From Terriglobus roseus (GTDB lineage: Bacteria > Acidobacteriota > Terriglobia > Terriglobales > Acidobacteriaceae), in the NCBI RefSeq assembly GCF_900105625.1, contig NZ_FNSD01000001.1:3596001-3660000 (forward strand): DNA of 64,000 nt. The letters are read 5' to 3'. This document shows positions 1 through 64,000 of this stretch, in pieces; positions within the stretch are counted from its first letter, which is position 1; each line of letters opens with the position of its first letter. The notes under the pieces were generated by a model. That model was not told the DNA's origin. It saw only the letters and a program-made list of their open reading frames with translations, and did no database searches. A program made the position numbers and the translations under genes.

Positions 1-986
1 GGTTCGATCGCGCCGCTCTGGCAGGCGGATCCACCGCTGATGGCCAGCCCTTGCAGATCGAGTGCGATGACGAGTTCCTCGGCGTTCACGCCGGCGAAGC
101 GCAGGGATGCGGTATTCGGCAGGCGGTCAACATGCTCGCTGTTTACGGCCATTCTGGCGATGCGTTCGCGCAGGGAACTTTCAAGCCGGTCGCGCAGCGT
201 CTGAAGCCGCTGCATTCCGCCCTCGAAAAGCCAGGTGCGGGTCATCGCTGCGGCGGTTCCAAAGCCGACGATGCCCGGAACATTCTCAGTGCCCGCGCGA
301 CGCTGGCGCTCGTGGCTGCCGCCGTGCAACATCGGCCGCAGCGTCAGGCCGCTGCGCATCCACAGGGCGCCCACACCTTGCGGGCCATGCATCTTGTGTG
401 CGGACAGGCTCAACAGGTCGCAGCCCAGCGACTTCACATCCACGGGGATTTTGCCACCGGCCTGTACGGCATCCGTGTGCAACAGCGCACCCGCCGCATG
501 GACGATGTCAGCGATGGCACGTATCGGCTGTATGGCTCCTGTCTCATTGTTCGCGAGCATAACGCTCACCAGCTTCGTGTTGTCGCGCAGCAACGCGGAG
601 ACAGCGCCAGGATCGACCACGCCACGGGCATCGCATGGAACACGTGAGACGATTACTCCTGTTGCTTCCAGCGCGTCCGCCGCGTGCAGCACGGCATCAT
701 GCTCGATGGCGCTGACGATCAGGTGATCCCCCAGATGCAGCGTGCCGAAGAGAGCGAGATTGTCGCTCTCCGTGCCGCCGCTGGTGAACGTAATTTCGCT
801 GGCCTTGCCACCGATGAGCGCGGCTATCTGTTCGCGTGCACCGTCGATCGCTCCACGCGCACCCCGGCCAAAGCCATGCACGGCGCTGGCATTGCCAAAA
901 CGGTCGGACCAGAACGGTTCCATCGCGGCCACCACCTCCGGCAGCACGGGCGTGGTCGCGTTGGCGTCCATGTAGATACGGCGCAT
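1..986 (-). CDS. Cysteine desulfurase, NifS/IscS family (3' end cut by window)
   Basis: PLP-dependent enzyme that takes sulfur from L-cysteine as a persulfide for Fe-S cluster or tRNA thiolation. The reading frame starts at ATG 986 (MRRIYMDANATTP) and runs off the window's left edge after 328 codons. Visible landmarks are the N-terminal DANATTP motif, the SAHKMHGPQG segment with the PLP-binding lysine at residue 198, and the GGSACQSG loop with the catalytic cysteine at residue 322. The HERQRRAGTEN segment that precedes the Cys loop in this family is also present. Only the C-terminal end is missing. I cannot tell NifS, IscS and SufS-like roles apart from this fragment; the short Cys loop resembles group I (NifS/IscS). 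A SufT-like gene lies 13 kb away. Confidence 0.92.
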   Translation of the reverse strand, partial: MRRIYMDANATTPVLPEVVAAMEPFWSDRFGNASAVHGFGRGARGAIDGAREQIAALIGGKASEITFTSGGTESDNLALFGTLHLGDHLIVSAIEHDAVLHAADALEATGVIVSRVPCDARGVVDPGAVSALLRDNTKLVSVMLANNETGAIQPIRAIADIVHAAGALLHTDAVQAGGKIPVDVKSLGCDLLSLSAHKMHGPQGVGALWMRSGLTLRPMLHGGSHERQRRAGTENVPGIVGFGTAAAMTRTWLFEGGMQRLQTLRDRLESSLRERIARMAVNSEHVDRLPNTASLRFAGVNAEELVIALDLQGLAISGGSACQSGAIE

Positions 987-1023
987 CGTTTGATTCTATT
1001 GGGCGGCGGATGACGAAATGAAA

Positions 1024-2034
1024 TCAGCGAGATCTCGGCAGCCGCTGCGGACTGCGCAGCAGGAACGTGAACGCGAAGCCGACCGTATCTTCGTGCAGGC
1101 GGAAGCCGTGGCTGTAGAAGCCCGACCACATGGCGTGCGGCGCCACGGGTACGTCAAGGGACAGATTGACACCGTTGTCCTCAGCGAGACCGCTGTTGGT
1201 CTGTACCGTGGCCTGGCCTGGCCTGCCGCTGCGCGGATCGGTCTGGAAGACGGTCTGCGATCCCAGCGGCAGTTGCTCGTAGCCCTCCAGGTAGATGGTG
1301 GAGGCTCGCGGCAACTCCAGGCTGACGCCTGCGCCCAGGTTAAAAAGGTTTCCCCGCGAAGTCTGGGAGCGCTGCAGCCGCTGGTTCTGCAGACGGCTGG
1401 TGGTTCCAATGCCCACATCGATATAAGGCGCCAGGAACGCATCTGACTGCACGTGATCGGTGAAGTTGTAGGTCACCTTGCCTGCGCCGATGCCATCCTC
1501 GGACGATCCGGTGGGTGCCGATAGCGATCCGGTCAGCGTGTTGCCGAAGCTGCCTGCCTTGCCCATGTCGAAGTGCTTCGAACTCCAGTGCGCGGCCATT
1601 ACGGTGTCTCCCGGGACGCCGTGACGAATATCCGTGAGGCGGGTGAAGGACGGAGCCTGGCCGGGAATCGTCGTATCGACCGTGTGTTGCGATCGCAGGT
1701 AGAGAAAGATGGGCGCGGATACGTCTGCGCTGAAGTAGCGGTTGAAGCGATAGGCGAGACTCGGCGTAAGTACGTTCGCCCAGCCGGTCACGGTATCGAA
1801 CTGCGAACTGGTGATGATGCTGGCGTTGAAGCCGCTGCGAAAGGGGATGATGCCGGACGGGCCCAGGCTGCTGGCGACAGCCAGCGCCAGCTCATCGTCA
1901 GACATTGCGTGCCTCGTCTCTGCGGTCGTGGCGGATGGATCCTGCTGCGCGAAGCACGGTGACGCAGCCACACACAGCAGCAATGCCATGGCTGGAGTCC
2001 AACATCGAGAGAAACAGAAAGGCCCTGACCGCAT
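1024..2034 (-). CDS. Outer-membrane beta-barrel-like protein of unknown function
   Basis: 336 aa. An N-terminal signal peptide is visible: a basic start, the hydrophobic stretch MALLLCVAAS, and a likely cleavage near residue 29 after CFA. The mature part has alternating polar/aromatic strands (SLAYRFNRYFSADVSAPIFLYL, TVGFAFTFLLR at the end) and many Gly/Ser/Asn turns, as in porin-like or transporter-like outer-membrane barrels of acidobacteria. I do not recognise a named family. Its 3' end is 37 bp downstream-facing from the cysteine desulfurase start, so the two could be co-transcribed on the minus strand. No substrate can be proposed. Confidence 0.7.
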   Translation of the reverse strand: MRSGPFCFSRCWTPAMALLLCVAASPCFAQQDPSATTAETRHAMSDDELALAVASSLGPSGIIPFRSGFNASIITSSQFDTVTGWANVLTPSLAYRFNRYFSADVSAPIFLYLRSQHTVDTTIPGQAPSFTRLTDIRHGVPGDTVMAAHWSSKHFDMGKAGSFGNTLTGSLSAPTGSSEDGIGAGKVTYNFTDHVQSDAFLAPYIDVGIGTTSRLQNQRLQRSQTSRGNLFNLGAGVSLELPRASTIYLEGYEQLPLGSQTVFQTDPRSGRPGQATVQTNSGLAEDNGVNLSLDVPVAPHAMWSGFYSHGFRLHEDTVGFAFTFLLRSPQRLPRSR

Positions 2035-2088
2035 CAGCGTAAGCCTATCGGTCAGGGCGATCTATGGCAATCAGGTGAGCGGCGATGC

Positions 2089-3225
2089 TCAGGAGCGTGC
2101 GCTCACCGGGATGTACGGTGCGGGATAAGCCGGGCCGGTGTAGTCGGCGCGCGGGCGGATCAGGCGATTGTTATCGTGCTGCTCAATCACGTGGGCAGCC
2201 CATCCGGAGATGCGGCTGACGGCGAAGATCGGTGTGAACAGATCCATGTCAATACCCAGCGTCGTGTAGGTCGATGCGGAGTAGAAGTCAACGTTGGCGT
2301 TCAGCTTCTTTTCGCCCTTCACGAAGCCTTCGATCTTCTCACTCATCTCGTACCACTTCGCATTGCCGGCGGCAGTGCCAAGGTCCTTCGACATACGCCG
2401 CAGGTGCGTTGCGCGAGGGTCTTCCGTCTTGTACACACGGTGGCCGAAGCCGGAGATCTTCTCCTTACGAGCCAGCAGATCGCGGACATACGTGACGGGA
2501 TCCGCACCGGCAGCGTCGATCTGGTACAGCAGCTTCATGACAGCTTCGTTCGCGCCGCCGTGTAGTGGTCCTTTGAGCGCGCCGATGGCGCCCGTAATAG
2601 CAGAGTGGACATCGCTCAGAGTCGCTGCGATCACGCGCGCGGCAAAGGTGGATGCATTCAGTTCGTGGTCCGCGTGCAGGATCAGCGCCACGTCAAACGC
2701 GCGCTCTGCTTCATGAATCGGCTTGACGCCGTTCAGCATGTAGAGGAAATTGCCGGCGTGGCTCAACGACAGATCCGGCTGGACGATGTCCTTGCCCTTG
2801 CGGATGCGGTCGAAGTAGGCCACGATCATGGCGATCTGGCTGGTCAGGCGAAAGCTCTTGCGGACGTTGGCGTCGTGGCTGCTGTCTGCGTCATCCGCGT
2901 CGGTCATGCTCAACAGGCTGACCGTGGTGCGCAGGACTTCCATCACACTTGCATCCTTGGGCAGGCTCTTCAGAAAGTCGAGGACACTCGCGTCCATGAT
3001 GCGGGAGGCGGCAAGGGTCTTCTTGAAGTCTGCGAGTTCTGCTGCAGTCGGCAACTTGCCGAACCATAGAAGGTAGGTACTTTCTTCGAAGGTCGACTTC
3101 GCCGCGAGTTCGTGGATATCGATGCCGCGGTAGGAAAGAACACCCGCGTCGCCATCGATCCAGCAGATTCCGGAGGTAGTTGCGACAACGCCTTCAAGCC
3201 CGCGAGGGGCAACTGCCTGCGACAT
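2089..3225 (-). CDS. gltA: Citrate synthase
   Basis: Condenses acetyl-CoA with oxaloacetate to citrate, entering the TCA cycle; a methylcitrate synthase role cannot be excluded. At 378 aa it is the short bacterial type. The catalytic set is intact: His222 in GPLHGGANEAV, His262 in GFGHRVYKTEDPRA and Asp313 in NVDFYSAS, with the conserved LHADHELNAS segment at 183-192. The start ATG at 3225 follows a good ribosome-binding site (AGGAGC). The region upstream carries a promoter-like pair with a palindrome over the -10 (see 3260-3302), so the gene is probably a single unit under its own control. Confidence 0.95.
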   Translation of the reverse strand: MSQAVAPRGLEGVVATTSGICWIDGDAGVLSYRGIDIHELAAKSTFEESTYLLWFGKLPTAAELADFKKTLAASRIMDASVLDFLKSLPKDASVMEVLRTTVSLLSMTDADDADSSHDANVRKSFRLTSQIAMIVAYFDRIRKGKDIVQPDLSLSHAGNFLYMLNGVKPIHEAERAFDVALILHADHELNASTFAARVIAATLSDVHSAITGAIGALKGPLHGGANEAVMKLLYQIDAAGADPVTYVRDLLARKEKISGFGHRVYKTEDPRATHLRRMSKDLGTAAGNAKWYEMSEKIEGFVKGEKKLNANVDFYSASTYTTLGIDMDLFTPIFAVSRISGWAAHVIEQHDNNRLIRPRADYTGPAYPAPYIPVSARS

Positions 3226-3259
3226 GTGTGGGGTGCTCCTGATGCGAAGAAGGATAAGC

Positions 3260-3302
3260 CTATAAAACGCGTTTATAGCGGATGGATTGTGCGGTTGTCA
3301 TC
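3260..3302 (-). promoter_or_regulatory. Putative sigma70-type promoter of gltA with palindrome over the -10
   Basis: Reading the minus strand upstream of gltA, an ATGACA -35 hexamer is followed by an 18-nt spacer and a TATAAA -10 (complement of 3272-3277). The -10 lies inside an inverted repeat, CTATAAA (3260-3266) and TTTATAG (3272-3278), with a 5-nt centre. This fits a promoter whose melting region could be covered by a dimeric regulator. The promoter call rests on hexamer matches only. Confidence 0.45.
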
Positions 3303-3339
3303 ACGCTTGCGCGAATATCGCCTTCGCCCCCTGTCGCTC

Positions 3340-4350
3340 CTAGGAAACTACCGTGTCAAAGCGGTCCGGGCGAAAGGCCGTGAGTTCCACCGACGTCTCC
3401 ATGCCCAGCATCAGTTGCATCATCAGGTGCGCCGTTGCGGGCGCCAGCAAGATGCCGTTACGGAAGTGTCCCGCCGCCACAAACGCGCGCGCATCCGTCT
3501 GACCCAGAATGGGAAGGTGGTCCGGCGTGTCGGGTCGCAGTCCTGCCCAGCTTGCAAGTTCCGGAGCGTTGGCGAGTGCCGGCAACAGATCGGCTGCTTC
3601 CGCGCGAAGATGCCGTAGGTCCGGCTCGTAGACGCTGCGGTCGAACTGCGCATCTTCAACGGTGGCGCCAACGACCACGGAACCATCCAGCCGCGGCACG
3701 AGGTAGACCCCCTTCGTGCGAATCACGACGTTTCCTACGGTTCCGGAAGCTAACGCACCGGGTGCGTGTACGCGCAGCATCTGACCCTTCGCGGGAGAGA
3801 CCGCTGCGCTCCATGCGCCGGAGCAATCCAGGAACGTACCGGCGTGAATCGTCCCGTCCGGCACGCGAACATTGATGCTGGCGCCGCTCTGGTAGGCGGC
3901 GCGTACGGGAGAGTTTTCGATGACGACCACACCGGCAGCGGTTGCTGCGGCTCGTAGCGCGGGTACCAGCTTGCGAGGGTCCACGCTCGTCTCGGGCAGT
4001 CGTCGATAGCCTGCACCCTGCAGCGCCGGCAGCATGGCGCAATGATGCCGCCAGCCCGCTGCGGCTTCCAGCGTCCAGTGCGTTTCAAAGGGCACGCGCA
4101 GACCGGTGAGCGTCTCGATGCGATCGAGCAGCGCTGGGTAGAGCGCCACGCTGAGGTCGGCCATGGGGGAGAGCTGTCGCGGATTGGAGGGATCGTGCGC
4201 AGCCAGCATGCCAGCCGCCGCCCAGGACGCCTCGCGACCCGCGCTGCCTCGTTCAACCACAACTACCTGGAGGCCGCATTCCTGCAGCTCCAGTGCGCAG
4301 GTCAGCCCCGTGATACCCGCACCCGCGATCACTACGTCCGGAGAATGCAT
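3340..4350 (-). CDS. FAD-dependent glycine oxidase-like protein (ThiO type)
   Basis: 336-aa flavoprotein of the DAO/ThiO family. An FAD-binding GAGITG lies at residues 10-15 and a second acidic patch (VVVERG) follows at 31-36. The C-terminus has the family block GLRPDTPDHLPILG and then AAGHFRNGILLAPATA. ThiO oxidises glycine to the iminoacetate used in thiazole synthesis for thiamine, but no thi gene is adjacent, so a general amine/amino-acid oxidase role stays open. Starts at ATG 4350. It is followed downstream by gltA 114 bp away and faces away from the coiled-coil gene at 4443. Motifs are in the normal order, unlike the DAO-like gene at 53805. Confidence 0.85.
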   Translation of the reverse strand: MHSPDVVIAGAGITGLTCALELQECGLQVVVVERGSAGREASWAAAGMLAAHDPSNPRQLSPMADLSVALYPALLDRIETLTGLRVPFETHWTLEAAAGWRHHCAMLPALQGAGYRRLPETSVDPRKLVPALRAAATAAGVVVIENSPVRAAYQSGASINVRVPDGTIHAGTFLDCSGAWSAAVSPAKGQMLRVHAPGALASGTVGNVVIRTKGVYLVPRLDGSVVVGATVEDAQFDRSVYEPDLRHLRAEAADLLPALANAPELASWAGLRPDTPDHLPILGQTDARAFVAAGHFRNGILLAPATAHLMMQLMLGMETSVELTAFRPDRFDTVVS

Positions 4351-4442
4351 GCGTCTATTCTAAGTTTGCTTTCGTAACCCCGCTCGGACATGCGCGGACG
4401 CTGTGCGCCGTTCTTCATGCCGAGTGATTTCTGGAGGATCTG

Positions 4443-5276
4443 ATGAACGATCTACGCTCGACCCAATATGTGGAAGTCGAGAAGAAGCCGTCGCCCCTGC
4501 TTCTCGGCACGGCAGTCGCCGCGGTGCTGCTTGCCATCGGCGGCCTCATCTGGTCGTTCCTGTTGCAGGGCCGTCTCAACAAGGCGGAGCAGCAGCTGGC
4601 AGCGCAGCAGCAGGCTGCGACGTCCTTGCAGTCACGCCTGTTGGCGTCGGATGCTCGTGCTCGGGCTGCGTCAGAGACGTTCGCACAGCGCCTGGGAACA
4701 ACACAGGCACAGCTCGATGCGCGCACACAGACGATCCTGGCGAAGCAGCAGGCGGACGCAGCCCGCCTGGCCAACTCGCAGCAGGCGGCCGAGCAGCGGA
4801 TCAACACCGAAGTCTCTGCCGTGAAGACGGATGTCGGCAGCGTGAAGTCGGATCTGGGCTCGACCAAGACGGACGTCGGCAGCGTGAAGGCAGATCTCGC
4901 AGACACCAAGTCACAGCTCCAGCGCACCATCGGTGACGCCGGTGTCATGAGCGGCCTGATCGCTCGCAACTCGACTGAGCTCGAAGAGCTGAAGCATAAG
5001 GGCGATCGCACCTACTACGAGTTCAATCTGCAGAAGAACGCACCGCCGACGCTGCTCTCAAGCATCAAGCTGCAGTTGAAGAAGGTGGACGCGAAAAAGG
5101 GTAAGTTCACGCTGGCTCTGAACGCAGACGACAAGGTCGTTGAGAAGAAGGACAAGACCCTGCTGGAGCCGGTGCAGTTCTACAGCGGCAAAAGTCCCGC
5201 GCTCTTTGAGATCGTTGTGAACAGCGTGGATAAGAACAATGTGAAGGGCTACTTGTCCGTACCGAAGGGCCAGTAA
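4443..5276 (+). CDS. Membrane-anchored coiled-coil protein of unknown function
   Basis: 277 aa. A short cytoplasmic N-terminus is followed by one transmembrane helix at about residues 19-41. A long Ala/Gln-rich coiled coil runs from about 42 to 170, and a compact C-terminal domain of about 95 residues follows (from TYYEFNLQKN to the end). Within the coil the phrase TDVGSVKSDLGS/TDVGSVKADLAD recurs in heptad register near residues 127-155. A GGAG ribosome-binding site precedes ATG 4443. I do not recognise the C-terminal domain. The topology suggests a periplasm-facing stalk with a small head. Confidence 0.75.
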   Translation: MNDLRSTQYVEVEKKPSPLLLGTAVAAVLLAIGGLIWSFLLQGRLNKAEQQLAAQQQAATSLQSRLLASDARARAASETFAQRLGTTQAQLDARTQTILAKQQADAARLANSQQAAEQRINTEVSAVKTDVGSVKSDLGSTKTDVGSVKADLADTKSQLQRTIGDAGVMSGLIARNSTELEELKHKGDRTYYEFNLQKNAPPTLLSSIKLQLKKVDAKKGKFTLALNADDKVVEKKDKTLLEPVQFYSGKSPALFEIVVNSVDKNNVKGYLSVPKGQ

Positions 5277-5301
5277 GTCGGCCGCAGCAGCCTGCCAATC
5301 C

Positions 5302-5342
5302 GTGCCCCATACCTGCGTTGCTCCATCGCGCCGGTGTGGGGC
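5302..5342. repeat. Palindromic intergenic element (GCCCCA/TGGGGC family)
   Basis: The arms GCCCCATACC (about 5304-5313) and GGTGTGGGGC (5333-5342) pair with one G-T wobble around a 19-nt loop, between two convergent genes. The core resembles the elements at 20973, 46229, 53664 and 59047. It could act as a bidirectional terminator or be one copy of a dispersed repeat. Confidence 0.5.
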
Positions 5343-5375
5343 CTTCGCACGATGTCCTGAGGATGACCCACTCAG

Positions 5376-5954
5376 CTACTTCGGCAGGGGCACGGTCACG
5401 CGGTCCTGATGGTAGAAATCGATACTCACCTCTGCGGATTTGCGCTTGTCCCACACGGCTTGCGGCACGTTAAAAGCAAACACGACATAGCCACCGGCTG
5501 TCGCACCGGGAGCGATTGATTCCACGCTCTGCAACGGTGTCGGGCCTGCTGTATCGACGGCCGGCTTCATCTTCGGAAACATCGCGGCGAGCCGCGGCAG
5601 ATCGGCCTTTTCAATTGCCGTTGCCTGCATCACCGAGCCGTCTTCCATGGTGAAGCTACCGTTGATGGACTTCACAAACAGCGGGACTTCCGTGTGGTCC
5701 GTGAGGACGACATTGGGGATGACATAGGTCACGTCCTCCGTCTGGTCGTCGCCAACGAGGATGCCACTCCCGCGCGCGTACACCGTATGCACAGGGAAGA
5801 CGCCAACGCGGTCGACGGTGCCGGTCACTTCCTTGTGCAGATAAACCTTCGCGAACCACGCGCCGCCTGCCGCAAGCAGTGCCAGCGCGATCAGCACGGG
5901 GATCAGCATGCTGCGCTGCTTTCCTTCAGCGCCATTCAGTCGAATCTCAGCCAT
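5376..5954 (-). CDS. Membrane-anchored protein of unknown function
   Basis: 192 aa from ATG 5954 (MAEIRLNG). The start is chosen because it lies 4 bp after the polX stop and a single transmembrane helix follows at about residues 16-35; a longer frame from 6008 would overlap polX. The exported part, about 155 residues, is predicted mostly beta and carries no cysteine or motif I recognise. Acidobacterial genomes often pair such short FixH/DUF-like anchored proteins with unrelated neighbours. Tight spacing to polX suggests co-transcription on the minus strand. Confidence 0.7.
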   Translation of the reverse strand: MAEIRLNGAEGKQRSMLIPVLIALALLAAGGAWFAKVYLHKEVTGTVDRVGVFPVHTVYARGSGILVGDDQTEDVTYVIPNVVLTDHTEVPLFVKSINGSFTMEDGSVMQATAIEKADLPRLAAMFPKMKPAVDTAGPTPLQSVESIAPGATAGGYVVFAFNVPQAVWDKRKSAEVSIDFYHQDRVTVPLPK

Positions 5955-5958
5955 GACC

Positions 5959-7728
5959 CTATGCTCCCACACGCGCGGGGCGTGGCCGAAGCGTGGCAAG
6001 GAATGCATCGGATTCGAGTGTGTTGATGACGTCTTTTGGCTCCAGCCATGCGCGGCGAAGCTGGGTGATGCCGAAGCGCATCTTCGCGAGATCCTCGATG
6101 CTGTGCGCGTCCGTATTCACGCTGATCCTGCAACCCAGAGCCTTCGCCTTACGCAGATTCAGATCGCTCAAATCGGCTCGTGCCGGCGCGGCATTGTGTT
6201 CCACCGCGACACCGAGTTCAGCACAGCGTTTCAGGACCGCGTCCATGTCGAAGACATAAGGATCGCGGCGCAGCAGCTTGCGCCCAGTGGGATGGCCGAG
6301 GATGCGCAGGTAGGGATTCTCAATCGCCCGCAGCAGGCGCGCGGTCATCTCGTCGGAGGGCATCTGGAAGGCCGAATGCACGGACCCCACGACGACATCC
6401 ATCATCGCGAGTGTCTCGTCTTCCAGGTCGAGTGAACCATCCTGCAGGATGTCGACCTCGATGCCGGCGAAGACGCGGATGCGGCCTTCCATCTCCGCAT
6501 CGACTGCGCGGATGGCTCGCACATGCGCTTGCGCTCGCGCATCATCCAGGCCGTTGGTCATGGCGAGATTCTTTGAGTGATCCGTGATGGCGATGTACTG
6601 CAGGCCTCGCTCGAGTGCAGCGTCAGCCATCTCGCGAATGGTGAAGCTGCCATCGGTCGCAACGGTGTGCATGTGGACGTCGCCGCGGATATCGGCAAGC
6701 GTGATGAGCGACGGCAGCGAGCCTGCTTCCGCGGCTTCCAGCTCACCGCAGTTCTCGCGCAGTTCCGGCGCAATCCACTGCATGCCGAGTGCCGCGTAGA
6801 TATCTTCTTCGGTTGCGGCAGCGACAATGCTGCTCTCACCCTCTTCAGGGTTCATGCGTGCGAGAGCATATTCACTCAGCGTGTAGCCGCGTTTGAGCGC
6901 CTTCTGCCGCAGCGTCACATTGTGCATCTTCGAGCCGGTGAAATACTGCAGCGCAGCGCCGTAGCTCGCGCGTGGCAGCAGCCGCACATCGACCTGCAGG
7001 CCAGTGCGCAGCGTGAAGCTGACCTTGTTCTGCCCTTTCGCCAGCAACACGTCGATCAACGGCAGGGAAGCGACATACTCGACTGCTGCAGCAACGACAT
7101 CGGCTTCGCAGGCAGGGCCTGTGACGAGGAGGTCAAGGTCTCCGACCGTCTCCCGTCCGCGACGTAAGGAGCCCGCAGGCGTGATGGTTTCGATGCCCGG
7201 AAATTCGCGCAGAAGCGCGGCAATCTTGTCTGCGGTTTCAGCGGCATTGTCGATGCGGAAGCGGCCAGAGTTGCGGCGATGATCCTCAATGCCCTTAAGG
7301 AGTTTGTCGACCTGCTTCTGTCCGAAGCGAGGCAGCTTGGCGAGGTGACCTTCCTTGGCGGCGGTCTCAAGCTGGTCCATATTTTCGATTTGGAGCGCGC
7401 TCCAGAGCAGCGCGACGGTCTTCGGCCCCATGCTTGGCAACCGCAGCAGATCCAGCATGGACGGGCGATATTTTTGCAGCAGCTCGTCCCGCAGCGGCAT
7501 GGAGCCGGTGCGTTCGAGGTCCACGATATTTGCGGCCATGCCTTTGCCGATGCCTGCGATCGCAAGCAATTGCTTTGGGTCGTCGACCAGCGACGCGAGC
7601 GCCGTCGTCTGCTGCTCGACCGCTTCCGCGGCGCGTCGGTAACTGCGCACGCGAAACGGATCGGCTGCGTCAATTTCAAGCAGCGCTGCCGTCTCATCCA
7701 GCAGTCGCGCCATGGTGATGTTGTCCAT
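5959..7728 (-). CDS. polX: DNA polymerase/3'-5' exonuclease PolX (Pol X domain + PHP domain)
   Basis: 589 aa, the normal length for bacterial PolX, which fills gaps in base-excision repair. Order of domains: an N-terminal 8-kDa-like helical domain with helix-hairpin-helix segments (AIAGIGKGMA near 57-65, PSMGPKTVALL near 98-108), then the Pol X palm with GSLRRGRETVGDLDLL. Asp197, Asp199 and Asp247 form the metal triad. A C-terminal PHP domain from about 348 carries HMH (352-354), TDH (382-384), the segments EVDIL, VGSVHSAF, GHPTGR and EHN, and NTDAHS near the end. Both active sites look intact. Start ATG 7728; MARLL at 7713 is an alternative. Confidence 0.95.
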   Translation of the reverse strand: MDNITMARLLDETAALLEIDAADPFRVRSYRRAAEAVEQQTTALASLVDDPKQLLAIAGIGKGMAANIVDLERTGSMPLRDELLQKYRPSMLDLLRLPSMGPKTVALLWSALQIENMDQLETAAKEGHLAKLPRFGQKQVDKLLKGIEDHRRNSGRFRIDNAAETADKIAALLREFPGIETITPAGSLRRGRETVGDLDLLVTGPACEADVVAAAVEYVASLPLIDVLLAKGQNKVSFTLRTGLQVDVRLLPRASYGAALQYFTGSKMHNVTLRQKALKRGYTLSEYALARMNPEEGESSIVAAATEEDIYAALGMQWIAPELRENCGELEAAEAGSLPSLITLADIRGDVHMHTVATDGSFTIREMADAALERGLQYIAITDHSKNLAMTNGLDDARAQAHVRAIRAVDAEMEGRIRVFAGIEVDILQDGSLDLEDETLAMMDVVVGSVHSAFQMPSDEMTARLLRAIENPYLRILGHPTGRKLLRRDPYVFDMDAVLKRCAELGVAVEHNAAPARADLSDLNLRKAKALGCRISVNTDAHSIEDLAKMRFGITQLRRAWLEPKDVINTLESDAFLATLRPRPARVGA

Positions 7729-7796
7729 ACAGCGATGAGATTACATGCCAGACCGTTCGGGCTGCCCGTACTTCCGGGCGACGCTGCCCATGCCCA

Positions 7797-7836
7797 CAAA
7801 AAAGAGGACCGGCGAGGGTTTCGCCGGTGCTGCCTC
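7797..7836 (-). terminator. Rho-independent terminator of the cold-shock gene
   Basis: On the minus strand, immediately after the csp stop codon, an ACCGGCGA/TCGCCGGT stem is framed by GAGG/CCTC and followed by a run of six T. Confidence 0.85.
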
Positions 7837-8058
7837 TTAAGCCTGGGACTGGGTCAGAATCACTGCGTCTGCCTGCGGGCCTTTGCTGCCCTGGATCACG
7901 TCGAACTCAACGGGATCGCCTTCTTTCAGGCTCTTGTAGCCATCCAGCTGGATGGAGCTGTAGTGAACGAAGACATCTGCGCCGCCATCATCACGACCCA
8001 GAAAGCCATAGCCCTTAGCGTTGTTGAACCACTTCACTGTGCCCTTGTACTGTGCCAC
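7837..8058 (-). CDS. Cold-shock protein, CspA family
   Basis: 73-aa single cold-shock domain that binds single-stranded nucleic acid and melts RNA structure. RNP1 ([10 protein letters not shown]) and RNP2 (DVFVHYSSI) are both present, with the N-terminal [11 protein letters not shown] typical of the family. The gene is monocistronic: a strong terminator follows, and about 180 bp of untranslated sequence separates it from the Nudix stop upstream, consistent with the long 5' leaders that cold-shock genes often have. Start ATG 8058. Confidence 0.95.
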
Positions 8059-8205
8059 GCGTACTCACCACTTGCGCACCATCACTGTCTTCGCTCTCGA
8101 GAGGATGAGCCCTCATCGAGGATGGTGATGAATAGACGTTGAGGACGCTGTTTCGGCGTACAGGGAAGCGGCGGTTCTCACGGTTTTCCGCGTGGCTTCA
8201 ATCGA

Positions 8206-8225
8206 TGTCACAAATTGCCGTGACA
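8206..8225. promoter_or_regulatory. Palindrome, possible operator upstream of csp
   Basis: Perfect inverted repeat TGTCAC-N8-GTGACA in the gap between the Nudix stop and the csp start. The arms resemble operators of dimeric helix-turn-helix regulators, but no specific family is implied. It has no T-run to mark it as a terminator. Confidence 0.35.
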
Positions 8226-8241
8226 ACACGGATTTTGCTGA

Positions 8242-8940
8242 CTACTGTTGGTCCGCGCGGCGCTGCGCGTAGATCATGGTGCCGACGATCGTTTTACCGT
8301 CATGAATCTGGCCGGACGTGCACATCTTCAGCAGCTGCGACAGGGGCATCAGGCTGACTTCGATGCGCTCGTCATCCTCCGGCTCAGCGGTACCGGCGAC
8401 GATGCCGCTGGCGAGGTAAATCTCCATCCACTCGCCCACGAAGCCGGGACTGGCGTAGTAGCGGACGAGCTTCGTCCACTTCTTTGCCCGGTAGCCGGTT
8501 TCCTCGATCAGCTCGCGCTTGGCGGCGGCCAGGACGTTCTCGCCCGGTTCAACACGGCCGGCCGGCAGCTCCAGCAGGTACTGGTCGGCGGCATGACGGA
8601 ACTGGCGCTCGATCACGATGAGCGGGTCGGCAGGATTTGTCGTCTCGTCAACGGCCAGCACGACGACCGATCCGGAGTGGCGCACAACGTCGCGGACGGC
8701 TTCTACGCCGTTTGGTTCGCGCACCTGCTCGGTGTACACGCTGAAGACCTTGCCTTGGTAGGCCAGCTTGCTCTTCAGGATCTGCGCCTTATTCTTTGGC
8801 ACTTTGGGCTTTGCGACGGGGACTTCGGGCATCTCACGCGATCGCCCGGGGGCGGCCTTCGAACTCTTCGCTGGCGTCAACTTCTTATTCACGCTTTTGT
8901 TACCTGCTGACTGTGTCTTTGCCGCTGCTCGCTTCGTCAT
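8242..8940 (-). CDS. Nudix hydrolase, ADP-ribose pyrophosphatase-like
   Basis: 232 aa from ATG 8940 (MTKRAAAK). The upstream in-frame ATG would run into the divergent bshC control region. The first 60 residues are a Lys/Ala/Pro-rich, probably disordered tail. The Nudix box GX5EX7REX2EEXG is complete, beginning at GRVEPGE and ending REL-IEETGY. The preceding QFRHAADQYLLELPAG matches the ADP-ribose pyrophosphatase subfamily, which hydrolyses ADP-ribose to AMP and ribose-5-phosphate. Divergent from bshC with an 87-bp gap. Confidence 0.9.
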   Translation of the reverse strand: MTKRAAAKTQSAGNKSVNKKLTPAKSSKAAPGRSREMPEVPVAKPKVPKNKAQILKSKLAYQGKVFSVYTEQVREPNGVEAVRDVVRHSGSVVVLAVDETTNPADPLIVIERQFRHAADQYLLELPAGRVEPGENVLAAAKRELIEETGYRAKKWTKLVRYYASPGFVGEWMEIYLASGIVAGTAEPEDDERIEVSLMPLSQLLKMCTSGQIHDGKTIVGTMIYAQRRADQQ

Positions 8941-9027
8941 AGCAATCAAGCTATCAAAACTGCATCCAACCGCATTGCCGTGCCATCCTATATCGGGTCC
9001 CAGCCAAGCGGAAGAGTCCCTTCGAGT

Positions 9028-10653
9028 ATGAGCGTAGAGTGTTACCCGATCACTGTCCTTCCGCACCTGGCGAAGCTGTTTCGCGAGTACACGGAACTGC
9101 GTACCGCGCCGGCCGACGCGCCCATTCGCCGGTTCTACGCCAGCAGCCCCTTCGACGACCGTTGGAAGCAGGGCACAAAGCCGTCGCTGCAGCCGGATCG
9201 CAAGCTACTGGTGGATACCCTTACCGCGCAGGCCGTCGGCTTCAACGCGGGTGAGTCGACCTTTGCCAACCTGGACAAGCTGCGGGACGGCGCTCGCGCC
9301 GTTGTGACCGGGCAACAGGTTGGACTGTTTGGCGGACCGCTGCTCACGCTGCTAAAGGCCGCAACAGCGATCCGGAAAGCACAGGTGGCCAGCGAAGCCG
9401 GAGTGCCGCACGTTCCTGTCTTCTGGATGGCTACCGAAGACCATGACCTGGACGAAGTGAATCAGGTGGCCCTGCTGGGTAAGCACGGCGTTGAGACGCT
9501 CCGCTCGACCTTCGCCGACCACAAGCAACAGCCTGTTGGCGACCTAAAGCTCGGTCCGCAGATTGAAGCAGTCGTTGCACAGGCCGAAGAGCTTTTGGCT
9601 TACGCGCCCATCACGGAACTGCTGCGCGAGACCTACACCCCGGCGGACACGCTGGCATCCGCCTTTGGCAAGTTTCTGACTGGCGTCTTCCGCGAGCATG
9701 GCCTGATCGTCATCGATGCCAGCACGCGTGCGTTCCACGCCATGGGCGCGCCCGTTCTTCGCTACGCCATTGAGCACGCGGACGAGCTGCATGTCGCTGT
9801 CACCACGCGCGGTGCGGAGCTTGCCTCAGCGGGGTACAGCTCGCAGGTGCTGGTGAATGATGACTCAACCCTCTTGTTTCTGGTGGACGATCACGGGCAG
9901 CGCTTGCCCCTGCGCCGTCCGAAGCAGGCAAGCGGCGAGCGTGCCTGGAAGGCCGGAACCCACGACTACAGCACGGAGGAATTGCTCGCGATCCTGGAGA
10001 CTTCACCCGAGCGCCTGAGCCCGAATGCGCTGCTGCGGCCCATCTTTCAGGACGCGATCCTGCCCACATCCGCTTACGTCGGCGGACCGGCGGAGATTGC
10101 CTACTTTGCGCAGTGCCGCCCGATCTTTGAGGCCATCCTGGGGGCAGCGACTCCAGCTCTGCCGCGTCTCTCTGCGACGCTGGTACCGCCTGCGATTCGA
10201 ACTGTGATGGATCGCCATGAACTGACCTTGCGCGATGCGTTGGTGACGAGCGATGAACTCTCGCAGCGCCTTGCGGCCCGCGCCATGCCTATTGAAGGCA
10301 AGCGCAAGATTGCCGCTGCGGGCAATGCGCTCGATGAGGAATTGAAGGACGTTGAACGCTGGATGTCCGCGATGGATCCCAATCTGGGCAAGTCCGCTGG
10401 AGTAGCCGCCAACAAGATGCGCTACCAGATGAACCGCCTGCGTCGGCTGGCTGCCAACTGGCAGTTGGAGCGCGAAGCCCATCTGCGCAAGCATGCTGAC
10501 GCCATCACGCTGAACCTCTTCCCCAAGGGCATCGTGCAGGAGCGGCTGCTGGCCGGCATTCAACTGCTCGCGCTTAGTACCGGTGATCTCGCGAACCTTC
10601 TGGTTGAGAACGGCGAGCAGGATTGTCCCGGCCATAGGGTGTTCGATATCTAG
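9028..10653 (+). CDS. bshC: Putative cysteine ligase BshC (bacillithiol biosynthesis)
   Basis: 541 aa from ATG 9028, the family length. BshC is required for the last step of bacillithiol synthesis, joining cysteine to GlcN-malate. Recognisable blocks are TGQQVGLFGGPL, PVFWMATEDHDLDEVN, and AYVGGPAEIAYFAQ. A coiled region of about 60 residues lies near the C-terminus (KGIVQERLLAGIQLLAL follows). No bshA or bshB is in the window. The start was placed at MSVECYPI, because residues from the upstream in-frame start at 8980 show no family character. Confidence 0.92.
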   Translation: MSVECYPITVLPHLAKLFREYTELRTAPADAPIRRFYASSPFDDRWKQGTKPSLQPDRKLLVDTLTAQAVGFNAGESTFANLDKLRDGARAVVTGQQVGLFGGPLLTLLKAATAIRKAQVASEAGVPHVPVFWMATEDHDLDEVNQVALLGKHGVETLRSTFADHKQQPVGDLKLGPQIEAVVAQAEELLAYAPITELLRETYTPADTLASAFGKFLTGVFREHGLIVIDASTRAFHAMGAPVLRYAIEHADELHVAVTTRGAELASAGYSSQVLVNDDSTLLFLVDDHGQRLPLRRPKQASGERAWKAGTHDYSTEELLAILETSPERLSPNALLRPIFQDAILPTSAYVGGPAEIAYFAQCRPIFEAILGAATPALPRLSATLVPPAIRTVMDRHELTLRDALVTSDELSQRLAARAMPIEGKRKIAAAGNALDEELKDVERWMSAMDPNLGKSAGVAANKMRYQMNRLRRLAANWQLEREAHLRKHADAITLNLFPKGIVQERLLAGIQLLALSTGDLANLLVENGEQDCPGHRVFDI

Positions 10654-10682
10654 TTCGATGCTTCGCGTAGAATCCTCTGCGT

Positions 10683-11000
10683 ATGGCGAAGAAGCAAACC
10701 AAGGAAATCGGCTTTGAGGTGGCGTGCCCGGACTGTGGCGCCATGCTGCGCATTGACCCGGTGACGCAATCCGTCATCTCCCACACGCCGGCTCCGCGCA
10801 AGCGCACCTTTGAGGATCTGGGCTCGGCTGCGAAGGCTGCGCGAGAGCAGGACGCCCGGCGCGACAGTATCTTTGCGCAGTCGGTTGAGGCGCAGAAGAA
10901 CCGCGACAGCATCCTATCCGCCAAGTTTGAAGAGGCCTTTCGCAAGGCAAAAGAGTCTCCGGATACGGGCAAACCACTGCGCGAATTCGACCTCGATTGA
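10683..11000 (+). CDS. Small conserved-type protein with a single CPDCG motif
   Basis: 105 aa. An N-terminal CPDCG at residues 15-19 looks like half of a zinc ribbon, with no second Cys pair in the protein. The rest is charged and helical (repeated Arg/Asp/Glu/Lys). It starts 29 bp after bshC and ends 51 bp before the pectinase start, so it may be transcribed with bshC. If it binds zinc it would have to dimerise or use other ligands. Function unknown. Confidence 0.7.
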   Translation: MAKKQTKEIGFEVACPDCGAMLRIDPVTQSVISHTPAPRKRTFEDLGSAAKAAREQDARRDSIFAQSVEAQKNRDSILSAKFEEAFRKAKESPDTGKPLREFDLD

Positions 11001-11051
11001 TTTCCTGCAAGTAGTTCATTGCAAAGCGTTTATGTGCTTAAGGTGATTTCA

Positions 11052-12458
11052 ATGAATCGTCTCAGTTTTCTGTTGCTTGCATTTGCCTTGCCGATACATG
11101 CGGCTACCGTTACAGCGAATAACTTTGGCGCCAAGGGCGACGGTGTGGCCGACGATACGAAGGCGATCCAGAAGGCGCTGGATGCTGCTGCGGGCAAACA
11201 CGACACCGTCACGCTGAAGCCCGGCACCTACCGCATCGGTTCGATCTTTGTGAAGAGCGGGTCCCGGCTGGATGTCCCGAAAGGCGTCACGCTGCGCGGC
11301 ATTCAGTCGCTTGATGCGTACCCGCTGATGCCGACGCGCATCGCAGGCATTGAGATGACGTGGCCGGCCGCGCTGGTCAACGTCTACAAGCAGACCGACG
11401 TGCAAATCACCGGCGAGGGCACGATCGACGGCGACGGTTCGTACTGGTGGAAGAGCTATTGGGATCTGCGCGCGCAGTATGAGCCCAAGGGGCTGCGCTG
11501 GGCCAGCGACTACGACGCGAAGCGGCCCCGGCTGATCCAGGTCTTCGACTCCTCGAACGTCAAGCTGGATGGACCGACTCTCACGCGCTCAGGCTTCTGG
11601 ACGGTACACATCTGTTATTCGCATGACGTGACGATCGACCACGTGACCATTCGCAACAATGAGGGCGGCAAGGGCCCGTCGACGGACGGCATCGACATCG
11701 ACAGCTCCCACGACGTGCTGGTACAGCATGCCGACATCGATGTGAATGACGACGCCCTCTGCCTCAAGGCTGGCCGCGACTCCGATGGTCTGCGTGTGAA
11801 CCGGCCAACGTACAACGTAGTCCTGCGTGACTCGCTGATCCGCACCGGCGCCGCGGCTGTTACGTTCGGCAGCGAGACCTCGGGCGGCTTCCGCAACATC
11901 GAGGCATACAACCTGACCGCGATGCGTGGCGTAACGAATGGCGTGCTGATCAAGAGCGCGAAGGTTCGCGGCGGCTTTGGCGAGAACCTGCGCGTGCATG
12001 ATCTGCACCTGGATGGTGTGAAGACACCCATCAAGGTGACGCTGAACTGGAACCCCGCGTACAGCTACACCGCGCTGCCTGCCGGCACCGATCCTAAGAC
12101 CGTGCCGCCGTACTGGATTCCGCTCACCACAAAGGTCCCAGAGGCGCAGGGCCTGGCGCACTTTCATGATGTTCACTTCTGGAACATCGATGCAAGGGAC
12201 GCGGAGACGGCCATCGACATGGCAGCGTACCCGAATGCAACGCTGGATAACTTCCAGATCGACCACGTAAACGTTGTAGCGAACACTGCCGGTTCCATCG
12301 CAAATACGAAGGGACTCAAGTTGAGTGAGATTCACCTGACCGTGGCGGATGGCAGCACGTTGAAGTCTGAGGACAATACCGGCATTGCGGGTCTGGGGGC
12401 GGTGAAGTATGTCGCCGGGCAGAAGACGCATCCGGGGAATGTGAAGATTCCGGATTAG
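11052..12458 (+). CDS. Secreted glycoside hydrolase family 28 (polygalacturonase-like)
   Basis: 468 aa from ATG 11052 (MNRLSFLL), where a classic signal peptide starts. The mature enzyme should hydrolyse galacturonan-type plant polysaccharides. After an N-terminal FGAKGDGVADDTKAIQKAL block, which is typical of pectin-lyase-fold proteins, the right-handed beta-helix contains the catalytic aspartates: Asp212 in TDGID and Asp233/Asp234 in NDDALCLK. It continues with TFGSETSGG and GVLIKS, the bacterial exo-enzyme versions of the GHG and RIK motifs. No transporter or uronate gene is adjacent, so the substrate is inferred from family only. Confidence 0.9.
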   Translation: MNRLSFLLLAFALPIHAATVTANNFGAKGDGVADDTKAIQKALDAAAGKHDTVTLKPGTYRIGSIFVKSGSRLDVPKGVTLRGIQSLDAYPLMPTRIAGIEMTWPAALVNVYKQTDVQITGEGTIDGDGSYWWKSYWDLRAQYEPKGLRWASDYDAKRPRLIQVFDSSNVKLDGPTLTRSGFWTVHICYSHDVTIDHVTIRNNEGGKGPSTDGIDIDSSHDVLVQHADIDVNDDALCLKAGRDSDGLRVNRPTYNVVLRDSLIRTGAAAVTFGSETSGGFRNIEAYNLTAMRGVTNGVLIKSAKVRGGFGENLRVHDLHLDGVKTPIKVTLNWNPAYSYTALPAGTDPKTVPPYWIPLTTKVPEAQGLAHFHDVHFWNIDARDAETAIDMAAYPNATLDNFQIDHVNVVANTAGSIANTKGLKLSEIHLTVADGSTLKSEDNTGIAGLGAVKYVAGQKTHPGNVKIPD

Positions 12459-12464
12459 CAGAAT

Positions 12465-12495
12465 CGTAAGGGCACGCTTCAGCCGCCCCCTTACG
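12465..12495 (+). terminator. Possible terminator after the GH28 gene
   Basis: CGTAAGGG/CCCTTACG stem with a 15-nt loop just after the stop codon. Only a mixed pyrimidine tail follows, so it is a weak candidate. Confidence 0.4.
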
Positions 12496-12589
12496 ACTCT
12501 TGCCTTGCCCCGGCTAACGGTCACCGAGTGCCACCAGTGCGGTCACGAGTGCCGTGAGTGCATGCGGCGCTGGCCTATGTCTCAGACGG

Positions 12590-12612
12590 GAGACACGGGG
12601 CACCCCATCCCG
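12590..12612. repeat. Short palindromic GGGGCACCCCA-containing element
   Basis: Sequence around ACGGGGCACCCCATCCCGT between two convergent genes carries the core found in the palindromic elements at 20973 and 46229. CACGGG and CCCGTG arms pair. The remaining gap (12496-12662) shows no other clear signal. Confidence 0.4.
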
Positions 12613-12662
12613 TGCTTGTCCAATGACTCCACGATGACAATGATGGAGAGGGAAGGTTGGCT

Positions 12663-13895
12663 TCAGGCCTTCACGGCTTGGCCAAAGATGCGGAGATAGT
12701 TGCCGCCGCCGATCTTTGCGATCTCATCGGCGGTGAAGCCGGTCTTGAGCATCGCGTCGACGACGACGTAGAGGAACCCTTCTGTCTGGCCGTTCCATGC
12801 GTAGTTGGTGCGTTCGCCGGCTCGTGCACCCTGTGGTCCGGGACGAGGGCCGCCCGGCATGCCGTCGCCAACACCACCCTGCGAAGGACCGCCTTGGCTG
12901 CCATCGGGCTTTGGTCCACCCGGAGGCCCACCACCCGGAGGCGGTCCGCCGGGGCCACGTGGTGCGGGCTGGGTCAGCTTGGTGTCCGTGCCGATGCAGA
13001 CGTGATCGATGCCGATGACGTCGGCCATGGCTCGAAGGTTCTGCGCGAAGGCGAGTGGTGTATCGGCCAGATGCGTCCAGACACCGACCAGGCCACCCGC
13101 CTTCGCGACCATCGTTGCCTGTTCTTTGCTGATGAGGCGCGGGCGCATCATCTGGGCTATACGCGGGTTGTCTCCGAGCTGTGTGTCCAGGCCGGTGTGA
13201 GAGATGATGACGGGGCGCGTGCTGAGCCGGAGTGCGGCCTCCGTCGTCTTTGTGTCGGCATGGGCGAGGTCGATGAGCATGCCCAGCCGGTTGCACTCCT
13301 TGATGACAGAGGCACCGAAGGCAGTCAGGCCGCCGTACTTCGGCGTGTTGGTGTAGACGTCGCCGAGTGCCACGGTGGCATCGCTGTCATGCAGCAGGCC
13401 GAGGTGTCGCAGGCCGCGACCATAGGCCTCTTCCACTCGCTCGACGCGACCCTGCAGGAAGTGGCCACCCTCCACCGACTGGACCACGGTTGGCTGCTGC
13501 TGCTTGTGCGCGGTGCGGATGTCTGACACTGAAAGTGAGCGCCTCACTCCGCTGCGTTTCAACTGATGGTCCGCGGCCTCCAGCCCCTTAAGGAAGCGGT
13601 CATAGGCATCGCCCTGCTGGTAGTCCGTGGCAAAGGTCATGCAGATCGCGGACAGGCCGGATCTCTTCATCTCGCCGACGAGGTCGATATCGGGTCCAGG
13701 CATCTCGGCTGCGGTGAGCGGGAGGTCGACGTGGTTGTGGGTGTCGATGCCGATCATGTTGGCAACGATGCCGGAAACCTTCGGGTCGATCGTGCCAATA
13801 GCCCATCCTGACCGTCGCGCGAGCAGTGCGGCGCCTGTTGCCATGGTTGCGGTTGCGAGGAAACGCCGCCTTGACGCGCCTGCCTGAGACTTCAT
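12663..13895 (-). CDS. Exported M19-family (renal dipeptidase-like) metallopeptidase with Gly/Pro insert
   Basis: 410 aa from ATG 13895, giving a twin-arginine signal (SRRRFLATATMATGAALL); ATG 13922 is an alternative start. M19 enzymes are two-metal dipeptidases, often acting on peptides with D-residues. Visible ligand regions are DTHNH near residue 50, SVEGGHF, LIDLAHAD, IISHTG and HVCIGTD. In most relatives the first motif is HxD (HND); here it reads HNH. A Gly/Pro-rich low-complexity stretch of about 45 residues interrupts the region after IGTDTK, before the conserved C-terminal IGGGNYLRIF. A second M19 enzyme is at 44854. Confidence 0.88.
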   Translation of the reverse strand: MKSQAGASRRRFLATATMATGAALLARRSGWAIGTIDPKVSGIVANMIGIDTHNHVDLPLTAAEMPGPDIDLVGEMKRSGLSAICMTFATDYQQGDAYDRFLKGLEAADHQLKRSGVRRSLSVSDIRTAHKQQQPTVVQSVEGGHFLQGRVERVEEAYGRGLRHLGLLHDSDATVALGDVYTNTPKYGGLTAFGASVIKECNRLGMLIDLAHADTKTTEAALRLSTRPVIISHTGLDTQLGDNPRIAQMMRPRLISKEQATMVAKAGGLVGVWTHLADTPLAFAQNLRAMADVIGIDHVCIGTDTKLTQPAPRGPGGPPPGGGPPGGPKPDGSQGGPSQGGVGDGMPGGPRPGPQGARAGERTNYAWNGQTEGFLYVVVDAMLKTGFTADEIAKIGGGNYLRIFGQAVKA

Positions 13896-14053
13896 CCGAG
13901 CTCCAATCTGCGAAGTGATCATAGCGTTGGACGGTCGGGAGCGGTCGCAGATTCCCTTGAGTGCGTGTGGGGTTGCGACGGAGCGCCTGAACGTGAGAGG
14001 GGCGCACTGCGCGAGGCTCACCTATGGGGCGGCTCTCTCGTCTCACTGCGGAC

Positions 14054-14428
14054 CTAGAGTTTGATGGTGACGAGGCCTTGCCTCGGTGCGCGGTCGAGGC
14101 CGAGTTGCTGGCGCGCGGCGGCGCTCATGCGGTCGGCGGTCCAGGCTGGTTCCCACACGAGAGTGACTTCGCTGCGGCTGACGTCGGGAAGGCCGGCGAG
14201 GCGGTTCTTGACCTGGCCGATCAGCATGGCCTCCCGCTCCTCGCTGGGTGCGCGCATGGTCATGACGACGTGTGGAACATAGCGCGGCTGGAAGCCGGGC
14301 CATTCGGTGTCCTGCTGGATGTCAACGCTGTAGACCAGGCCAAGATCGACGATGTTCACGGACAGCTCCGGGTCAAAGCAGACGCGGAGGGCTTCGCGGA
14401 TGTCGTCCTGGGTGGGTGCGGAATTCAT
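14054..14428 (-). CDS. SufT/MIP18-family (DUF59) Fe-S assembly-like protein
   Basis: 124 aa from ATG 14428. The family motif DPELSVNIVDLGLVY is near the N-terminus, followed by the alpha/beta core with VVMTMRAPS and VTLVWEPAW. The invariant Cys seen in some family members before the PCP-like core is replaced by methionine/alanine here. Homologues help mature Fe-S proteins. It sits about 100 bp downstream of the polyprenyl synthase on the same strand. Whether it works with the cysteine desulfurase at the window's left end is only a guess. Confidence 0.85.
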   Translation of the reverse strand: MNSAPTQDDIREALRVCFDPELSVNIVDLGLVYSVDIQQDTEWPGFQPRYVPHVVMTMRAPSEEREAMLIGQVKNRLAGLPDVSRSEVTLVWEPAWTADRMSAAARQQLGLDRAPRQGLVTIKL

Positions 14429-14527
14429 AGTTAGCGAGCTTGCGGTATTGCGGCTTGGCACTTACGGGTTGGCATCTGCGAGTTCACTGCTGAGGTCCAT
14501 GCGGCCCGGGCAGTGAACTCGCGTTCG

Positions 14528-15439
14528 CTAGTTGGTGCGCTCGACGAGCGCGCGGGCTACGGCCTTCAGCGCATCGGCGCGTTGGCCGAAGATGTCGAGC
14601 TCTGCCAGGCCGTCGCGCAGCAGTTCCGCTGCGGTCTCGCGCGAGGCATCGAGTCCGAAGACAGCCGGCCATGTGGCCTTGTCGCTTGCGGTGTCTTTGC
14701 CGGCGGTCTTGCCGAGTTCTTCACTGCTCTGGGTGACGTCCAGGATGTCATCGACGATCTGGAAGGCGAGGCCGGCGCGCTCACCGAAGCGGCGCAGGTG
14801 GGTAACTTCTTCGACGGAAGCTCCGCCGATCAGGCCGCCTGCAACGATGGAGACCGTGATGAGTGCGCCTGTCTTGGAGCGATGGATCGCTTCGACAAGC
14901 TCTGCGGTCGGCTTCTGACCTTCGCCTTCGATGTCCATCACCTGGCCGCCGATCATGCCGGGTGCAAGGCCTTCGGAGCCCACACCAGTCCCGGTGGCGA
15001 CCGCTACTTCCTTGACGATCTCGATCTTCGCTGCGGCATCGCCGGGCAGCTTCGCGAGTGTCTCGTAAGCGAGTGTCTGCAACGCATCGCCAGCCAGAAT
15101 CGCCATGGCTTCGCCGTAGACGACGTGGCAGGTTGGCTTGCCGCGGCGCAGATCGTCGTTGTCCAGCGCGGGTAGATCGTCATGGATGAGCGAGTAGGTG
15201 TGCAGCATCTCGATGGCTGCGCCAACATCCGCGGCGCCGTCCGGCAGATCGCCGGCTATCATGCGCGCGCTTTCCATCACCAGCAGCGGCCGCAGACGCT
15301 TGCCGCCAGCGAAGACGGAGTGACGCATGGCCCTGTGAATGTTGTGAGGCTGTGTGGCGGTTTCGGGCAGCAAGCGCTCAAGCGCAGCGTCCGTCAGTGC
15401 GATTCCAGATTTGACGAGCTGCGCGTAATCAAAACTCAT
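14528..15439 (-). CDS. Polyprenyl (farnesyl/geranylgeranyl) diphosphate synthase
   Basis: 303 aa. Trans-isoprenyl chain elongation from DMAPP and IPP for quinone, carotenoid and undecaprenyl precursors. The first Asp-rich motif lies at residues 87-93 (HDDLPALDNDD) and the second at 229-233 (FQIVDDILD), with GGKRLRP at 45-51 and the KTG motif at 188-190. The N-terminal length and the residues before the first motif resemble IspA-type farnesyl diphosphate synthases, but chain length cannot be fixed from sequence alone. Neighbouring genes are not isoprenoid genes. Confidence 0.92.
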   Translation of the reverse strand: MSFDYAQLVKSGIALTDAALERLLPETATQPHNIHRAMRHSVFAGGKRLRPLLVMESARMIAGDLPDGAADVGAAIEMLHTYSLIHDDLPALDNDDLRRGKPTCHVVYGEAMAILAGDALQTLAYETLAKLPGDAAAKIEIVKEVAVATGTGVGSEGLAPGMIGGQVMDIEGEGQKPTAELVEAIHRSKTGALITVSIVAGGLIGGASVEEVTHLRRFGERAGLAFQIVDDILDVTQSSEELGKTAGKDTASDKATWPAVFGLDASRETAAELLRDGLAELDIFGQRADALKAVARALVERTN

Positions 15440-15478
15440 GGCTTGGACCCATGATAACCGGTGCCGCGGGCCAGGTTA

Positions 15479-17596
15479 TCAGCAGGCGCCGGCAGGGACC
15501 GCTGGCTGCGTCAGCAGGGACTCAATCGGTTCGGGCCGACCTACGGCGTAGCCCTGCGCGTAGTCGATGCCAAGCTCCGTTACGCGCTGAAGAATCTCGT
15601 CATCTTCAACGAACTCCGCGATCGTCTGCGCGCCAACTTCGTGCGCAATGTTGTTGATGGATCGAACGATGGTCATGTCGACGGCGCTCTGCGGAATGTT
15701 GCGGACGAAGCTGCCTTCAATCTTGATGAAGTCCACGCGAAAGCTGCGCAGATAACTGAAGGAGGACATGCCAATGCCGAAGTCGTCCAGCGCAACTTTG
15801 CATCCTGTACATCGCACCTTCTCGATTACGGCGCTTGCATTCAGCAGATTGTTGATGAGGGATGTTTCTGTGATCTCGAAGGTCAGGGCCGAGGGCTGCA
15901 GCGGCGACCGTTGGAGCAGGTCGAGAAAGAAGGGCAGGAACTTCGCATCATTCAGTGAGTTCGCTGAAAGATTGATGCTGAGTTGAAGGTCTGGAACGGC
16001 GGCCAGCGCTGCGCCGCGGCGTTCCAACGCCTGCGTCAGCACCCATCGATCCAGGTCCGCCATCAGGTCATAGCGCTCGGCCGCCGGGATGAAGCTGCCG
16101 GGCGAGATCATCTCTCCCTTGCGGTCCTGCATGCGCAGCAGCAGTTCATAGCGTGGCGCAGTCTCACCGCGGGTGGACACGATGGGCTGGGCAAGCAGCG
16201 TGAAGCGATTGGCATGGATGGCGTCGCGAATCTCAGAGGCTACCTGGAGCTGGTGATGGCGGTCGTAGACCTCGCCATTGTCCGGGTGATAGACGCTCAT
16301 GTGATTGCGACCGGCGTTTTTCGCCGCGTAACAGGCGACGTCGGCCTGCTTCATCACGTTGGCGATGTCGCTCTTATCTGTCATTTCAGCTACGCCAAGG
16401 CTGGCGGAGATGGGGAAGGAGCGCTCCTCCCACACGAAACCAAGCGCGCTGATCGCATCCATAATCCTCTGCAACGTCGGCTCAGCCTGGGCGGGCGTGC
16501 AGTCTTCCAGGATGATGGCGAATTCGTCGCCGCCAAGTCGTGCGATCACATCTGTCGTCCGCACGTGGCGCGTCAGCAGCTCCGCCACGGATTTGAGCAA
16601 GACGTCGCCTGCGGTATGGCCGGCGGTGTCATTCACGACCTTGAAGCGATCCAGATCCAGGAAGCACACGGTGCTTCGCGTTCCGGTGGAGATGGTTCGC
16701 ATCAGCGACTCATTCAGGGCCGTTTCAAACTGGCGCCGATTGGGAAGCAGGGTGAGCGCATCATGTGTGGAGCTGAAGGCGATCTCGCGCTGGATAGATC
16801 GCATCCGGGTGACGTCCTGAAAGACGAGAACCGCACCGGCGATCCTGCCGTCATGCGCGTGGATGGGCGCGGCGGAGTCCTGCACGTCACGCGATGGGCC
16901 GTTACGGACCCGCAGCGAGACGCCGTCCTGCAGATAGAAGGGGCGATTGTGTAACAGGCAATCCCGGATAGGATTGCGGACGGGCATGCGGGTTTCTTCC
17001 AGGAAGAGGTCGAAGACCTCTTCAACCGGATGGCTCATGGCTTCCTCGCGCGGCCATCCCGTCATTGCCTCCGCGACCGGATTCATCATGGTCACGCGGC
17101 CCTCTGCATCGGTACAGATGACACCGTCCGCGATGGACAGCAACGTTACCTCCAGCCGGTCACGCTCCTCCTGCATGGAGCGCTCCGTGGCTTCCAGCGC
17201 CAGCTGCTGCTGCCGGTACCTGGTCTGATCGTGCGTTACTTTGGCGAAGCCGACGGGCGTACCGTCTTCGTCCCGCATCAGCGTCACGACAACGGAAGCC
17301 CAGAAAGTGGACCCGTCCCGGCGGACGCGCCAGCCCTCACCCTCGTAGCGACCGCGGTTGAGCGCGGTAGCCAAAATGGCGTCCGGCTGACCGCTCGTCG
17401 CGTCTTCTGGTTGAAAGAAAACGGAAAAGTGCCGGCCGATAATTTCGGCCTCGCTGTAACCCTTAATTCGTTGCGCACCGGTGTTCCAGGACGTTATGTC
17501 GCCTTCTAAGTTCAACATATAAATGGCGTAGTCCTGGACCGCGTCCACCAACAGATGGAACCTGTCGTGGTCGCGCAGATTGTAGGGAACCTTCAA
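15479..17596 (-). CDS. PAS-PAS-GGDEF-EAL c-di-GMP signalling protein
   Basis: 705 aa, apparently starting with TTG at 17596, preceded by a GGAA. No transmembrane segment is seen. Two PAS domains (about 10-130 and 140-265) precede a GGDEF domain with an intact RLGGDEF site and an RTTD inhibitory site five residues upstream, so cyclase activity is expected. The C-terminal EAL domain reads ELL in place of EAL, with NLS, EITET, DDFGIGMSS, IKIEGSF and a QG pair all recognisable. Phosphodiesterase activity is likely but less certain because AEGVE reads AEFVE. Stands alone between ispA-like and radical SAM genes. Confidence 0.93.
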   Translation of the reverse strand: MKVPYNLRDHDRFHLLVDAVQDYAIYMLNLEGDITSWNTGAQRIKGYSEAEIIGRHFSVFFQPEDATSGQPDAILATALNRGRYEGEGWRVRRDGSTFWASVVVTLMRDEDGTPVGFAKVTHDQTRYRQQQLALEATERSMQEERDRLEVTLLSIADGVICTDAEGRVTMMNPVAEAMTGWPREEAMSHPVEEVFDLFLEETRMPVRNPIRDCLLHNRPFYLQDGVSLRVRNGPSRDVQDSAAPIHAHDGRIAGAVLVFQDVTRMRSIQREIAFSSTHDALTLLPNRRQFETALNESLMRTISTGTRSTVCFLDLDRFKVVNDTAGHTAGDVLLKSVAELLTRHVRTTDVIARLGGDEFAIILEDCTPAQAEPTLQRIMDAISALGFVWEERSFPISASLGVAEMTDKSDIANVMKQADVACYAAKNAGRNHMSVYHPDNGEVYDRHHQLQVASEIRDAIHANRFTLLAQPIVSTRGETAPRYELLLRMQDRKGEMISPGSFIPAAERYDLMADLDRWVLTQALERRGAALAAVPDLQLSINLSANSLNDAKFLPFFLDLLQRSPLQPSALTFEITETSLINNLLNASAVIEKVRCTGCKVALDDFGIGMSSFSYLRSFRVDFIKIEGSFVRNIPQSAVDMTIVRSINNIAHEVGAQTIAEFVEDDEILQRVTELGIDYAQGYAVGRPEPIESLLTQPAVPAGAC

Positions 17597-17798
17597 AGGA
17601 ATTCCGTTTCACGAACATATTTGTTTGTACTCGCGGATGGTATCTCATGTTCTCCGTCTGGGGAATTACCCAAACGGTCGTCCGGGATCGAAGGTCCCAC
17701 GACTGGAGGTCACTTTCCGCTGTGCAGATATGCCGTTTGACGCTTGACCGGGCTCGGCGATTCAGCATAGCCTGACCGTGCGTCTGAGGGGCGAACAA

Positions 17799-18935
17799 AT
17801 GGCGAAATACGAGCAGCGGGCGGCACTCTTTCCGATCCTTGCCACCCAGGCGGAGGCACCGCGCGGCCTGGGGCGCATGGCGGCAGAGAGCGAACACGTG
17901 GATGCGGGGCACGATGTCGAGTTCCGCTCGCTGGCGGTGCGATCGATTCTGAATCACTCAGTGTCCAAGCGCCTGAAGTGGATGGCGTGGTCGATCAATC
18001 CCTATCGTGGCTGCGAATTTGGTTGCCGCTACTGCTATGCCCGCTACACGCACGAGTTCCTGGCGCCCGCGGCAGGGGACGAGCCGCTCCGTGGCGTACT
18101 GGCGGACGCCGGAGAGGCCGGCTCGGTGATGGATCTGCGGCAACCCGAGGCATTTGAGCGACAGATCTTCGTGAAGGAGAACGCGGCGTGGCTGCTGGAG
18201 CAGGACTTGCGCCGCCTGGCGCGGCAGGGCAGGGCCGATGATGAGATCGCTCTGGGCACCGCAACTGATCCCTGGCAGCCGATTGAACGCCGGCTGGGTG
18301 TAACGCGCAGCCTGCTGGAGGTAATGGCGCGGCGGGACGGCCTGCGGCTGGGTATCGTCACGAAGTCGACGCTGATCGAACGGGACATCGACCTGCTGCA
18401 GGAGATCGGCCGTCGGTCGACGCTGGTGGTGCACATCACGATCACAACGCCGGATGCGGACCTGGCGCGCAAGCTGGAGCCACGCGCGCCACGGCCGGAT
18501 CTTCGCTTTCAGACCGTGTCGCGACTGCGCAGGGCGGGGATTCGGACGGGGATTCTGAACTCGCCGCTGCTGCCAGGCATTACCGACACTCCCGAGGCGA
18601 TCGATGCCATGGCGGCGCTGGCAAAGCGGGCGGATGCCAGTTTCTTTGCGGGCATGCCCCTGTTCCTGAAGCCGTGTTCGCGGCCCACGTACTTTGAGTT
18701 CGTCCGGGAGCACTTTCCGCATCTGCAGGTGCTGTACGCGGAAAAGTTTCGCGACATGGACTTTGCCGCACGGCCTTACCGCGAGCGCCTGCGCGCACTG
18801 GTGTCCGCAGCATGCACGCGGCACAACCTGCGCGAGCGAATGACGGATGCCCTGCTGACGCGTGATGCGGGTGAGGAGAAGAAGCGGGCGGCTTCGACGT
18901 GGTCTCCGCAGGCGCAGGGGAGGTTGTTTGGGTGA
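17799..18935 (+). CDS. Radical SAM protein, SplB/Rv2578c-like
   Basis: 378 aa from ATG 17799. A GAGGGG ribosome-binding site 8 nt upstream favours this over GTG 17778. The SAM/4Fe-4S motif CX3CX2C is Cys72, Cys76 and Cys79 (NPYRGCEFGCRYCYAR). The segment ALGTATDPWQPIER and the later NSPLLPGITDTPEAIDAM match the Rv2578c-type subfamily, related to spore photoproduct lyase, whose reaction is mostly unknown. No obvious substrate gene is next to it. Confidence 0.88.
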   Translation: MAKYEQRAALFPILATQAEAPRGLGRMAAESEHVDAGHDVEFRSLAVRSILNHSVSKRLKWMAWSINPYRGCEFGCRYCYARYTHEFLAPAAGDEPLRGVLADAGEAGSVMDLRQPEAFERQIFVKENAAWLLEQDLRRLARQGRADDEIALGTATDPWQPIERRLGVTRSLLEVMARRDGLRLGIVTKSTLIERDIDLLQEIGRRSTLVVHITITTPDADLARKLEPRAPRPDLRFQTVSRLRRAGIRTGILNSPLLPGITDTPEAIDAMAALAKRADASFFAGMPLFLKPCSRPTYFEFVREHFPHLQVLYAEKFRDMDFAARPYRERLRALVSAACTRHNLRERMTDALLTRDAGEEKKRAASTWSPQAQGRLFG

Positions 18936-18960
18936 GCTGCAGATCGTGAAGTGCGCCCTT

Positions 18961-19066
18961 TCATTCTGAGCGGGGCGCAGCGGTGTCGAGGGACCTGCAT
19001 TCCGCCCACGCCACCCACCCCTGTCATCCTTCGACTCCGCTGCGCTTCGTTCGCTCAGGATGACAA
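18961..19066. repeat. Inverted pair of TCATYCTGAGCG-type repeats
   Basis: A copy beginning TCATTCTGAGCG at 18961-19000 and a second, inverted copy at 19022-19066, whose complement begins TGTCATCCTGAGCGAACGAAG, face each other after the radical SAM stop. Both contain the GCGCAGCGG core and a TCGA-containing end. This repeat type is widespread in acidobacterial intergenic regions. Another inverted pair is at 57034-57187. Confidence 0.75.
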
Positions 19067-19132
19067 GGGAATTGAGAGCGAAGGAGACCGGGCGGCCGGC
19101 TGGCGCGCCTGCGGCATCTAGGATGGGTATCT

Positions 19133-20263
19133 ATGGCAGAGCACGGAAAGCGCGCACTTGTAACCGGCGGCGCCGGTTTGATTGGATCGCACCTTGTCGA
19201 TTTGTTGATTCGCGAGGGATGGACTGTCCGCATCCTCGACAACCTGGAACCGAACACGCACAAGCATGGCAAGCCCGCATGGGTGAATCCCGCTGCGGAG
19301 TTTCGGCTGGGCGAAGTCCAGGACTACGAGACGATGCGGTCCGCACTTGAGGACATTGATGTGGTCTTCCATGAAGCTGCGTACGGCGGCTACATGCCGG
19401 AGATGGCAAAGTATGTGCTCGTCAACAGCTTTGGCACCGCGCAGTTGCTGGAGATCATTCGCGACCATAAGCTGCCGGTGAAGAAGGTGGTCGTCGCCAG
19501 TTCGCAGGCGGTCTACAGCGAGGGAGCAGCCGAGTGTCCGGAGCATGGAGACGTTGTGCCGAAGCTACGGCCGGCAGAGCAGTTGCGTGCGGGGGACTTT
19601 GCGGTGCATTGCCCAATCTGCGGTAAGGCGACGACGTCGATCGCGACACCGGAGAGTACGCCGGGCGGTGGCGAGACGGTGTACGGCCTCACCAAGTTCG
19701 ACCAGGAGCGCCTGGTGCTGTTGTGGGGCAAGCAGACTGGCATCCCGACGGTCGCGCTGCGCTACTCGTGCACGTATGGGCCGCGTCAATCGTTGTTCAA
19801 TCCGTACACGGGCGTCATTGCCATCTTCTGCACGCGACTGTTGAATGACCTGCCGCCGGTGATGTACGAGGATGGTGGGCAGACACGCGATCTTTGCTTC
19901 GTGGAAGACATCGCGCGTGCAAACCTGATGGTGGCGGAGACCTCTGCGCTGGATGGCCTGCCGGTCAACGTCGGCAGCGGCGTAGCAACGTCGGTGCGAG
20001 ACCTGGCCGAGATGATCGCGCGCAAGCTGGGCAGGAATGTTGCGCCACTGGCCCGCGGCGAGTTCCGGCCCGGCGAGATCCGTTCGCTGATCTCGGATAC
20101 GAGCCGCATCCAGTCCATCGGCTACAAGCCTTCGGTCACCGTCGAAGAGGGGATCGGTCGTTACATCGATTGGGTGATGACACAGGGGCCGGTCAAGGAT
20201 TACTTCGGCGAGATTGAAGCAGGCCTGCGCGCCAAGGGGATTGTGCAGAGCGTTAAGGCGTAA
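19133..20263 (+). CDS. NAD-dependent nucleotide-sugar epimerase/dehydratase
   Basis: 376-aa extended SDR protein. It has the Rossmann TGGAGLIGSH at residues 11-20, the HEAAYGG block, an SSQAVYSEG strand, and the catalytic YGLTK. Between the SSQAVY strand and the catalytic Tyr there is an insert of about 55 residues with CPEHG and HCPICGK. This gives three cysteines and a His that could hold a metal, a known feature of one actinobacterial/acidobacterial epimerase subfamily. The substrate sugar nucleotide is unknown. It is monocistronic, closed by a terminator at 20284. Confidence 0.88.
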   Translation: MAEHGKRALVTGGAGLIGSHLVDLLIREGWTVRILDNLEPNTHKHGKPAWVNPAAEFRLGEVQDYETMRSALEDIDVVFHEAAYGGYMPEMAKYVLVNSFGTAQLLEIIRDHKLPVKKVVVASSQAVYSEGAAECPEHGDVVPKLRPAEQLRAGDFAVHCPICGKATTSIATPESTPGGGETVYGLTKFDQERLVLLWGKQTGIPTVALRYSCTYGPRQSLFNPYTGVIAIFCTRLLNDLPPVMYEDGGQTRDLCFVEDIARANLMVAETSALDGLPVNVGSGVATSVRDLAEMIARKLGRNVAPLARGEFRPGEIRSLISDTSRIQSIGYKPSVTVEEGIGRYIDWVMTQGPVKDYFGEIEAGLRAKGIVQSVKA

Positions 20264-20283
20264 TCGCGCTCTGAAATCAGCTG

Positions 20284-20310
20284 AGCCTCGCCCTCGTGGC
20301 GAGGCTTTTT
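20284..20310 (+). terminator. Rho-independent terminator of the epimerase gene
   Basis: AGCCTCGCC/GGCGAGGCT stem with a CTCGT loop, followed by TTTTT. Confidence 0.9.
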
Positions 20311-20417
20311 CACGCAGCCTTCCCTCTTCGAGCGCATCCATATGCTGCACGTAGATTCAGCGCTGACACCGCGTCGACGCTGCAGGTCGAATTCGAACCC
20401 CGTTGCATGGAGTTTCC

Positions 20418-20942
20418 TTGAACCGTCTTAATCTCGCCCCCCTGCTCGTTGCGCTGACACTGTCCTGCAGCGTTACCGCACAGACTGCTGCACCCACTCC
20501 GACTGCGAATTTGCGTGACACCGTCGCACAAGACACGGTCGACGTGCCGACCCTGATGCAGGCTTACCATGATGCCGTCGTCGGGCGTGATGGCAATCGC
20601 CTTGCGGCTTTGTTCCTGCCGGATGCCACTTGGGTCAACGTCCTGAGCGATGAAGCATTCGCACGCTTGAAGAAGACCAAGCCCGATGCGGTGCAGGTCC
20701 GAATCTCAAATTACAAGGCGTTCGCTTCGCTCGTTTCGACCACGAAGGACAACTTCAATCCGACGCACACGAACCTGAAGATATCCACGGATGGCACCAT
20801 TGCGTCGGTCTACTTCGATTTTGCTTTTCTGATTAACGGTAAGGAGCAGAATCGCGGGAGCGAGACGTGGCAGCTGGTAAAGGGTGCCAATGGCTGGCGC
20901 ATCGCGGCGATCACTTACTCTTCGAATCCTCGCCCGTCCTAA
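20418..20942 (+). CDS. Secreted SnoaL/NTF2-like protein
   Basis: 174 aa if started at TTG 20418, which has a GGAG at 20409-20412, better placed than for ATG 20403. A signal peptide ends near SVTAQ. The mature part is one NTF2-like fold (LMQAYHDAVVGRDGNRLAALFLPDATWV through the TWQLVKGANGWRIAAITYS end block), the DUF4440/SnoaL type. These domains bind small molecules or act in varied hydrolysis/isomerisation steps; nothing here shows which. Confidence 0.8.
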   Translation: MNRLNLAPLLVALTLSCSVTAQTAAPTPTANLRDTVAQDTVDVPTLMQAYHDAVVGRDGNRLAALFLPDATWVNVLSDEAFARLKKTKPDAVQVRISNYKAFASLVSTTKDNFNPTHTNLKISTDGTIASVYFDFAFLINGKEQNRGSETWQLVKGANGWRIAAITYSSNPRPS

Positions 20943-20972
20943 GTCGCTTCGCCCGCTCATCGCGGGAAGCCT

Positions 20973-21013
20973 GGGTGTCCCACCCTTTTGCTTCGGAAAG
21001 GATGGGGCACCCC
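20973..21013. repeat. Palindromic intergenic element (GGGTGYCCCA family)
   Basis: GGGTGTCCCACCCTTT on the left and AAAGGATGGGGCACCCC on the right pair almost fully around a TGCTTCGG-containing loop, between two convergent genes. Same core as the copies near 5302, 46229, 53664 and 59047. Confidence 0.6.
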
Positions 21014-21031
21014 GATCTTTGCATCGATGAC

Positions 21032-22069
21032 TTACGCGCTCACGGTTCCGCGCAGGATTGGTGCTACCTTGCTGCCGAGTAGATTGATGGCGTGCAGCAG
21101 TGGCTTGTGGCGCAGGGCTGCGACGGACATCTGGAAGGTGATGCGGTCAATGCCGCCCAGGTCGTCGCTCATCTGCCTCACCTTGGCTGCGACGGTCTCC
21201 GGACCGCCGACCATGAGTGCGCCGCGAGGCTGCAGGAGTGCGTCGAACTGGCGGCGGGTAACCGGCGGCCAGCCGCGCTCCTTGCCGATCTTGGTGAAGG
21301 CAGCGGCGTAGCCGGGGAAGAACTCGTCGGCAGCCTGCTGATCGGTGTCGGCAACGTAGCCCAGTGCGTGAATGCCCACCTTCAGGTCTGCCGGCTTGTA
21401 GCCAGCGCGTGCGCCGGCCTCGCGGTAGAGATCGACCAGCGGACGGAAGCGGTGCGGTTCACCGCCGATGATGGCGACCATCAACGGCAGACCCAGTGCG
21501 CCCGCTCGTGCGAACGACTGCGGTGTGCCGCCGACGCCGAGCCAGATGGGGATCTTTGCCTGCAGCGGGCGCGGATAGACGCCCTGGCCGGTGAGCGCGG
21601 CGCGATGCTTGCCTTTCCAACTCACATTCGTGCTGTCGCGCAGCGTCAGCAGCAGGTCCAGCTTCTCGATGAAGAGGTCGTCGTAGTCCTCCAGCTTCAG
21701 GCCGAAGAGTGGGAAGGACTCCACGAAGGAGCCACGTCCCACGACGATCTCCGCGCGTCCGCCGCTGATAAGGTCGAGCGTTGCGAACTCCTGGAAGACG
21801 CGGACGGGATCGGCTGCGCTTATGACGGTTACAGCTGAGCCGAGTCGTATCTGCTTCGTGCGTGCGGCTGCGGCGGCGAGGATGACGGCGGGTGCGGAGT
21901 CGAGATACTCCTCGCGGTGGTGCTCGCCCAGGCCGAAGAAGTCGAGGCCGACGCGGTCGGCGAGCTCGATTTCTTCCAGCAGGTTCTTCATGCGATCCGC
22001 GGCAGTGGGCATGGCGCCGGTGATGGGGTCCGCGACCAGCGCGGCGAAACTGTCGATTCCGATTTGCAT
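21032..22069 (-). CDS. LLM-class flavin-dependent oxidoreductase
   Basis: 345 aa from ATG 22069 (MQIGIDSFAAL). Luciferase-like monooxygenase fold: an N-terminal beta strand, GLDFFGLGEHHREEY, LGSAVTVISAADPVRVFQEFATLDLISGGR and GRGSFVESFPLFG are typical of LLM proteins that use FMN or F420. The catalytic partner and substrate cannot be read. The gene converges with the NTF2-like gene and is separated by a palindromic element. Confidence 0.9.
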   Translation of the reverse strand: MQIGIDSFAALVADPITGAMPTAADRMKNLLEEIELADRVGLDFFGLGEHHREEYLDSAPAVILAAAAARTKQIRLGSAVTVISAADPVRVFQEFATLDLISGGRAEIVVGRGSFVESFPLFGLKLEDYDDLFIEKLDLLLTLRDSTNVSWKGKHRAALTGQGVYPRPLQAKIPIWLGVGGTPQSFARAGALGLPLMVAIIGGEPHRFRPLVDLYREAGARAGYKPADLKVGIHALGYVADTDQQAADEFFPGYAAAFTKIGKERGWPPVTRRQFDALLQPRGALMVGGPETVAAKVRQMSDDLGGIDRITFQMSVAALRHKPLLHAINLLGSKVAPILRGTVSA

Positions 22070-22172
22070 GTGTCTTAGGATGCGACATGACAGCAAAAGA
22101 TTCGAGATCGAACTATTGTCTTCGGAAGAGCCGGGGACAATGGTTCAGGGATAGTGCAGGAGATCGATGGAG

Positions 22173-24626
22173 TTATGCCGGCTTGAGTTGATCTGCCACC
22201 TGCGCCCTGAAGTGCAATTTGGAGGCGTCGCAGGATCCGGCGTGCAACAGGGCCTCCAGCGTCCGTGGCGGCAACGGCCGCGAGAAAATATAGCCCTGGA
22301 TGAGGTCACACTTCAGATCGCGGAGGACGTTTAACTCCTCCGGGAACTCGACACCTTCAGCGATGACCTTCATGCCGAGAGCATGCGCGAGCGAGATGAT
22401 GGCGGCCACCATCAGGCTGGTGGCGGGCGTGATCCCGGTGACGAACGAGCGGTCGATCTTCAGCGTGGAGATTGGCATCTGCTGCAGCCGGCCAAGAGAC
22501 GAGTAGCCTGTGCCGAAGTCATCGATGGAAAATTCGAGGCCGCTGCTAGAGAGTTTCTCCATCTCTCCCAACGCGTCGGAGATGTTTTGCAGCACGGTCG
22601 ACTCGGTCATCTCAAGGTGCAGAAGCGTGCACGGAATATCGAAGGCATCCAGCGCGCCCAGGATGCGACTGGAAAAGTCTGACTGCCGAAACTGCAGACC
22701 GGAGATATTCACGGCGACGGGGAAGAGAGGGACGCCTATCTGTCTCCACTCCTGAATCTGCAGGCAGACGCGTTCCAGGACCCACTGGCCCAGGGAGATG
22801 ATGAGGCCGCTCTCCTCCGCAACTGGTATGAAGACGGCGGGGCTGATGCTGCCCAGCACAGGATGGTTCATGCGCAGCAGTGCTTCCAGACCGTAGATTT
22901 CACCGCCTGGCCGGCATACGGGCTGGTAGTACACCTCGAAACTGTCGTTCGCCAGCATCTCTTCGATGGCCGCGACGATCCGCAGATCTTTAACCTCGTC
23001 TGCGGCGTACTCCGGCACGAAGGGACATGCGATGCTGCCGCTCAGTCCGCAGGCCTTCCACATGGCGGTCTGCGCCTTGCTTCGTAGTTCGGCGGGGAAG
23101 TACCCATCCTTCGGCGTAGCAGCGATCCCAATGCTGATGCGCATGCGGATCGAGATTTCGCCAAGGACGATCGGTTCGCAAAGCTTCCGCAGGAGATCGT
23201 TCGTGAGTTGCTCGGCCTCTTCGGCGCCGGTCACACCGCTGAACAGGACCTTGAAGTGATCGCCCGAGGTTCGTGCGGCAATGCCCCGGTTGCATGTGAA
23301 AGCGGCGATGCGTTTCGCCAGTATCTGCAGGCACTGATCGCCGGTCACGTCACCGTAGGTGTCGTTCACGGCCTTGAACTGCCGCAGGCTGATGGAGGCG
23401 AGAGCGACGCCTGTGCCTTCGGCCCGGCATTTCTGGAAGAGTTGATCTTCCTGGTCCATGAGGCCTTTGCGGGAGTAGAGACCAGTGAGCGGATCATGGG
23501 CTGTTTCGTAGGCGAGCTGTCTCAGAAGGGCTTCGCGTTCGGTCACATCGACGCCCATGATCAGCCGCTGATGCCGGCCGCCCATCAGCACCTCACGCGA
23601 TTCGACGTCCACTGGAAAGACGGTGCCATCTTTGCGTCGATGCAGCGAGGCAGTGATTGACCGCTCCTGCTGCCGGCGCCCTACGGAGAGCACGGGAAGC
23701 ATCACAGGATCGACAAGCTGCTGCACACTGAGCTTTTCGAACTCTTCCAGCGAATAGCCATGCGCATCGGCCGCGGCCTGGTTCGCCAGTGTGGGCACCA
23801 GGGTTTCCTGATCCACGACCCACATCATGTGCGGGCTCACTGCGAAAAGGGCTTCCAGGTCAAAGGCAAGTTGGCGCGCACGCTCCAGACTCTCCTGCGC
23901 CAGGATCATGATCATGCCGATGCCGACGATTCGGTCGCCAATGACGACACTGCCTGCGAACAACGCCAGATGCGGAAAGAGATGGCCGGCTGCAGGCGAA
24001 GATACGATCCACACCGCGAGCCCGAAGAGCGTGACGTAGAGTCCAGCCGACCGCCGGGGATAGCTCCACCAGAACACCAGGGCACTGATGAGAACCGTCT
24101 GGACGAATACCAGCGAGAGAGCGCCTGAGATGTCACCGCGAGAGATGGCGGACACCATCGGAAGAGAGCTCAACGCATAGAGGAGTAACAGGATCGCGAG
24201 CGGCCGCCGCTCGCTTCGAAAGAACTGTGCCGTCGCGAAAGATCCACCCAGCAGCCCAAGCGTGACGGTGAGGTACAGCGGCCAATGGCTGCCATTGCCG
24301 AAGAAGACGAGCGTCGCAAAGGCGAACACCGGCAGGCCGAAGCCTGCTCCCGTCCAGTAGAGCTGTCGCCTGCTTTGCCGCAGGAGCGGCGAAGACAGGA
24401 TGCAGCATACGTTGCAGGCTGAGGCGCCGATGGCCGAGAGAAAGAGCGCCCAAAGTGCCGGTCGGGCAGAGGTCGTAGGGAGCAGCGAAAGGAGGGAGAA
24501 CACGCGGCAGAGCCAGGCGTAGATCCACCACCGCATGCGGCGGTCGTCGCGGCCTTGCCGCTGCAGAATGATCAGCACAACAAGGAAGAACAGTGGAACC
24601 ATGGGGGCGAGCAGGTTCGCGAACAA
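22173..24626 (-). CDS. Membrane PAS-(degenerate GGDEF)-EAL c-di-GMP phosphodiesterase
   Basis: 817 aa. About seven transmembrane helices fill residues 1-245 (a MASE-like sensor), then a PAS domain (about 255-375), a GGDEF-like domain and a C-terminal EAL domain. The GGDEF signature reads SGDHF and no RxxD site is upstream, so cyclase activity is not expected; it may bind GTP allosterically. The EAL domain is complete: LEALLRM, NISG, EMTES, IDDFGTGYSS, LKIDRSF, AEGVE, IQGYIFSRP. The net predicted activity is c-di-GMP hydrolysis under membrane sensing. Confidence 0.92.
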   Translation of the reverse strand: MFANLLAPMVPLFFLVVLIILQRQGRDDRRMRWWIYAWLCRVFSLLSLLPTTSARPALWALFLSAIGASACNVCCILSSPLLRQSRRQLYWTGAGFGLPVFAFATLVFFGNGSHWPLYLTVTLGLLGGSFATAQFFRSERRPLAILLLLYALSSLPMVSAISRGDISGALSLVFVQTVLISALVFWWSYPRRSAGLYVTLFGLAVWIVSSPAAGHLFPHLALFAGSVVIGDRIVGIGMIMILAQESLERARQLAFDLEALFAVSPHMMWVVDQETLVPTLANQAAADAHGYSLEEFEKLSVQQLVDPVMLPVLSVGRRQQERSITASLHRRKDGTVFPVDVESREVLMGGRHQRLIMGVDVTEREALLRQLAYETAHDPLTGLYSRKGLMDQEDQLFQKCRAEGTGVALASISLRQFKAVNDTYGDVTGDQCLQILAKRIAAFTCNRGIAARTSGDHFKVLFSGVTGAEEAEQLTNDLLRKLCEPIVLGEISIRMRISIGIAATPKDGYFPAELRSKAQTAMWKACGLSGSIACPFVPEYAADEVKDLRIVAAIEEMLANDSFEVYYQPVCRPGGEIYGLEALLRMNHPVLGSISPAVFIPVAEESGLIISLGQWVLERVCLQIQEWRQIGVPLFPVAVNISGLQFRQSDFSSRILGALDAFDIPCTLLHLEMTESTVLQNISDALGEMEKLSSSGLEFSIDDFGTGYSSLGRLQQMPISTLKIDRSFVTGITPATSLMVAAIISLAHALGMKVIAEGVEFPEELNVLRDLKCDLIQGYIFSRPLPPRTLEALLHAGSCDASKLHFRAQVADQLKPA

Positions 24627-24829
24627 GTGGGCCTCGGCGTAAGACCATTCTTTCCGAGAATGCTGGCTGACCGCGCCCTGTACCGGACATAGCGACGCAT
24701 TGACCGCATGAATATGTGGCTAAGCAGCACGAACAATGGGGCCCGCCGCATTGATCTGAGGCGGCAACGCCGTCCCGTCCGGCACTGGGTGGAACGGCTG
24801 CTGCTCGACTCAAGAGGCGCTGCGGATAA

Positions 24830-25552
24830 CTACCAGGGGACGCGGCCATTACGGTCGAAGTAGCCGCCGGTAGGGCCGTTTTCGTCCAGCGTGGCGAGGC
24901 GCACAATGGCTTCGGAGCCTTCTGCCACCGTCTGGTGACCGCCGTGGTTGTTCAGGTCGGTGTCGGTGTAGCCGGGATCGGCGGAGTTCACCTTGACGGG
25001 CGTTGCGCGCAACTCGTAGGCGAGTTGTACGGTCATCATGTTCAGCGCCGCTTTGGAGCTGCAGTAGCCGAGCGCTTTGACTTCGGCGAAGGGCCAGGCG
25101 GTGTCACCGTTCTGTGCGAGTGAACCAAGACCGCTGGAGACGTTCACGATGCGTCCGGCGGAGGACTTCTTCACGAGCGGTAGAAAGGCCTGTGTGACCT
25201 CAATGGTGCCGAAGAAGTTGGTATCGAAGATCTTGCGGACGGCGTCGACCTTCGTCGTGCTTGGCGGGCCGTCGGTCCAGTCGATCATGCCGGCGTTGTT
25301 CACCAGGACATCGAGCACGCCGTACTTCTCTTCAATCTGCCTTGCTGCGGCGGTGGAGGTCTCCGGCGAGGCGAGATCGATGTGGATGACGCTCACGTTG
25401 CCCTGCAGCTTTGCTGCGGCAGCTTCGCCCAGCTTCACATCACGCGCACCCAGCAGGACGGTGTAACCCTTCTCTGCTAGTTGCCGGGATACCTCATAAC
25501 CGATGCCCTTGTTTGCGCCTGTGACCAGGGCAATCTTTGCTTTCTCAGCCAT
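24830..25552 (-). CDS. Short-chain dehydrogenase/reductase
   Basis: 240 aa from ATG 25552 (MAEKAKIAL), with the cofactor motif TGANKGIG at residues 10-17, the NNAG strand, SSGLGS and the catalytic YCSSK. It resembles the plant/bacterial carbonyl-reductase-like SDRs that reduce small carbonyls with NADPH. The arginine in LLGARD after the second strand suggests NADPH preference. It is divergent from the DUF3606 gene. Confidence 0.88.
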   Translation of the reverse strand: MAEKAKIALVTGANKGIGYEVSRQLAEKGYTVLLGARDVKLGEAAAAKLQGNVSVIHIDLASPETSTAAARQIEEKYGVLDVLVNNAGMIDWTDGPPSTTKVDAVRKIFDTNFFGTIEVTQAFLPLVKKSSAGRIVNVSSGLGSLAQNGDTAWPFAEVKALGYCSSKAALNMMTVQLAYELRATPVKVNSADPGYTDTDLNNHGGHQTVAEGSEAIVRLATLDENGPTGGYFDRNGRVPW

Positions 25553-25675
25553 ACGTAAATTACCTCTTGGCTTCAGATGAAGCATCGCTCCGGAAGATGT
25601 TCTTTTGCGTGTGAATTCTCATCGTGGACGGCCCAGGCGCTCTGCCTCGCATCCACCTTCCAGGAGAACCAAAGC

Positions 25676-25888
25676 ATGTCAGCAAATGTAGAGCACGGAC
25701 CCAGCAGCGAGACCGAGATCAACCCGAAGGTTTCGTCGGACATTCACTACTGGAGCAAGGAACTGGGCGTGACCGGCGAGGCCCTGCATGAGGCGATTCG
25801 CGTACATGGTACCCATGTTGTGAAGATTCGCGCAGCGTTGGCGAAGCACGAAGTATCGAGCCCGCAGCACCAGAAGCACGGCGCGTAG
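25676..25888 (+). CDS. DUF3606-like small protein
   Basis: 70 aa from ATG 25676, with a CAGGAGAAC ribosome-binding site. Core of the DUF3606 family: a helix pair around YWSKELGVTGEALHEAIRVHG. Family function is unknown; the fold resembles a small helical DNA-binding-like unit. It is divergently placed from the SDR gene and ends in a shared hairpin at 25910. Confidence 0.85.
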   Translation: MSANVEHGPSSETEINPKVSSDIHYWSKELGVTGEALHEAIRVHGTHVVKIRAALAKHEVSSPQHQKHGA

Positions 25889-25909
25889 ACCTCTCACCAG
25901 GCAAGGACG

Positions 25910-25936
25910 AAGGCCACCCCTGCGGGTGGCCTTTTG
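25910..25936 (+). terminator. Terminator between DUF3606 gene and guaB
   Basis: AAGGCCACCC/GGGTGGCCTT stem with a CTGC loop and T-rich tail on the plus strand. The convergent guaB may use the same stem. Confidence 0.8.
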
Positions 25937-25952
25937 TCGTGCTGCGTGGTGT

Positions 25953-27476
25953 TTATTCCGCGTGGTAGTTAGGTGCTTCGCGTGTGATGACGACGTCATG
26001 CACATGCGACTCGCGCAGGCCGGCGCCACTGATGCGGACGAAGCGTGCGTTCTCCTGCAGGTCTGCAATGGTTTCGCAGCCCAGGTAGCCCATGCCGCTG
26101 CGCAGGCCGCCGACGAGTTGGTAGACCATGTCGCCGAGCGGTCCGCGGTAGGGAACGCGGCCCTCGATGCCCTCCGGAACAAACTTGGCCAGGCGGTTGT
26201 TCATGGACGGTTCTGGCGCAGTCAGGGAGCGGTTGGGCTCGTTCGATCCGTTGAGATCGTCCTTGCCCTGGAAGTAGCGCTCGCCTGAGCCCTGTGCCAT
26301 GGCCGAGAGTGAGCCCATGCCACGGTAGCTCTTGAAACTGCGGCCCTGGTACAGGATGGTTTCGCCCGGCGACTCGTCAACACCTGCGAAGAGCGAGCCG
26401 ATCATGATGCAGCCGGCACCCGCGGCGATCGCCTTGGTGACGTCCCCCGAATACTTGATGCCACCGTCTGCGATGACCGTAACGCCGCGTGACTTCGCTG
26501 CGCGATAGGCTTCGCTAATTGCGGTGATCTGCGGCATCCCGGCGCCGGTGACCATGCGCGTGGTGCAGATGGAGCCGGGACCGATACCGACCTTGACTGC
26601 GTCTGCACCGGCGTCGATGAGCGCGAGGCAACCGTCGTAGGTAGCGATGTTTCCGGCGAGCAGATCGATGTGCGGGAAGCGCTTCTTGCACTCGGTGACC
26701 GCTTCGAGAACGCGCGACGAGTGGCCGTGCGCGGAGTCGATGGCGAGTGCGTCGACGTGCTCTTCGACGAGAGCCGCGGCGCGCTCCAGGAAGTCGCCCG
26801 TTGCGCCGATGGCACCGGCCACGCGCAGACGGCCCTGCTCATCCTTGCAGGCGTTGGGATACTTCAGCTTCTTCTGGATGTCCTTGACGGTGATCAGGCC
26901 CTTGAGCTCGAAGGCATCGTTGACGACGAGGAGCTTTTCGACGCGATGCTGATGCAGGATATGCTCTGCATCTTCGAGCGTGGTGCCGACGGGCACGGTG
27001 ATGAGGTTGGTCTTTGTCATCACCTCGCTGATCGGGATGTCCGTGCGGGAGACGAAGCGGAGATCGCGGTTGGTCAGGATGCCGACGAGCTTCTTGTTCT
27101 TGGTGACGGGCACGCCGCTGATCTTGTAGCGGCGCATGACCTCGAGGGCGGCTGCGATCGGCTGCTCCGGTTCGATGGTGACGGGGTCGACGATCATGCC
27201 GCTCTCAGAACGCTTGACCTTGTCGATCTCGCTGGCCTGCTGTTCGATGGAGAGGTTGCGATGCACGACGCCCATGCCCCCGGCCTGCGCCATGGCGATG
27301 GCCAGGCGAGACTCCGTGACGGTGTCCATGGCGGCGGAAAGCAGCGGCGTGTTCAGGGTGATGCGCGCGGTGAGTCGAGTTGCGGTGTTCACCTGCGTCG
27401 GAACCACGTCCGAAAAGGCAGGCACAAGGAGGACGTCGTCAAACGTCAGCGCTTCGGGAAGTGGACTAATCAGCAT
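25953..27476 (-). CDS. guaB: IMP dehydrogenase
   Basis: 507 aa. Oxidises IMP to XMP with NAD, the first committed step to GMP. Two CBS domains sit at about 95-205. The catalytic Cys304 is in the GPGSICTTR loop, and the flap carries [13 protein letters not shown] and the RGMGSL motif. All hallmark residues are present and the length is normal. The start ATG 27476 gives the conserved [12 protein letters not shown]. It is divergent from the GT2 gene with a 201-bp gap. Confidence 0.97.
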
Positions 27477-27677
27477 AAAGTTCTACAGATTGTAGCGCCA
27501 TCCCATGCGACACAGCATGACTGCGACGCTTTGCGCCCCAGCGAAACCGACGTAAATCGGGGTCCTGGCAGCCCTTAGGAGCCGGGACTGCTTTGCCGTT
27601 CCAGTGAAAGTCAACCTGGGGGCCGGGATGCTAGACTCGCCTTGTATTTCCATACATATAGGTGATGCCCCGCATCT

Positions 27678-28613
27678 ATGAAGCTGATCAGTGTAGTAAG
27701 CCCTTGCTACAACGAAGAAGGCAACGTTGAAGCGTTGGTCGAACGCGTTCGATCCCTCTTTGCGCAGCTTCCGCAGTACCGCTACGAGCACATCCTGATC
27801 GACAACCACTCTACGGATCGCACCGTTGAGTTGCTTCGTGGTCTCGCCGCCACAGACCCGCATGTCAAGGTCATCTGTAACGCACGGAACTTCGGCCACA
27901 TTCGCTCACCGCAGCACGCGATTCTGTCGGCCACCGGCGATGCCGTAGTGGTCCTCCTGTCCGATTTGCAGGATCCGCCGGAACTCCTCTTCGAATTCCT
28001 GCGCGAGTGGGAGGCGGGCTATCCCATCGTGGTCGGTGTGAAGCGCACCAGCGATGAGAACGCCATGGTCTATTCGGTGCGGTCGATCTATTACAAGCTG
28101 ATCGCGAAGCTGACCGACGTCAAGGTGATTGAGCACTACACGGGCTTTGGTCTGTATGACAAGAAGGTCATTGAAATCCTTCGCAACGACTTCAAGGATC
28201 CGAACCCTTACCTTCGTGGGCAGATCGCGGAGATCGGCCTGCCGCATAAAGAGGTTTACTACAACCAGAAGCGTCGAACCCGCGGCATTACGAAGAACAA
28301 CTTCTACACCCTGTATGACATGGCGATGCTGGGCATCACCAACATGTCGAAGGTGCCTCTGCGGCTGGTAATGTTGGGTGGTTTTCTATGCGCCGCATTC
28401 AGCCTTGTGCTTGCGTTTGGGTACCTTATCGCCAAGCTGATTTTCTGGCAGCACTTTCAGTTAGGCCTGGCACCCATCATGGTCGGTCTATTTTTTCTTG
28501 GATCGGTTCAGTTGATCTCCATCGGCATCATTGGGGAGTATGTTGGGTCCATCCACTCGATTGTGCAGAATCGTCCGCTGGTCACCGAACGGGAACGCAT
28601 CAACTTCGACTAA
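27678..28613 (+). CDS. Family 2 glycosyltransferase, GtrB/DPM1-like
   Basis: 311 aa. N-terminal GT-A catalytic domain with SPCYNEEGNVEALVERV and the SDLQDPPE metal/nucleotide region, followed by two predicted transmembrane helices at about 233-260 and 268-297. This is the layout of enzymes that charge undecaprenyl phosphate with a sugar for later periplasmic transfer. The downstream GtrA-like flippase and a membrane glycosyltransferase support that role. A TGCTAGACT extended -10-like site lies near 27630. Confidence 0.9.
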   Translation: MKLISVVSPCYNEEGNVEALVERVRSLFAQLPQYRYEHILIDNHSTDRTVELLRGLAATDPHVKVICNARNFGHIRSPQHAILSATGDAVVVLLSDLQDPPELLFEFLREWEAGYPIVVGVKRTSDENAMVYSVRSIYYKLIAKLTDVKVIEHYTGFGLYDKKVIEILRNDFKDPNPYLRGQIAEIGLPHKEVYYNQKRRTRGITKNNFYTLYDMAMLGITNMSKVPLRLVMLGGFLCAAFSLVLAFGYLIAKLIFWQHFQLGLAPIMVGLFFLGSVQLISIGIIGEYVGSIHSIVQNRPLVTERERINFD

Positions 28614-28670
28614 GTTGCGCCTGATCATCTTCCATCCAACCTTGAGTCCGGTAGAGGAGTGTTGTTCGCT

Positions 28671-29138
28671 TTGACCAGCCGCGTTCGCCAGCTTGTTCCT
28701 TCTGCCCAGGTGGTGCGGTATCTCCTGGTCGGTGTCGGGAACACCCTCTTCGGCTATGGCTGTTTCAGCCTGTTTACCTGGCTATTCGTTCGATCAGTTC
28801 CTGCGCACCCTGGCATCGCTGCGAGCGCGGCCAGCGTGGTTGCTGGCATTACCAACATCACCTTGTCGTTCCTGGGCTATAAGTTGTTTGTCTTCCGGTC
28901 GAAGGGGCGCTTTCTGCCGGAGTATCTGCGCAGCTTTGTGGTGTATCTCCCAACAATGGCATTTAGCGCGGTTGCGATTGCTCCGCTCACTGCGTTTCTT
29001 GGGCGCGTCCTCCCGTCGCAGCAGCAGCGGGCGCCCTATCTGGCGGGCGCCCTTCTGACTGCACTTACGGTCTGTACCAGCTTCCTGGGACACAAATACT
29101 TCTCGTTCCGGAAGCAGCCGGAAGCAACTGCGGAGTAA
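28671..29138 (+). CDS. GtrA-family membrane protein
   Basis: 155 aa. Start put at TTG 28671: an AGAGGAG site at 28653-28659 is well placed for it, while GTG 28659 overlaps that site. Four transmembrane helices are expected (VVRYLLVGVGNTLFGYGCF onward, and the C-terminal ALLTALTVCTSFLGHKYF). GtrA proteins flip or carry undecaprenyl-linked sugars. It follows the GT2 gene by 57 bp, as expected for a GtrA/GtrB pair, and its stop lies one base from the stop of the next, convergent gene. Confidence 0.85.
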   Translation: MTSRVRQLVPSAQVVRYLLVGVGNTLFGYGCFSLFTWLFVRSVPAHPGIAASAASVVAGITNITLSFLGYKLFVFRSKGRFLPEYLRSFVVYLPTMAFSAVAIAPLTAFLGRVLPSQQQRAPYLAGALLTALTVCTSFLGHKYFSFRKQPEATAE

Positions 29139-29139
29139 C

Positions 29140-30759
29140 TCAGTTCGCCGCTTGTAAGTTGGGCAGGGTCGTACCTTTACGCAGATACAGTCGATACGCC
29201 TCGCCATGCTCAGCCGGAAACGTGCGGGTGAGCGCGAGATCGTACTCGGTGTTTAAGTAAGTGGCGAACGCCGGCCACTGCTGTAGCTTGTCGAAGCTGG
29301 GGGGATTGTGGTCGTACCACTGGTTGGTGACCACAATGACGGACGGCGGGTTGGCCGCAAGTTCTTGCTGGAACTTCTCGCGATACTGATCGACCACTGG
29401 CGACGGGATCGTTACGAAATACAGCAGATCGCCCATGCTGCCGCTGCTGGGCAGTATCTTCAACCGGTACAGGGCGCTATAGCATCCGTACACCAGGTCG
29501 ACGCATTGCACCCGATGCTGCAGCCGCTCGGGTCCAAGCCGGTTCAGGTCAGCGACCAGCGATGGCGTGAACAGGTTCGGCGCCGGTATGCGATGGATGC
29601 GCACAAGATAGTAAGGCACGCCCACAAGAGTGCCAAGCGCGATCGCCCCTGCGCCCAGGGTCCGCAGCCAACGCTCCGGTCGACGCATGGCAAGCAGCAG
29701 TTCGATGCCGAGCCACAGCGGCAGGAACATGGTCATGGGGTACCGGTGGTGGGGGTAACCCTTGTGTTGAATGAAGTAGGAAAACGCGCCTGACAGTACC
29801 GCAAGCAGCAACGCCGGCCGCTCCCAGTTACGCCATGACCTGTTCTGAAATGCGGCAACGAGACCCAGCGGAACCAGCAATTTCAGAATGAATGGCAGGA
29901 TGCCGTAGGTCACCTGCTTCAGGCTGTTCTGTGACATCTGCGCATAGAACGGCGTGATGGTGCGGCTGATGTATATCAGCCCTCCCAGTGAACCGTGGTG
30001 GACCAGATAACCCAGCACAAGTGCAGCGGAAGACATCGCCCCAGCAACGGCACATGCGAGATAGGGCATCGCCGGGATGTCCCGCTTGCGCAGCGTTAGC
30101 CACATCATTGCGACCAGCGCCAGGCCGAGCGGCGCAAACGTGGGCTTCATGGCACAGGCCATACCCATAAGGAAGCCGGGCGGCACCAGCATCCAGGGCT
30201 TTTTACGGCGCAACGCTTCAAACAGAAAGGCGTAGGAGACCATCAGGATCATGGCCATGGCCTCGTCGCGCTCAGATGAGGCTGCAGGGCCATCATCAGC
30301 ATGGGTCAAAGCGAACAATACGCCGGCAAACAGACCTGCAAGCCAGTCGTACGGCGCAGCGATGACGATACCGGCAAGAATCGCCAGCAGAATCATGCTG
30401 AAGTCGTACGTCCGCCATGCCAGGTCGCTGCCGCCGAAGAGGTGCATCGCCGTGCCTTCTACAAGGTAGGTGCCTGGCAGATTCATGTCGGTGATGTCTT
30501 TGTATGGCTGGTATCCGTGGCTCACCAGGAAGTCCGTGTAGTGGAAGACCTGCGCGTCAGAGATCAGCGGCCACCGGTAGGTGAACGCGATCACGAGAAC
30601 AAAGCCCAACGCGAGTACCGCCGCGATGAGCGGACGGAACCATCTTGGATAGAACTGCATACGAAGAGCTACCTCTCGCCAATCGATGCCGCGAAGAACC
30701 GCGAGCTTCGCCTGATCATACATACGGCGATACTGCCGAACGATTGGCCGCAGCCGCAT
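29140..30759 (-). CDS. Polytopic membrane glycosyltransferase-like protein
   Basis: 539 aa with about 10-12 transmembrane helices and a soluble C-terminal tail. The early extracytoplasmic segment WPLISDAQVFHYTDF contains an Asp, and the following loop DMNLPGTYLVEG fits GT-C type transferases that use polyprenyl-linked sugars, though I cannot identify a subfamily. The start at 30759 is uncertain: ATG 30660 has a GAGAGG upstream and would begin just before the first helix. It is convergent with the GtrA gene, one base between stops. Confidence 0.75.
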   Translation of the reverse strand: MRLRPIVRQYRRMYDQAKLAVLRGIDWREVALRMQFYPRWFRPLIAAVLALGFVLVIAFTYRWPLISDAQVFHYTDFLVSHGYQPYKDITDMNLPGTYLVEGTAMHLFGGSDLAWRTYDFSMILLAILAGIVIAAPYDWLAGLFAGVLFALTHADDGPAASSERDEAMAMILMVSYAFLFEALRRKKPWMLVPPGFLMGMACAMKPTFAPLGLALVAMMWLTLRKRDIPAMPYLACAVAGAMSSAALVLGYLVHHGSLGGLIYISRTITPFYAQMSQNSLKQVTYGILPFILKLLVPLGLVAAFQNRSWRNWERPALLLAVLSGAFSYFIQHKGYPHHRYPMTMFLPLWLGIELLLAMRRPERWLRTLGAGAIALGTLVGVPYYLVRIHRIPAPNLFTPSLVADLNRLGPERLQHRVQCVDLVYGCYSALYRLKILPSSGSMGDLLYFVTIPSPVVDQYREKFQQELAANPPSVIVVTNQWYDHNPPSFDKLQQWPAFATYLNTEYDLALTRTFPAEHGEAYRLYLRKGTTLPNLQAAN

Positions 30760-30814
30760 CGCTGGCGTTCTTGTCGGACGGACTCCGGAGTCACAGGTTG
30801 GGAACGACGATCCA

Positions 30815-32050
30815 CTACTGCGCCCGCACGGGAACTCCCTTGGCTGCGGGAGACGGCTCTGTGCTCAGGGCAGATTCCACGCGGTTTCGGCCGCTGTTCT
30901 TCGCCTTGTACAGCAACGCGTCGGCCTGCGCGATGTTGTCCGCGAGCGATCCGCGTGTGATGCAGAGCATGCCGGTGCTGATGGTTGCGGCGATTGTTTG
31001 AACACCAACCGTGACGCGCGTTTCCGCAAAGGCGACGCGCAGTTTTTCCGCTGCCTGCATGCCTCCTGCCAGGTCCGTCGCGGGCAGCAGCAGAGCGAAT
31101 TCTTCGCCGCCCAACCGTCCGAGGATGTCGCCGCTGCGCATCGATCTCCTTGCCACGGCGGCGAAGTTCTGCAGCACCAGGTCGCCCGCGGGGTGGCCAT
31201 AGGTGTCATTGATGGTCTTGAAGCGGTCCAGGTCGATCATCAGCAGGCAACACGTCATCTGGGTACGACCGGCGTTTGCCAGTTCCCGTTCCGAGCTGGC
31301 CAGAAAGGCGCGGCGATTCAGGATGCCCGTCAGGAAATCGGTCGTCGACGCGGCCATGAGTAACGAGATTGCCTGCGTCAACCGCTTGAACAGCGGCCGA
31401 TAGATCAGCAGGGCCTCAAGCACCAGCACGATCAGCATGGTGCCGGTGAGCGTGTTCATCATGTGCTTCAACCGGCGGATATCGTGTTCCGAGGCCGCCT
31501 GGTATTCGGCGACGGCTGCGTCGAGACCGTTGAGCAGCGGTGCGGTAGCTGCAACGACCATGGCCTGCAGATGTTCGTCCGAGAGCGTTGGCGAAGATTC
31601 GTCGGCGAAGGCCCGTGAGTCGGAGACGAAGTCCGTGACCTGTTGTTCCAGATGGACCTCCGGCCCAAAGTAAAGCTCGTGCAGACGGCCCGAGTTGGAC
31701 GGCGGCAGACCTGCGGTGGTGTCGCCGTAGATCAACTGGTGCTGCGCCAGCTCCATCCGGCCGGCGAGAGTCCTGATCTCGGTGGCCGCCGCCCGATGCT
31801 CTGCCGTACCGTCGGCGGACTGCTCCGCGATCCGCGTAATGCGTTGGGACAGCATGCGCTGCCGACCTGCCGTGTTTACCAGCAGGGCCGTGCTGGCCTG
31901 CCTGGCGATGATCCGATTCGTCAGCACGTGCGAGGTAAGCGAGATCGATGCGATCACCAGCAGCGCGACCAGGTAGGTCACGGTAGCGGCTTTCGGAGCG
32001 ACAGGCGAATTGTCCTGCGTAGGGATTTCGCTTAGGGAAGCCGTGGTCAA
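30815..32050 (-). CDS. PilJ-type sensor diguanylate cyclase (GGDEF)
   Basis: 411 aa. Residues 25-45 are a transmembrane helix. A PilJ/type-IV-pili methyl-accepting sensor domain follows, with NTAGRQRMLSQRITR near 60-74, then a second helix near 205-225. The C-terminal GGDEF domain has RLGGEEF and an RSGD inhibitory site five residues before it, so it should be an active diguanylate cyclase subject to product inhibition. The sensor ligand is unknown. It is divergent from the rimP operon. Confidence 0.92.
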   Translation of the reverse strand: MTTASLSEIPTQDNSPVAPKAATVTYLVALLVIASISLTSHVLTNRIIARQASTALLVNTAGRQRMLSQRITRIAEQSADGTAEHRAAATEIRTLAGRMELAQHQLIYGDTTAGLPPSNSGRLHELYFGPEVHLEQQVTDFVSDSRAFADESSPTLSDEHLQAMVVAATAPLLNGLDAAVAEYQAASEHDIRRLKHMMNTLTGTMLIVLVLEALLIYRPLFKRLTQAISLLMAASTTDFLTGILNRRAFLASSERELANAGRTQMTCCLLMIDLDRFKTINDTYGHPAGDLVLQNFAAVARRSMRSGDILGRLGGEEFALLLPATDLAGGMQAAEKLRVAFAETRVTVGVQTIAATISTGMLCITRGSLADNIAQADALLYKAKNSGRNRVESALSTEPSPAAKGVPVRAQ

Positions 32051-32193
32051 TCAGTGTTTCCTGGGATGAAGTCTTCAAAGGATGGCATGCCCCAACGCAC
32101 GGCACCATGGGGCTTCCGGGTCATTTGACCATGCCGAAAATATTGTGGAGGACACTGCGGTCGACTGAAAAGTGCAGACTCAGATCGCCCGGA

Positions 32194-32222
32194 TTGAACA
32201 AAGGGCGAAGACCGGGTAAAAT
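32194..32222 (+). promoter_or_regulatory. Putative sigma70-type promoter of the rimP-nusA-infB operon
   Basis: TTGAAC (32194-32199), a 17-nt spacer, and TAAAAT (32217-32222). It lies 134 bp upstream of the rimP start, leaving a leader of about 128 nt that holds the hairpin at 32274-32293. These are the best hexamer matches in the 306-bp gap at 32051-32356. Confidence 0.6.
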
Positions 32223-32273
32223 CAAGTGGTTGGCAAGTTATTCCGCCAGGCGACTCAGCGCTGGCGAAACAAC

Positions 32274-32301
32274 TGGTGGGCGAGAGCCCGCCATTTTCTT
32301 T
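32274..32301 (+). promoter_or_regulatory. rimP leader hairpin, terminator-like (possible attenuator)
   Basis: TGGTGGGC/GCCCGCCA stem (32274-32281 with 32286-32293, one G-T wobble) with a GAGA tetraloop and then TTTTCTTT. It lies inside the 5' leader, 55 bp before the rimP ATG, so it looks like a read-through terminator or leader structure. GNRA-loop stems followed by U-runs are known upstream of rimP in other bacteria; a link to the rimP-leader family is an inference. Confidence 0.55.
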
Positions 32302-32356
32302 GGCCGGGACATCCGCCGGCCGGCACTTTACCCAGTAACTGCGAGGAGGTTCCCGC

Positions 32357-32962
32357 ATGGCAATTTCGATGGATGCAATTCGTTCCGCGGCGGACCGCGT
32401 CGCTGCGAGCCACGGCCTGGAGGTTGTGGACGTGGAGTTTCTGGGAGCCGGTAAGGCGCGCTCGCTGCGGGTCTACGTGGAAAAGGACGCCGCAGGCCGT
32501 GAGGCACTGAAGGCGAAGGCTGCCGCTGCTGCCGCCGATCCGGAGGCAGAGGCGCTTGGGCTGCCCAGCGGCGTCCCGGTGGAGGCGCTTTCCGGTGTCA
32601 CGCATGAGGACTGTGCGAGCTTCGCCATGGACTTTGGCACTGTGCTGGACGTGGAAGACCTGATCCCGGGATCCACGGAATATACGCTGGAAGTCTCGTC
32701 CCCTGGCATCGAACGGAAGCTCTACCGTGCGGCGGACTACGAGCGTTTCAGCGGATTTGTGGTCACCGCCAAGCTCTTCACCGCCATCAACAGCATGAAG
32801 ACGCTGACCGGCCGGATGACCTTTGCCGATGACGTGGTCACGCTGGATCTGGCTGCTGTGAAACAGAAGGGCAAGAAGAAACAGGGCGCCACACCGCCGC
32901 CGGAGAAGGTCAGTATTCCGCTGCGGGATATTGAGAAGGCGAATTTAGTCGCAGAGATTTAG
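32357..32962 (+). CDS. rimP: Ribosome maturation factor RimP
   Basis: 201 aa. Needed for 30S subunit maturation. The conserved VVDVEFLGAGKARSLRVYVEK and the VSSPGIERKL motif are present, with the SH3-like C-terminal domain after that. An Ala-rich insert of about 25 residues sits between them, making it longer than E. coli RimP. A GAGGAGG ribosome-binding site precedes ATG 32357. First gene of rimP-nusA-infB. Confidence 0.93.
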   Translation: MAISMDAIRSAADRVAASHGLEVVDVEFLGAGKARSLRVYVEKDAAGREALKAKAAAAAADPEAEALGLPSGVPVEALSGVTHEDCASFAMDFGTVLDVEDLIPGSTEYTLEVSSPGIERKLYRAADYERFSGFVVTAKLFTAINSMKTLTGRMTFADDVVTLDLAAVKQKGKKKQGATPPPEKVSIPLRDIEKANLVAEI

Positions 32963-33030
32963 AGCAATACGGATGCAGGAATGTTGGAATCACTCATCCT
33001 GCCCTTACGATTCTTCGCTCGACTGGAATT

Positions 33031-33093
33031 TGTTCTACGCATCCGCATTTCTGTTCTATGCATCAACGTTTTCGTTCCGCGTATCAGTCTTCG
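33031..33093. repeat. Degenerate 21-bp tandem repeat in the rimP-nusA gap
   Basis: Three consecutive 21-bp units share the outline TGTTCTAYGCATC. Units 1 and 2 match at 16 of 21 positions, and unit 3 is more diverged. They lie in the 238-bp gap before nusA, which otherwise shows no promoter I would defend. Confidence 0.45.
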
Positions 33094-33200
33094 CAGAAGG
33101 CGCGACGGCATCCGCATCGTGGCAAAAGGCACGGCAGGCAACAAGCTCTACGCACGACGAATACCCACAACTGAATAGAAGAATTCGAGGTAATGAAACA

Positions 33201-34955
33201 ATGGCAAGCGCACTTTATCAGGCAATTGAGACGATGAGCCGCGACAAGGGAATTGATCCTGAGATCGTGGTGGGCGCCGTGGAAGACGCCATCGCACTGG
33301 CAACTCGCAAGTTCTACAAGACGCAGGAAAACATGCGCGGCGAGTTCGATAAGGAGAGCGGTGAGATCCGCGCCTATGTGTACAAGACCGTCGTCGAAGA
33401 CGATGCAGAGATTGAAGATCCTGAGAACGTTCTGACGCTGACCGAGGCCCGTGAGCTTGCTCCGGAGGTCGAAGTGGGCGCGGAACTGCGCTTCTACAAG
33501 GACACGTCGCCGCTGGGCCGCATTGCCGCGCAGATGGCGAAGCAGGTCATCTTCCAGAAAGTGCGCGAGGCTGAGCGCGACACTGTGTTCAACGAATACA
33601 ACCACCGCGTGGGCGAGATCATTAACGCCACGGTGAAGCGCATTGAGCCGATGGACGTGATCTTCGACCTGGGCAAGGCCGAAGCGCGTATGCCGAAGCG
33701 CGAGCAAAGCCGCCTGGAGCAGTTCAGCGTCGGCGAGCGCATCCGCGTGGCACTGCTGCGTGTCGACCGCGCAGCCAAGGGCCCGCAGGTCATCGTGAGC
33801 CGTGCCGCCCCGTCGCTGGTGCAGACACTGTTTCAGAGCGAAGTGCCGGAGATCTACGACGGCACCGTCATGATCCGCGCGATTGCGCGTGAGGCTGGCG
33901 AGCGTACGAAGATCGCTGTTGTGTCGCGCGACAAGGACGTGGATCCGGTCGGCGCGTGCGTCGGCATGAAGGGGATGCGCGTGCAGTCGATCATTCGCGA
34001 ACTGCGTGGCGAGAAGATCGATATCATCGAGTTCTCGGAAGAGATCACGACGTTTGCGGAGAAGGCTCTGCAGCCAGCGAAGGTTTCGCGCGTTTCGATC
34101 ACGGACCTTGGCGAGAAGCAGCTGGAAGTCATCGTCGATGACACACAGCTTTCACTTGCCATTGGTAAAAAGGGTCAGAATGTCCGCCTTGCAGCCAAGC
34201 TTCTGGGCTGGAAGATCGACATCAAGAGTGAGGAAGAGAAGCGCCAGGAAGTGGAGCAGGCCATGTCCGCTCTGGGCGGCGGACCTTCCACCGCGATTGA
34301 AGCGGTCACCGAGCTGGGTGAGCACGTTCTCGAGAAGCTGATCGCGGCGGGTATCACCACGGTCGAGCATCTTTCCGACATGACGGCTGAGGAACTGGGC
34401 GAAGTCCCGGGCATCGGCGAGAAGTCGGTTGAGAAGATCGCCGTGGCGGTTCGTCACTACTTCGGTCAGTACGAAGAGGGTGAAGAGCGCCCGGCTGGTG
34501 CAGTCAGCGAAACCGCTGCGGCGTTGGGCGACAACGGCGCATCTGAATCTTCTGTGTCACACGACGCGCCAACCGAAGAGGATGGCAAGCCGTATGATCC
34601 GGCGACGGACAGCGAGGGCTCGGAAGAGGGCGAAGTGCTTCTTCTGGCAGCCGATGCGAACGAGCCGGGCGGCGTCGAGGGCGACCTGACGGAGGAAAGT
34701 TCCATGAGCAAGACACCGGAAGCGATTATTGCGGAGCGCGGCATCGACGGCATTGAGCCGGTCGAGGTCGAGGAGAGTGCCGACGAGTTGCTGGAGCGCG
34801 AAGAGGCCGAAGGCCAGATCGACGGCTTCGGCAGCGATGCGGACGTCCGCGAAGCGCAGATTGAAATGGATAACCAGACGATGGAAGACCTGGCCGATCA
34901 GGCTGGTGAAATCTCGAACGAGACCATCGATCCGGACGAGAACACCCGTGGTTAG
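33201..34955 (+). CDS. nusA: Transcription termination/antitermination factor NusA
   Basis: 584 aa from ATG 33201 (MASALYQAIETMSRDKGID). A frame open from 32973 has no family character upstream. Order: an N-terminal RNA-polymerase-binding domain (1-130), S1 domain (GEIINATVKRIEPMDVIFDLG), two KH domains (CVGMKGMRVQSIIRELRGEKIDI, then LAIGKKGQNVRLAAKL), then a helix-hairpin-helix region (VPGIGEKSVEKIA). A strongly acidic tail of about 155 residues ends the protein. The tail is longer than in E. coli NusA and may be disordered. Confidence 0.96.
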   Translation: MASALYQAIETMSRDKGIDPEIVVGAVEDAIALATRKFYKTQENMRGEFDKESGEIRAYVYKTVVEDDAEIEDPENVLTLTEARELAPEVEVGAELRFYKDTSPLGRIAAQMAKQVIFQKVREAERDTVFNEYNHRVGEIINATVKRIEPMDVIFDLGKAEARMPKREQSRLEQFSVGERIRVALLRVDRAAKGPQVIVSRAAPSLVQTLFQSEVPEIYDGTVMIRAIAREAGERTKIAVVSRDKDVDPVGACVGMKGMRVQSIIRELRGEKIDIIEFSEEITTFAEKALQPAKVSRVSITDLGEKQLEVIVDDTQLSLAIGKKGQNVRLAAKLLGWKIDIKSEEEKRQEVEQAMSALGGGPSTAIEAVTELGEHVLEKLIAAGITTVEHLSDMTAEELGEVPGIGEKSVEKIAVAVRHYFGQYEEGEERPAGAVSETAAALGDNGASESSVSHDAPTEEDGKPYDPATDSEGSEEGEVLLLAADANEPGGVEGDLTEESSMSKTPEAIIAERGIDGIEPVEVEESADELLEREEAEGQIDGFGSDADVREAQIEMDNQTMEDLADQAGEISNETIDPDENTRG

Positions 34956-34964
34956 CGGAGCAAA

Positions 34965-34990
34965 GGGCGGCGTGCAACTTTGCGCCGCCC
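34965..34990 (+). other. GC-rich hairpin between nusA and infB
   Basis: GGGCGGCG/CGCCGCCC stem with a 10-nt loop, 9 bp after the nusA stop. No T-run follows, so it could stabilise the nusA mRNA end or cause partial termination rather than end the operon. Confidence 0.5.
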
Positions 34991-35127
34991 ACCCGCGTAC
35001 CACGGCAAGCTGCTTTCCCGGCGCGAATTCTGTGTTGGTGAGCGATAATGGATGTACAGGGATTGATTCCTTCTGGAGTGGAGCTGCCATGAACAGCTAG
35101 CAGAGGGTTACGGAGTAATGAGGGCGG

Positions 35128-38100
35128 ATGAGTAAAGTACGTATCAACGATCTGGCGCGTGAGCTTGAGGTCAAGAGCAAGAGCATTCTTGACGCGCTTA
35201 CTGCTGTCGGAGTCCAGGAAAAAAAGACCCACTCGAGTTCCATCGAGGAAGATGAAGCGGAGAAGGTCCGCGGCTACCTGACCGGTGGACGCACTTCTTC
35301 ACGCCCTGCCGCGTCGCAGGTAGACAGCCGGCCGAAGGTCGACCTTTCCAAGGCCACCAAGCCCGGCGATGTGTTGAAGGCGATTCTGGAGCGCAAGCAG
35401 GCGGAACAAGCTGCAGCTTCGCGCCCGGCAGTGGTCGCAGCACCTCGGCCCACCGTGGTTGCCGTCGCTCCTCCCAAGCCTGTCGCGCCGCTCGCCGAAG
35501 CTCCCGCACCCGTTGTTGTGGCACCGGCTCCGGCCCCTGTTGCAGCGGCGCCTGCTGTTCCGGCAACTCCAACGGCACCGCCCGCCGCACAGCCCGTCGC
35601 TCCGCGACCAGTTGCTGCCGCGCCGCCCGTGGTGGTTGCTGCTCCTCCTCGTCCCGCTCCAGCAGCACCCGCTGCCCCCGTCGCTCCTGTTATTCCGGCA
35701 CGCGCACCGGTGACAACGCCGGTGATGCCGACCCTGAAGATTGCACAGCCGCGCACGGAAGCCGCGCCCTCGGGCGACGCTCCGCGCCGCATCGTGCCGC
35801 AGGTTCGCCAGGCTCCGTCGATCGTGCAGCCTGCCGCGCGCCCTGCCCTGGGAGCACGTCCCCCGGCCGGTGTCGTGGTTCGTCCCGGCGCACCTTCCGG
35901 CGATCGTCCCGCCATTGCCAGCAGCACGCCGCCACCGCAGGGGGTTGTGGTCGCCCGTCCCCCGACAAAGGTTGGCGAGTTCGTTCCTTCCGCCGCGATG
36001 ACCGCGATGACCGCGCCCGCCGTGGTCGAAGCACCGGCACCTGCGCCCGTTGTGGAAGCTCCGCCGCCGCCGGTCCGTCGCGTCATCATGCCGCAGACGG
36101 GTCCGCGTCCCACGTATACTGCGCCGCCACCGGTTCCCGGTCAGGCGCCGCGCCGTCCTATCTTCCAGCGCCCTGGTGGCCCTGGCGCAGGCCCGGGTGG
36201 TCCCGGATCGCGTCCGCCGTATCAGGGTGGACCTGGCGGTCCCGGAGGCCCAGGCGGCCCCGGTGCACGCCGTCCGATGCACCCCACGCGTACGTTCCCC
36301 GGCGGACCTCCTGCCGGTGGACCGGGCGCGCGTCCCGGTTTCGGTGCACGTCCCGGCTTTGCCGGCCCTGGCGGCCGTCCAGGCTTCGGCGGACCGCGTC
36401 CGGGTGGCGCTCCCATGGGAGCCGAGGGCCCGGGCGCAACCAAGCCCGGCATGCGTCCTGCTGCTCGTAAGGGCGCAGCGAACAAGAAGCGTTACGAGAA
36501 GAGCAAGGAAGGCCCGATGAAGGGCTTTGCTCCGCCGTCACGTTTCGGCGGCGCACAGATCGCCATGGGCGATGCACCGATCACGCGCACCATCACCGTG
36601 ACAGAAGGCATCACCGTGAAGGATCTGGCTGAGAAGCTTGATCTGCGCGGCAAGGATCTGATCGCAACCCTGTTGATGCGTGGCGTCTTCGTCACCGTGA
36701 ACCAGTCGCTCGATAACGACCTGGTGAAGTCCGTCGCCGCCGCTTACGGTGCCGACGCACAGATCCAGACCGTCGAAGAGCAGATGGAGAACGAGGCCAT
36801 CGAGGGCCTGCTGGAAGACACGACCGGCATGACCGAGGTCGTTCGTTCGCCAGTGGTCACCGTCATGGGTCACGTCGATCACGGCAAGACGTCGCTGCTG
36901 GATGCCATCCGCTCGACCGAGTCGGACGAGGTCAACGTGGCTGCGGGCGAAGCCGGCGGCATCACGCAGCACATCGGTGCCTACAAGGTCCATGTGCAGA
37001 AGCCCGATTCGCCGGCCTTTGGTCGCGAGATCGTCTTCCTCGATACCCCCGGTCACGAAGCGTTTACTCGCATGCGTGCACGCGGCGCAAAGGTCACGGA
37101 CATTGTTGTCATCGTCGTTGCGGCGGATGACGGCGTGATGCCGCAGACGATTGAAGCCATCGATCACGCACGTGCGGCGAAGGTACCGATCATTGTCGCG
37201 GTCAACAAGATCGACAAGGAAGGCGCGAACCCCGAGAAGATCATGCAGCAGATGGCCGAGCGCGGTCTGCAGCCTGACACCTGGGGCGGCGACACGCCGT
37301 TCATCATGGTCTCGGCGAAGAAGAAGATTAACCTCGATGGCCTTGAGGAGATGATCTGCCTGGTCGCTGATACGAACGTGCAGCGCGCCATCCTCGATCG
37401 TCCGGCGGTCGGAACCGTCATCGAAGCCAAGCTGGATCGTGGCCGCGGTGTGGTCGCCTCCATCCTGGTGCAGAACGGCACACTGAAGATTGGCGACAGC
37501 TACATCGTCGGCAACACCTTCGGTAAAATCCGCGCCATGTTCGACGATCGTGGTCGCGCTATCGTGACAGCCGGACCCTCGACCCCAGTCGAGATCCTCG
37601 GTCTCGAGAGCATTCCGGACGCGGGCGACACGTTCATCGTCATGGCCGATCGCGATCGCGCCAAGGAGATTGCACGTTACCGTACGCTCAAGGAGCGCGA
37701 GGCACAGCTTTCGAAGAGCAGCCGCGTGTCCCTGGAAGGCCTTGCAGAACAGATCAAGCAGGCCGGCGTCAAGGATCTCAACCTCATTCTCAAGGGCGAT
37801 GTGCAGGGTTCGGTGCAGGTACTGGTCGACAGTCTGCAGCGTATGTCGACGGACAAGGTACGCGTTCGCGTGCTGCACTCCGGCGTCGGCGCCATCACCG
37901 AGAGCGATGTGCTTCTTGCCACTGCGTCGAACGCCGTCATCATTGGCTTCAACGTGCGGCCGGAGCGCAAGGCTCAGGACCTGGCCGAGCAGGACAACGT
38001 GGAGATCCGTCTGCACTCGATCATCTACGAGCTGCAGGACGAGATGACCCGCGCGATGCTTGGACTGCTGGATCCCGTCTTCCGCGAGAACTATCTCGGC

Positions 38101-38478
38101 AAGGCAGAGGTGCTCAACGTCTTCAAGATCACAAAGGTTGGCCAGATTGCCGGTTGCACGGTTCGCGACGGCAGCATCCCGCGCAACGCACAGGTTCGCC
38201 TGATGCGTGGCACGGAGGAGATCTGGAAGGGCAAGATCACCAACCTGAAGCGCTTCAAGGACGACGTCAAGGAAGTGACCAGCGGTATGGAGTGCGGTAT
38301 CGATCTGAGCTTCCGCGATGTCCGCGTGGGCGACATGATCGAGGCGTTCTCCACGGAGAAGATGGCAGCCGAGCTCGGCGAGAATATCGCCGACCGCAAG
38401 GCCGCCACGGCCAAGGCAGAGAAGGCAGCCGCGGCCACCGCCGCAGCCAATGCTGCCAACGAGCCAGCCGCCGTCTAA
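35128..38478 (+). CDS. infB: Translation initiation factor IF-2
   Basis: 1116 aa. GTPase that places initiator tRNA on the ribosome. An IF2N helix domain starts the protein ([22 protein letters not shown]), followed by about 390 residues of Ala/Pro-rich then Gly/Pro/Arg-rich low-complexity sequence. A second IF2N-like domain ([24 protein letters not shown]) comes next. The G domain begins with GHVDHGKT at 581-588 and shows DTPGHE and NKID; domains II-IV follow with complete family blocks. A terminator closes the operon at 38498. A five-codon upstream ORF overlaps the start. Confidence 0.97.
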
Positions 38479-38497
38479 CGCGTCCTAACAGCCACAT

Positions 38498-38529
38498 CAG
38501 AAAGGCCGGGCGAAAGCCCGGCCTTTCTG
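38498..38529 (+). terminator. Strong hairpin terminator after infB
   Basis: CAGAAAGGCCGGGC/GCCCGGCCTTTCTG stem of 14 perfect pairs with a GAAA tetraloop, 20 bp after the infB stop. The T-run is part of the stem. Confidence 0.85.
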
Positions 38530-38688
38530 CGTTGCAAAGAACGCTTACCCGCAGGAGGCGGACGCTGCAGTCCGCAATCGGGCGGTTGTCGACCGCGCAT
38601 CCGTTCACTATTCTTCAGCGCAGACGCCCATGCGTGGCAGTGGTTTCCTATGCATAGGCATCTCGGAACAAAAGCGTATGAGGAGCGA

Positions 38689-39114
38689 ATGGTTATCTCA
38701 GCGACTGTGGTGAATGAAGGCACACAGCACCGAGCCGTGGTGCGGACCGGCAGCAAGGAACAACAGCTGTCGATGACCGCAAAGCCGGAAGGCCCCGGGT
38801 CTGCTGTGAACGGGGGAGAGCTACTCTTCCTGGCCCTGGCGACCTGCTACTGCAACGACATCTATCGCGAAGCGGCGGAACGTGGACTGGAGATCACATC
38901 GGTCGAGGTGGAGGTCACAGGCCTCTTTGGCGGCCGGGGAGAGCCCTGCAGAGACATCCGCTATCGCGCATCCCTGCAATCGAAGGCCAGCGAAGCGGAG
39001 CTTTTCGATCTGATGCGCCATACCGATTCTGTCGCGGAGATCCACAACACACTACGGCTTGGAACCGCGGTGACAATGGAGGAGTGCCGGGTGGGTCGAA
39101 GCCTTTCGGACTGA
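38689..39114 (+). CDS. OsmC-family protein
   Basis: 141 aa from ATG 38689, preceded by AGGAGCG. OsmC/Ohr fold used in organic hydroperoxide defence or as a general stress protein. The core GGELLFLALATCYCNDIYREA carries two cysteines; the redox pair of classical Ohr is not arranged the same way, so catalysis is uncertain. It is convergent with the FNT gene, six bases between stops. Confidence 0.85.
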   Translation: MVISATVVNEGTQHRAVVRTGSKEQQLSMTAKPEGPGSAVNGGELLFLALATCYCNDIYREAAERGLEITSVEVEVTGLFGGRGEPCRDIRYRASLQSKASEAELFDLMRHTDSVAEIHNTLRLGTAVTMEECRVGRSLSD

Positions 39115-39120
39115 CGATCT

Positions 39121-39987
39121 TTAGCCGAGTTCGGCCTCTTCCTGCTTGTGCTTTTCTGCGTCTTCGCTGATGGCTTTTTCGCCTTCCTTGTCGGCGATGA
39201 CCTGTCCGTATTCGAGCAGTGTGACGATGAGGACGCCGCCGCTGACGTTGCCGGCTACGGCGAGTGCGAGCCAATGGAAATAGCCGCTCCATGCGACCTG
39301 GTGCGCCAGGACTGCGGTCATCACTTCGCTGCTGCCTGCGATGCAGTGGGCGAAGTGGCCGAGGCCGATGACGAAGGTGAGCGTCCAGATGAGCATCATG
39401 GAGCCGGTGACGGAGTGCGACGCGGAGACAAGCCACGCCACCATGGCGATCATGCTGCCCGCTACGACGGCGCTCCAGAAGACTGCGCCTGGCGTCTGCT
39501 GCACAGCCTCAAGGCCGATGTGTGCGAGCTGCGACAGGAACGCTGGCCGGATCGCGGGTGTTCTGGCGACGAGCGATGCAAACCCGAAGGCGCCGACGAC
39601 ATTCGCGATAAGAACGATGACCCATAGCCGTAAGGTGCGCAGGAAATGCCTGCGCTCGGCAAAGAGCAGGGCGACTGGATACAGCGTGTTCTCCGTGAAC
39701 AACTGTGCGCGGCCAAGGATGACGATGATGAAGCCGATGGGATAGAACATCTGCGCTATGAAGGCGGCCGTCGACGACGGGCCGAGCTGCGCCAACGTGA
39801 TCGCGACTCCGAGCCCCGAGAAACCCGTGAAGATGCCACCAACCAGTCCGGAGATGCCAAGCGAAAGTCCGGAGCGTTTCAGCTCATCGCGGGCGTTACC
39901 GGCGACCTGAACGTAGATCTCTTTCGCGGTCGGACGCGATAGTTCTTTTTGCGGCTGTGAACTGCCGCCCTGCGATTCGTCACTCAT
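39121..39987 (-). CDS. Formate/nitrite transporter (FNT) family channel
   Basis: 288 aa from ATG 39987 (MSDESQGG). Six transmembrane helices are expected with hydrophilic tails at both ends. The conserved FNT features include FAHCIAGSSEVMTAVL, GNVSGGVLIV near the last helix and LFTENTLYPV. These channels move formate, nitrite or hydrosulfide; the cargo cannot be told. The C-terminal tail is rich in Glu and Lys. Confidence 0.9.
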   Translation of the reverse strand: MSDESQGGSSQPQKELSRPTAKEIYVQVAGNARDELKRSGLSLGISGLVGGIFTGFSGLGVAITLAQLGPSSTAAFIAQMFYPIGFIIVILGRAQLFTENTLYPVALLFAERRHFLRTLRLWVIVLIANVVGAFGFASLVARTPAIRPAFLSQLAHIGLEAVQQTPGAVFWSAVVAGSMIAMVAWLVSASHSVTGSMMLIWTLTFVIGLGHFAHCIAGSSEVMTAVLAHQVAWSGYFHWLALAVAGNVSGGVLIVTLLEYGQVIADKEGEKAISEDAEKHKQEEAELG

Positions 39988-40094
39988 GCATGCCCTCTGT
40001 CCCAGGTGACTCAGATGCAGAAGGGGTGCCGACGGTCCGCTATCGCGGGTCTTCCCAGGCCGGTTGCGGCAACGCATCCGGCCCGGGACGATGG

Positions 40095-42785
40095 CTACTG
40101 CGGGGTAGCCGGAGGCGCTGCAGCAGGAGGAGTTGCTGGTGCTGCCGGTGCCGTTCCACCGGGAGCCGGCACTGTTGGGGTTACTGGCACTGTTGGGTTC
40201 GCCGGCGCTGTCGGGTTCGCTGGCACCGTTGGGATCGCCGGTTCAGGCGTGGCAGATGCTGGCGGCGCCGGTGGCTGTGGCGTGTCCGCGGCTGGTGCTG
40301 CTGCTGGCTTGTCCATCGGCGTCGGCAGGATGACCGTGGCGACGGACGATGGATCATCCCGCAGCTTCAGGTACAGCGTGGTCCCGTCAGCTGGAGCGGG
40401 TGCCGTGAACGTCGCGTCGGAGAAGCCGGTGGGTACGTCGGCGGGCTTGGTGAAATCCTTGTCGGCGCTGAAGGTCTGCACCAGGAACAGGCTCCTGCCG
40501 TTGAGCGTGCAGTCGTTGTCCGGGGCTGCCTTGCATTGGATGGCGGTGATCTGCGGTACGCGTACCAGTGTGCCCAGTGGAGCCCACTCACCGGTGGTAC
40601 CATCGCCCGCGACAGGCCGCATCTGCAGCTTGCCGAAGGCCGATGGGCCAAAGGCTTTGAGCGGCTCGAGGTTTGCGATGGCGGTGTGGTCGTCCTGCAG
40701 TACCAGTTGCGAATCGGCGAGTGACAGCAGTGTCTTCGTTGCACCGTTGGCCGTAGCGACCTCGATCTTCTCGGCGCGGTCAAAGGTGTCGCGCGTCTGG
40801 ACGACGAAGGTCAGCGTGCCTTGTAGCGCAATCTCGTCCTTGCCGCCCAGCGTCACGGGAATGCCGTCACCCTGCGCAGGCTTTGCCTTCATGGACAGCA
40901 ACGTGAGTGCGGGACGCGCGGCCGCGAGCGTCACCTTGACCGGCATGGTGCGCCCGTCCTTGAGCTTTGCCGTAGCCTCCGACCCGTCTTTGGGAGAGAC
41001 GCCGGTCTTCGCTTCCAGGTTCAGCAGCTTGTCCGAGTTACCGGCCGCAGTTGGAGTGAACGTTGCGTCTGCAATCTGCACCGAGGTGATGTTTGCAACA
41101 CCCTCTCCGGTGAGCTGCGCGAGCTTGTCACCGGCATGGATCTTCAACGCCTCCAGATGGATGTCGCCGCTATAGGCGACCAGCGGCACCTTGTCTCCGC
41201 TCGTCGCGCCGAACTGCTTCACCAGCAGGGAATAGTCGCCGGGCTGGGCGCCCTTCGTCTGCACATCCAGGTCGAGCGTGTTCTTTCCCTTGTCGCCGTC
41301 GGCAGGCTTGAAGCTGACGTCCATATCTTTGTCTTTGCCCGTCGTGAGGGCGATCTTCTCGATGCAGCCGATGCCGTCGCCCTGCAGTGACAGGTGTGCT
41401 TCCTGCCCTGCGATGACCTTTGCATCACCGACCACCTTCCAGTTCTTGCCATCGACCTGCTGCAACGTCAGGGTAGGACCTTCGAAGTCATCGAAGCCCC
41501 ACGCACCGCGAACGGTGCCGGTCACGGTCAGATCGGTAGAGGCGCCGGTCTTCGCATCCGGCTTTGCCGCCGCGTCCGGCTTGATGTCTGTGAGTGGCTT
41601 GCGTCCACCTTCGTCGTTCGACACGACAAGGCCGCCTTCATAGGCGTCGGGCTTCAGTGGCAGGTCGGCGGGTGCTCCGGTACGGTTCAGGTGCAGAACC
41701 AGGTCGTGCGCGAAGCTGGTGGAGTAGACGAGCGGTGCGCCTTCCATCAAGAGAGCCAGCTTCGGCTGCAGCAGGCATGCCACCTGGTTGGCCGTGTGCG
41801 GATGCAGTGGTGGCGGTGCCGCCTTTTGAACGGCAGGCAGACCAACCACGATGACGGTCTTCGGATTCACGAAAGACGGAGGCGCGTTGAGCTTTAGGTT
41901 AAGCGTCTCCGCATTGGGAAAGCTAAGCGCCGGGATGTACTGGTACTGCGCCGTGCGGAGTGTGCCAACCAGGTGCACGAGGTCAACGACCGCGCCGACA
42001 TATGCGGAGTAGACGCCAGCTCCCGCAGCCTGCGTGTAGGACGCAGCGTTCACGAAGTCGGAGGATGGGCCGGTGGAGAGCGCCTCGGCGACAGTCTGCC
42101 CATGCCCATCATTCAGGATCAGCGGGGCGCTTGAGACTGTCAGGCAGTTGATCTGCTGGTCTACCGGCTGCTTGAAGCAGTCGGCATTGGGCTTCAGCGC
42201 CAAGGTCGCCGCCAGCTTTGCGGAGTGCTCCTGAAGTGCCTTGGCATCGTTGGTGGGAGCAGCCTTCATCGCGGCCAGGTAGCGGTCGGTGCGCTGCTGT
42301 TCAAACGATGCTTGATTCAGATCCGCGTCCGCCCGGATGAACTGGCCGGGCTTGCCCTTGACCGCGGAGCGCAGTGTTTCAAAATCGCCGCCAGTCTCCG
42401 GCGCAACAAACAGCAGAGCCTGTTCGGCGCCATCTGGCACTGTGATCACAGTACCTTCGGCAGACTTCTTGTCCCATGTCTCAATTTTGGTGAACCACTT
42501 GTCTGGGGGCTCGTTCGTCGTGCCGCGCAGGAAGGCAACGATCAGCAGAAGGTGGTTCGACTGAGTGGGAGGCAGATCTGCCTTCACCCACAACTTATCG
42601 CCTGCGAGCAGGTTGGGAACCTGCGCGATAGGTAGCGTCTTTGTGCCGCGCGTGACGCGCACGCTAATCTTGGGACCAACCAGGTCGAAACGCGCGGGAT
42701 CGTCCGCGTGCAGCAGTGCTGGCGCCATGACAGCAAGGACACAAAGAGCTAGCTTTTCAAGTTTCATCAACAACGTTGGACGCAT
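40095..42785 (-). CDS. Large secreted protein of unknown function with Pro-rich C-terminus
   Basis: 896 aa if started at ATG 42785; ATG 42767 or GTG 42833 are also possible. A signal peptide ends near LLHAD. The N-terminal domain (about 30-330) has a repetitive beta-like character. A long central part with repeated Lys/Asp/Gly beta segments suggests several Ig- or IPT-like domains. The last 70 residues are Pro/Ala/Thr repeats of the PTVPANPTAP type. I recognise no catalytic motif. It may be an adhesin-like or cell-surface protein; this is inference. Confidence 0.7.
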   Translation of the reverse strand: MRPTLLMKLEKLALCVLAVMAPALLHADDPARFDLVGPKISVRVTRGTKTLPIAQVPNLLAGDKLWVKADLPPTQSNHLLLIVAFLRGTTNEPPDKWFTKIETWDKKSAEGTVITVPDGAEQALLFVAPETGGDFETLRSAVKGKPGQFIRADADLNQASFEQQRTDRYLAAMKAAPTNDAKALQEHSAKLAATLALKPNADCFKQPVDQQINCLTVSSAPLILNDGHGQTVAEALSTGPSSDFVNAASYTQAAGAGVYSAYVGAVVDLVHLVGTLRTAQYQYIPALSFPNAETLNLKLNAPPSFVNPKTVIVVGLPAVQKAAPPPLHPHTANQVACLLQPKLALLMEGAPLVYSTSFAHDLVLHLNRTGAPADLPLKPDAYEGGLVVSNDEGGRKPLTDIKPDAAAKPDAKTGASTDLTVTGTVRGAWGFDDFEGPTLTLQQVDGKNWKVVGDAKVIAGQEAHLSLQGDGIGCIEKIALTTGKDKDMDVSFKPADGDKGKNTLDLDVQTKGAQPGDYSLLVKQFGATSGDKVPLVAYSGDIHLEALKIHAGDKLAQLTGEGVANITSVQIADATFTPTAAGNSDKLLNLEAKTGVSPKDGSEATAKLKDGRTMPVKVTLAAARPALTLLSMKAKPAQGDGIPVTLGGKDEIALQGTLTFVVQTRDTFDRAEKIEVATANGATKTLLSLADSQLVLQDDHTAIANLEPLKAFGPSAFGKLQMRPVAGDGTTGEWAPLGTLVRVPQITAIQCKAAPDNDCTLNGRSLFLVQTFSADKDFTKPADVPTGFSDATFTAPAPADGTTLYLKLRDDPSSVATVILPTPMDKPAAAPAADTPQPPAPPASATPEPAIPTVPANPTAPANPTVPVTPTVPAPGGTAPAAPATPPAAAPPATPQ

Positions 42786-42877
42786 TCGCGGTTTACCGTG
42801 TTGCGAGCGTTGCGCAATTGAAGCAAGAATCACGATGCGTCAGGATGAATGTACGGCCAGACCGGCGGTGCAGCCGT

Positions 42878-44485
42878 CTACGATTGCTCCGAAAATGCGA
42901 ATCCCGTCTGCGCACTACTCACGGGTGGATGTCCTCTCGCCTCTCGGCCCATCTCTTCTGCAGTGCCGTACCAGCGCACCACCTGTCCCTGTTCGCTCTT
43001 ACGTGCGGCGGCCCGGATGTGCATCCATAGCCAGTCGCCGTCCGCACAGCGAATGCGGTACTCCACATCCAGGGGGCTACCGGTCATGATCGACCTCGAC
43101 CATTCTGAGAGCACGTGGGGAAGGTCGTCCGGGTGCAGCGATTGTTGCCACCCGTTTCCTAGAACCTCTTCCTGCGGGAGGCCTGTAAGCAGGCTCCACT
43201 GCGGGTGGACATCAAGAATCAATCCATTGGGGTCAGCAGTCCATGCGACCTGGGAGCTGTTTCCCGCAGCCCGCAGATACTGGGTCTCTACCTCGCGCAG
43301 AGCGTGTTCCGCCTGCTTTCGCCTGGTCACGTCGATGACGGCGACGGAGACGCCGACAACCTCGCCAACCTCATCCCGCGCCGGTTGGTAGTTCGCAAGC
43401 AACGAACGACCTTCCATGGTGATCTCAAAAGCCGTCGCTTCACCTTTGAGAGCGGCATCGAGCCGGAACCGAATCACCTCATAGACGCGGGGCAGCACTG
43501 CCGCAACCGTTCGGCCCAGGTGAGCCTCAACAGGCAGGTTGTTGATCTCTGCCAGCCGCTGATTCAGGCTGACGTAGCGTAGTTGACGGTCAAGAAAACA
43601 GATGCCGACAGGAGCGCCCTCGTAGATCGCTCGCAGCTGTGCCAGCCGCTCCCCCGGAAGCGCTTCGAGGGCCGAGACGACCGTCAGGGCGACGTCCTGC
43701 GAGGGGTAGCTGGGCAACTCGCGGGATGGTTCGGCGTTGACCATCTCGGTCGCCTCTGCGGCAGGAACAGCCTTGCCGTAGAGCCAACCCTGACCGACAT
43801 GGCAGCCCAGACAGATGAGCATCTCAGACTGAACCTGCTCTTCTACGCCTTCGGCCACGGTGGTCAGGCCAAGACTATGGCCCAGGCCCACCACGGCAGC
43901 GACGATCTTCCGGTCCTCGCGCCTGAGCGTCATGGATCGAACGAAGCTCGCATCCACCTTGAGTATGTCGAAGGGCAGCGCGCGGAGATGGTTCAAGCTG
44001 GAGTAGCCAGTTCCGAAATCGTCGATGGCCAGGCGGATGCCCGCGTCCTTCAGGCTGCGCACGACATCTCTTGCGGTCCCCACATCCCCGAGCAGCGCGC
44101 TCTCCGTGATCTCCATGGTGATTCGGTCCATGGAGAAACCCGCTCCTTCCACCACGCTCCGCAATTGCCGCGCAAGGAGTCGGTTTCTTAGCTGGCTGGT
44201 CGAAAGGTTGACGGAGAGGCGAAGCGATCCCGGCCAGGTACTGGCGACCTTGCACGCCTGACACATAAGGCTTTCGGTCAGCGACTGAATCAGGCCGGAT
44301 TCTTCCGCCTGACGGATGAAGTCAGCCGGTCCGAGGAATCCCCGTTTCGACTCTGGCCACCGCGCAAGCACTTCAAAGCCGAGCAGCCTACGATTGGAAA
44401 GTTCAACGACGGGCTGGAAGTACGGCACGATCGCGTCGTCTCGAATGGCTCGTCTCAGATCCCGATATTTTGAAAGCATAGGCAT
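42878..44485 (-). CDS. EAL-PAS-PAS c-di-GMP phosphodiesterase with reversed domain order
   Basis: 535 aa. The EAL domain is at the N-terminus (about 10-245) and two PAS domains follow (about 280-400 and 405-520), the opposite of the common sensor-then-effector order. The EAL motif reads EVL (GFEVLARW). The supporting sites NLSTSQL, EITESALL, DDFGTGYSS, LKVDASF and AEGVEEQ, and the QG pair are all present, so hydrolysis is likely. No transmembrane segment. An upstream gap of 368 bp separates it from the divergent M19 gene. Confidence 0.92.
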   Translation of the reverse strand: MPMLSKYRDLRRAIRDDAIVPYFQPVVELSNRRLLGFEVLARWPESKRGFLGPADFIRQAEESGLIQSLTESLMCQACKVASTWPGSLRLSVNLSTSQLRNRLLARQLRSVVEGAGFSMDRITMEITESALLGDVGTARDVVRSLKDAGIRLAIDDFGTGYSSLNHLRALPFDILKVDASFVRSMTLRREDRKIVAAVVGLGHSLGLTTVAEGVEEQVQSEMLICLGCHVGQGWLYGKAVPAAEATEMVNAEPSRELPSYPSQDVALTVVSALEALPGERLAQLRAIYEGAPVGICFLDRQLRYVSLNQRLAEINNLPVEAHLGRTVAAVLPRVYEVIRFRLDAALKGEATAFEITMEGRSLLANYQPARDEVGEVVGVSVAVIDVTRRKQAEHALREVETQYLRAAGNSSQVAWTADPNGLILDVHPQWSLLTGLPQEEVLGNGWQQSLHPDDLPHVLSEWSRSIMTGSPLDVEYRIRCADGDWLWMHIRAAARKSEQGQVVRWYGTAEEMGREARGHPPVSSAQTGFAFSEQS

Positions 44486-44853
44486 AGTTGGAGAGCCCTC
44501 GGGTGTGGCGGGCGACGCTTTGAGCCGTTTCGATAGGGCCGTCTATGATCCTGCGCGGAGGTCGGGGACAGTCTCAGGTGTCCTTGTGATGGATATCGAG
44601 GAAAGAACGATGCCAGCAGACGACAAGAATTGTTTGCGCTAATGAAAGTGTCTTTGACCCTGACGCTGATCCCCAGGGAGTGATCCGGCCAGCGATCAGC
44701 CTGGGATTTGCCGCAGGTCTGGCGGAGTACCGCGTACAATTCGCGTAAAGCCCAAACCCTTGTACCTCGGCAAAACCCGCATTCGCGGGTCTCCCTCTGT
44801 CGTTGCCGGTTGTCTCTACCGTTGTCCCTACCTGTTCTGCTGGAGGTTGTTTC
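44486..44853. other. Gene-free divergent region between EAL-PAS-PAS and M19 genes
   Basis: A 368-bp gap. I see a -10-like TACAAT at 44735 without a matching -35. A short ACCCGC/GCGGGT stem with an ATTC loop lies at 44775-44790, and there is a partly paired ATCCC-CAGG/CCTGGGAT arm set (44669-44707). No ORF with ribosome-binding support, no riboswitch and no tRNA were recognised. Confidence 0.5.
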
Positions 44854-46218
44854 TTGAAATCCCTGACGGCTCTTTCCCTTGTTGCGGTTCTATTGATGCC
44901 CGCGCCGGCGCTGCTCGCACAAACGGATGACGCGGCCCTGATTGCCAAGGCGAAGAAGATCCACAGCCACGTGATCCCGCTGGACACGCACAACGACATT
45001 GAGCCCTCCAACTTCACACCGGAGTGCAACTACACCATGCGGCTGAGCACGCAGGTGAACATTCCCAAGATGGTTGAGGGTGGCATGGACGTGTCGTTCA
45101 TGATCGTCTACGTCGGCCAGGGACCGCTGACGCCCGAGGGGTATGACAACGCGTACAGGCAGGCGAGCGCGAAGTTCGATGCGATCCACATGCTGACCGA
45201 GAAGATCGCACCCGACAAGATCGGCCTGGCGCTGACACCAGCCGATGTCGTGTCGCTGCACAAGCAGGGCAAGAAGATCGCTGTCATCGGTGTGGAGAAC
45301 GGCTACCCCATCGGCCTCGACGTGAAACGTGTGAAGGAGTTCTACGACCGCGGCGCGCGTTATATGTCGCTGGCACACAACGGCAACAGCCAACTGGCGG
45401 ACTCCAACACGGGCGAGAAGGACGGGTATTCCTACAACAACGGCTTGTCCGACGAAGGCCGTCAGGTCATCGCCGAGATGAATCGACTGGGCATGATGGT
45501 CGACCTGTCGCACCCGTCCAAGGGCGCGAACCTTGAGGCCATCAAGCTGTCGAAGGCGCCGGTCATCGCGTCGCACTCCGGCGTGCGCGCCATGGCGCCC
45601 AGCGTCAGCCGCGACATGGATGATGAGCAGTTGCTGGCTCTGAAGAAGAGCGGTGGCGTCATCCAGATTGTTGGCTTCGCGTCGTACCTGAAGCCGGAGT
45701 CGCCGGAGCGCACGGAGGCCCTGTCCAAGCTTGCTGCAGAGTACTTCGGCACGGGTGCCGGTGCCGGCCGCCGCGGTGGTGCTGGTGGAGAGACGGCTGC
45801 GCCGCGCCCGTGCCCGGTGGAGAATCCCTCCGCACCTGCGCAGGCTCGTCGCAGCCCCTATGCTGCCTTCGCGAGTTCGCTGCCGGAAGAGAAGCGTGAT
45901 GCCTTCATGAAACGTCTGGCAGAGATCGATGCGCAATACCCGGCTGTCCCGCGCGCCAACGTGAAGGACCTTGTGAACCAGATTGACTATGCCGTGAAGC
46001 TCATCGGCATTGATCACGTCGGCATTGCTTCGGACTTCGATGGTGGCGGCGGTATCGATGGCTGGAACAGCACGGCCGAGTCCTTCAACGTGACGCTGGA
46101 ACTGGTGCGGCGCGGCTACACGGAAAAGCAGATCGGCAAGCTGTGGAGCGGCAACCTGCTCCGCGTGTGGGGCGATGTCCAGAAAGAAGCACAAAGAGAA
46201 CAGATGGCTGCGAAGTAA
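44854..46218 (+). CDS. Secreted M19-family dipeptidase with low-complexity insert
   Basis: 454 aa from TTG 44854 (TGGAGG 7 nt upstream), giving a classic signal peptide ending near LLAQ. Two-metal M19 motifs are visible: LDTHND, GVENGYP, MVDLSHPS, VIASHSG and HVGIASDFDGG, so the canonical HxD is kept here, unlike the copy at 12663. A Gly/Ala/Pro-rich insert (about residues 296-345) separates the two halves of the barrel. The gene converges with the Sel1 gene. Confidence 0.9.
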   Translation: MKSLTALSLVAVLLMPAPALLAQTDDAALIAKAKKIHSHVIPLDTHNDIEPSNFTPECNYTMRLSTQVNIPKMVEGGMDVSFMIVYVGQGPLTPEGYDNAYRQASAKFDAIHMLTEKIAPDKIGLALTPADVVSLHKQGKKIAVIGVENGYPIGLDVKRVKEFYDRGARYMSLAHNGNSQLADSNTGEKDGYSYNNGLSDEGRQVIAEMNRLGMMVDLSHPSKGANLEAIKLSKAPVIASHSGVRAMAPSVSRDMDDEQLLALKKSGGVIQIVGFASYLKPESPERTEALSKLAAEYFGTGAGAGRRGGAGGETAAPRPCPVENPSAPAQARRSPYAAFASSLPEEKRDAFMKRLAEIDAQYPAVPRANVKDLVNQIDYAVKLIGIDHVGIASDFDGGGGIDGWNSTAESFNVTLELVRRGYTEKQIGKLWSGNLLRVWGDVQKEAQREQMAAK

Positions 46219-46227
46219 GCACCAATC

Positions 46228-46337
46228 GGGTGCCCCATTCATGCGCGTTGTTTGCGCATGAGTGGGTCGCGCGACTCGCGACTGAGCGCCTCTGGCGCTC
46301 CCATTCATGACGATAGAGCTGTCATGAATGGGGAACC
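46228..46337. repeat. Composite palindromic element with three hairpins
   Basis: Outer ends GGGTGCCCCATTCATG (46228 onward) and CATGAATGGGGAACC (ending 46337) are inverted. Inside are three stems: CCATTCATGCGC/GCGCATGAGTGG, AGCGCC/GGCGCT, and CATTCATGAC/GTCATGAATG. It sits between convergent genes and matches the design of the element at 59047-59194. Confidence 0.7.
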
Positions 46338-46359
46338 AGAGATTTGCGCTTCCGAACGG

Positions 46360-47148
46360 TTATGGATCGCGGTACTGGCGGCGCTTTAGCTCTCGCAGAG
46401 CCTGGTCGTGGCCTTGCTGTGCGGCGAGGTGGATCCAGTGGCGCGACTGGGTGTAGTCGTGCTCAACGCCCTGGCCCGTAGCGTACATATGGCCGAGCTG
46501 GAATTGTGCTTCGGCGTTGCCGTGCTCGGCAGAGCGGCGATACCAGACGGCCGCCTGCGCGTAATTAAGCGGGAGGCCAACGCCCATGTAGTACAGATCC
46601 GCCAGCTTCTGCTCGGCTTCCGGAAAGCCCTGCGTTGCGGCCAGCCGATACCAGTAGGCTGCTTCCGCATCGCTCTGCGGTACGCCTTCGCCCTTGCGAT
46701 ACATCAGTCCCAGGTTGTACTGCGCCCATGCCAGGTTGCTGTGCGCGGCACGCTGGCACCATGCGAAGGCCTGCGCAAAGTCGTTCGCAGCGTAGTAACG
46801 AAAGCTGAGATTCGCCTGCGCGTAGGCGTGGCCCTGATCGGCAGCACGACGCTCCCATAGCGCGGCCTCTGCGTCGTCCTGCGGAACGCCCTCACCCATG
46901 TCGTAGAGGGTGCTGAGCAGGTACTGCGATTCTGCGTGGCCTCCCTCTGCAGCCAGTCGAAAGCCGGCTGCGGCAGCAGCGAAGTCGCCCACGTTGTAGT
47001 CGAGCACCGCCTGCCGATAGTGCGGATTGGTGGCTGTGCTGGCGGCATCGCGCCGGCCACGTGCGATGAGGCCGGAACGCGTCGGAGAACCCAGCGCAAG
47101 CGTGCTGCCGGTGGCGATGTGTTGCAGGGCCTTGCTCTTATCGCTCAT
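46360..47148 (-). CDS. Sel1-like repeat (TPR-type) protein
   Basis: 262 aa from ATG 47148. At least five Sel1 repeats of 36 residues with the A-x-x-x-L-G-x-x-Y/GEGVPQ pattern, for example AQYNLGLMYRKGEGVPQ and AQFQLGHMYATGQGV, fill the C-terminal two thirds. The first 50 residues are low in pattern. No signal peptide. The ATG overlaps the last codons of the J-domain gene by 11 bp, so translation is probably coupled. Confidence 0.9.
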   Translation of the reverse strand: MSDKSKALQHIATGSTLALGSPTRSGLIARGRRDAASTATNPHYRQAVLDYNVGDFAAAAAGFRLAAEGGHAESQYLLSTLYDMGEGVPQDDAEAALWERRAADQGHAYAQANLSFRYYAANDFAQAFAWCQRAAHSNLAWAQYNLGLMYRKGEGVPQSDAEAAYWYRLAATQGFPEAEQKLADLYYMGVGLPLNYAQAAVWYRRSAEHGNAEAQFQLGHMYATGQGVEHDYTQSRHWIHLAAQQGHDQALRELKRRQYRDP

Positions 47149-47920
47149 GCGCACCAGTGGGCTGGTCGACGAGATCGAAGCGACGCTGTGCATCGGCGAT
47201 CTGTTCCCGGATGGTGCTGGCTAGCTCGGTCAGCAGGTCGCGGTGTTCCCGTGCCGCGGTCTCCGCGTCCAGGTGGAGCTGGGCGATCTCGCTAGACTGC
47301 AGCGACTGCTGCTCCACATCGAGCCGCGCGATATCGCGTTCAGCATGGCGGATCTGGCGGGTGATGCGAAGCACCTCGGCCGCGCTGTCTTCGCCTGCGA
47401 CGGATGCGTTGATCTCAAGATGATCGTCGAGTAGACGTTGCAGCATTTCTGCATCGCCGCGACTGTAGGCCTGGTTGGCGCGGGCCATCAGCATGGTGAA
47501 GTACTTCGCCTCGGCTTCGTCGCGTGCGAAGTCCGGATGGATGCGTTTCGCGACTTCGCGGAAGAGCGTCTTCAGGCTGGATGGCGGCTCAAAGTCTTCG
47601 GCTTCGCTCGCGTCCCCGAAGGCGGCTTCGTGTGTCTCCTGCGCCTGGCGACGACTCTCTTCGGCGCGGCGGCGCGCAGCCTCCGAATCGAACAGGTCAG
47701 CCTCGCGTTTGGCGATGCGGGCCTCCAGATCGTCCAGCTCGGCGTAGAGCACGGCCACCTGCCGAAGGTAACGCCCTTCGAAGCTCTTGAGCTGTGCCCG
47801 CAGCTGCGCCACCTCAGACTCCCGCTCCGCCAGCGCATTGCGGACGGCAGCGAGCTGCTCCCGCTTTTCCTGCAGAGCGATGGCGTCCGGGTTGGGCTGA
47901 AGGATGATTTCGGAGGTCAT
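47138..47920 (-). CDS. Coiled-coil protein with DnaJ-like HPD motif
   Basis: 260 aa. Two long coiled coils (about 15-100 and 175-250) flank a J-domain-like segment near 115-165 with HPD at residues 128-130 (KRIHPDFARD) and the helix that follows. J-proteins stimulate Hsp70 ATPase. The short helix II before HPD is present but the domain is embedded rather than terminal. It overlaps the Sel1 gene, a pairing that suggests a chaperone-linked scaffold. Confidence 0.8.
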   Translation of the reverse strand: MTSEIILQPNPDAIALQEKREQLAAVRNALAERESEVAQLRAQLKSFEGRYLRQVAVLYAELDDLEARIAKREADLFDSEAARRRAEESRRQAQETHEAAFGDASEAEDFEPPSSLKTLFREVAKRIHPDFARDEAEAKYFTMLMARANQAYSRGDAEMLQRLLDDHLEINASVAGEDSAAEVLRITRQIRHAERDIARLDVEQQSLQSSEIAQLHLDAETAAREHRDLLTELASTIREQIADAQRRFDLVDQPTGAHER

Positions 47921-47986
47921 GCGGCCGGCTTCCGTGCGACCTCCAGTTTAGCGGAGCGCGCGTAACCCATCTAAACTAGAGGCAGC

Positions 47987-48697
47987 ATGTACACCGTTGC
48001 CGCCTACTATCGTTTCTTCGCCGTGGCCGATCCGTCGGCGTTGCGTGACGAACTGCGCGCGGCCTTTGTCGATACGGATCTGCTTGGTACCACGCTGGTG
48101 GCGCCGGAGGGCATCAACGGCACAATGGCCGGTTCCGCCGAGACCATCGATCGGCTGCTCCGCTTCCTGGCAGAACGGACGGGACTGGATCGGGCTGAGG
48201 TGAAGTTCTCGACCTCGGAGAAGGCTCCGTTTCGACGTCTGAAGATCAAACGGAAGCGTGAGATCATCACCTTCAACACGTCCGCAGTCGATCCTACGCG
48301 GCCGGGGCAGTATGTCGCTCCCGAAGATTGGAATGCGCTTCTGGCGGATCCCGAAGTGCTGCTGCTGGATACGCGCAATTCGTACGAGAGCGAGATCGGC
48401 ACCTTTCACGGTGCGGTGGCGCCGCCACTGAATACCTTCTCGGATTTTGCGGAGTATGTCCGAGAAAATCTGGAGCCGGAGAAGCATCGCAAAGTCGCCA
48501 TGTTCTGCACGGGTGGCATCCGGTGCGAGAAGGCTTCGGCTTACATGCTGCAGCATGGTTTTCCGGAGGTCTACCACCTGAAGGGTGGAATCCTGAAGTA
48601 TCTGGAAGATGTTCCCGCCGAGCAGAGCCAGTGGAAGGGCGAATGCTACGTCTTTGACGAGCGCGTCGCCGTTGGACACAAAGACTACAAAGGCTAA
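47987..48697 (+). CDS. tRNA uridine(34) hydroxylase TrhO-like, short form
   Basis: 236 aa. N-terminal ferredoxin-like half (APEGINGTMAGS) and a rhodanese half with the active loop CTGGIRCEKAS, Cys174 being the CX4R cysteine. TrhO makes 5-hydroxyuridine at tRNA position 34 using O2. E. coli TrhO is about 350 aa; this protein lacks the long C-terminal part beyond the rhodanese fold, which carries CXXC-type cysteines in long forms. It starts 67 bp from the J-domain gene, divergent. Confidence 0.85.
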   Translation: MYTVAAYYRFFAVADPSALRDELRAAFVDTDLLGTTLVAPEGINGTMAGSAETIDRLLRFLAERTGLDRAEVKFSTSEKAPFRRLKIKRKREIITFNTSAVDPTRPGQYVAPEDWNALLADPEVLLLDTRNSYESEIGTFHGAVAPPLNTFSDFAEYVRENLEPEKHRKVAMFCTGGIRCEKASAYMLQHGFPEVYHLKGGILKYLEDVPAEQSQWKGECYVFDERVAVGHKDYKG

Positions 48698-48732
48698 AGC
48701 TTCGGCTGCTATGATCCGCTCGGGAGCGACCC

Positions 48733-49644
48733 ATGAACTCTGAGCGTCCGAAACTGCCGATCGAAGCCGTCGAGTTGTACAACGAATTCATCCACGGTGG
48801 CATGAGCCGCCGCGCGTTCATCACACGCGTCCAGGGTCTCGCCGTGGCGGGGTTGGGCGCAACCGCCGTCATCGAAGCGCTGATGCCGAACTATGCACTG
48901 GGCCAGCAGGTCTCCAAGACTGACGACCGCATCAAGACCAGCTACGAGACCATTCCGTCGCCCAAGGGCAATGGCACCATCAAGGGTTATTTTGTGCGGC
49001 CAGTCAGCGCGGATTCTCGGAATGAGAAACCGTCCAAGCTGCCCGGCATCCTTGTGGTTCATGAGAATCGCGGACTGAACCCTCATATTGAAGACATTGC
49101 GCGTCGCATGGCGCTGTCGAACTTTATGGCATTCGCGCCGGACGGCCTCACCTCGCAGGGCGGCTTTCCAGGCGACGACTACAAGGGTGGACTGCTGTTC
49201 AACAAGATCGATAAGGCCAAGATGTTCGAGGACATGGTGGCCGCAGCGGAGTGGTTGAAGGCGCGAGCCGACTGCACCGGCAAGATCGGTGTGACGGGTT
49301 TCTGCTACGGTGGCAGCGTCTCCAACAACCTGGCAGCGCGCATGGGTGCGGACCTGGCAGCGGCTGTGCCGTTCTACGGTGGCGTGCCTCCTGATGCGGA
49401 GATCCCGAAGATCAAGGCTGCGGTGCTGGTGCAGCATGGCGAGTTGGATAAGAACACTGCTGCAACCTGGCCCGGATATGACAAGGCGCTCACAGCGGCG
49501 GGTGTGCCGCATGAAGGCTACATCTATCCCGGCGCTGTGCACGGGTTCAACTGCGATGCAACGCCCGAACGCTACAACAAGGCTGCGGCAGACCTGGCGT
49601 GGGGACGCACCATCGACTGGTTCAACAAGTACACGCGCGCTTAG
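48733..49644 (+). CDS. Exported dienelactone hydrolase-family protein
   Basis: 303 aa. A Tat-type segment MSRRAFITR lies 24 residues in, followed by a hydrophobic run. The alpha/beta-hydrolase core has the nucleophile Cys in GFCYGGSV, an Asp in HGELDKNT, and the catalytic His in VHGFNCDA, the Cys-Asp-His set of dienelactone hydrolases. Substrate unknown. It is closed by a terminator at 49665. Confidence 0.88.
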   Translation: MNSERPKLPIEAVELYNEFIHGGMSRRAFITRVQGLAVAGLGATAVIEALMPNYALGQQVSKTDDRIKTSYETIPSPKGNGTIKGYFVRPVSADSRNEKPSKLPGILVVHENRGLNPHIEDIARRMALSNFMAFAPDGLTSQGGFPGDDYKGGLLFNKIDKAKMFEDMVAAAEWLKARADCTGKIGVTGFCYGGSVSNNLAARMGADLAAAVPFYGGVPPDAEIPKIKAAVLVQHGELDKNTAATWPGYDKALTAAGVPHEGYIYPGAVHGFNCDATPERYNKAAADLAWGRTIDWFNKYTRA

Positions 49645-49664
49645 GCTGCGTTGCGGACGAAGGT

Positions 49665-49692
49665 GCCGGGCATCTTGCCCGGCTCTTTCTTT
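49665..49692 (+). terminator. Rho-independent terminator after dienelactone hydrolase
   Basis: GCCGGGC/GCCCGGC stem with an ATCTT loop and a TCTTTCTTT tail. Confidence 0.85.
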
Positions 49693-49705
49693 GCCTGCAG
49701 GAACG

Positions 49706-50491
49706 TTACATGGGAATCAATGTGGAGGCCGCGGTGCCGTCTGGATCTGGCAACGTAAACAGCGGTAGTGCTTCAAACTCTGGCTTTGCCAACAGGTAGC
49801 CCTGCATCAGATGGATACCGGAGTCGCGGAGGGCCGCGTACTCGTCGGGGCTTTCCACACCCTCGGCAATCAGCGCGACGTCTATCTGCTGGCACAGACT
49901 CACCAGTGACCTCACGATGCGCCGTGCTTTTAGCCTCAGGTGCAGGTTCCGGGTCAGTCCCATATCCAGTTTTACGATGTCTGCTGATAAGTCCGCGAGT
50001 AGGTTCAGGTTCGCGAAGCCCGCACCGAAATCATCCATCGCGATCTTGAAGCCGTGCTTGTTGTACTCCCTTGCAATCGCCTCAAGATGATTCGGATTCT
50101 TCACCTTCTCACCTTCCGTGATTTCGAAGATCAGCTTGTGCAATGGGAAGTTCAGGTCGCGTGCCGTCTTCAGCGTGAGCTGGATGCATGCAGCGGGGCT
50201 GTAGACAGCGCCCGGCAGGAAATTGATGGAGAGCATTGCGCCACTGTCCGTGAGGCCAAGCTGGCTCGCCAGAGTGAGGGCACGGACCCGGCAGCTTTGA
50301 TCGAAGGCGTACAGGTTCTCGTCGTTCACCTGCGACAGGACGGTGTCAGCACCCTGACCCTGCGGGCCGCGCACCAGAGCCTCATAGGCGTACACACGTC
50401 CCACCGATACATCCACGATGGGTTGAAATGCCATGCTGAACTGCATCGGCTGAGCAACGCCGTCCTTGCAGGCAGAACACTTGGAGATCAC
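49706..50491 (-). CDS. Stand-alone EAL c-di-GMP phosphodiesterase with N-terminal Cys pair
   Basis: 261 aa with no GGDEF and no transmembrane helix. The EAL core YEALVRG, SINFLPGAV, EITEGEKV, MDDFGAGF, VKLDMGL, AEGVES and MQGYLLAKP is complete. The protein begins with CSAC at residues 5-8, which could bind a metal or respond to redox. The gene stands alone, facing the dienelactone hydrolase terminator. Confidence 0.9.
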   Translation of the reverse strand: MISKCSACKDGVAQPMQFSMAFQPIVDVSVGRVYAYEALVRGPQGQGADTVLSQVNDENLYAFDQSCRVRALTLASQLGLTDSGAMLSINFLPGAVYSPAACIQLTLKTARDLNFPLHKLIFEITEGEKVKNPNHLEAIAREYNKHGFKIAMDDFGAGFANLNLLADLSADIVKLDMGLTRNLHLRLKARRIVRSLVSLCQQIDVALIAEGVESPDEYAALRDSGIHLMQGYLLAKPEFEALPLFTLPDPDGTAASTLIPM

Positions 50492-50628
50492 TTAGGCGAC
50501 ACCCTTCCGGTAGTGCTTATACGAACGGATGTAGGTCTGTCCGGAACTGTTGTACCGCTCGCGCCGAGCCGAGGTGCAACCTTCGATGTAGCTTGTTCGC
50601 TCATGGGATGTGTACGGACACCGCACGC

Positions 50629-51186
50629 TTAGATCATTTGCATCGGCTTGTGGGGGAATTCCGGCAGGATGACAACGATACCGGCACCCGGCGCAATCAC
50701 GCCGTCCTGTACCACGATTGCCATGACGCCTGCCTTTGCCTGGATGATCCTGCTGCCATCGCGGTGGACGACCTGCTTTAGCAGGCCCGGGCAAAAGTCC
50801 TCGATCTTCTTGCAGGGCGTGCGCAATCCGGTGAGTTCCACGATTGCCTCATCGCCAAGGTGCAGGCGCGTCCCCACCGGCAGTGTCAGCAGGTCGATGT
50901 TCCGGGTTGTTATGTTCTCACCGAACTTACCCGGCTGCAGATCGAAGCCTGAAAAAGCTAGCTCATCGAGTAACTCCGACTGCAGTAAGTGGACCTGCAT
51001 AAGGTTGGGCGCGGTCGGACTCTTTCGCTTCAGATACAGGTGCTGCACTGTCTCGCCGCAGTGCGCGTCGCCTTCAACGCCACGGCCTGACAGCAGGCGG
51101 ATGGATGCCCGGGCTTCTTTGCTGAAGCCATGGCGCGGGCTTCTGCAGACGGCGAGAACATGTCCGGTAGATGCGTCGAGGATCAT
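50629..51186 (-). CDS. MOSC-domain protein
   Basis: 185 aa. The MOSC fold is shown by GRGVEGDAH near the N-terminus, MQVHLLQSELLDEL, PGKFGENITT, and LTGLRTPCKKIEDF. Members carry sulfur for molybdenum cofactor sulfuration or hydroxylamine reduction; the Cys in RTPCKK is the conserved one. Start ATG 51186 overlaps the stop of the GGDEF gene by 4 bp (ATGA), so translational coupling is likely. Confidence 0.9.
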   Translation of the reverse strand: MILDASTGHVLAVCRSPRHGFSKEARASIRLLSGRGVEGDAHCGETVQHLYLKRKSPTAPNLMQVHLLQSELLDELAFSGFDLQPGKFGENITTRNIDLLTLPVGTRLHLGDEAIVELTGLRTPCKKIEDFCPGLLKQVVHRDGSRIIQAKAGVMAIVVQDGVIAPGAGIVVILPEFPHKPMQMI

Positions 51187-52385
51187 GCGACGGACTGGAC
51201 GTCGACGGCGCCCTGTTCCGGACCATGCGAAGCGCCCGTGTCCTGTGCATCAAAGAGCGCGGTGCGATTGCGACCACCTCGTTTGGCAGCGTAGAGAGCC
51301 TGGTCGGCTTCATCATGCAGCTCTCGCCACGTCAGGTTGAAGCGGCCGCGCGTGTTGGTTGCGCCAATACTGATGGTTGTCTGCACGGTGGCGTCGCCCA
51401 CCTGCAGGGTACGGGCGGCTACGGCCGAACGAATGCGTTCCAACACCGCCAGGGTCTCACTCTCCTGCGTGAGTGCCAGCAGAAGCACAAATTCCTCACC
51501 GCCGCTGCGGCTGACTACGTCGCTTTGCCGCAGCAGTTCGCGAAACAGGGATGCGGTGGAGCGCAGGACGTCATCACCACAGGCGTGACCATAGGAGTCA
51601 TTCAGAGTCTTGAAGTGGTCAATGTCCACGACGGCAACGGCGAAGTCCTGGCGGACACGCGCGTAACGGGACAGTTCGCGCTGTGCTGCATCGTTCAGGC
51701 CGCGGCGGTTCAGCAGCTCCGTCAGCGGATCGACCAGGCTCTGCTTCAGAAGATCCTTCTGAATGCGTGCATTCATCATCCACACGATGGTGAAGGGAAG
51801 CACGCAGCCGATGACCGTCGAATTCAGGAAAAGACCTTGGTCTCTCCACCACGCCGCACGTGCCGAAGCATGGGACCACACGGCCCATGTCTGCGCGAAA
51901 CGGCATGCGACGGACAAGAGGAACAGCACGCCAATGAATCGACGCGGAACACGTGTGGCCTTCTCCTTCGACAACAGAACGATGACGCACATCAGCGATA
52001 GCTGTACGGCAAGGAACAGGTAGAAGAGGCCGGAGATCACGAAGGGCGCAACGCCGGCGCGTGGCAGCAGGAGCAGAGAGGCAGAGAGCGCTGCGACGCC
52101 ATAGGAGACCATCGCCAGCCAGCGCGATCGCCGGGTGAAGGCCGACATGGCACTGGCCAGGATGGCGTATCGAATGCTGATGATGGCGAAGATGCAACTG
52201 ACCGTAAGGGTGCTAAGCGGCTGCGGCATCGCTACATCCAGAACGGACACAACCGAAGCGAGTACATAGCTCAGCCACGCATAACGGATCGTCTTGTTCT
52301 TGCGCATCTGCCACGCCATCACGCTGAAGATGATGGCAAAGCAGACGACCTGGAGATCCTCAATGCGATGGAGAACTGAAATCAT
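51183..52385 (-). CDS. Membrane diguanylate cyclase (GGDEF)
   Basis: 400 aa. Around seven transmembrane helices fill residues 1-210, then a GGDEF domain with RSGGEEF and an RQSD inhibitory site five residues upstream. It should be an active, product-inhibited cyclase under membrane control. It is the upstream partner of the MOSC gene with a 4-bp overlap. Confidence 0.92.
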   Translation of the reverse strand: MISVLHRIEDLQVVCFAIIFSVMAWQMRKNKTIRYAWLSYVLASVVSVLDVAMPQPLSTLTVSCIFAIISIRYAILASAMSAFTRRSRWLAMVSYGVAALSASLLLLPRAGVAPFVISGLFYLFLAVQLSLMCVIVLLSKEKATRVPRRFIGVLFLLSVACRFAQTWAVWSHASARAAWWRDQGLFLNSTVIGCVLPFTIVWMMNARIQKDLLKQSLVDPLTELLNRRGLNDAAQRELSRYARVRQDFAVAVVDIDHFKTLNDSYGHACGDDVLRSTASLFRELLRQSDVVSRSGGEEFVLLLALTQESETLAVLERIRSAVAARTLQVGDATVQTTISIGATNTRGRFNLTWRELHDEADQALYAAKRGGRNRTALFDAQDTGASHGPEQGAVDVQSVA

Positions 52386-52427
52386 TCGTACTGTACCCAG
52401 CGCGGCTCGTTGACCGCTGCAGACTGA

Positions 52428-52454
52428 AACGCGGCAGTCTCGGACTGCCGCGTT
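52428..52454. terminator. Perfect hairpin downstream of ychF
   Basis: AACGCGGCAGTC/GACTGCCGCGTT, 12 perfect pairs with a three-base loop. There is no T-run, so it may act by structure alone between ychF and the cyclase promoter. Confidence 0.55.
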
Positions 52455-52463
52455 GTTGATCCA

Positions 52464-53561
52464 CTACACGTTGAACTTGAAGAACAGAATATCTCCGTCC
52501 TTCACGACGTATTCCTTGCCTTCACTACGCAGCAGACCTTTTTCTTTCACAGCCTGTTCGCTGCCCAGGCGGAAGAGATCTTCGCAGTTGTAGGCATCGG
52601 CCTTGATGAAGCCGCGTTCAAAATCCGTGTGGATGACGCCCGCGGCACCCGGCGCCTTGGTGCCCTTGCGGATCGTCCATGCGCGGACCTCCTGCACGCC
52701 CGAGGTGAAGTAGGTAATCAGGCCGAGCATGCGGTATGCCGCGTGGATCAGTCGCGTCAGGCCGGGCTCGGTAACGCCCATGTCCTTCAGGAATTCATCG
52801 CGCTCTGCGGGGTCCAGCTGCGAGATCTCGGCTTCCAGTGCGCCGCAGATGCGCACGACTTCGTTGCCTTCTTCGGCCGCACGCTTTTCGACGGCAGCAG
52901 TATGCGCGTTGCCATCCTTGAGCCCGGCCTCATCGACATTGGCCACATAGAGCGTCGGCTTCATCGTGATCAGGTGCAGGTCGCGTACCAGCGGCTTCTC
53001 TTCGTCGGTCAGGTCCGCCGTACGTGCAGGCTTACCGGCATTCAGTGCCTCCAGCAGCTTGGTCAAGGCGCTGAACTCGTTCTTGATCTTCGAGTCCTGC
53101 GAGGTGCGCGCCAGCTTTGCGCTCTTCTCGTGGCGGCGTGTGACGGTGTCCAGATCGGCGAGCATCAGCTCGGTATTGATGACATCGATGTCGCTGATGG
53201 GATCGACCTTGCCCGCGACGTGGATGATCTCGTTGTCCTCAAAGCAGCGCACGATATGCAGCGTGGCGTCGGTGGAACGGATGTTGGCAAGGAACTGGTT
53301 GCCAAGGCCCTCACCCTTGCTGGCGCCGGCGACCAGTCCCGCGATGTCGACGAACTCCATCACCGTGGGGACGATACTGTTCGGTTTGACCAGCGCGACG
53401 ATCTTGTCCTGTCGGTCGTCGGGAACGGGCACGATACCGACGTTGGGTTCGATGGTGCAGAAAGGGTAGTTCGCCGCGACGGCCTCAATGGCTGTCAGCG
53501 CGCTGAAGATGGTGCTCTTACCCACGTTGGGAAGACCGACAATTCCTACATTCAATGGCAT
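52464..53561 (-). CDS. ychF: YchF/OLA1-family ATPase
   Basis: 365 aa from ATG 53561. Obg-related P-loop protein that binds ribosomes and prefers ATP. G1 is GLPNVGKST near the N-terminus, DIAGLV is G3, and the NKxD position reads NVDE, the change that shifts specificity to ATP. A TGS domain ends the protein (ADAYNCEDLFRLGSEQAVKEKG). Length is normal. ATG 53585 is an alternative but less likely start. Confidence 0.96.
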   Translation of the reverse strand: MPLNVGIVGLPNVGKSTIFSALTAIEAVAANYPFCTIEPNVGIVPVPDDRQDKIVALVKPNSIVPTVMEFVDIAGLVAGASKGEGLGNQFLANIRSTDATLHIVRCFEDNEIIHVAGKVDPISDIDVINTELMLADLDTVTRRHEKSAKLARTSQDSKIKNEFSALTKLLEALNAGKPARTADLTDEEKPLVRDLHLITMKPTLYVANVDEAGLKDGNAHTAAVEKRAAEEGNEVVRICGALEAEISQLDPAERDEFLKDMGVTEPGLTRLIHAAYRMLGLITYFTSGVQEVRAWTIRKGTKAPGAAGVIHTDFERGFIKADAYNCEDLFRLGSEQAVKEKGLLRSEGKEYVVKDGDILFFKFNV

Positions 53562-53663
53562 ACCTCTCCATTGTCTCGCGGGCAAGGGTTACGCGCCAAT
53601 TCCCGCGGTCATACGAACGAGTTAGGGCATCGGCGACCCACTCAGCGCCAAGCCTGTGAGGCT

Positions 53664-53700
53664 GGGTTCCCCACCTTGCCTGCGCGAGGGTGGGGAACCC
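53664..53700. repeat. Palindromic intergenic element (GGGTTCCCCACC family)
   Basis: A perfect 12-bp inverted repeat, GGGTTCCCCACC and GGTGGGGAACCC, with a 13-nt loop in the divergent gap between ychF and the DAO-like gene. Same core as the elements at 20973 and 46228. The rest of the 243-bp gap (53562-53804) holds a GATATAAAAGG segment near 53720 that could be part of a promoter. Confidence 0.65.
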
Positions 53701-53804
53701 GTCAGTGCCTGCGATATAAAAGGTTAGTAACCCACAATTCTTTTCGATTGCACGGGGCCTCGTCGGATTGCGCGGCCCTGTTTGTTTCACCACGGGAGAT
53801 ACCG

Positions 53805-55070
53805 ATGGATCGTCGACTTTTTCTGCAGGGATCCGGTGCGCTTGCCGGGCTTGGACTTTTGAACGGCTGTGCGAAGCGTGTTGCCGTGCCTGCGGTGGCT
53901 GCTGCGGGAGCACCGACGATGCCTTTCTACGACATGCCTGGCAACATCGTGCCCATCCGAGCCGATCTGGATCGCATCTTCCGCATCACGGTGTGCCTGC
54001 GTCCCTTCCGTGCGGCAGGACCGCGCATCGAGCTGGTCAAGGTGGGAGATAAGCCCGTCGTGACGAACTACGGTCACGGCGGCAGCGGATGGTCGCTCTC
54101 GTGGGGTTCCGCAGACTTTGCGGTGCGTAAGGCGATGGACGCTGCTCCCGGCGTGAAGGAGTGCGCTGTCATCGGAGCGGGCGCGCTGGGGTTGACAGCC
54201 GCGCTGACGGCGCAGCGCATGGGCTATAACGTGACGATCTATGCGAAGGAACGTGCGCCCTACATTCGCTCCGTCCGGGCGACAGGATCATGGACTCCAG
54301 ATTCACGCATTGCTTTGGCGGACAAGGCTCCTGCGACCTTTGCAGCGGACTGGGAGAAGATGGCCCGCACCTCGTGGGGCATGTACAACAGCTACCTGGG
54401 CACGGCGGGCAATCCCATCGAGTGGACCGATCGCTACATGCTCTCGGACGCGGAGCCGCGCAACCCGAATGCACCTGCCGACCCAAACATGCCCACGGAA
54501 GCGGCGCAGGCGAAGCCAGTCCATGAGTTCGCACGCTACGCCGACAGCATCGCCGACCTTCACCCGAAGAGCCAGCTGCTGCCGCCGGGATCGACACCGT
54601 TTCCGACAAAGTATGTGCGGCGCTCCACCTCGCTGAGTTTTAACGTGGCGGGCTACGCGAAGCAGTTGATGCAGGAGTTCTTCATCGCGGGCGGCCGCAT
54701 GGAGTATCGAGAATTTCACACGCCGAATGAGTTCGCCGCACTGCCGCAGGGCGTTGTCATCTGCTGCACGGGGTATGACTCTCGCGCGCTTTGGTCTGAC
54801 GAAAGCGTCGTCCCAGTGCGCGGGCAGATCGCGTGGCTCATCCCGCAGGAGGGGGCGACTTACGGCATCGGCTACAAGGGGTTGAACATGCTGGCGCGGC
54901 GCGACGGCATCGTGATGCAGCCAAGTGTTGGCGGCGAAGATGAGGGTTGGAATGACACGAACGAACAGCCCGATCGTGCTGCGGCCGAAGCAGGCGTGAA
55001 GATCCTGCAGGAGCTTTACACGCGCATGGAACCGATCATCGCGAAGCGAGGCACTGCAGTTCGTGCATAA
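53805..55070 (+). CDS. Tat-exported FAD oxidoreductase: D-amino-acid-oxidase fold with circularly permuted motif order
   Basis: 421 aa from ATG 53805, preceded by GGGAGAT. The open frame runs far upstream antisense to ychF, but that part has no family character. The N-terminus MDRRLFLQGSG is a twin-arginine signal and LNGC may be a lipobox. In D-amino-acid oxidases the order is FAD GxGxxG first, then the substrate-arginine block RPxR and NYGHGG-type motif at the C-terminus. Here RPFR (66-69), PRIELV, and NYGHGGSGWSLSWG (88-101) come before GAGALG (124-129). The protein ends with the segment that normally precedes RPxR (LYTRMEPIIAKRG). Residue content matches DAO; the order is permuted. Confidence 0.8.
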   Translation: MDRRLFLQGSGALAGLGLLNGCAKRVAVPAVAAAGAPTMPFYDMPGNIVPIRADLDRIFRITVCLRPFRAAGPRIELVKVGDKPVVTNYGHGGSGWSLSWGSADFAVRKAMDAAPGVKECAVIGAGALGLTAALTAQRMGYNVTIYAKERAPYIRSVRATGSWTPDSRIALADKAPATFAADWEKMARTSWGMYNSYLGTAGNPIEWTDRYMLSDAEPRNPNAPADPNMPTEAAQAKPVHEFARYADSIADLHPKSQLLPPGSTPFPTKYVRRSTSLSFNVAGYAKQLMQEFFIAGGRMEYREFHTPNEFAALPQGVVICCTGYDSRALWSDESVVPVRGQIAWLIPQEGATYGIGYKGLNMLARRDGIVMQPSVGGEDEGWNDTNEQPDRAAAEAGVKILQELYTRMEPIIAKRGTAVRA

Positions 55071-55121
55071 GTGACAACTTATTCTGAGTAAGTGGTCTGT
55101 CAGACATAAGGAATACTTCAG

Positions 55122-55153
55122 ACACCGCGGCAACTATGCCGCGGTGTTTCTCT
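55122..55153 (+). terminator. Terminator after the DAO-like gene
   Basis: ACACCGCGG/CCGCGGTGT stem with an 8-nt loop and a TTCTCTTCC tail. Confidence 0.75.
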
Positions 55154-55213
55154 TCCAACGTGATGACTCAAGCGCGGCGATAAGCGCGCGGAGCACTCAG
55201 GGAGTGAAGACCA

Positions 55214-55816
55214 ATGGCTTTGATGGATGTGTTGCTCGATGAAATGCGTGACCTGTATAGCGCGGAAAACCAGTTGGTAAAGGCCCTCCCCAAGATGGCG
55301 AAGGGTGCGGTTGATCCGTCCGTGAAGTCGCTGATCAAGAATCACCTGGAAGAAACCAAGGGGCAGGTTCAGCGCCTGCGTGATGCGTTCGGCATTCTTG
55401 GCAAGAAGCCCACGGGACAGCACTGCAATGGTATGGAAGGCCTGATCGAAGAAGGTCAGGACGCTCTTGAAAAAGATGAAGAGGGCGCGAACAAGGACCT
55501 CGGAATCTGTGGCGCCAGCAGCCGTGTGGAGCACTATGAGATCGCCGGCTACACCACTGCAATCGGTCTCGCGAAGGCGCTTGGTCTGAAAGATGTTGTG
55601 AACCTTCTGAACCAGAACCTGGAAGAAGAAGTCGCGGCTGCGAAGGCAATTTTTGCGGGAACCAAGCCCCTTCTGCGCGCCGCTCTCACGCAGGGTGATC
55701 CTTCCGAAAATGAGGAAGAGAAGAAGCCCAAGTCCGGGAAAGAAAAGTACAGCGAGAAGAAGAGCAAGGAAGACGAGAAGAAGGCTTCGGCCGACGTGGC
55801 TCGCAAGTCCAGGTAA
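55214..55816 (+). CDS. DUF892/YciF-family ferritin-like protein
   Basis: 200 aa. Four-helix bundle of the YciE/YciF type (LLDEMRDLYSAENQLVKALP; SSRVEHYEIAGYTTAI; EEEVAAAK) with the Glu/His positions that could bind a di-metal centre, induced by stress in other bacteria. The last 45 residues are Lys/Glu-rich and likely disordered. A ribosome-binding GGAG lies before ATG 55214. The transcript ends in the inverted repeat at 55833. Confidence 0.9.
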   Translation: MALMDVLLDEMRDLYSAENQLVKALPKMAKGAVDPSVKSLIKNHLEETKGQVQRLRDAFGILGKKPTGQHCNGMEGLIEEGQDALEKDEEGANKDLGICGASSRVEHYEIAGYTTAIGLAKALGLKDVVNLLNQNLEEEVAAAKAIFAGTKPLLRAALTQGDPSENEEEKKPKSGKEKYSEKKSKEDEKKASADVARKSR

Positions 55817-55832
55817 TTCTCACGCCGTTTTG

Positions 55833-55870
55833 CAGCAAAGGGCCTCCGGATACTCGGAGGCCCTTTGCTG
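55833..55870. repeat. 16-bp perfect inverted repeat after DUF892
   Basis: CAGCAAAGGGCCTCCG/CGGAGGCCCTTTGCTG with a six-base loop, immediately after the DUF892 stop and upstream of the next start. The downstream arm contains CCCTTTG rather than a free T-run, so it is at best a structural terminator. Confidence 0.7.
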
Positions 55871-55900
55871 CGTCTCAAGGTTGAGACAGAGAGGTCTTTC

Positions 55901-56386
55901 ATGCGCATGACCGTCGTGGCTACCCTGGCCCTCGCCACCATAATGATGCCGTTGTCTCGCGCACAGCAGGCCGTCGAGCCGCATTGCACTGCCGATAAGA
56001 AGGTCGAGCACTACCTGTGTGACGCGCCCGCTTTTCAACGCCGGCTGTCCAAGGCCCATACCGTTCGTGTCGACGCGGATCGCATGGATCGGTTCGGCCG
56101 CAAGGAGATGGAAAAGCTCGTTGCCGATCTGGGTAAGCAGGTGGTCAGCGAGGGGCAGCGGCCGGATCTGATCTTCGACATCGCTCCCATCGACCGCAGT
56201 GGCCGCATCGACTTCGGGCCGGGTGACACGGCGCTTGCCACGCTCACCGTGTATGACCCGGCGAAGGGCGCAGGGCGACGCGGCATCATCTGGGTCGAGA
56301 CGTTTGACGGGCAGGAAGATCGGCCATGGCCGACGGTTGTTGTGGACCTGATCCGGCAGTTCAAGACGAATGCGCTGAAGCAATAA
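55901..56386 (+). CDS. Small secreted protein of unknown function
   Basis: 161 aa from ATG 55901. A signal peptide ends near RAQQA. Two cysteines (HCTAD, YLCDAP) in the first part of the mature chain could form a disulfide. The body is a mixed alpha/beta domain with LIFDIAPIDRSGRIDFGPGD and a C-terminal VVVDLIRQFKTN. I recognise no family. Confidence 0.7.
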   Translation: MRMTVVATLALATIMMPLSRAQQAVEPHCTADKKVEHYLCDAPAFQRRLSKAHTVRVDADRMDRFGRKEMEKLVADLGKQVVSEGQRPDLIFDIAPIDRSGRIDFGPGDTALATLTVYDPAKGAGRRGIIWVETFDGQEDRPWPTVVVDLIRQFKTNALKQ

Positions 56387-56466
56387 TGGGAGGAAGTGCA
56401 AGCCAATCGGTCGTCGGCACGTCTCTCTTGATAGGCTGAAGCCGTTGGTTTCGCGAGGAGATGTCT

Positions 56467-57024
56467 ATGAAAAAGTTCGTGTTGGTTATGGCGCTCGCCG
56501 CCTGTTGCAGTACACCGATGTTTTCGCAGGATATGGGTGGCATGAAGATGGACAAGCCAGCCAGCAAGGAAGCGCTCCCAAGCCCGCGGCATGAGGCCGA
56601 AGTAGACCTGGCCGGCAAGAAGATCCACATCAGCTACGGCGCTCCAAGTGTGCGCGGCCGCAAGGTACTGGGCACCGACCTGGTGCCGTACAACACCTGG
56701 TGGCGTACGGGCGCGAATGAAGCGACCACCTTCGAGACCAACGGCGCCATGATGGTCGGCAGCCTGCATGTGCCGCCGGGTAAGTACACGCTGGTCACGC
56801 TGCCGTCTTCCGGTGTTTGGCAGCTCGTCATCTGCAAGCACACCGGCCAATGGGGCACGGAGCGCTTTGCCGAGGAAGACCTGGGCAAGGTGCCCATGAT
56901 GTTCACCACGATCCCGCAGCAGGAAGTCCTGTCCATCGGCTTTGAAAAGACCGCTGGCAAGAAGACACAGTTGCACGTGAAGTGGGACACGTTCGATGTA
57001 TTTGTCCCGGTCGTCGCGATGTAG
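56467..57024 (+). CDS. Secreted DUF2911 protein
   Basis: 185 aa from ATG 56467. GAGGAG lies at 56455-56460, too close to ATG 56461. Signal peptide followed by a Met-rich linker (DMGGMKMDK). The DUF2911 core is clear: ISYGAPSVRGRKVLG, PYNTWWRTGANEATTFET, VPPGKYTLVTLP and LHVKWDTFDVFVPV. Family function unknown; widespread in Bacteroidetes and Acidobacteria. Confidence 0.92.
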   Translation: MKKFVLVMALAACCSTPMFSQDMGGMKMDKPASKEALPSPRHEAEVDLAGKKIHISYGAPSVRGRKVLGTDLVPYNTWWRTGANEATTFETNGAMMVGSLHVPPGKYTLVTLPSSGVWQLVICKHTGQWGTERFAEEDLGKVPMMFTTIPQQEVLSIGFEKTAGKKTQLHVKWDTFDVFVPVVAM

Positions 57025-57033
57025 TTTGCTGAA

Positions 57034-57187
57034 CTGTCATCCCGAGCGCAGCGGAGGGCCGTGACGGTGTTCGCCTCAAATCATGTGTTCGCACCTTTCG
57101 GCCACGGAGATCGCATCCGTGGCCGAAAGACGTTCGGACGCTTCAGCCGTTCCATATCGCGGGTCGTCCGCTGCGCTCAGGAGGACA
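57034..57187. repeat. Nested inverted repeat: TGTCATCCCGAGCG pair around a 14-bp hairpin
   Basis: The left arm TGTCATCCCGAGCGCAGCGGA (57035 onward) and right arm GTCGTCCGCTGCGCTCAGGAGGACA (57163-57187) are inverted copies of the repeat at 18961. They enclose CTTTCGGCCACGGA/TCCGTGGCCGAAAG (57095-57108 with 57116-57129). Confidence 0.75.
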
Positions 57188-57232
57188 GTGCCGCGAGGAG
57201 GAAAGTTGTAGCCTTAGTCATAGAGGTGATTC

Positions 57233-58417
57233 ATGGATCTGGCACGGGTACAGCAGGCGCTGCGCGACGCAAAGTTGGATGGCTGGTTGTTTTACGACCA
57301 TCACGTCCGCGACCCGTTGGCGTATCGCATCCTGGGCCTCGATCCCGGCATGCACGTCACGCGGCGCTGGTTCTACTTCGTCCCCGCCATAGGCGAGCCG
57401 CGCAAGCTGAATCACCGCATTGAAGCCGGCAAGCTGGACACGCTGCCCGGCGATCGGACGGTCTACAGCACCTGGCAGGAGATGGAGCTGTCACTGGAAA
57501 AACTCCTGCAGGGTGCGACGACGATCGCCATGCAGTACTCGCCACGCAATGCCGTGATGTACGTGGCGATGGTGGATGCGGGCACCATCGAGGTTCTGCA
57601 GGGCATGGGTAAGACGATTGTGTCATCGGCCGACCTGGTGAGCCAGTTTGAGGCGGTGCTGACGGACCGGCAGATTGAAACACACCACGTCGCCCAGAAG
57701 AAGATCGACCGCATCCTGGAAGATGCCTGGCGCGAGATTGGTGCACGAGCGCGCGGCGACCGCGGTGTCACCGAGTTCGACATGGTCGAGTGGCTGCAGG
57801 CGGAAATCGCGAAGGAAGGTCTCATCACCGAACACGGTCCCAACGTCAGCGTCGGCGCCAACGCTTCGGATTCGCACTATGAGCCAGTGGCAGGAAGATC
57901 TTCGCGGATTGAGCGTGGATCGTTTCTGCTGATCGACATCTGGGGCAAGCTGAAGGATGATCCAACGGCTGTCTGGTACGACATCACCTGGACCGGTGTC
58001 GTGGATCGAGAGGCGACAGAGCTCGAGCGCCGCGTCTTCAAGGCGGTCACGGATGCCCGCGATGCGGCGATCCGGCTTGTGCAGGACCGCTTTGCTTCGA
58101 ACCAGCCCATCGCCGGCTGGGAGCCCGACGCGGCAGCACGCGAGGTCATCGTGCGCAATGGCTTCGGCGAGTGGTTCACGCACCGTACGGGGCACAACAT
58201 TGGCACGGAACTGCACGGCGCGGGTGCGCACCTCGACAACTTCGAAACGCACGACGAGCGGCTGATCCTGCCCGATACCTGCTTCTCGGTCGAGCCGGGA
58301 ATCTACCTGCCGCCGGGCCGGGAGTGCTTCGGCGTTCGCAGCGAGATCGACATGATCACGCGGCCCGGGAGTGCCGTTGTAACCGGGAAGATCCAGCGGG
58401 AGCTCGTTCGCATCTAG
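57233..58417 (+). CDS. M24-family metallopeptidase (Xaa-Pro aminopeptidase-like)
   Basis: 394 aa. An N-terminal creatinase-like domain (about 1-160) is followed by the pita-bread domain. The five metal ligands are recognisable in order: Asp in LIDIWG, Asp in WYDITW, His in HRTGHNIG, Glu in SVEPGIY and Glu in VRSEIDM. No signal peptide. It hydrolyses N-terminal bonds before proline or related substrates. The next gene starts about 24 bp after its stop. Confidence 0.92.
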   Translation: MDLARVQQALRDAKLDGWLFYDHHVRDPLAYRILGLDPGMHVTRRWFYFVPAIGEPRKLNHRIEAGKLDTLPGDRTVYSTWQEMELSLEKLLQGATTIAMQYSPRNAVMYVAMVDAGTIEVLQGMGKTIVSSADLVSQFEAVLTDRQIETHHVAQKKIDRILEDAWREIGARARGDRGVTEFDMVEWLQAEIAKEGLITEHGPNVSVGANASDSHYEPVAGRSSRIERGSFLLIDIWGKLKDDPTAVWYDITWTGVVDREATELERRVFKAVTDARDAAIRLVQDRFASNQPIAGWEPDAAAREVIVRNGFGEWFTHRTGHNIGTELHGAGAHLDNFETHDERLILPDTCFSVEPGIYLPPGRECFGVRSEIDMITRPGSAVVTGKIQRELVRI

Positions 58418-58440
58418 TGGCTGGTATCATCAACAACGGA

Positions 58441-58854
58441 ATGGCAGCGACACACTCAACAGCAGTCCCCGTGCGGCAGAGCACGATTTCACCCACGGTG
58501 GTGCTTCTTGCCGGATGGGTTGTTCCTGGCCTTGGCCACCTTCTTCTGAAGAAGCCGATCCGGGCCGGATTGTTGTTTGTTTCGGTCATCGTCATGTTCT
58601 GCCTGGGCCTTGCGATGCATGGCAAGATCTACACGCCGACTACAGGTGACCCGCTCGATGTGCTTGGATTCGTAGGGCAGGCCGGTGCAATCGGCCTTTA
58701 TGCCATTGCGAAGATCGCCGGCATCGGCGCGACGCAGTTGAGCGACACGCTCAGCGACTACGGTACGAAGTTTGTCGTGGTTGCGGGTCTGTTGAACGTG
58801 ATGGCGGCAGTTGACGCACAGTCGCTGGCGAACGGACGAAAGGCGGGGCTGTAA
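58441..58854 (+). CDS. Small membrane protein, DUF6677-like
   Basis: 137 aa from ATG 58441; GTG 58417, which overlaps the M24 stop, is an alternative. Three hydrophobic segments: VVLLAGWVVPGLGHLLL, LLFVSVIVMFCLGLAMHG, and one near GTKFVVVAGLLNVMAAVDA. The PGLGH motif is like that of TM2/DUF6677-type proteins common in acidobacteria. Its stop overlaps the next start (TAATG). Confidence 0.8.
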   Translation: MAATHSTAVPVRQSTISPTVVLLAGWVVPGLGHLLLKKPIRAGLLFVSVIVMFCLGLAMHGKIYTPTTGDPLDVLGFVGQAGAIGLYAIAKIAGIGATQLSDTLSDYGTKFVVVAGLLNVMAAVDAQSLANGRKAGL

Positions 58855-59024
58855 TGTCGCAATTCTCCGCGCTCGCCGTGTACGCGCTCTTCGCCTCGGT
58901 GGTCTTCGGGATCACCCAGCGGTCGGAGCCGAAGATGATGATCCGTTTCGGCGCTTATTGCTTTGGCCTGTTCCTTCTGACGGCCATTGTGGTGAGCTGG
59001 GCCATGTACTTTCTCAAGCACTAA
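58854..59024 (+). CDS. 56-residue two-helix membrane protein
   Basis: ATG 58854 overlaps the previous stop (TAATG), giving a 56-aa protein, MSQFSALAVYALFAS to YFLKH. Two transmembrane helices (about 5-20 and 32-52) are separated by a short loop TQRSEPKM. Too short to name; the overlap supports it as real and translationally coupled. Confidence 0.75.
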   Translation: MSQFSALAVYALFASVVFGITQRSEPKMMIRFGAYCFGLFLLTAIVVSWAMYFLKH

Positions 59025-59046
59025 CTCTTCCAATCAAAGACAGATT

Positions 59047-59194
59047 CCGGGCGCCCCATTCTTGCGAAGCAAGGGTGGGCTATCGCGCGTTCGCGTGACC
59101 TGGGATATCTCACGTTGCATGAAGGAGAGATGTTCGCGCCTTTGCGCGAGACCTCACCCTTTCGCGAGGAAGCTGCGAAAGAATGGGAACCCGG
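59047..59194. repeat. Composite palindromic element with outer CCGGG arms
   Basis: The outer arms CCGGGCGCCCCATTCTT (59047-59063) and AAGAATGGGAACCCGG (59179-59194) are inverted. Inside are a CCCATTCTTGC/GCAAGGGTGGG stem and a TTTCGC/GCGAAAG stem. Architecture matches 46228-46337. Confidence 0.7.
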
Positions 59195-59203
59195 TTGGTC
59201 GCT

Positions 59204-60226
59204 CTAGCTTCTGGTGCGAGTCCATACGTTGGCGCAGAAGCTCAGGCGACGGCGGAAGCCCAGGCTCTCGTAGAGCTTCAAGGCCGGATGGTTCGCTTCT
59301 GTCACGGTCAGCGTGATGGCCTGCATACCCTTTGCTGCCAGCGAAGTTGCGACGTGCCGCAGCAGCATGCGGCCCAGGCCGTAGCCGCGCCTGCGTGGCG
59401 AAACGCAGAGTTGGGTCACATGCGCTACTTCAGGCTCCACCCGTGAGACAAGGGCGAGCGCCTCGAGCTGGCCGCTGCGGTCGTCGCGGATCACAAAGGA
59501 GTTCTCCGCATCGAAGATGCCGCAGCCGGGGAAGCGGACGATGTTGTGGAGGAATCGCAGGGAGCCCTGGACGCTGCGGTACTGGTCGTTAATGAACGAG
59601 TCGCCGTGGCCCTCGTAGCAGCGATGGATCAGGTCGCCTGCGGGCTGGTAATGCGGCGGGATCCATCGGGTCAGCTTGAGGTACTGCGGCAACTGTGGCA
59701 CGGGCTCATCGGTCCGGCGGACGAGGCTGTTGTCCAGTAGCAGTTCACGCTCGTGCGGCAGATCAGCTTCCATGAACAGTCGCGTGTACGAACGGAAGTC
59801 GCATTCCTTGAAGGGCACCTGCAGCCGGTCGCTCTCCAGCAGCAACTGCGACTCGACGCGGTCTACGCCGGGCGTGTGTTGCAGCATGGGCAGCAGGTGA
59901 TGCAGCAACGTCTCTTCCACCTCGCGCGCATCCTCGCCGACGGCGAAGACGTCCCCGACGACAGCCTTCTGTGTCTCGTAGACGGAGAAGCAGTAGCCCT
60001 GAATCTCGCCGCTCGCGCGGTCCACGGCGACAAAGCCGGGCAGAATGCGTGAATCGAGATACGAGATGAGCAATTCAATGGACTGTGTGTAGTCCCAGCG
60101 CAGCCGTTCGCGCCACTGTCGTCCCTCCTCCGCCAGCAGCGGGCGAAGGTCACGGCCGGTAAAGAGCCGCAGGTCGCGAATGTCGTAACGGTCGAGCACG
60201 TGGTGAGTCCGGTGGGGAGCAAACAC
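59204..60226 (-). CDS. GNAT-family acetyltransferase
   Basis: 340 aa, apparently starting with GTG 60226. Two GNAT-like halves: the C-terminal one is clear, with VTQLCVSPRRRGYGLGRMLLRHV, the acetyl-CoA-binding QLCVxPxxRGxGxG motif, and the NHPALKLYESLGF end. The N-terminal half (about 1-150) looks like a degenerate copy. Acceptor unknown. Confidence 0.85.
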   Translation of the reverse strand: MFAPHRTHHVLDRYDIRDLRLFTGRDLRPLLAEEGRQWRERLRWDYTQSIELLISYLDSRILPGFVAVDRASGEIQGYCFSVYETQKAVVGDVFAVGEDAREVEETLLHHLLPMLQHTPGVDRVESQLLLESDRLQVPFKECDFRSYTRLFMEADLPHERELLLDNSLVRRTDEPVPQLPQYLKLTRWIPPHYQPAGDLIHRCYEGHGDSFINDQYRSVQGSLRFLHNIVRFPGCGIFDAENSFVIRDDRSGQLEALALVSRVEPEVAHVTQLCVSPRRRGYGLGRMLLRHVATSLAAKGMQAITLTVTEANHPALKLYESLGFRRRLSFCANVWTRTRS

Positions 60227-60247
60227 CCAAAGAGAAGGGTAGCGGCT

Positions 60248-62182
60248 TTACCGGCGTGAGACGCGGTGTTTAGCGCCGGGGGAACCTTTGTGGTTCTCAA
60301 CGATATCAGGGAGCGTCGCTATCGTAGACGCTGCCACCCGGTAAACCGCCAGGTCCTGCCAGCCGTTCACGAACATCTTCCGATAGGTACGATTCGGCAG
60401 CAGCTTGCCGAGAGCGCCCTCGTCCTGCACGCGGATGACGAGGATGTGCTCCTCATTCGGAATGCCCGTGATGACCGATTGTTTCTCGGTCGCGGACTCC
60501 TCCTGCAGGTAATGGCGAAGGGGCTGGTTGCGGTAGAAGCACAGGCCGTAGTCGGTGTCGCGGCGGATATGGTACGTTTCCAGCAGCTTCACGTCGGGTG
60601 CCTCTGCGGCGATCTGCCGAGCCATCGGACGTGCGGAGTAGTTCTCATCCAGCAGCCAGCCGTTCTGGTGCATCAGGAAGAACAGCAGGATGAAGATGGG
60701 CGCCAGGGTCAGCGGCCGAATCCATTTCAGACCGAAGCGCAGCGTCAGCAGAACGATCCCTGCACCGCACGCAATCGAAATGGTGAGCGCGGTCAGCAAC
60801 GTGCCCATCGGCGGCACGATCTTCTGATAGATCATGTACTGCGGGCAGAGCAGCAGCACAAAGGTCAGGATGCCGCAGGTCGCTCCGTGCGCGATCAGCA
60901 GCCACTTCGGGAGGCCGTTGCGGCGGATGCGATTGAGGTAGTCGCCTGTGAGAATCGTGATGGGTGGGATTGCCGGGAGGATGTAACCCGGCAGCTTGGA
61001 TCCGGAGAACGAGAAGAACAGCACCGGGAAGACGGCCCACAGGACCAGGAACTCCGGGAAGGCGTCGCCTGCCCGCGAGTGACCGAGGTAACGGGCTGGC
61101 TTGTGGCGGACACGCCACTCCGCGCGTGCAATGTCGATGGAATCCCACAGCGCTCGCAGTGCCAGCACAGTCCATGGCATCAGCGCCAGCAGCAGGACGA
61201 TCAGGTAGTAGAACGGCGTCTGGTGGTGCTGGTAGCGGTCCGTCGCAAAGCGCTGCAGATTTTGCTCGAACAGGAAGAACTTGTAGAACGTCGGATTTCG
61301 GACCTGGACTGCGATGAACCATGGCAAGGAGATCGCCAGGAACAGCGCGATGCCCGGCAGCCAGATCATCCGGCGCAGCACCTGCCACTCGCGCCGCAGG
61401 CCAACGAACAGAAGAATGATGCTCAGCGACAGGAAGATGGCAACGGGGCCCTTCGCCAGGGTGGCCAGGCCGCCGAAGAAGTACAAATCGAACAGCCAGA
61501 ATTTTTTGCCTGTCTCATACCAGGCGTACCAGCCCAGCATGCCGATGCAGAAGGGCGCCGCCAGCTGCATGTCCGTGGACGCACCGCGAGCGAAGGCAAT
61601 GATGGCCACTGCAGATGCTGTGATCAATGCCGCATCCAGGTGGCCGCCCGGCCGGAAGCGCCGCATGTGCAGGAAGATCAGGAAGACCAGGGCGAATGCG
61701 CCGGTCGCGGACGAGAGGCGGGCGGCCCAGTCGCTCTTGCCGAACTCCTTGTAGAAGCTCATGGTGCGCCAGTAGTACAGCGCGGGTTTTTCAAGCCACG
61801 GATGGCCGTAGAGGATCGGCGTGATCATGCCGGCTTCCGCGCATTGGAAGGACTTCTTCAGGTCCGGGAGCCGGAGCGAATGCGGGATCACGCGTGCGTG
61901 CAGCTCGTGGCAGATGTTGGAGTGCTCTTCCAGCATCTCCGCTGCGATCTGCGCATAGCGTGGCTCATCCGCGCCTACCAGGCCGATCTTTGGGGCAGAG
62001 ATGACGGCGTGCCCGAGGCGAAGGGGGACCAGACCGTAGAAGAGCAGCAGCGCAGCTGTGATGCACAGGATGATGAGCTCGCGCGCGCTGCAGGCGGCCT
62101 CGGAGGCCAGCCATTCTCGCCAGCGAGGCTGCGGTGCGGCGCTTTCGGGCGCGACCGGTTCGGGCTGTGGGTAGCTGCTCAC
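60248..62182 (-). CDS. ArnT-like polytopic glycosyltransferase (GT83/PMT superfamily)
   Basis: 644 aa with about 12 transmembrane helices and a C-terminal soluble tail. The GADEPRYAQIAAEMLEEH loop after the first helix is the signature of ArnT and related polyprenyl-phosphate sugar transferases that modify lipid A or other envelope targets. The sugar and acceptor cannot be told. Nearby rbfA-nrnA are unrelated. Confidence 0.9.
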   Translation of the reverse strand: MSSYPQPEPVAPESAAPQPRWREWLASEAACSARELIILCITAALLLFYGLVPLRLGHAVISAPKIGLVGADEPRYAQIAAEMLEEHSNICHELHARVIPHSLRLPDLKKSFQCAEAGMITPILYGHPWLEKPALYYWRTMSFYKEFGKSDWAARLSSATGAFALVFLIFLHMRRFRPGGHLDAALITASAVAIIAFARGASTDMQLAAPFCIGMLGWYAWYETGKKFWLFDLYFFGGLATLAKGPVAIFLSLSIILLFVGLRREWQVLRRMIWLPGIALFLAISLPWFIAVQVRNPTFYKFFLFEQNLQRFATDRYQHHQTPFYYLIVLLLALMPWTVLALRALWDSIDIARAEWRVRHKPARYLGHSRAGDAFPEFLVLWAVFPVLFFSFSGSKLPGYILPAIPPITILTGDYLNRIRRNGLPKWLLIAHGATCGILTFVLLLCPQYMIYQKIVPPMGTLLTALTISIACGAGIVLLTLRFGLKWIRPLTLAPIFILLFFLMHQNGWLLDENYSARPMARQIAAEAPDVKLLETYHIRRDTDYGLCFYRNQPLRHYLQEESATEKQSVITGIPNEEHILVIRVQDEGALGKLLPNRTYRKMFVNGWQDLAVYRVAASTIATLPDIVENHKGSPGAKHRVSRR

Positions 62183-62206
62183 CTTAGCGGATCGAACCTG
62201 GGGCTT

Positions 62207-63337
62207 TCAGAGTTTGTTGGATGGCACAGCCACCGCGTGTTGACCGGAGGCGCGCACAATGCGGGTGACTTCCGTCCCCAGTTCCCGCAGGATGTGAGCG
62301 ACGGCGTCATCGAAGGGGCCATTCAGCGTACATCCGGCAGCATTGCGATGGCCCCCGCCGCCGCAGTTCGCCGCTACCTGCGAGACGTCGACACTGGACT
62401 TCGAACGCAGCGAGGTGCGGAAGAGGGCCTGAGCTTCAGGGTAGGGGCGTGGCAGTTCGCGCAGGAAGGCTGCTGCCTCCACGCCCGCGATCGAGATCAG
62501 GTAGTTCACTGTGCCTTCAGAATCTTCATCAGTGGCATTCATCAGCTGCAGGTCGTCCTGCGTGATCCATGTCCATGCGATGGGGCCGCGGATGCGGACG
62601 CGCGAAAGCGCCAGTCCCAGCAGATGAATGCGGGCGGCCGGCACGGAATACAGCACATCACGCGCGACACTGTCGGCCTTTGCTCCCAGGTCGATCAACG
62701 CGTGCGCCAGGGTGAAGGTCTCGGCGGACGTGCCGGGATAGGTGAAGGATCCGGTGTCCGTCATCAGCGCGGTGTAGAGACAGGTCGCGATGGCAGGGGT
62801 GATGTTGGTGGCCAGGGCGATCGCGATCTCAAAGACCATGGCCGCAACTGCGGCGGCGGTCGGGTCGATCCAGTTCAGAGCGGCAAAGGGGGTTCCTGTC
62901 AGGTGGTGATCGATATTGATGACATTTGCCATGTCATCGATGCCACGGACGCCTGTGCGTTCGGTGCCGTCGCACTCCAGAATGATGATGACGTCATATT
63001 CAGACTGAACAATATCGCGTGACTGTCGAACGCGACCGACGCCGGGGAGTGTCCGGTAGACAACCGGGATCGGGTCGGCCAGGACCATGTCTACCTGTTT
63101 GCCCAGCGCGTGCAGGACACTGCCCATCGCCAAGACAGATCCGACAGCGTCCCCATCGGGTCGGGCATGGGAGGTCACCAGGAAGCGACTGTTCTGCTGG
63201 ATGGCCGCGACGATACGAGGAAGTTGCAGCGCGCCATCGCGAATTTCGGGAGACGGACCAGCAGAACCCTGCGCCGGAGAGCCGGGCGGCAGGTTGTAAG
63301 AACCCGTGATCGAAGGTGTGACCAGCGACGGAGCCAT
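62207..63337 (-). CDS. nrnA: Bifunctional oligoribonuclease/PAP phosphatase NrnA (DHH family)
   Basis: 376 aa. Degrades 2- to 5-nt RNA and dephosphorylates pAp. Motifs: SHARPDGDAVGS near residue 55, DHHLTG near 145, and the DHHA1 block NCGGGGHRNAAGC near the C-terminus. Start ATG 63337 overlaps the rbfA stop (TAATG). In many bacteria nrnA follows infB-rbfA; here only rbfA-nrnA are together. Confidence 0.94.
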   Translation of the reverse strand: MAPSLVTPSITGSYNLPPGSPAQGSAGPSPEIRDGALQLPRIVAAIQQNSRFLVTSHARPDGDAVGSVLAMGSVLHALGKQVDMVLADPIPVVYRTLPGVGRVRQSRDIVQSEYDVIIILECDGTERTGVRGIDDMANVINIDHHLTGTPFAALNWIDPTAAAVAAMVFEIAIALATNITPAIATCLYTALMTDTGSFTYPGTSAETFTLAHALIDLGAKADSVARDVLYSVPAARIHLLGLALSRVRIRGPIAWTWITQDDLQLMNATDEDSEGTVNYLISIAGVEAAAFLRELPRPYPEAQALFRTSLRSKSSVDVSQVAANCGGGGHRNAAGCTLNGPFDDAVAHILRELGTEVTRIVRASGQHAVAVPSNKL

Positions 63338-63738
63338 TAGGTGCGCGGCGCTCCTGCTGCGGAATTTGCGCGGCGTGCAGATCGCTTCTTCATGCGGGTT
63401 AGCAGAGAATCCATGCGCGCATTGATCTTTTCAGAGCTGTCGATGTGGAAAGAGATCTCGGGCAGATGCCGCACGCCAAGGCGTAGCAGCAACTGGGAAC
63501 GGATGTAGCCGCGGGCGGCCACCAGGCCCTCCAGCGTGCTCTGTTCCTCGGCTTCGTCGCCCACGACCTGGATATAGGCATGGCCGCTCTTGCCACCGGG
63601 CTCGAGCGTCACCTCCGTGCAAGTGGCAGAGCCGATGCGCGGGTCGGAGAGTTCGCCGTCAATGATGACGCTGATTTCCTCGCGGAGGGTGTCCTGCACG
63701 CGGTTCCGATGATGTTCTCTGGCGCGATGTTCTGGCAT
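63337..63738 (-). CDS. rbfA: Ribosome-binding factor A
   Basis: 133 aa from ATG 63738, with a CAGGAGC site upstream. Cold-adaptation and 16S rRNA maturation factor. The KH-like fold is shown by REHHRNRVQDTLREEISVII, the DPRIGSATCTEVTLEPGG block, and HIDSSEKINARMDSLL. Length is normal. A frame open further upstream (to 63894) has no family character. Confidence 0.95.
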   Translation of the reverse strand: MPEHRAREHHRNRVQDTLREEISVIIDGELSDPRIGSATCTEVTLEPGGKSGHAYIQVVGDEAEEQSTLEGLVAARGYIRSQLLLRLGVRHLPEISFHIDSSEKINARMDSLLTRMKKRSARRANSAAGAPRT

Positions 63739-63827
63739 GGCAAGCTCCTGCTGTAGACACTTCAGAATAACAAATGAGCCCGCCGGAATAGCTGAACACT
63801 GCTTTCTTTGGAGTTTCGCAAGAAAGT

Positions 63828-63856
63828 GCATCCGGGGCAACCGGAAAGGGCGTATA
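63828..63856 (+). promoter_or_regulatory. Possible ECF-type promoter upstream of the sigma factor gene
   Basis: GCATCC (63828-63833), a 17-nt spacer, and CGTATA (63851-63856), 50 bp before the TTG start. The pair resembles promoters read by ECF sigma factors, which often control their own genes. Match by eye only. Confidence 0.4.
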
Positions 63857-63905
63857 GGCAAGTGACAAGCTTGTAGGCAGGCCCGAAAAGGCACAGGACG
63901 AAGGA

Positions 63906-64000
63906 TTGACCGCGACAGACGACGAATTCCGCGCGATGGTGGAAGGGCACAGCTCCATGGTGTTCTCCGTAGCCCTGCGTCTGCTGGGAGACCGTGGTTT
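63906..64000 (+). CDS. ECF RNA polymerase sigma factor (cut by window end)
   Basis: TTG at 63906, with AGGA at 63895-63898, opens a frame that runs off the right edge. The translated start DDEFRAMVEGHSSMVFSVALRLLGDRG is region 2 of sigma70-family ECF factors (the segment that precedes the AEDVVQEVF helix). Only about 31 residues are visible. An ECF-like promoter lies upstream. Confidence 0.6.
   Translation, partial: MTATDDEFRAMVEGHSSMVFSVALRLLGDRG

Follow-up and report, generated by a model that had tools for sequence, protein, structure and literature searches.

The window analysed here is a stretch of 64,000 nucleotides from Terriglobus roseus, and one of its genes raises an unusual question of protein architecture. 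D-amino-acid oxidase (DAO) is a textbook flavoenzyme that is applied in biocatalysis and biosensors. In ordinary DAOs the FAD motif comes first and the GHGG block last, an order from which the product of this gene departs. The initial annotation proposed that the protein is a circularly permuted DAO carrying a Tat/lipoprotein signal. In the parts of the open-access literature available to us, outside which subscription journals mostly lie, no description of a natural circularly permuted DAO was found, and the same applies to the portions of the open-access literature on Tat export that were available. We asked whether the protein is a permuted DAO, and what such an enzyme might do.

The gene and its product

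The gene and the parts of its product are listed in Table 1. Values of dN/dS for the gene, calculated against three relatives, were 0.05, 0.10 and 0.09, and the record of Terriglobus roseus DSM 18391, which is titled complete, contains a copy that is 94% identical to the window protein. Together these two results make it very unlikely that the gene is a pseudogene or the product of an assembly error. The open frame (window 52629–55070) extends upstream to give an 813-codon reading frame antisense to ychF, from which automatic annotation could choose a far too early start. In the annotated records of permuted relatives that we looked at, the product is labelled only as an FAD-dependent oxidoreductase.

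Table 1. Position in the window of the permuted DAO-like gene and its parts
Feature	Window position	Strand	Basis
CDS, permuted DAO-like flavoprotein, 421 aa (ATG start, stop included)	53805..55070	+	reading frame, translation
Shine-Dalgarno-like GGGAGA	53794..53799	+	upstream of ATG at 53805
Residues 1–22, twin-arginine signal (MDRRLFLQ...NGC) with lipobox-like Cys22	53805..53870	+	family conservation
Residues 57–111, equivalent of the C-terminal end of ordinary DAO, with Arg66 and Gly93 inside	53973..54137	+	phmmer, tandem alignment, residue mapping
RPFR, residues 66–69	54000..54011	+	motif reading; Arg66 conserved
NYGHGG, residues 88–93	54066..54083	+	motif reading; G-H-G-G in 52/52
Residues 112–117, approximate new junction of old C-terminus and old N-terminus	54138..54155	+	tandem alignments
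Residues 118–405, equivalent of the N-terminal and middle parts of ordinary DAO	54156..55019	+	PF01266 match
FAD motif GAGALG, residues 124–129	54174..54191	+	GxGxxG motif present
Residues 406–421, new C-terminal tail, where ordinary DAO runs on towards the RPxR strand	55020..55067	+	tandem and residue alignments

Order of the DAO segments

The motifs that lie near the C-terminus of DAO were found ahead of the FAD motif, as the initial annotation had it, with RPFR starting at residue 66, NYGHGG at 88 and GAGALG at 124. When the protein was compared with PDB sequences by phmmer, the best matches were D-amino-acid and D-aspartate oxidases, with their segments in swapped order. In the DAO 7ct4, query residues 58–114 aligned to chain residues 320–376 with an i-Evalue of 4.9e-06; residues 119–164 aligned to 25–70 and residues 313–345 to 208–242, both of these matches being weak individually. 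Ranked second and third among the PDB sequences was D-aspartate oxidase (6rkf, 9vpf), reached through the RPxR/GHGG block, and compared with this enzyme too the segment order of the window protein is permuted.

In its native order the protein matched PF01266 over residues 120–410 (profile positions 2–302 of 353) with 66.3 bits, above the curated cut-off of 27.9, and so belongs to the DAO superfamily. Moving the N-terminal block to the end turned this into a single stretch covering profile positions 2–348 of 353 and raised the score by 12 bits to 78.2. The Pfam match ended at profile position 273–303 of 353 in the four native permuted proteins that were scanned. Re-ordering barely raised the phmmer score against 7ct4 (from 40.9 to 42.0 bits), and the main match then ran as one stretch across the joint, from query 202–357 to chain 208–370.

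Alignment to head-to-tail copies of DAO gave a clear result. Twelve of a set of 52 permuted proteins were each compared with a panel of seven DAO homologues in ordinary order; three of the seven come from Acidobacteriota and the other four from actinomycetes. The score increased in all 84 permuted-versus-ordinary pairs, from a median of 192.5 to 289.5. Ordinary-versus-ordinary controls gained from the tandem in 7 of 42 cases, with a median gain of 0, and the highest score reached by shuffled tandems (30 per pair) was 74 among the 35 of 84 pairs shown. In the cleaner tandem pairs, the alignment crossed from copy one to copy two at window residues 112–120. At E 1e-6 or better, a search with the re-ordered sequence found matches in 33 out of 297 genomes of Acidobacteriota. 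As read from the match rows, 26 of these contain the permuted gene, matched in separate pieces in swapped order, and the other seven contain ordinary DAOs, in which the match runs straight across the joint; for the latter group the proteins of G015, G096, G123 and G165 were read, and the order in G063, G119 and G145 comes from match coordinates. The same search revealed no permuted gene in any of the seven Acidobacteriota genomes with an ordinary DAO.

The alignments show that the last 55 or so residues of ordinary DAO now come first: the RPxR strand, then the HNYGHGG block with the segment after it. This piece is joined to the old N-terminal FAD strand through a short junction. The new ends lie between the RPxR strand and the helix before it. 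It had been proposed that the protein ends where an ordinary DAO enters the RPxR segment; this is nearly but not exactly so, as alignment blocks from 9 of the 52 permuted rows place the new C-terminus after the helix that precedes the strand leading into RPxR. In the residue alignment to pig DAO, which was trimmed to start at most 14 residues before RPxR, no part of DAO is missing, and additions are possible. Two AlphaFold models built from 8 related sequences had mean pLDDT values of 56.8 (pTM 0.62) and 56.2 (pTM 0.55), and were too poor to superpose on a DAO. With the first of these low-confidence models, Foldseek ranked DAOs first (best E 4.8e-08), at TM scores (query) of 0.36–0.42 and rmsd of 7–10 Å.

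The FAD motif region by itself matches many FAD and NAD families, as would an ordinary, unpermuted FAD oxidoreductase that carried N-terminal motifs by chance or had been misassembled. Against this, the match of the N-terminal block to DAO C-termini is significant, the tandem test is positive, the same order recurs in many genomes including the Terriglobus roseus record titled complete, and dN/dS is about 0.1 or less. The swapped phmmer matches, the DSM 18391 copy, the tandem test and the dN/dS values contradict chance motifs and assembly error, and we give this explanation practically no weight. Judged by its sequence, the 421-residue protein is almost certainly a circularly permuted DAO; the permutation proposed at the outset is supported both by the tandem-duplicate alignments and by the order in relatives.

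Distribution and origin of the permuted family

Relatives with the same permuted order, which the initial annotation had suggested looking for, were found in Acidobacteriota, Alphaproteobacteria and one actinomycete. Every one of the 37 loci retrieved through homology with the window protein (L001–L037) had this order, a number that includes the window and repeats of one gene (for example L022/L028, L023/L029 and L005/L034). Our permuted-order pattern was satisfied by 36 of them; it missed the Bryocella locus L037, where the order was seen in the alignment. With the window protein as query, relatives at E 1e-20 or better were present in 24 of 297 Acidobacteriota genomes (34 match rows, four of them without a locus) and, in a second, overlapping draw, in 34 of 396. 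Plasmids of Kozakia baliensis and Niveispirillum cyanobacteriorum encode relatives with 47% and 43% identity respectively, and the permuted order was also seen in Nonomuraea gerenzanensis, Rhizobium ruizarguesonis and Bradyrhizobium elkanii, at 29–32% identity to the window protein. A split gene of Mesorhizobium has the permuted order in its first piece. In the record of Mesorhizobium onobrychidis pOM4 (L127:5974-7037) the annotation divides the permuted DAO between two CDS that overlap, and the gene is possibly a broken copy.

The protein set used for family statistics consisted of 47 sequences selected by a pattern that demands the permuted order, to which L116, L118, L124, L125 and L126 were added after reading, giving 52; L037 is in neither set. 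The count of 52 permuted out of 52 is thus circular, order being the selection rule. In a likelihood tree of re-ordered sequences, a single branch with SH-aLRT support of 99 parted 41 permuted from seven ordinary rows; this was a quick search from which 11 near-duplicates of the 52 had been dropped, and it carried long-branch and composition warnings. One origin of the permutation is the simplest reading of the tree, and is not proved by it.

Ordinary-order DAO homologues also occur in Acidobacteriota (L120–L123), and the loci L128 and L130–L132 are ordinary-order as well. A match in Burkholderia glumae looks ordinary-order because it is located at the end of the CDS, and the permuted-order pattern found nothing there. 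No relatives were found in phages, and six peptide patterns found none in viral contigs. A metagenome-assembled genome titled Rhodanobacteraceae (G298; L036/L043 and L044) appears to be acidobacterial, since its phylum draw shares many matches with that of the window. This genome carries a second permuted DAO (L044), in which no twin-arginine signal could be recognised.

Export signal

On visual inspection, the N-terminus of the window protein, MDRRLFLQGSGALAGLGLLNGC, shows a motif of the Tat type and a cysteine, Cys22, in a lipobox-like setting. By eye and by pattern, the twin arginine, hydrophobic stretch and cleavage-site cysteine of a Tat lipoprotein are all present. Of the 47 pattern-selected family members, 46 have the twin arginine and 44 a cysteine in the Cys22 column, and pattern matching found a lipobox-like G/A/S-Cys pair in 41 of them. 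The window genome also encodes TatC and signal peptidase II. The Tat pathway carries folded proteins out of the cytoplasm, flavoproteins included. Conservation of the signal and the presence of these two genes uphold the proposed Tat/lipoprotein signal, and in the window organism the protein is very probably an exported lipoprotein, as predicted from its N-terminus.

The rhizobial and Nonomuraea permuted proteins were read as having no such signal. Export is therefore unlikely to be the reason for the permutation. Elsewhere in the window, a dienelactone-hydrolase-family protein (48733–49644) has, close to its N-terminus, the sequence MSRRAFITRV, which resembles a twin-arginine motif.

Active-site residues and substrate

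Alignment to pig DAO was used to locate active-site positions. The equivalent of pig Arg283, which we take to be the carboxylate-binding arginine, is Arg66, and this position is Arg in 52 of 52 permuted proteins. Pig Gly313, the glycine that contacts the substrate's amino group, corresponds to Gly93 in the HNYGHGG block, again invariant (52 of 52). The equivalent of pig Tyr228, a further carboxylate-binding residue, is Asn361 in the window protein; this column contains Tyr in 17 of 52 permuted proteins versus six of seven ordinary-order homologues, the six commonest residues among the 52 being Y (17), H (15), N (11), S (4), G (3) and E (1). The pig His307 position is Thr in six of the 52, the window protein among them. 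Pig Tyr224 had no counterpart in the alignment for 50 of the 52 permuted proteins, nor for any of the seven ordinary bacterial homologues. For Rasamsonia DAO, one account describes the Tyr, Arg and Gly as binding the carboxylate and amino groups of the substrate (PMC6697736).

As the Arg and Gly are kept and the Tyr is free to change, the substrate is likely to be amino-acid-like, and we consider it probable that the protein is an amino-acid oxidoreductase. The absence of the Tyr228 equivalent cautions against labelling the predicted enzyme a plain D-amino-acid oxidase. The variation at this position beside a fixed carboxylate Arg could also mean that the permuted enzyme acts on another carboxylated amine, such as an N-substituted or cyclic amino acid, an opine-like compound or a peptide end, and the gene's placing in two rhizobia, between genes for a berberine-bridge-type oxidase and a TPP enzyme, looks like that of a dedicated pathway. 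However, the Arg, the Gly and the GHGG block are conserved as in DAO, and neighbouring genes for peptide breakdown would fit ordinary amino acids; we regard such a substrate as rather unlikely.

Gene neighbourhoods

None of its neighbours in the 64-kb window stands out as sharing an operon with the gene. It is flanked upstream by the ychF GTPase gene, in the opposite direction, and is followed by a DUF892 gene and, further on, by DUF2911 and M24 peptidase genes. Genes resembling ychF, DUF2911 and M24, named by sequence resemblance, are also near the permuted gene in L074, from the same genus.

A different arrangement was found on the Kozakia baliensis plasmid pKB14400_3 (L038:1-12090), where a cytochrome c gene directly follows the permuted DAO gene. 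Also encoded in this cluster are an S9 peptidase, a further flavoprotein of the DAO family and two hydrolases with the beta-lactamase fold; the opposite strand carries genes for an S15 peptidase and a TonB receptor. The cluster looks like an island for the utilisation of peptides or D-amino acids. Adjacency to cytochrome c was rejected as a general rule, direct adjacency being confined to Kozakia; across 24 Acidobacteriota loci with 25 gene copies, cytochrome c lay within three rough ORFs of the gene in L081 and L085 only.

Neighbours at other loci included an M19 dipeptidase, amine oxidases, an aminotransferase, an amidase, S9 and M20 peptidases and another beta-lactamase-fold protein; off this theme were a Na/H exchanger (L077), a class II aldolase (L087), a PQQ dehydrogenase (L081) and a protein of no family (L076). 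The scan covered 14 hand-picked ORFs of 140 listed, with rough ORF calling and no background set, and the amino-acid-related theme it yields is suggestive only. On two rhizobial plasmids (L125:4527-8753 and L126:4414-8741) the permuted DAO gene lies between genes for a berberine-bridge-type FAD oxidase and a TPP-dependent enzyme, and the three probably form one pathway.

Comparison with known enzymes and electron acceptor

The permuted family shares PF01266, the GxGxxG motif, the carboxylate Arg and the GHGG block with its Gly313 equivalent with DAO (EC 1.4.3.3), as represented by the pig enzyme (1kif/1an9), Rasamsonia 7ct4 and ordinary actinobacterial and acidobacterial homologues. It differs from them in its swapped segments, its variable Tyr228 equivalent and, in most members, its Tat/lipoprotein signal. 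The D-amino-acid dehydrogenase DadA is placed in the same superfamily as DAO. The window protein scored 23.4 bits with the DadA model NF009074 (NCBIfam), far below the cut-off of 494 (among the best 25 of 57 families). DadA is reported to oxidise D-amino acids in bacteria without producing H2O2 (PMC6131576).

Our working model is the Proteus L-amino-acid deaminase (pvLAAD), which presumably has the ordinary segment order and acts with the opposite stereochemistry. This enzyme is reported to have a Tat signal, membrane attachment and a presumed respiratory acceptor (PMC5651824). By analogy, the permuted protein would fold as a DAO and bind FAD, leave the cytoplasm in folded form through Tat, be lipidated on Cys22 and be anchored on the periplasmic side of the membrane. 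The substrate, an amino acid or an amine resembling one, would be bound through its carboxylate by Arg66 and would give up a hydride to FAD, yielding an imino acid, which would hydrolyse to the 2-oxo acid. The substrates may be amino acids freed from peptides or cell-wall material. The probable destination of the electrons would then be an acceptor in the membrane or a cytochrome c, not O2 alone.

The same permuted, exported fold could instead be a true oxidase that uses O2 and releases H2O2 outside the cytoplasm as a defence or a signal, and the top PDB sequence matches are indeed oxidases of D-amino acids and D-aspartate. However, the exported Proteus L-amino-acid deaminases are reported to pass electrons to the membrane chain and to make no H2O2 (PMC5651824), and in Kozakia a cytochrome c gene adjoins the permuted DAO gene. 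The same source reports that O2 can serve the Proteus enzyme when the membrane chain is blocked (PMC5651824). A true oxidase appears improbable to us, and the choice of a respiratory acceptor over O2 is evenly poised. The explanation that we favour, with some confidence, is an exported, membrane-anchored, permuted amino-acid oxidoreductase of the DAO family whose acceptor is probably other than O2 alone. Only tentatively would we go further and regard the exported acidobacterial branch as D-amino-acid dehydrogenases that feed the respiratory chain, within a family descended from one permutation and spread over at least three phyla.

Implications

We infer that the permutation arose once, in the ancestor of the permuted family, by tandem duplication and loss of the outer parts. 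Its early-ending Pfam match and the label of FAD-dependent oxidoreductase have kept it hidden from annotation. For studies of evolution it would provide a clean rearrangement to date. A natural and conserved permutation would mean that the FAD part and the substrate part of DAO can be re-wired with the active-site Arg and Gly kept, and new ends already tested by nature would serve protein engineers. For the bacteria themselves, the exported members of the family suggest that amino acids are oxidised outside the cytoplasm by soil bacteria.
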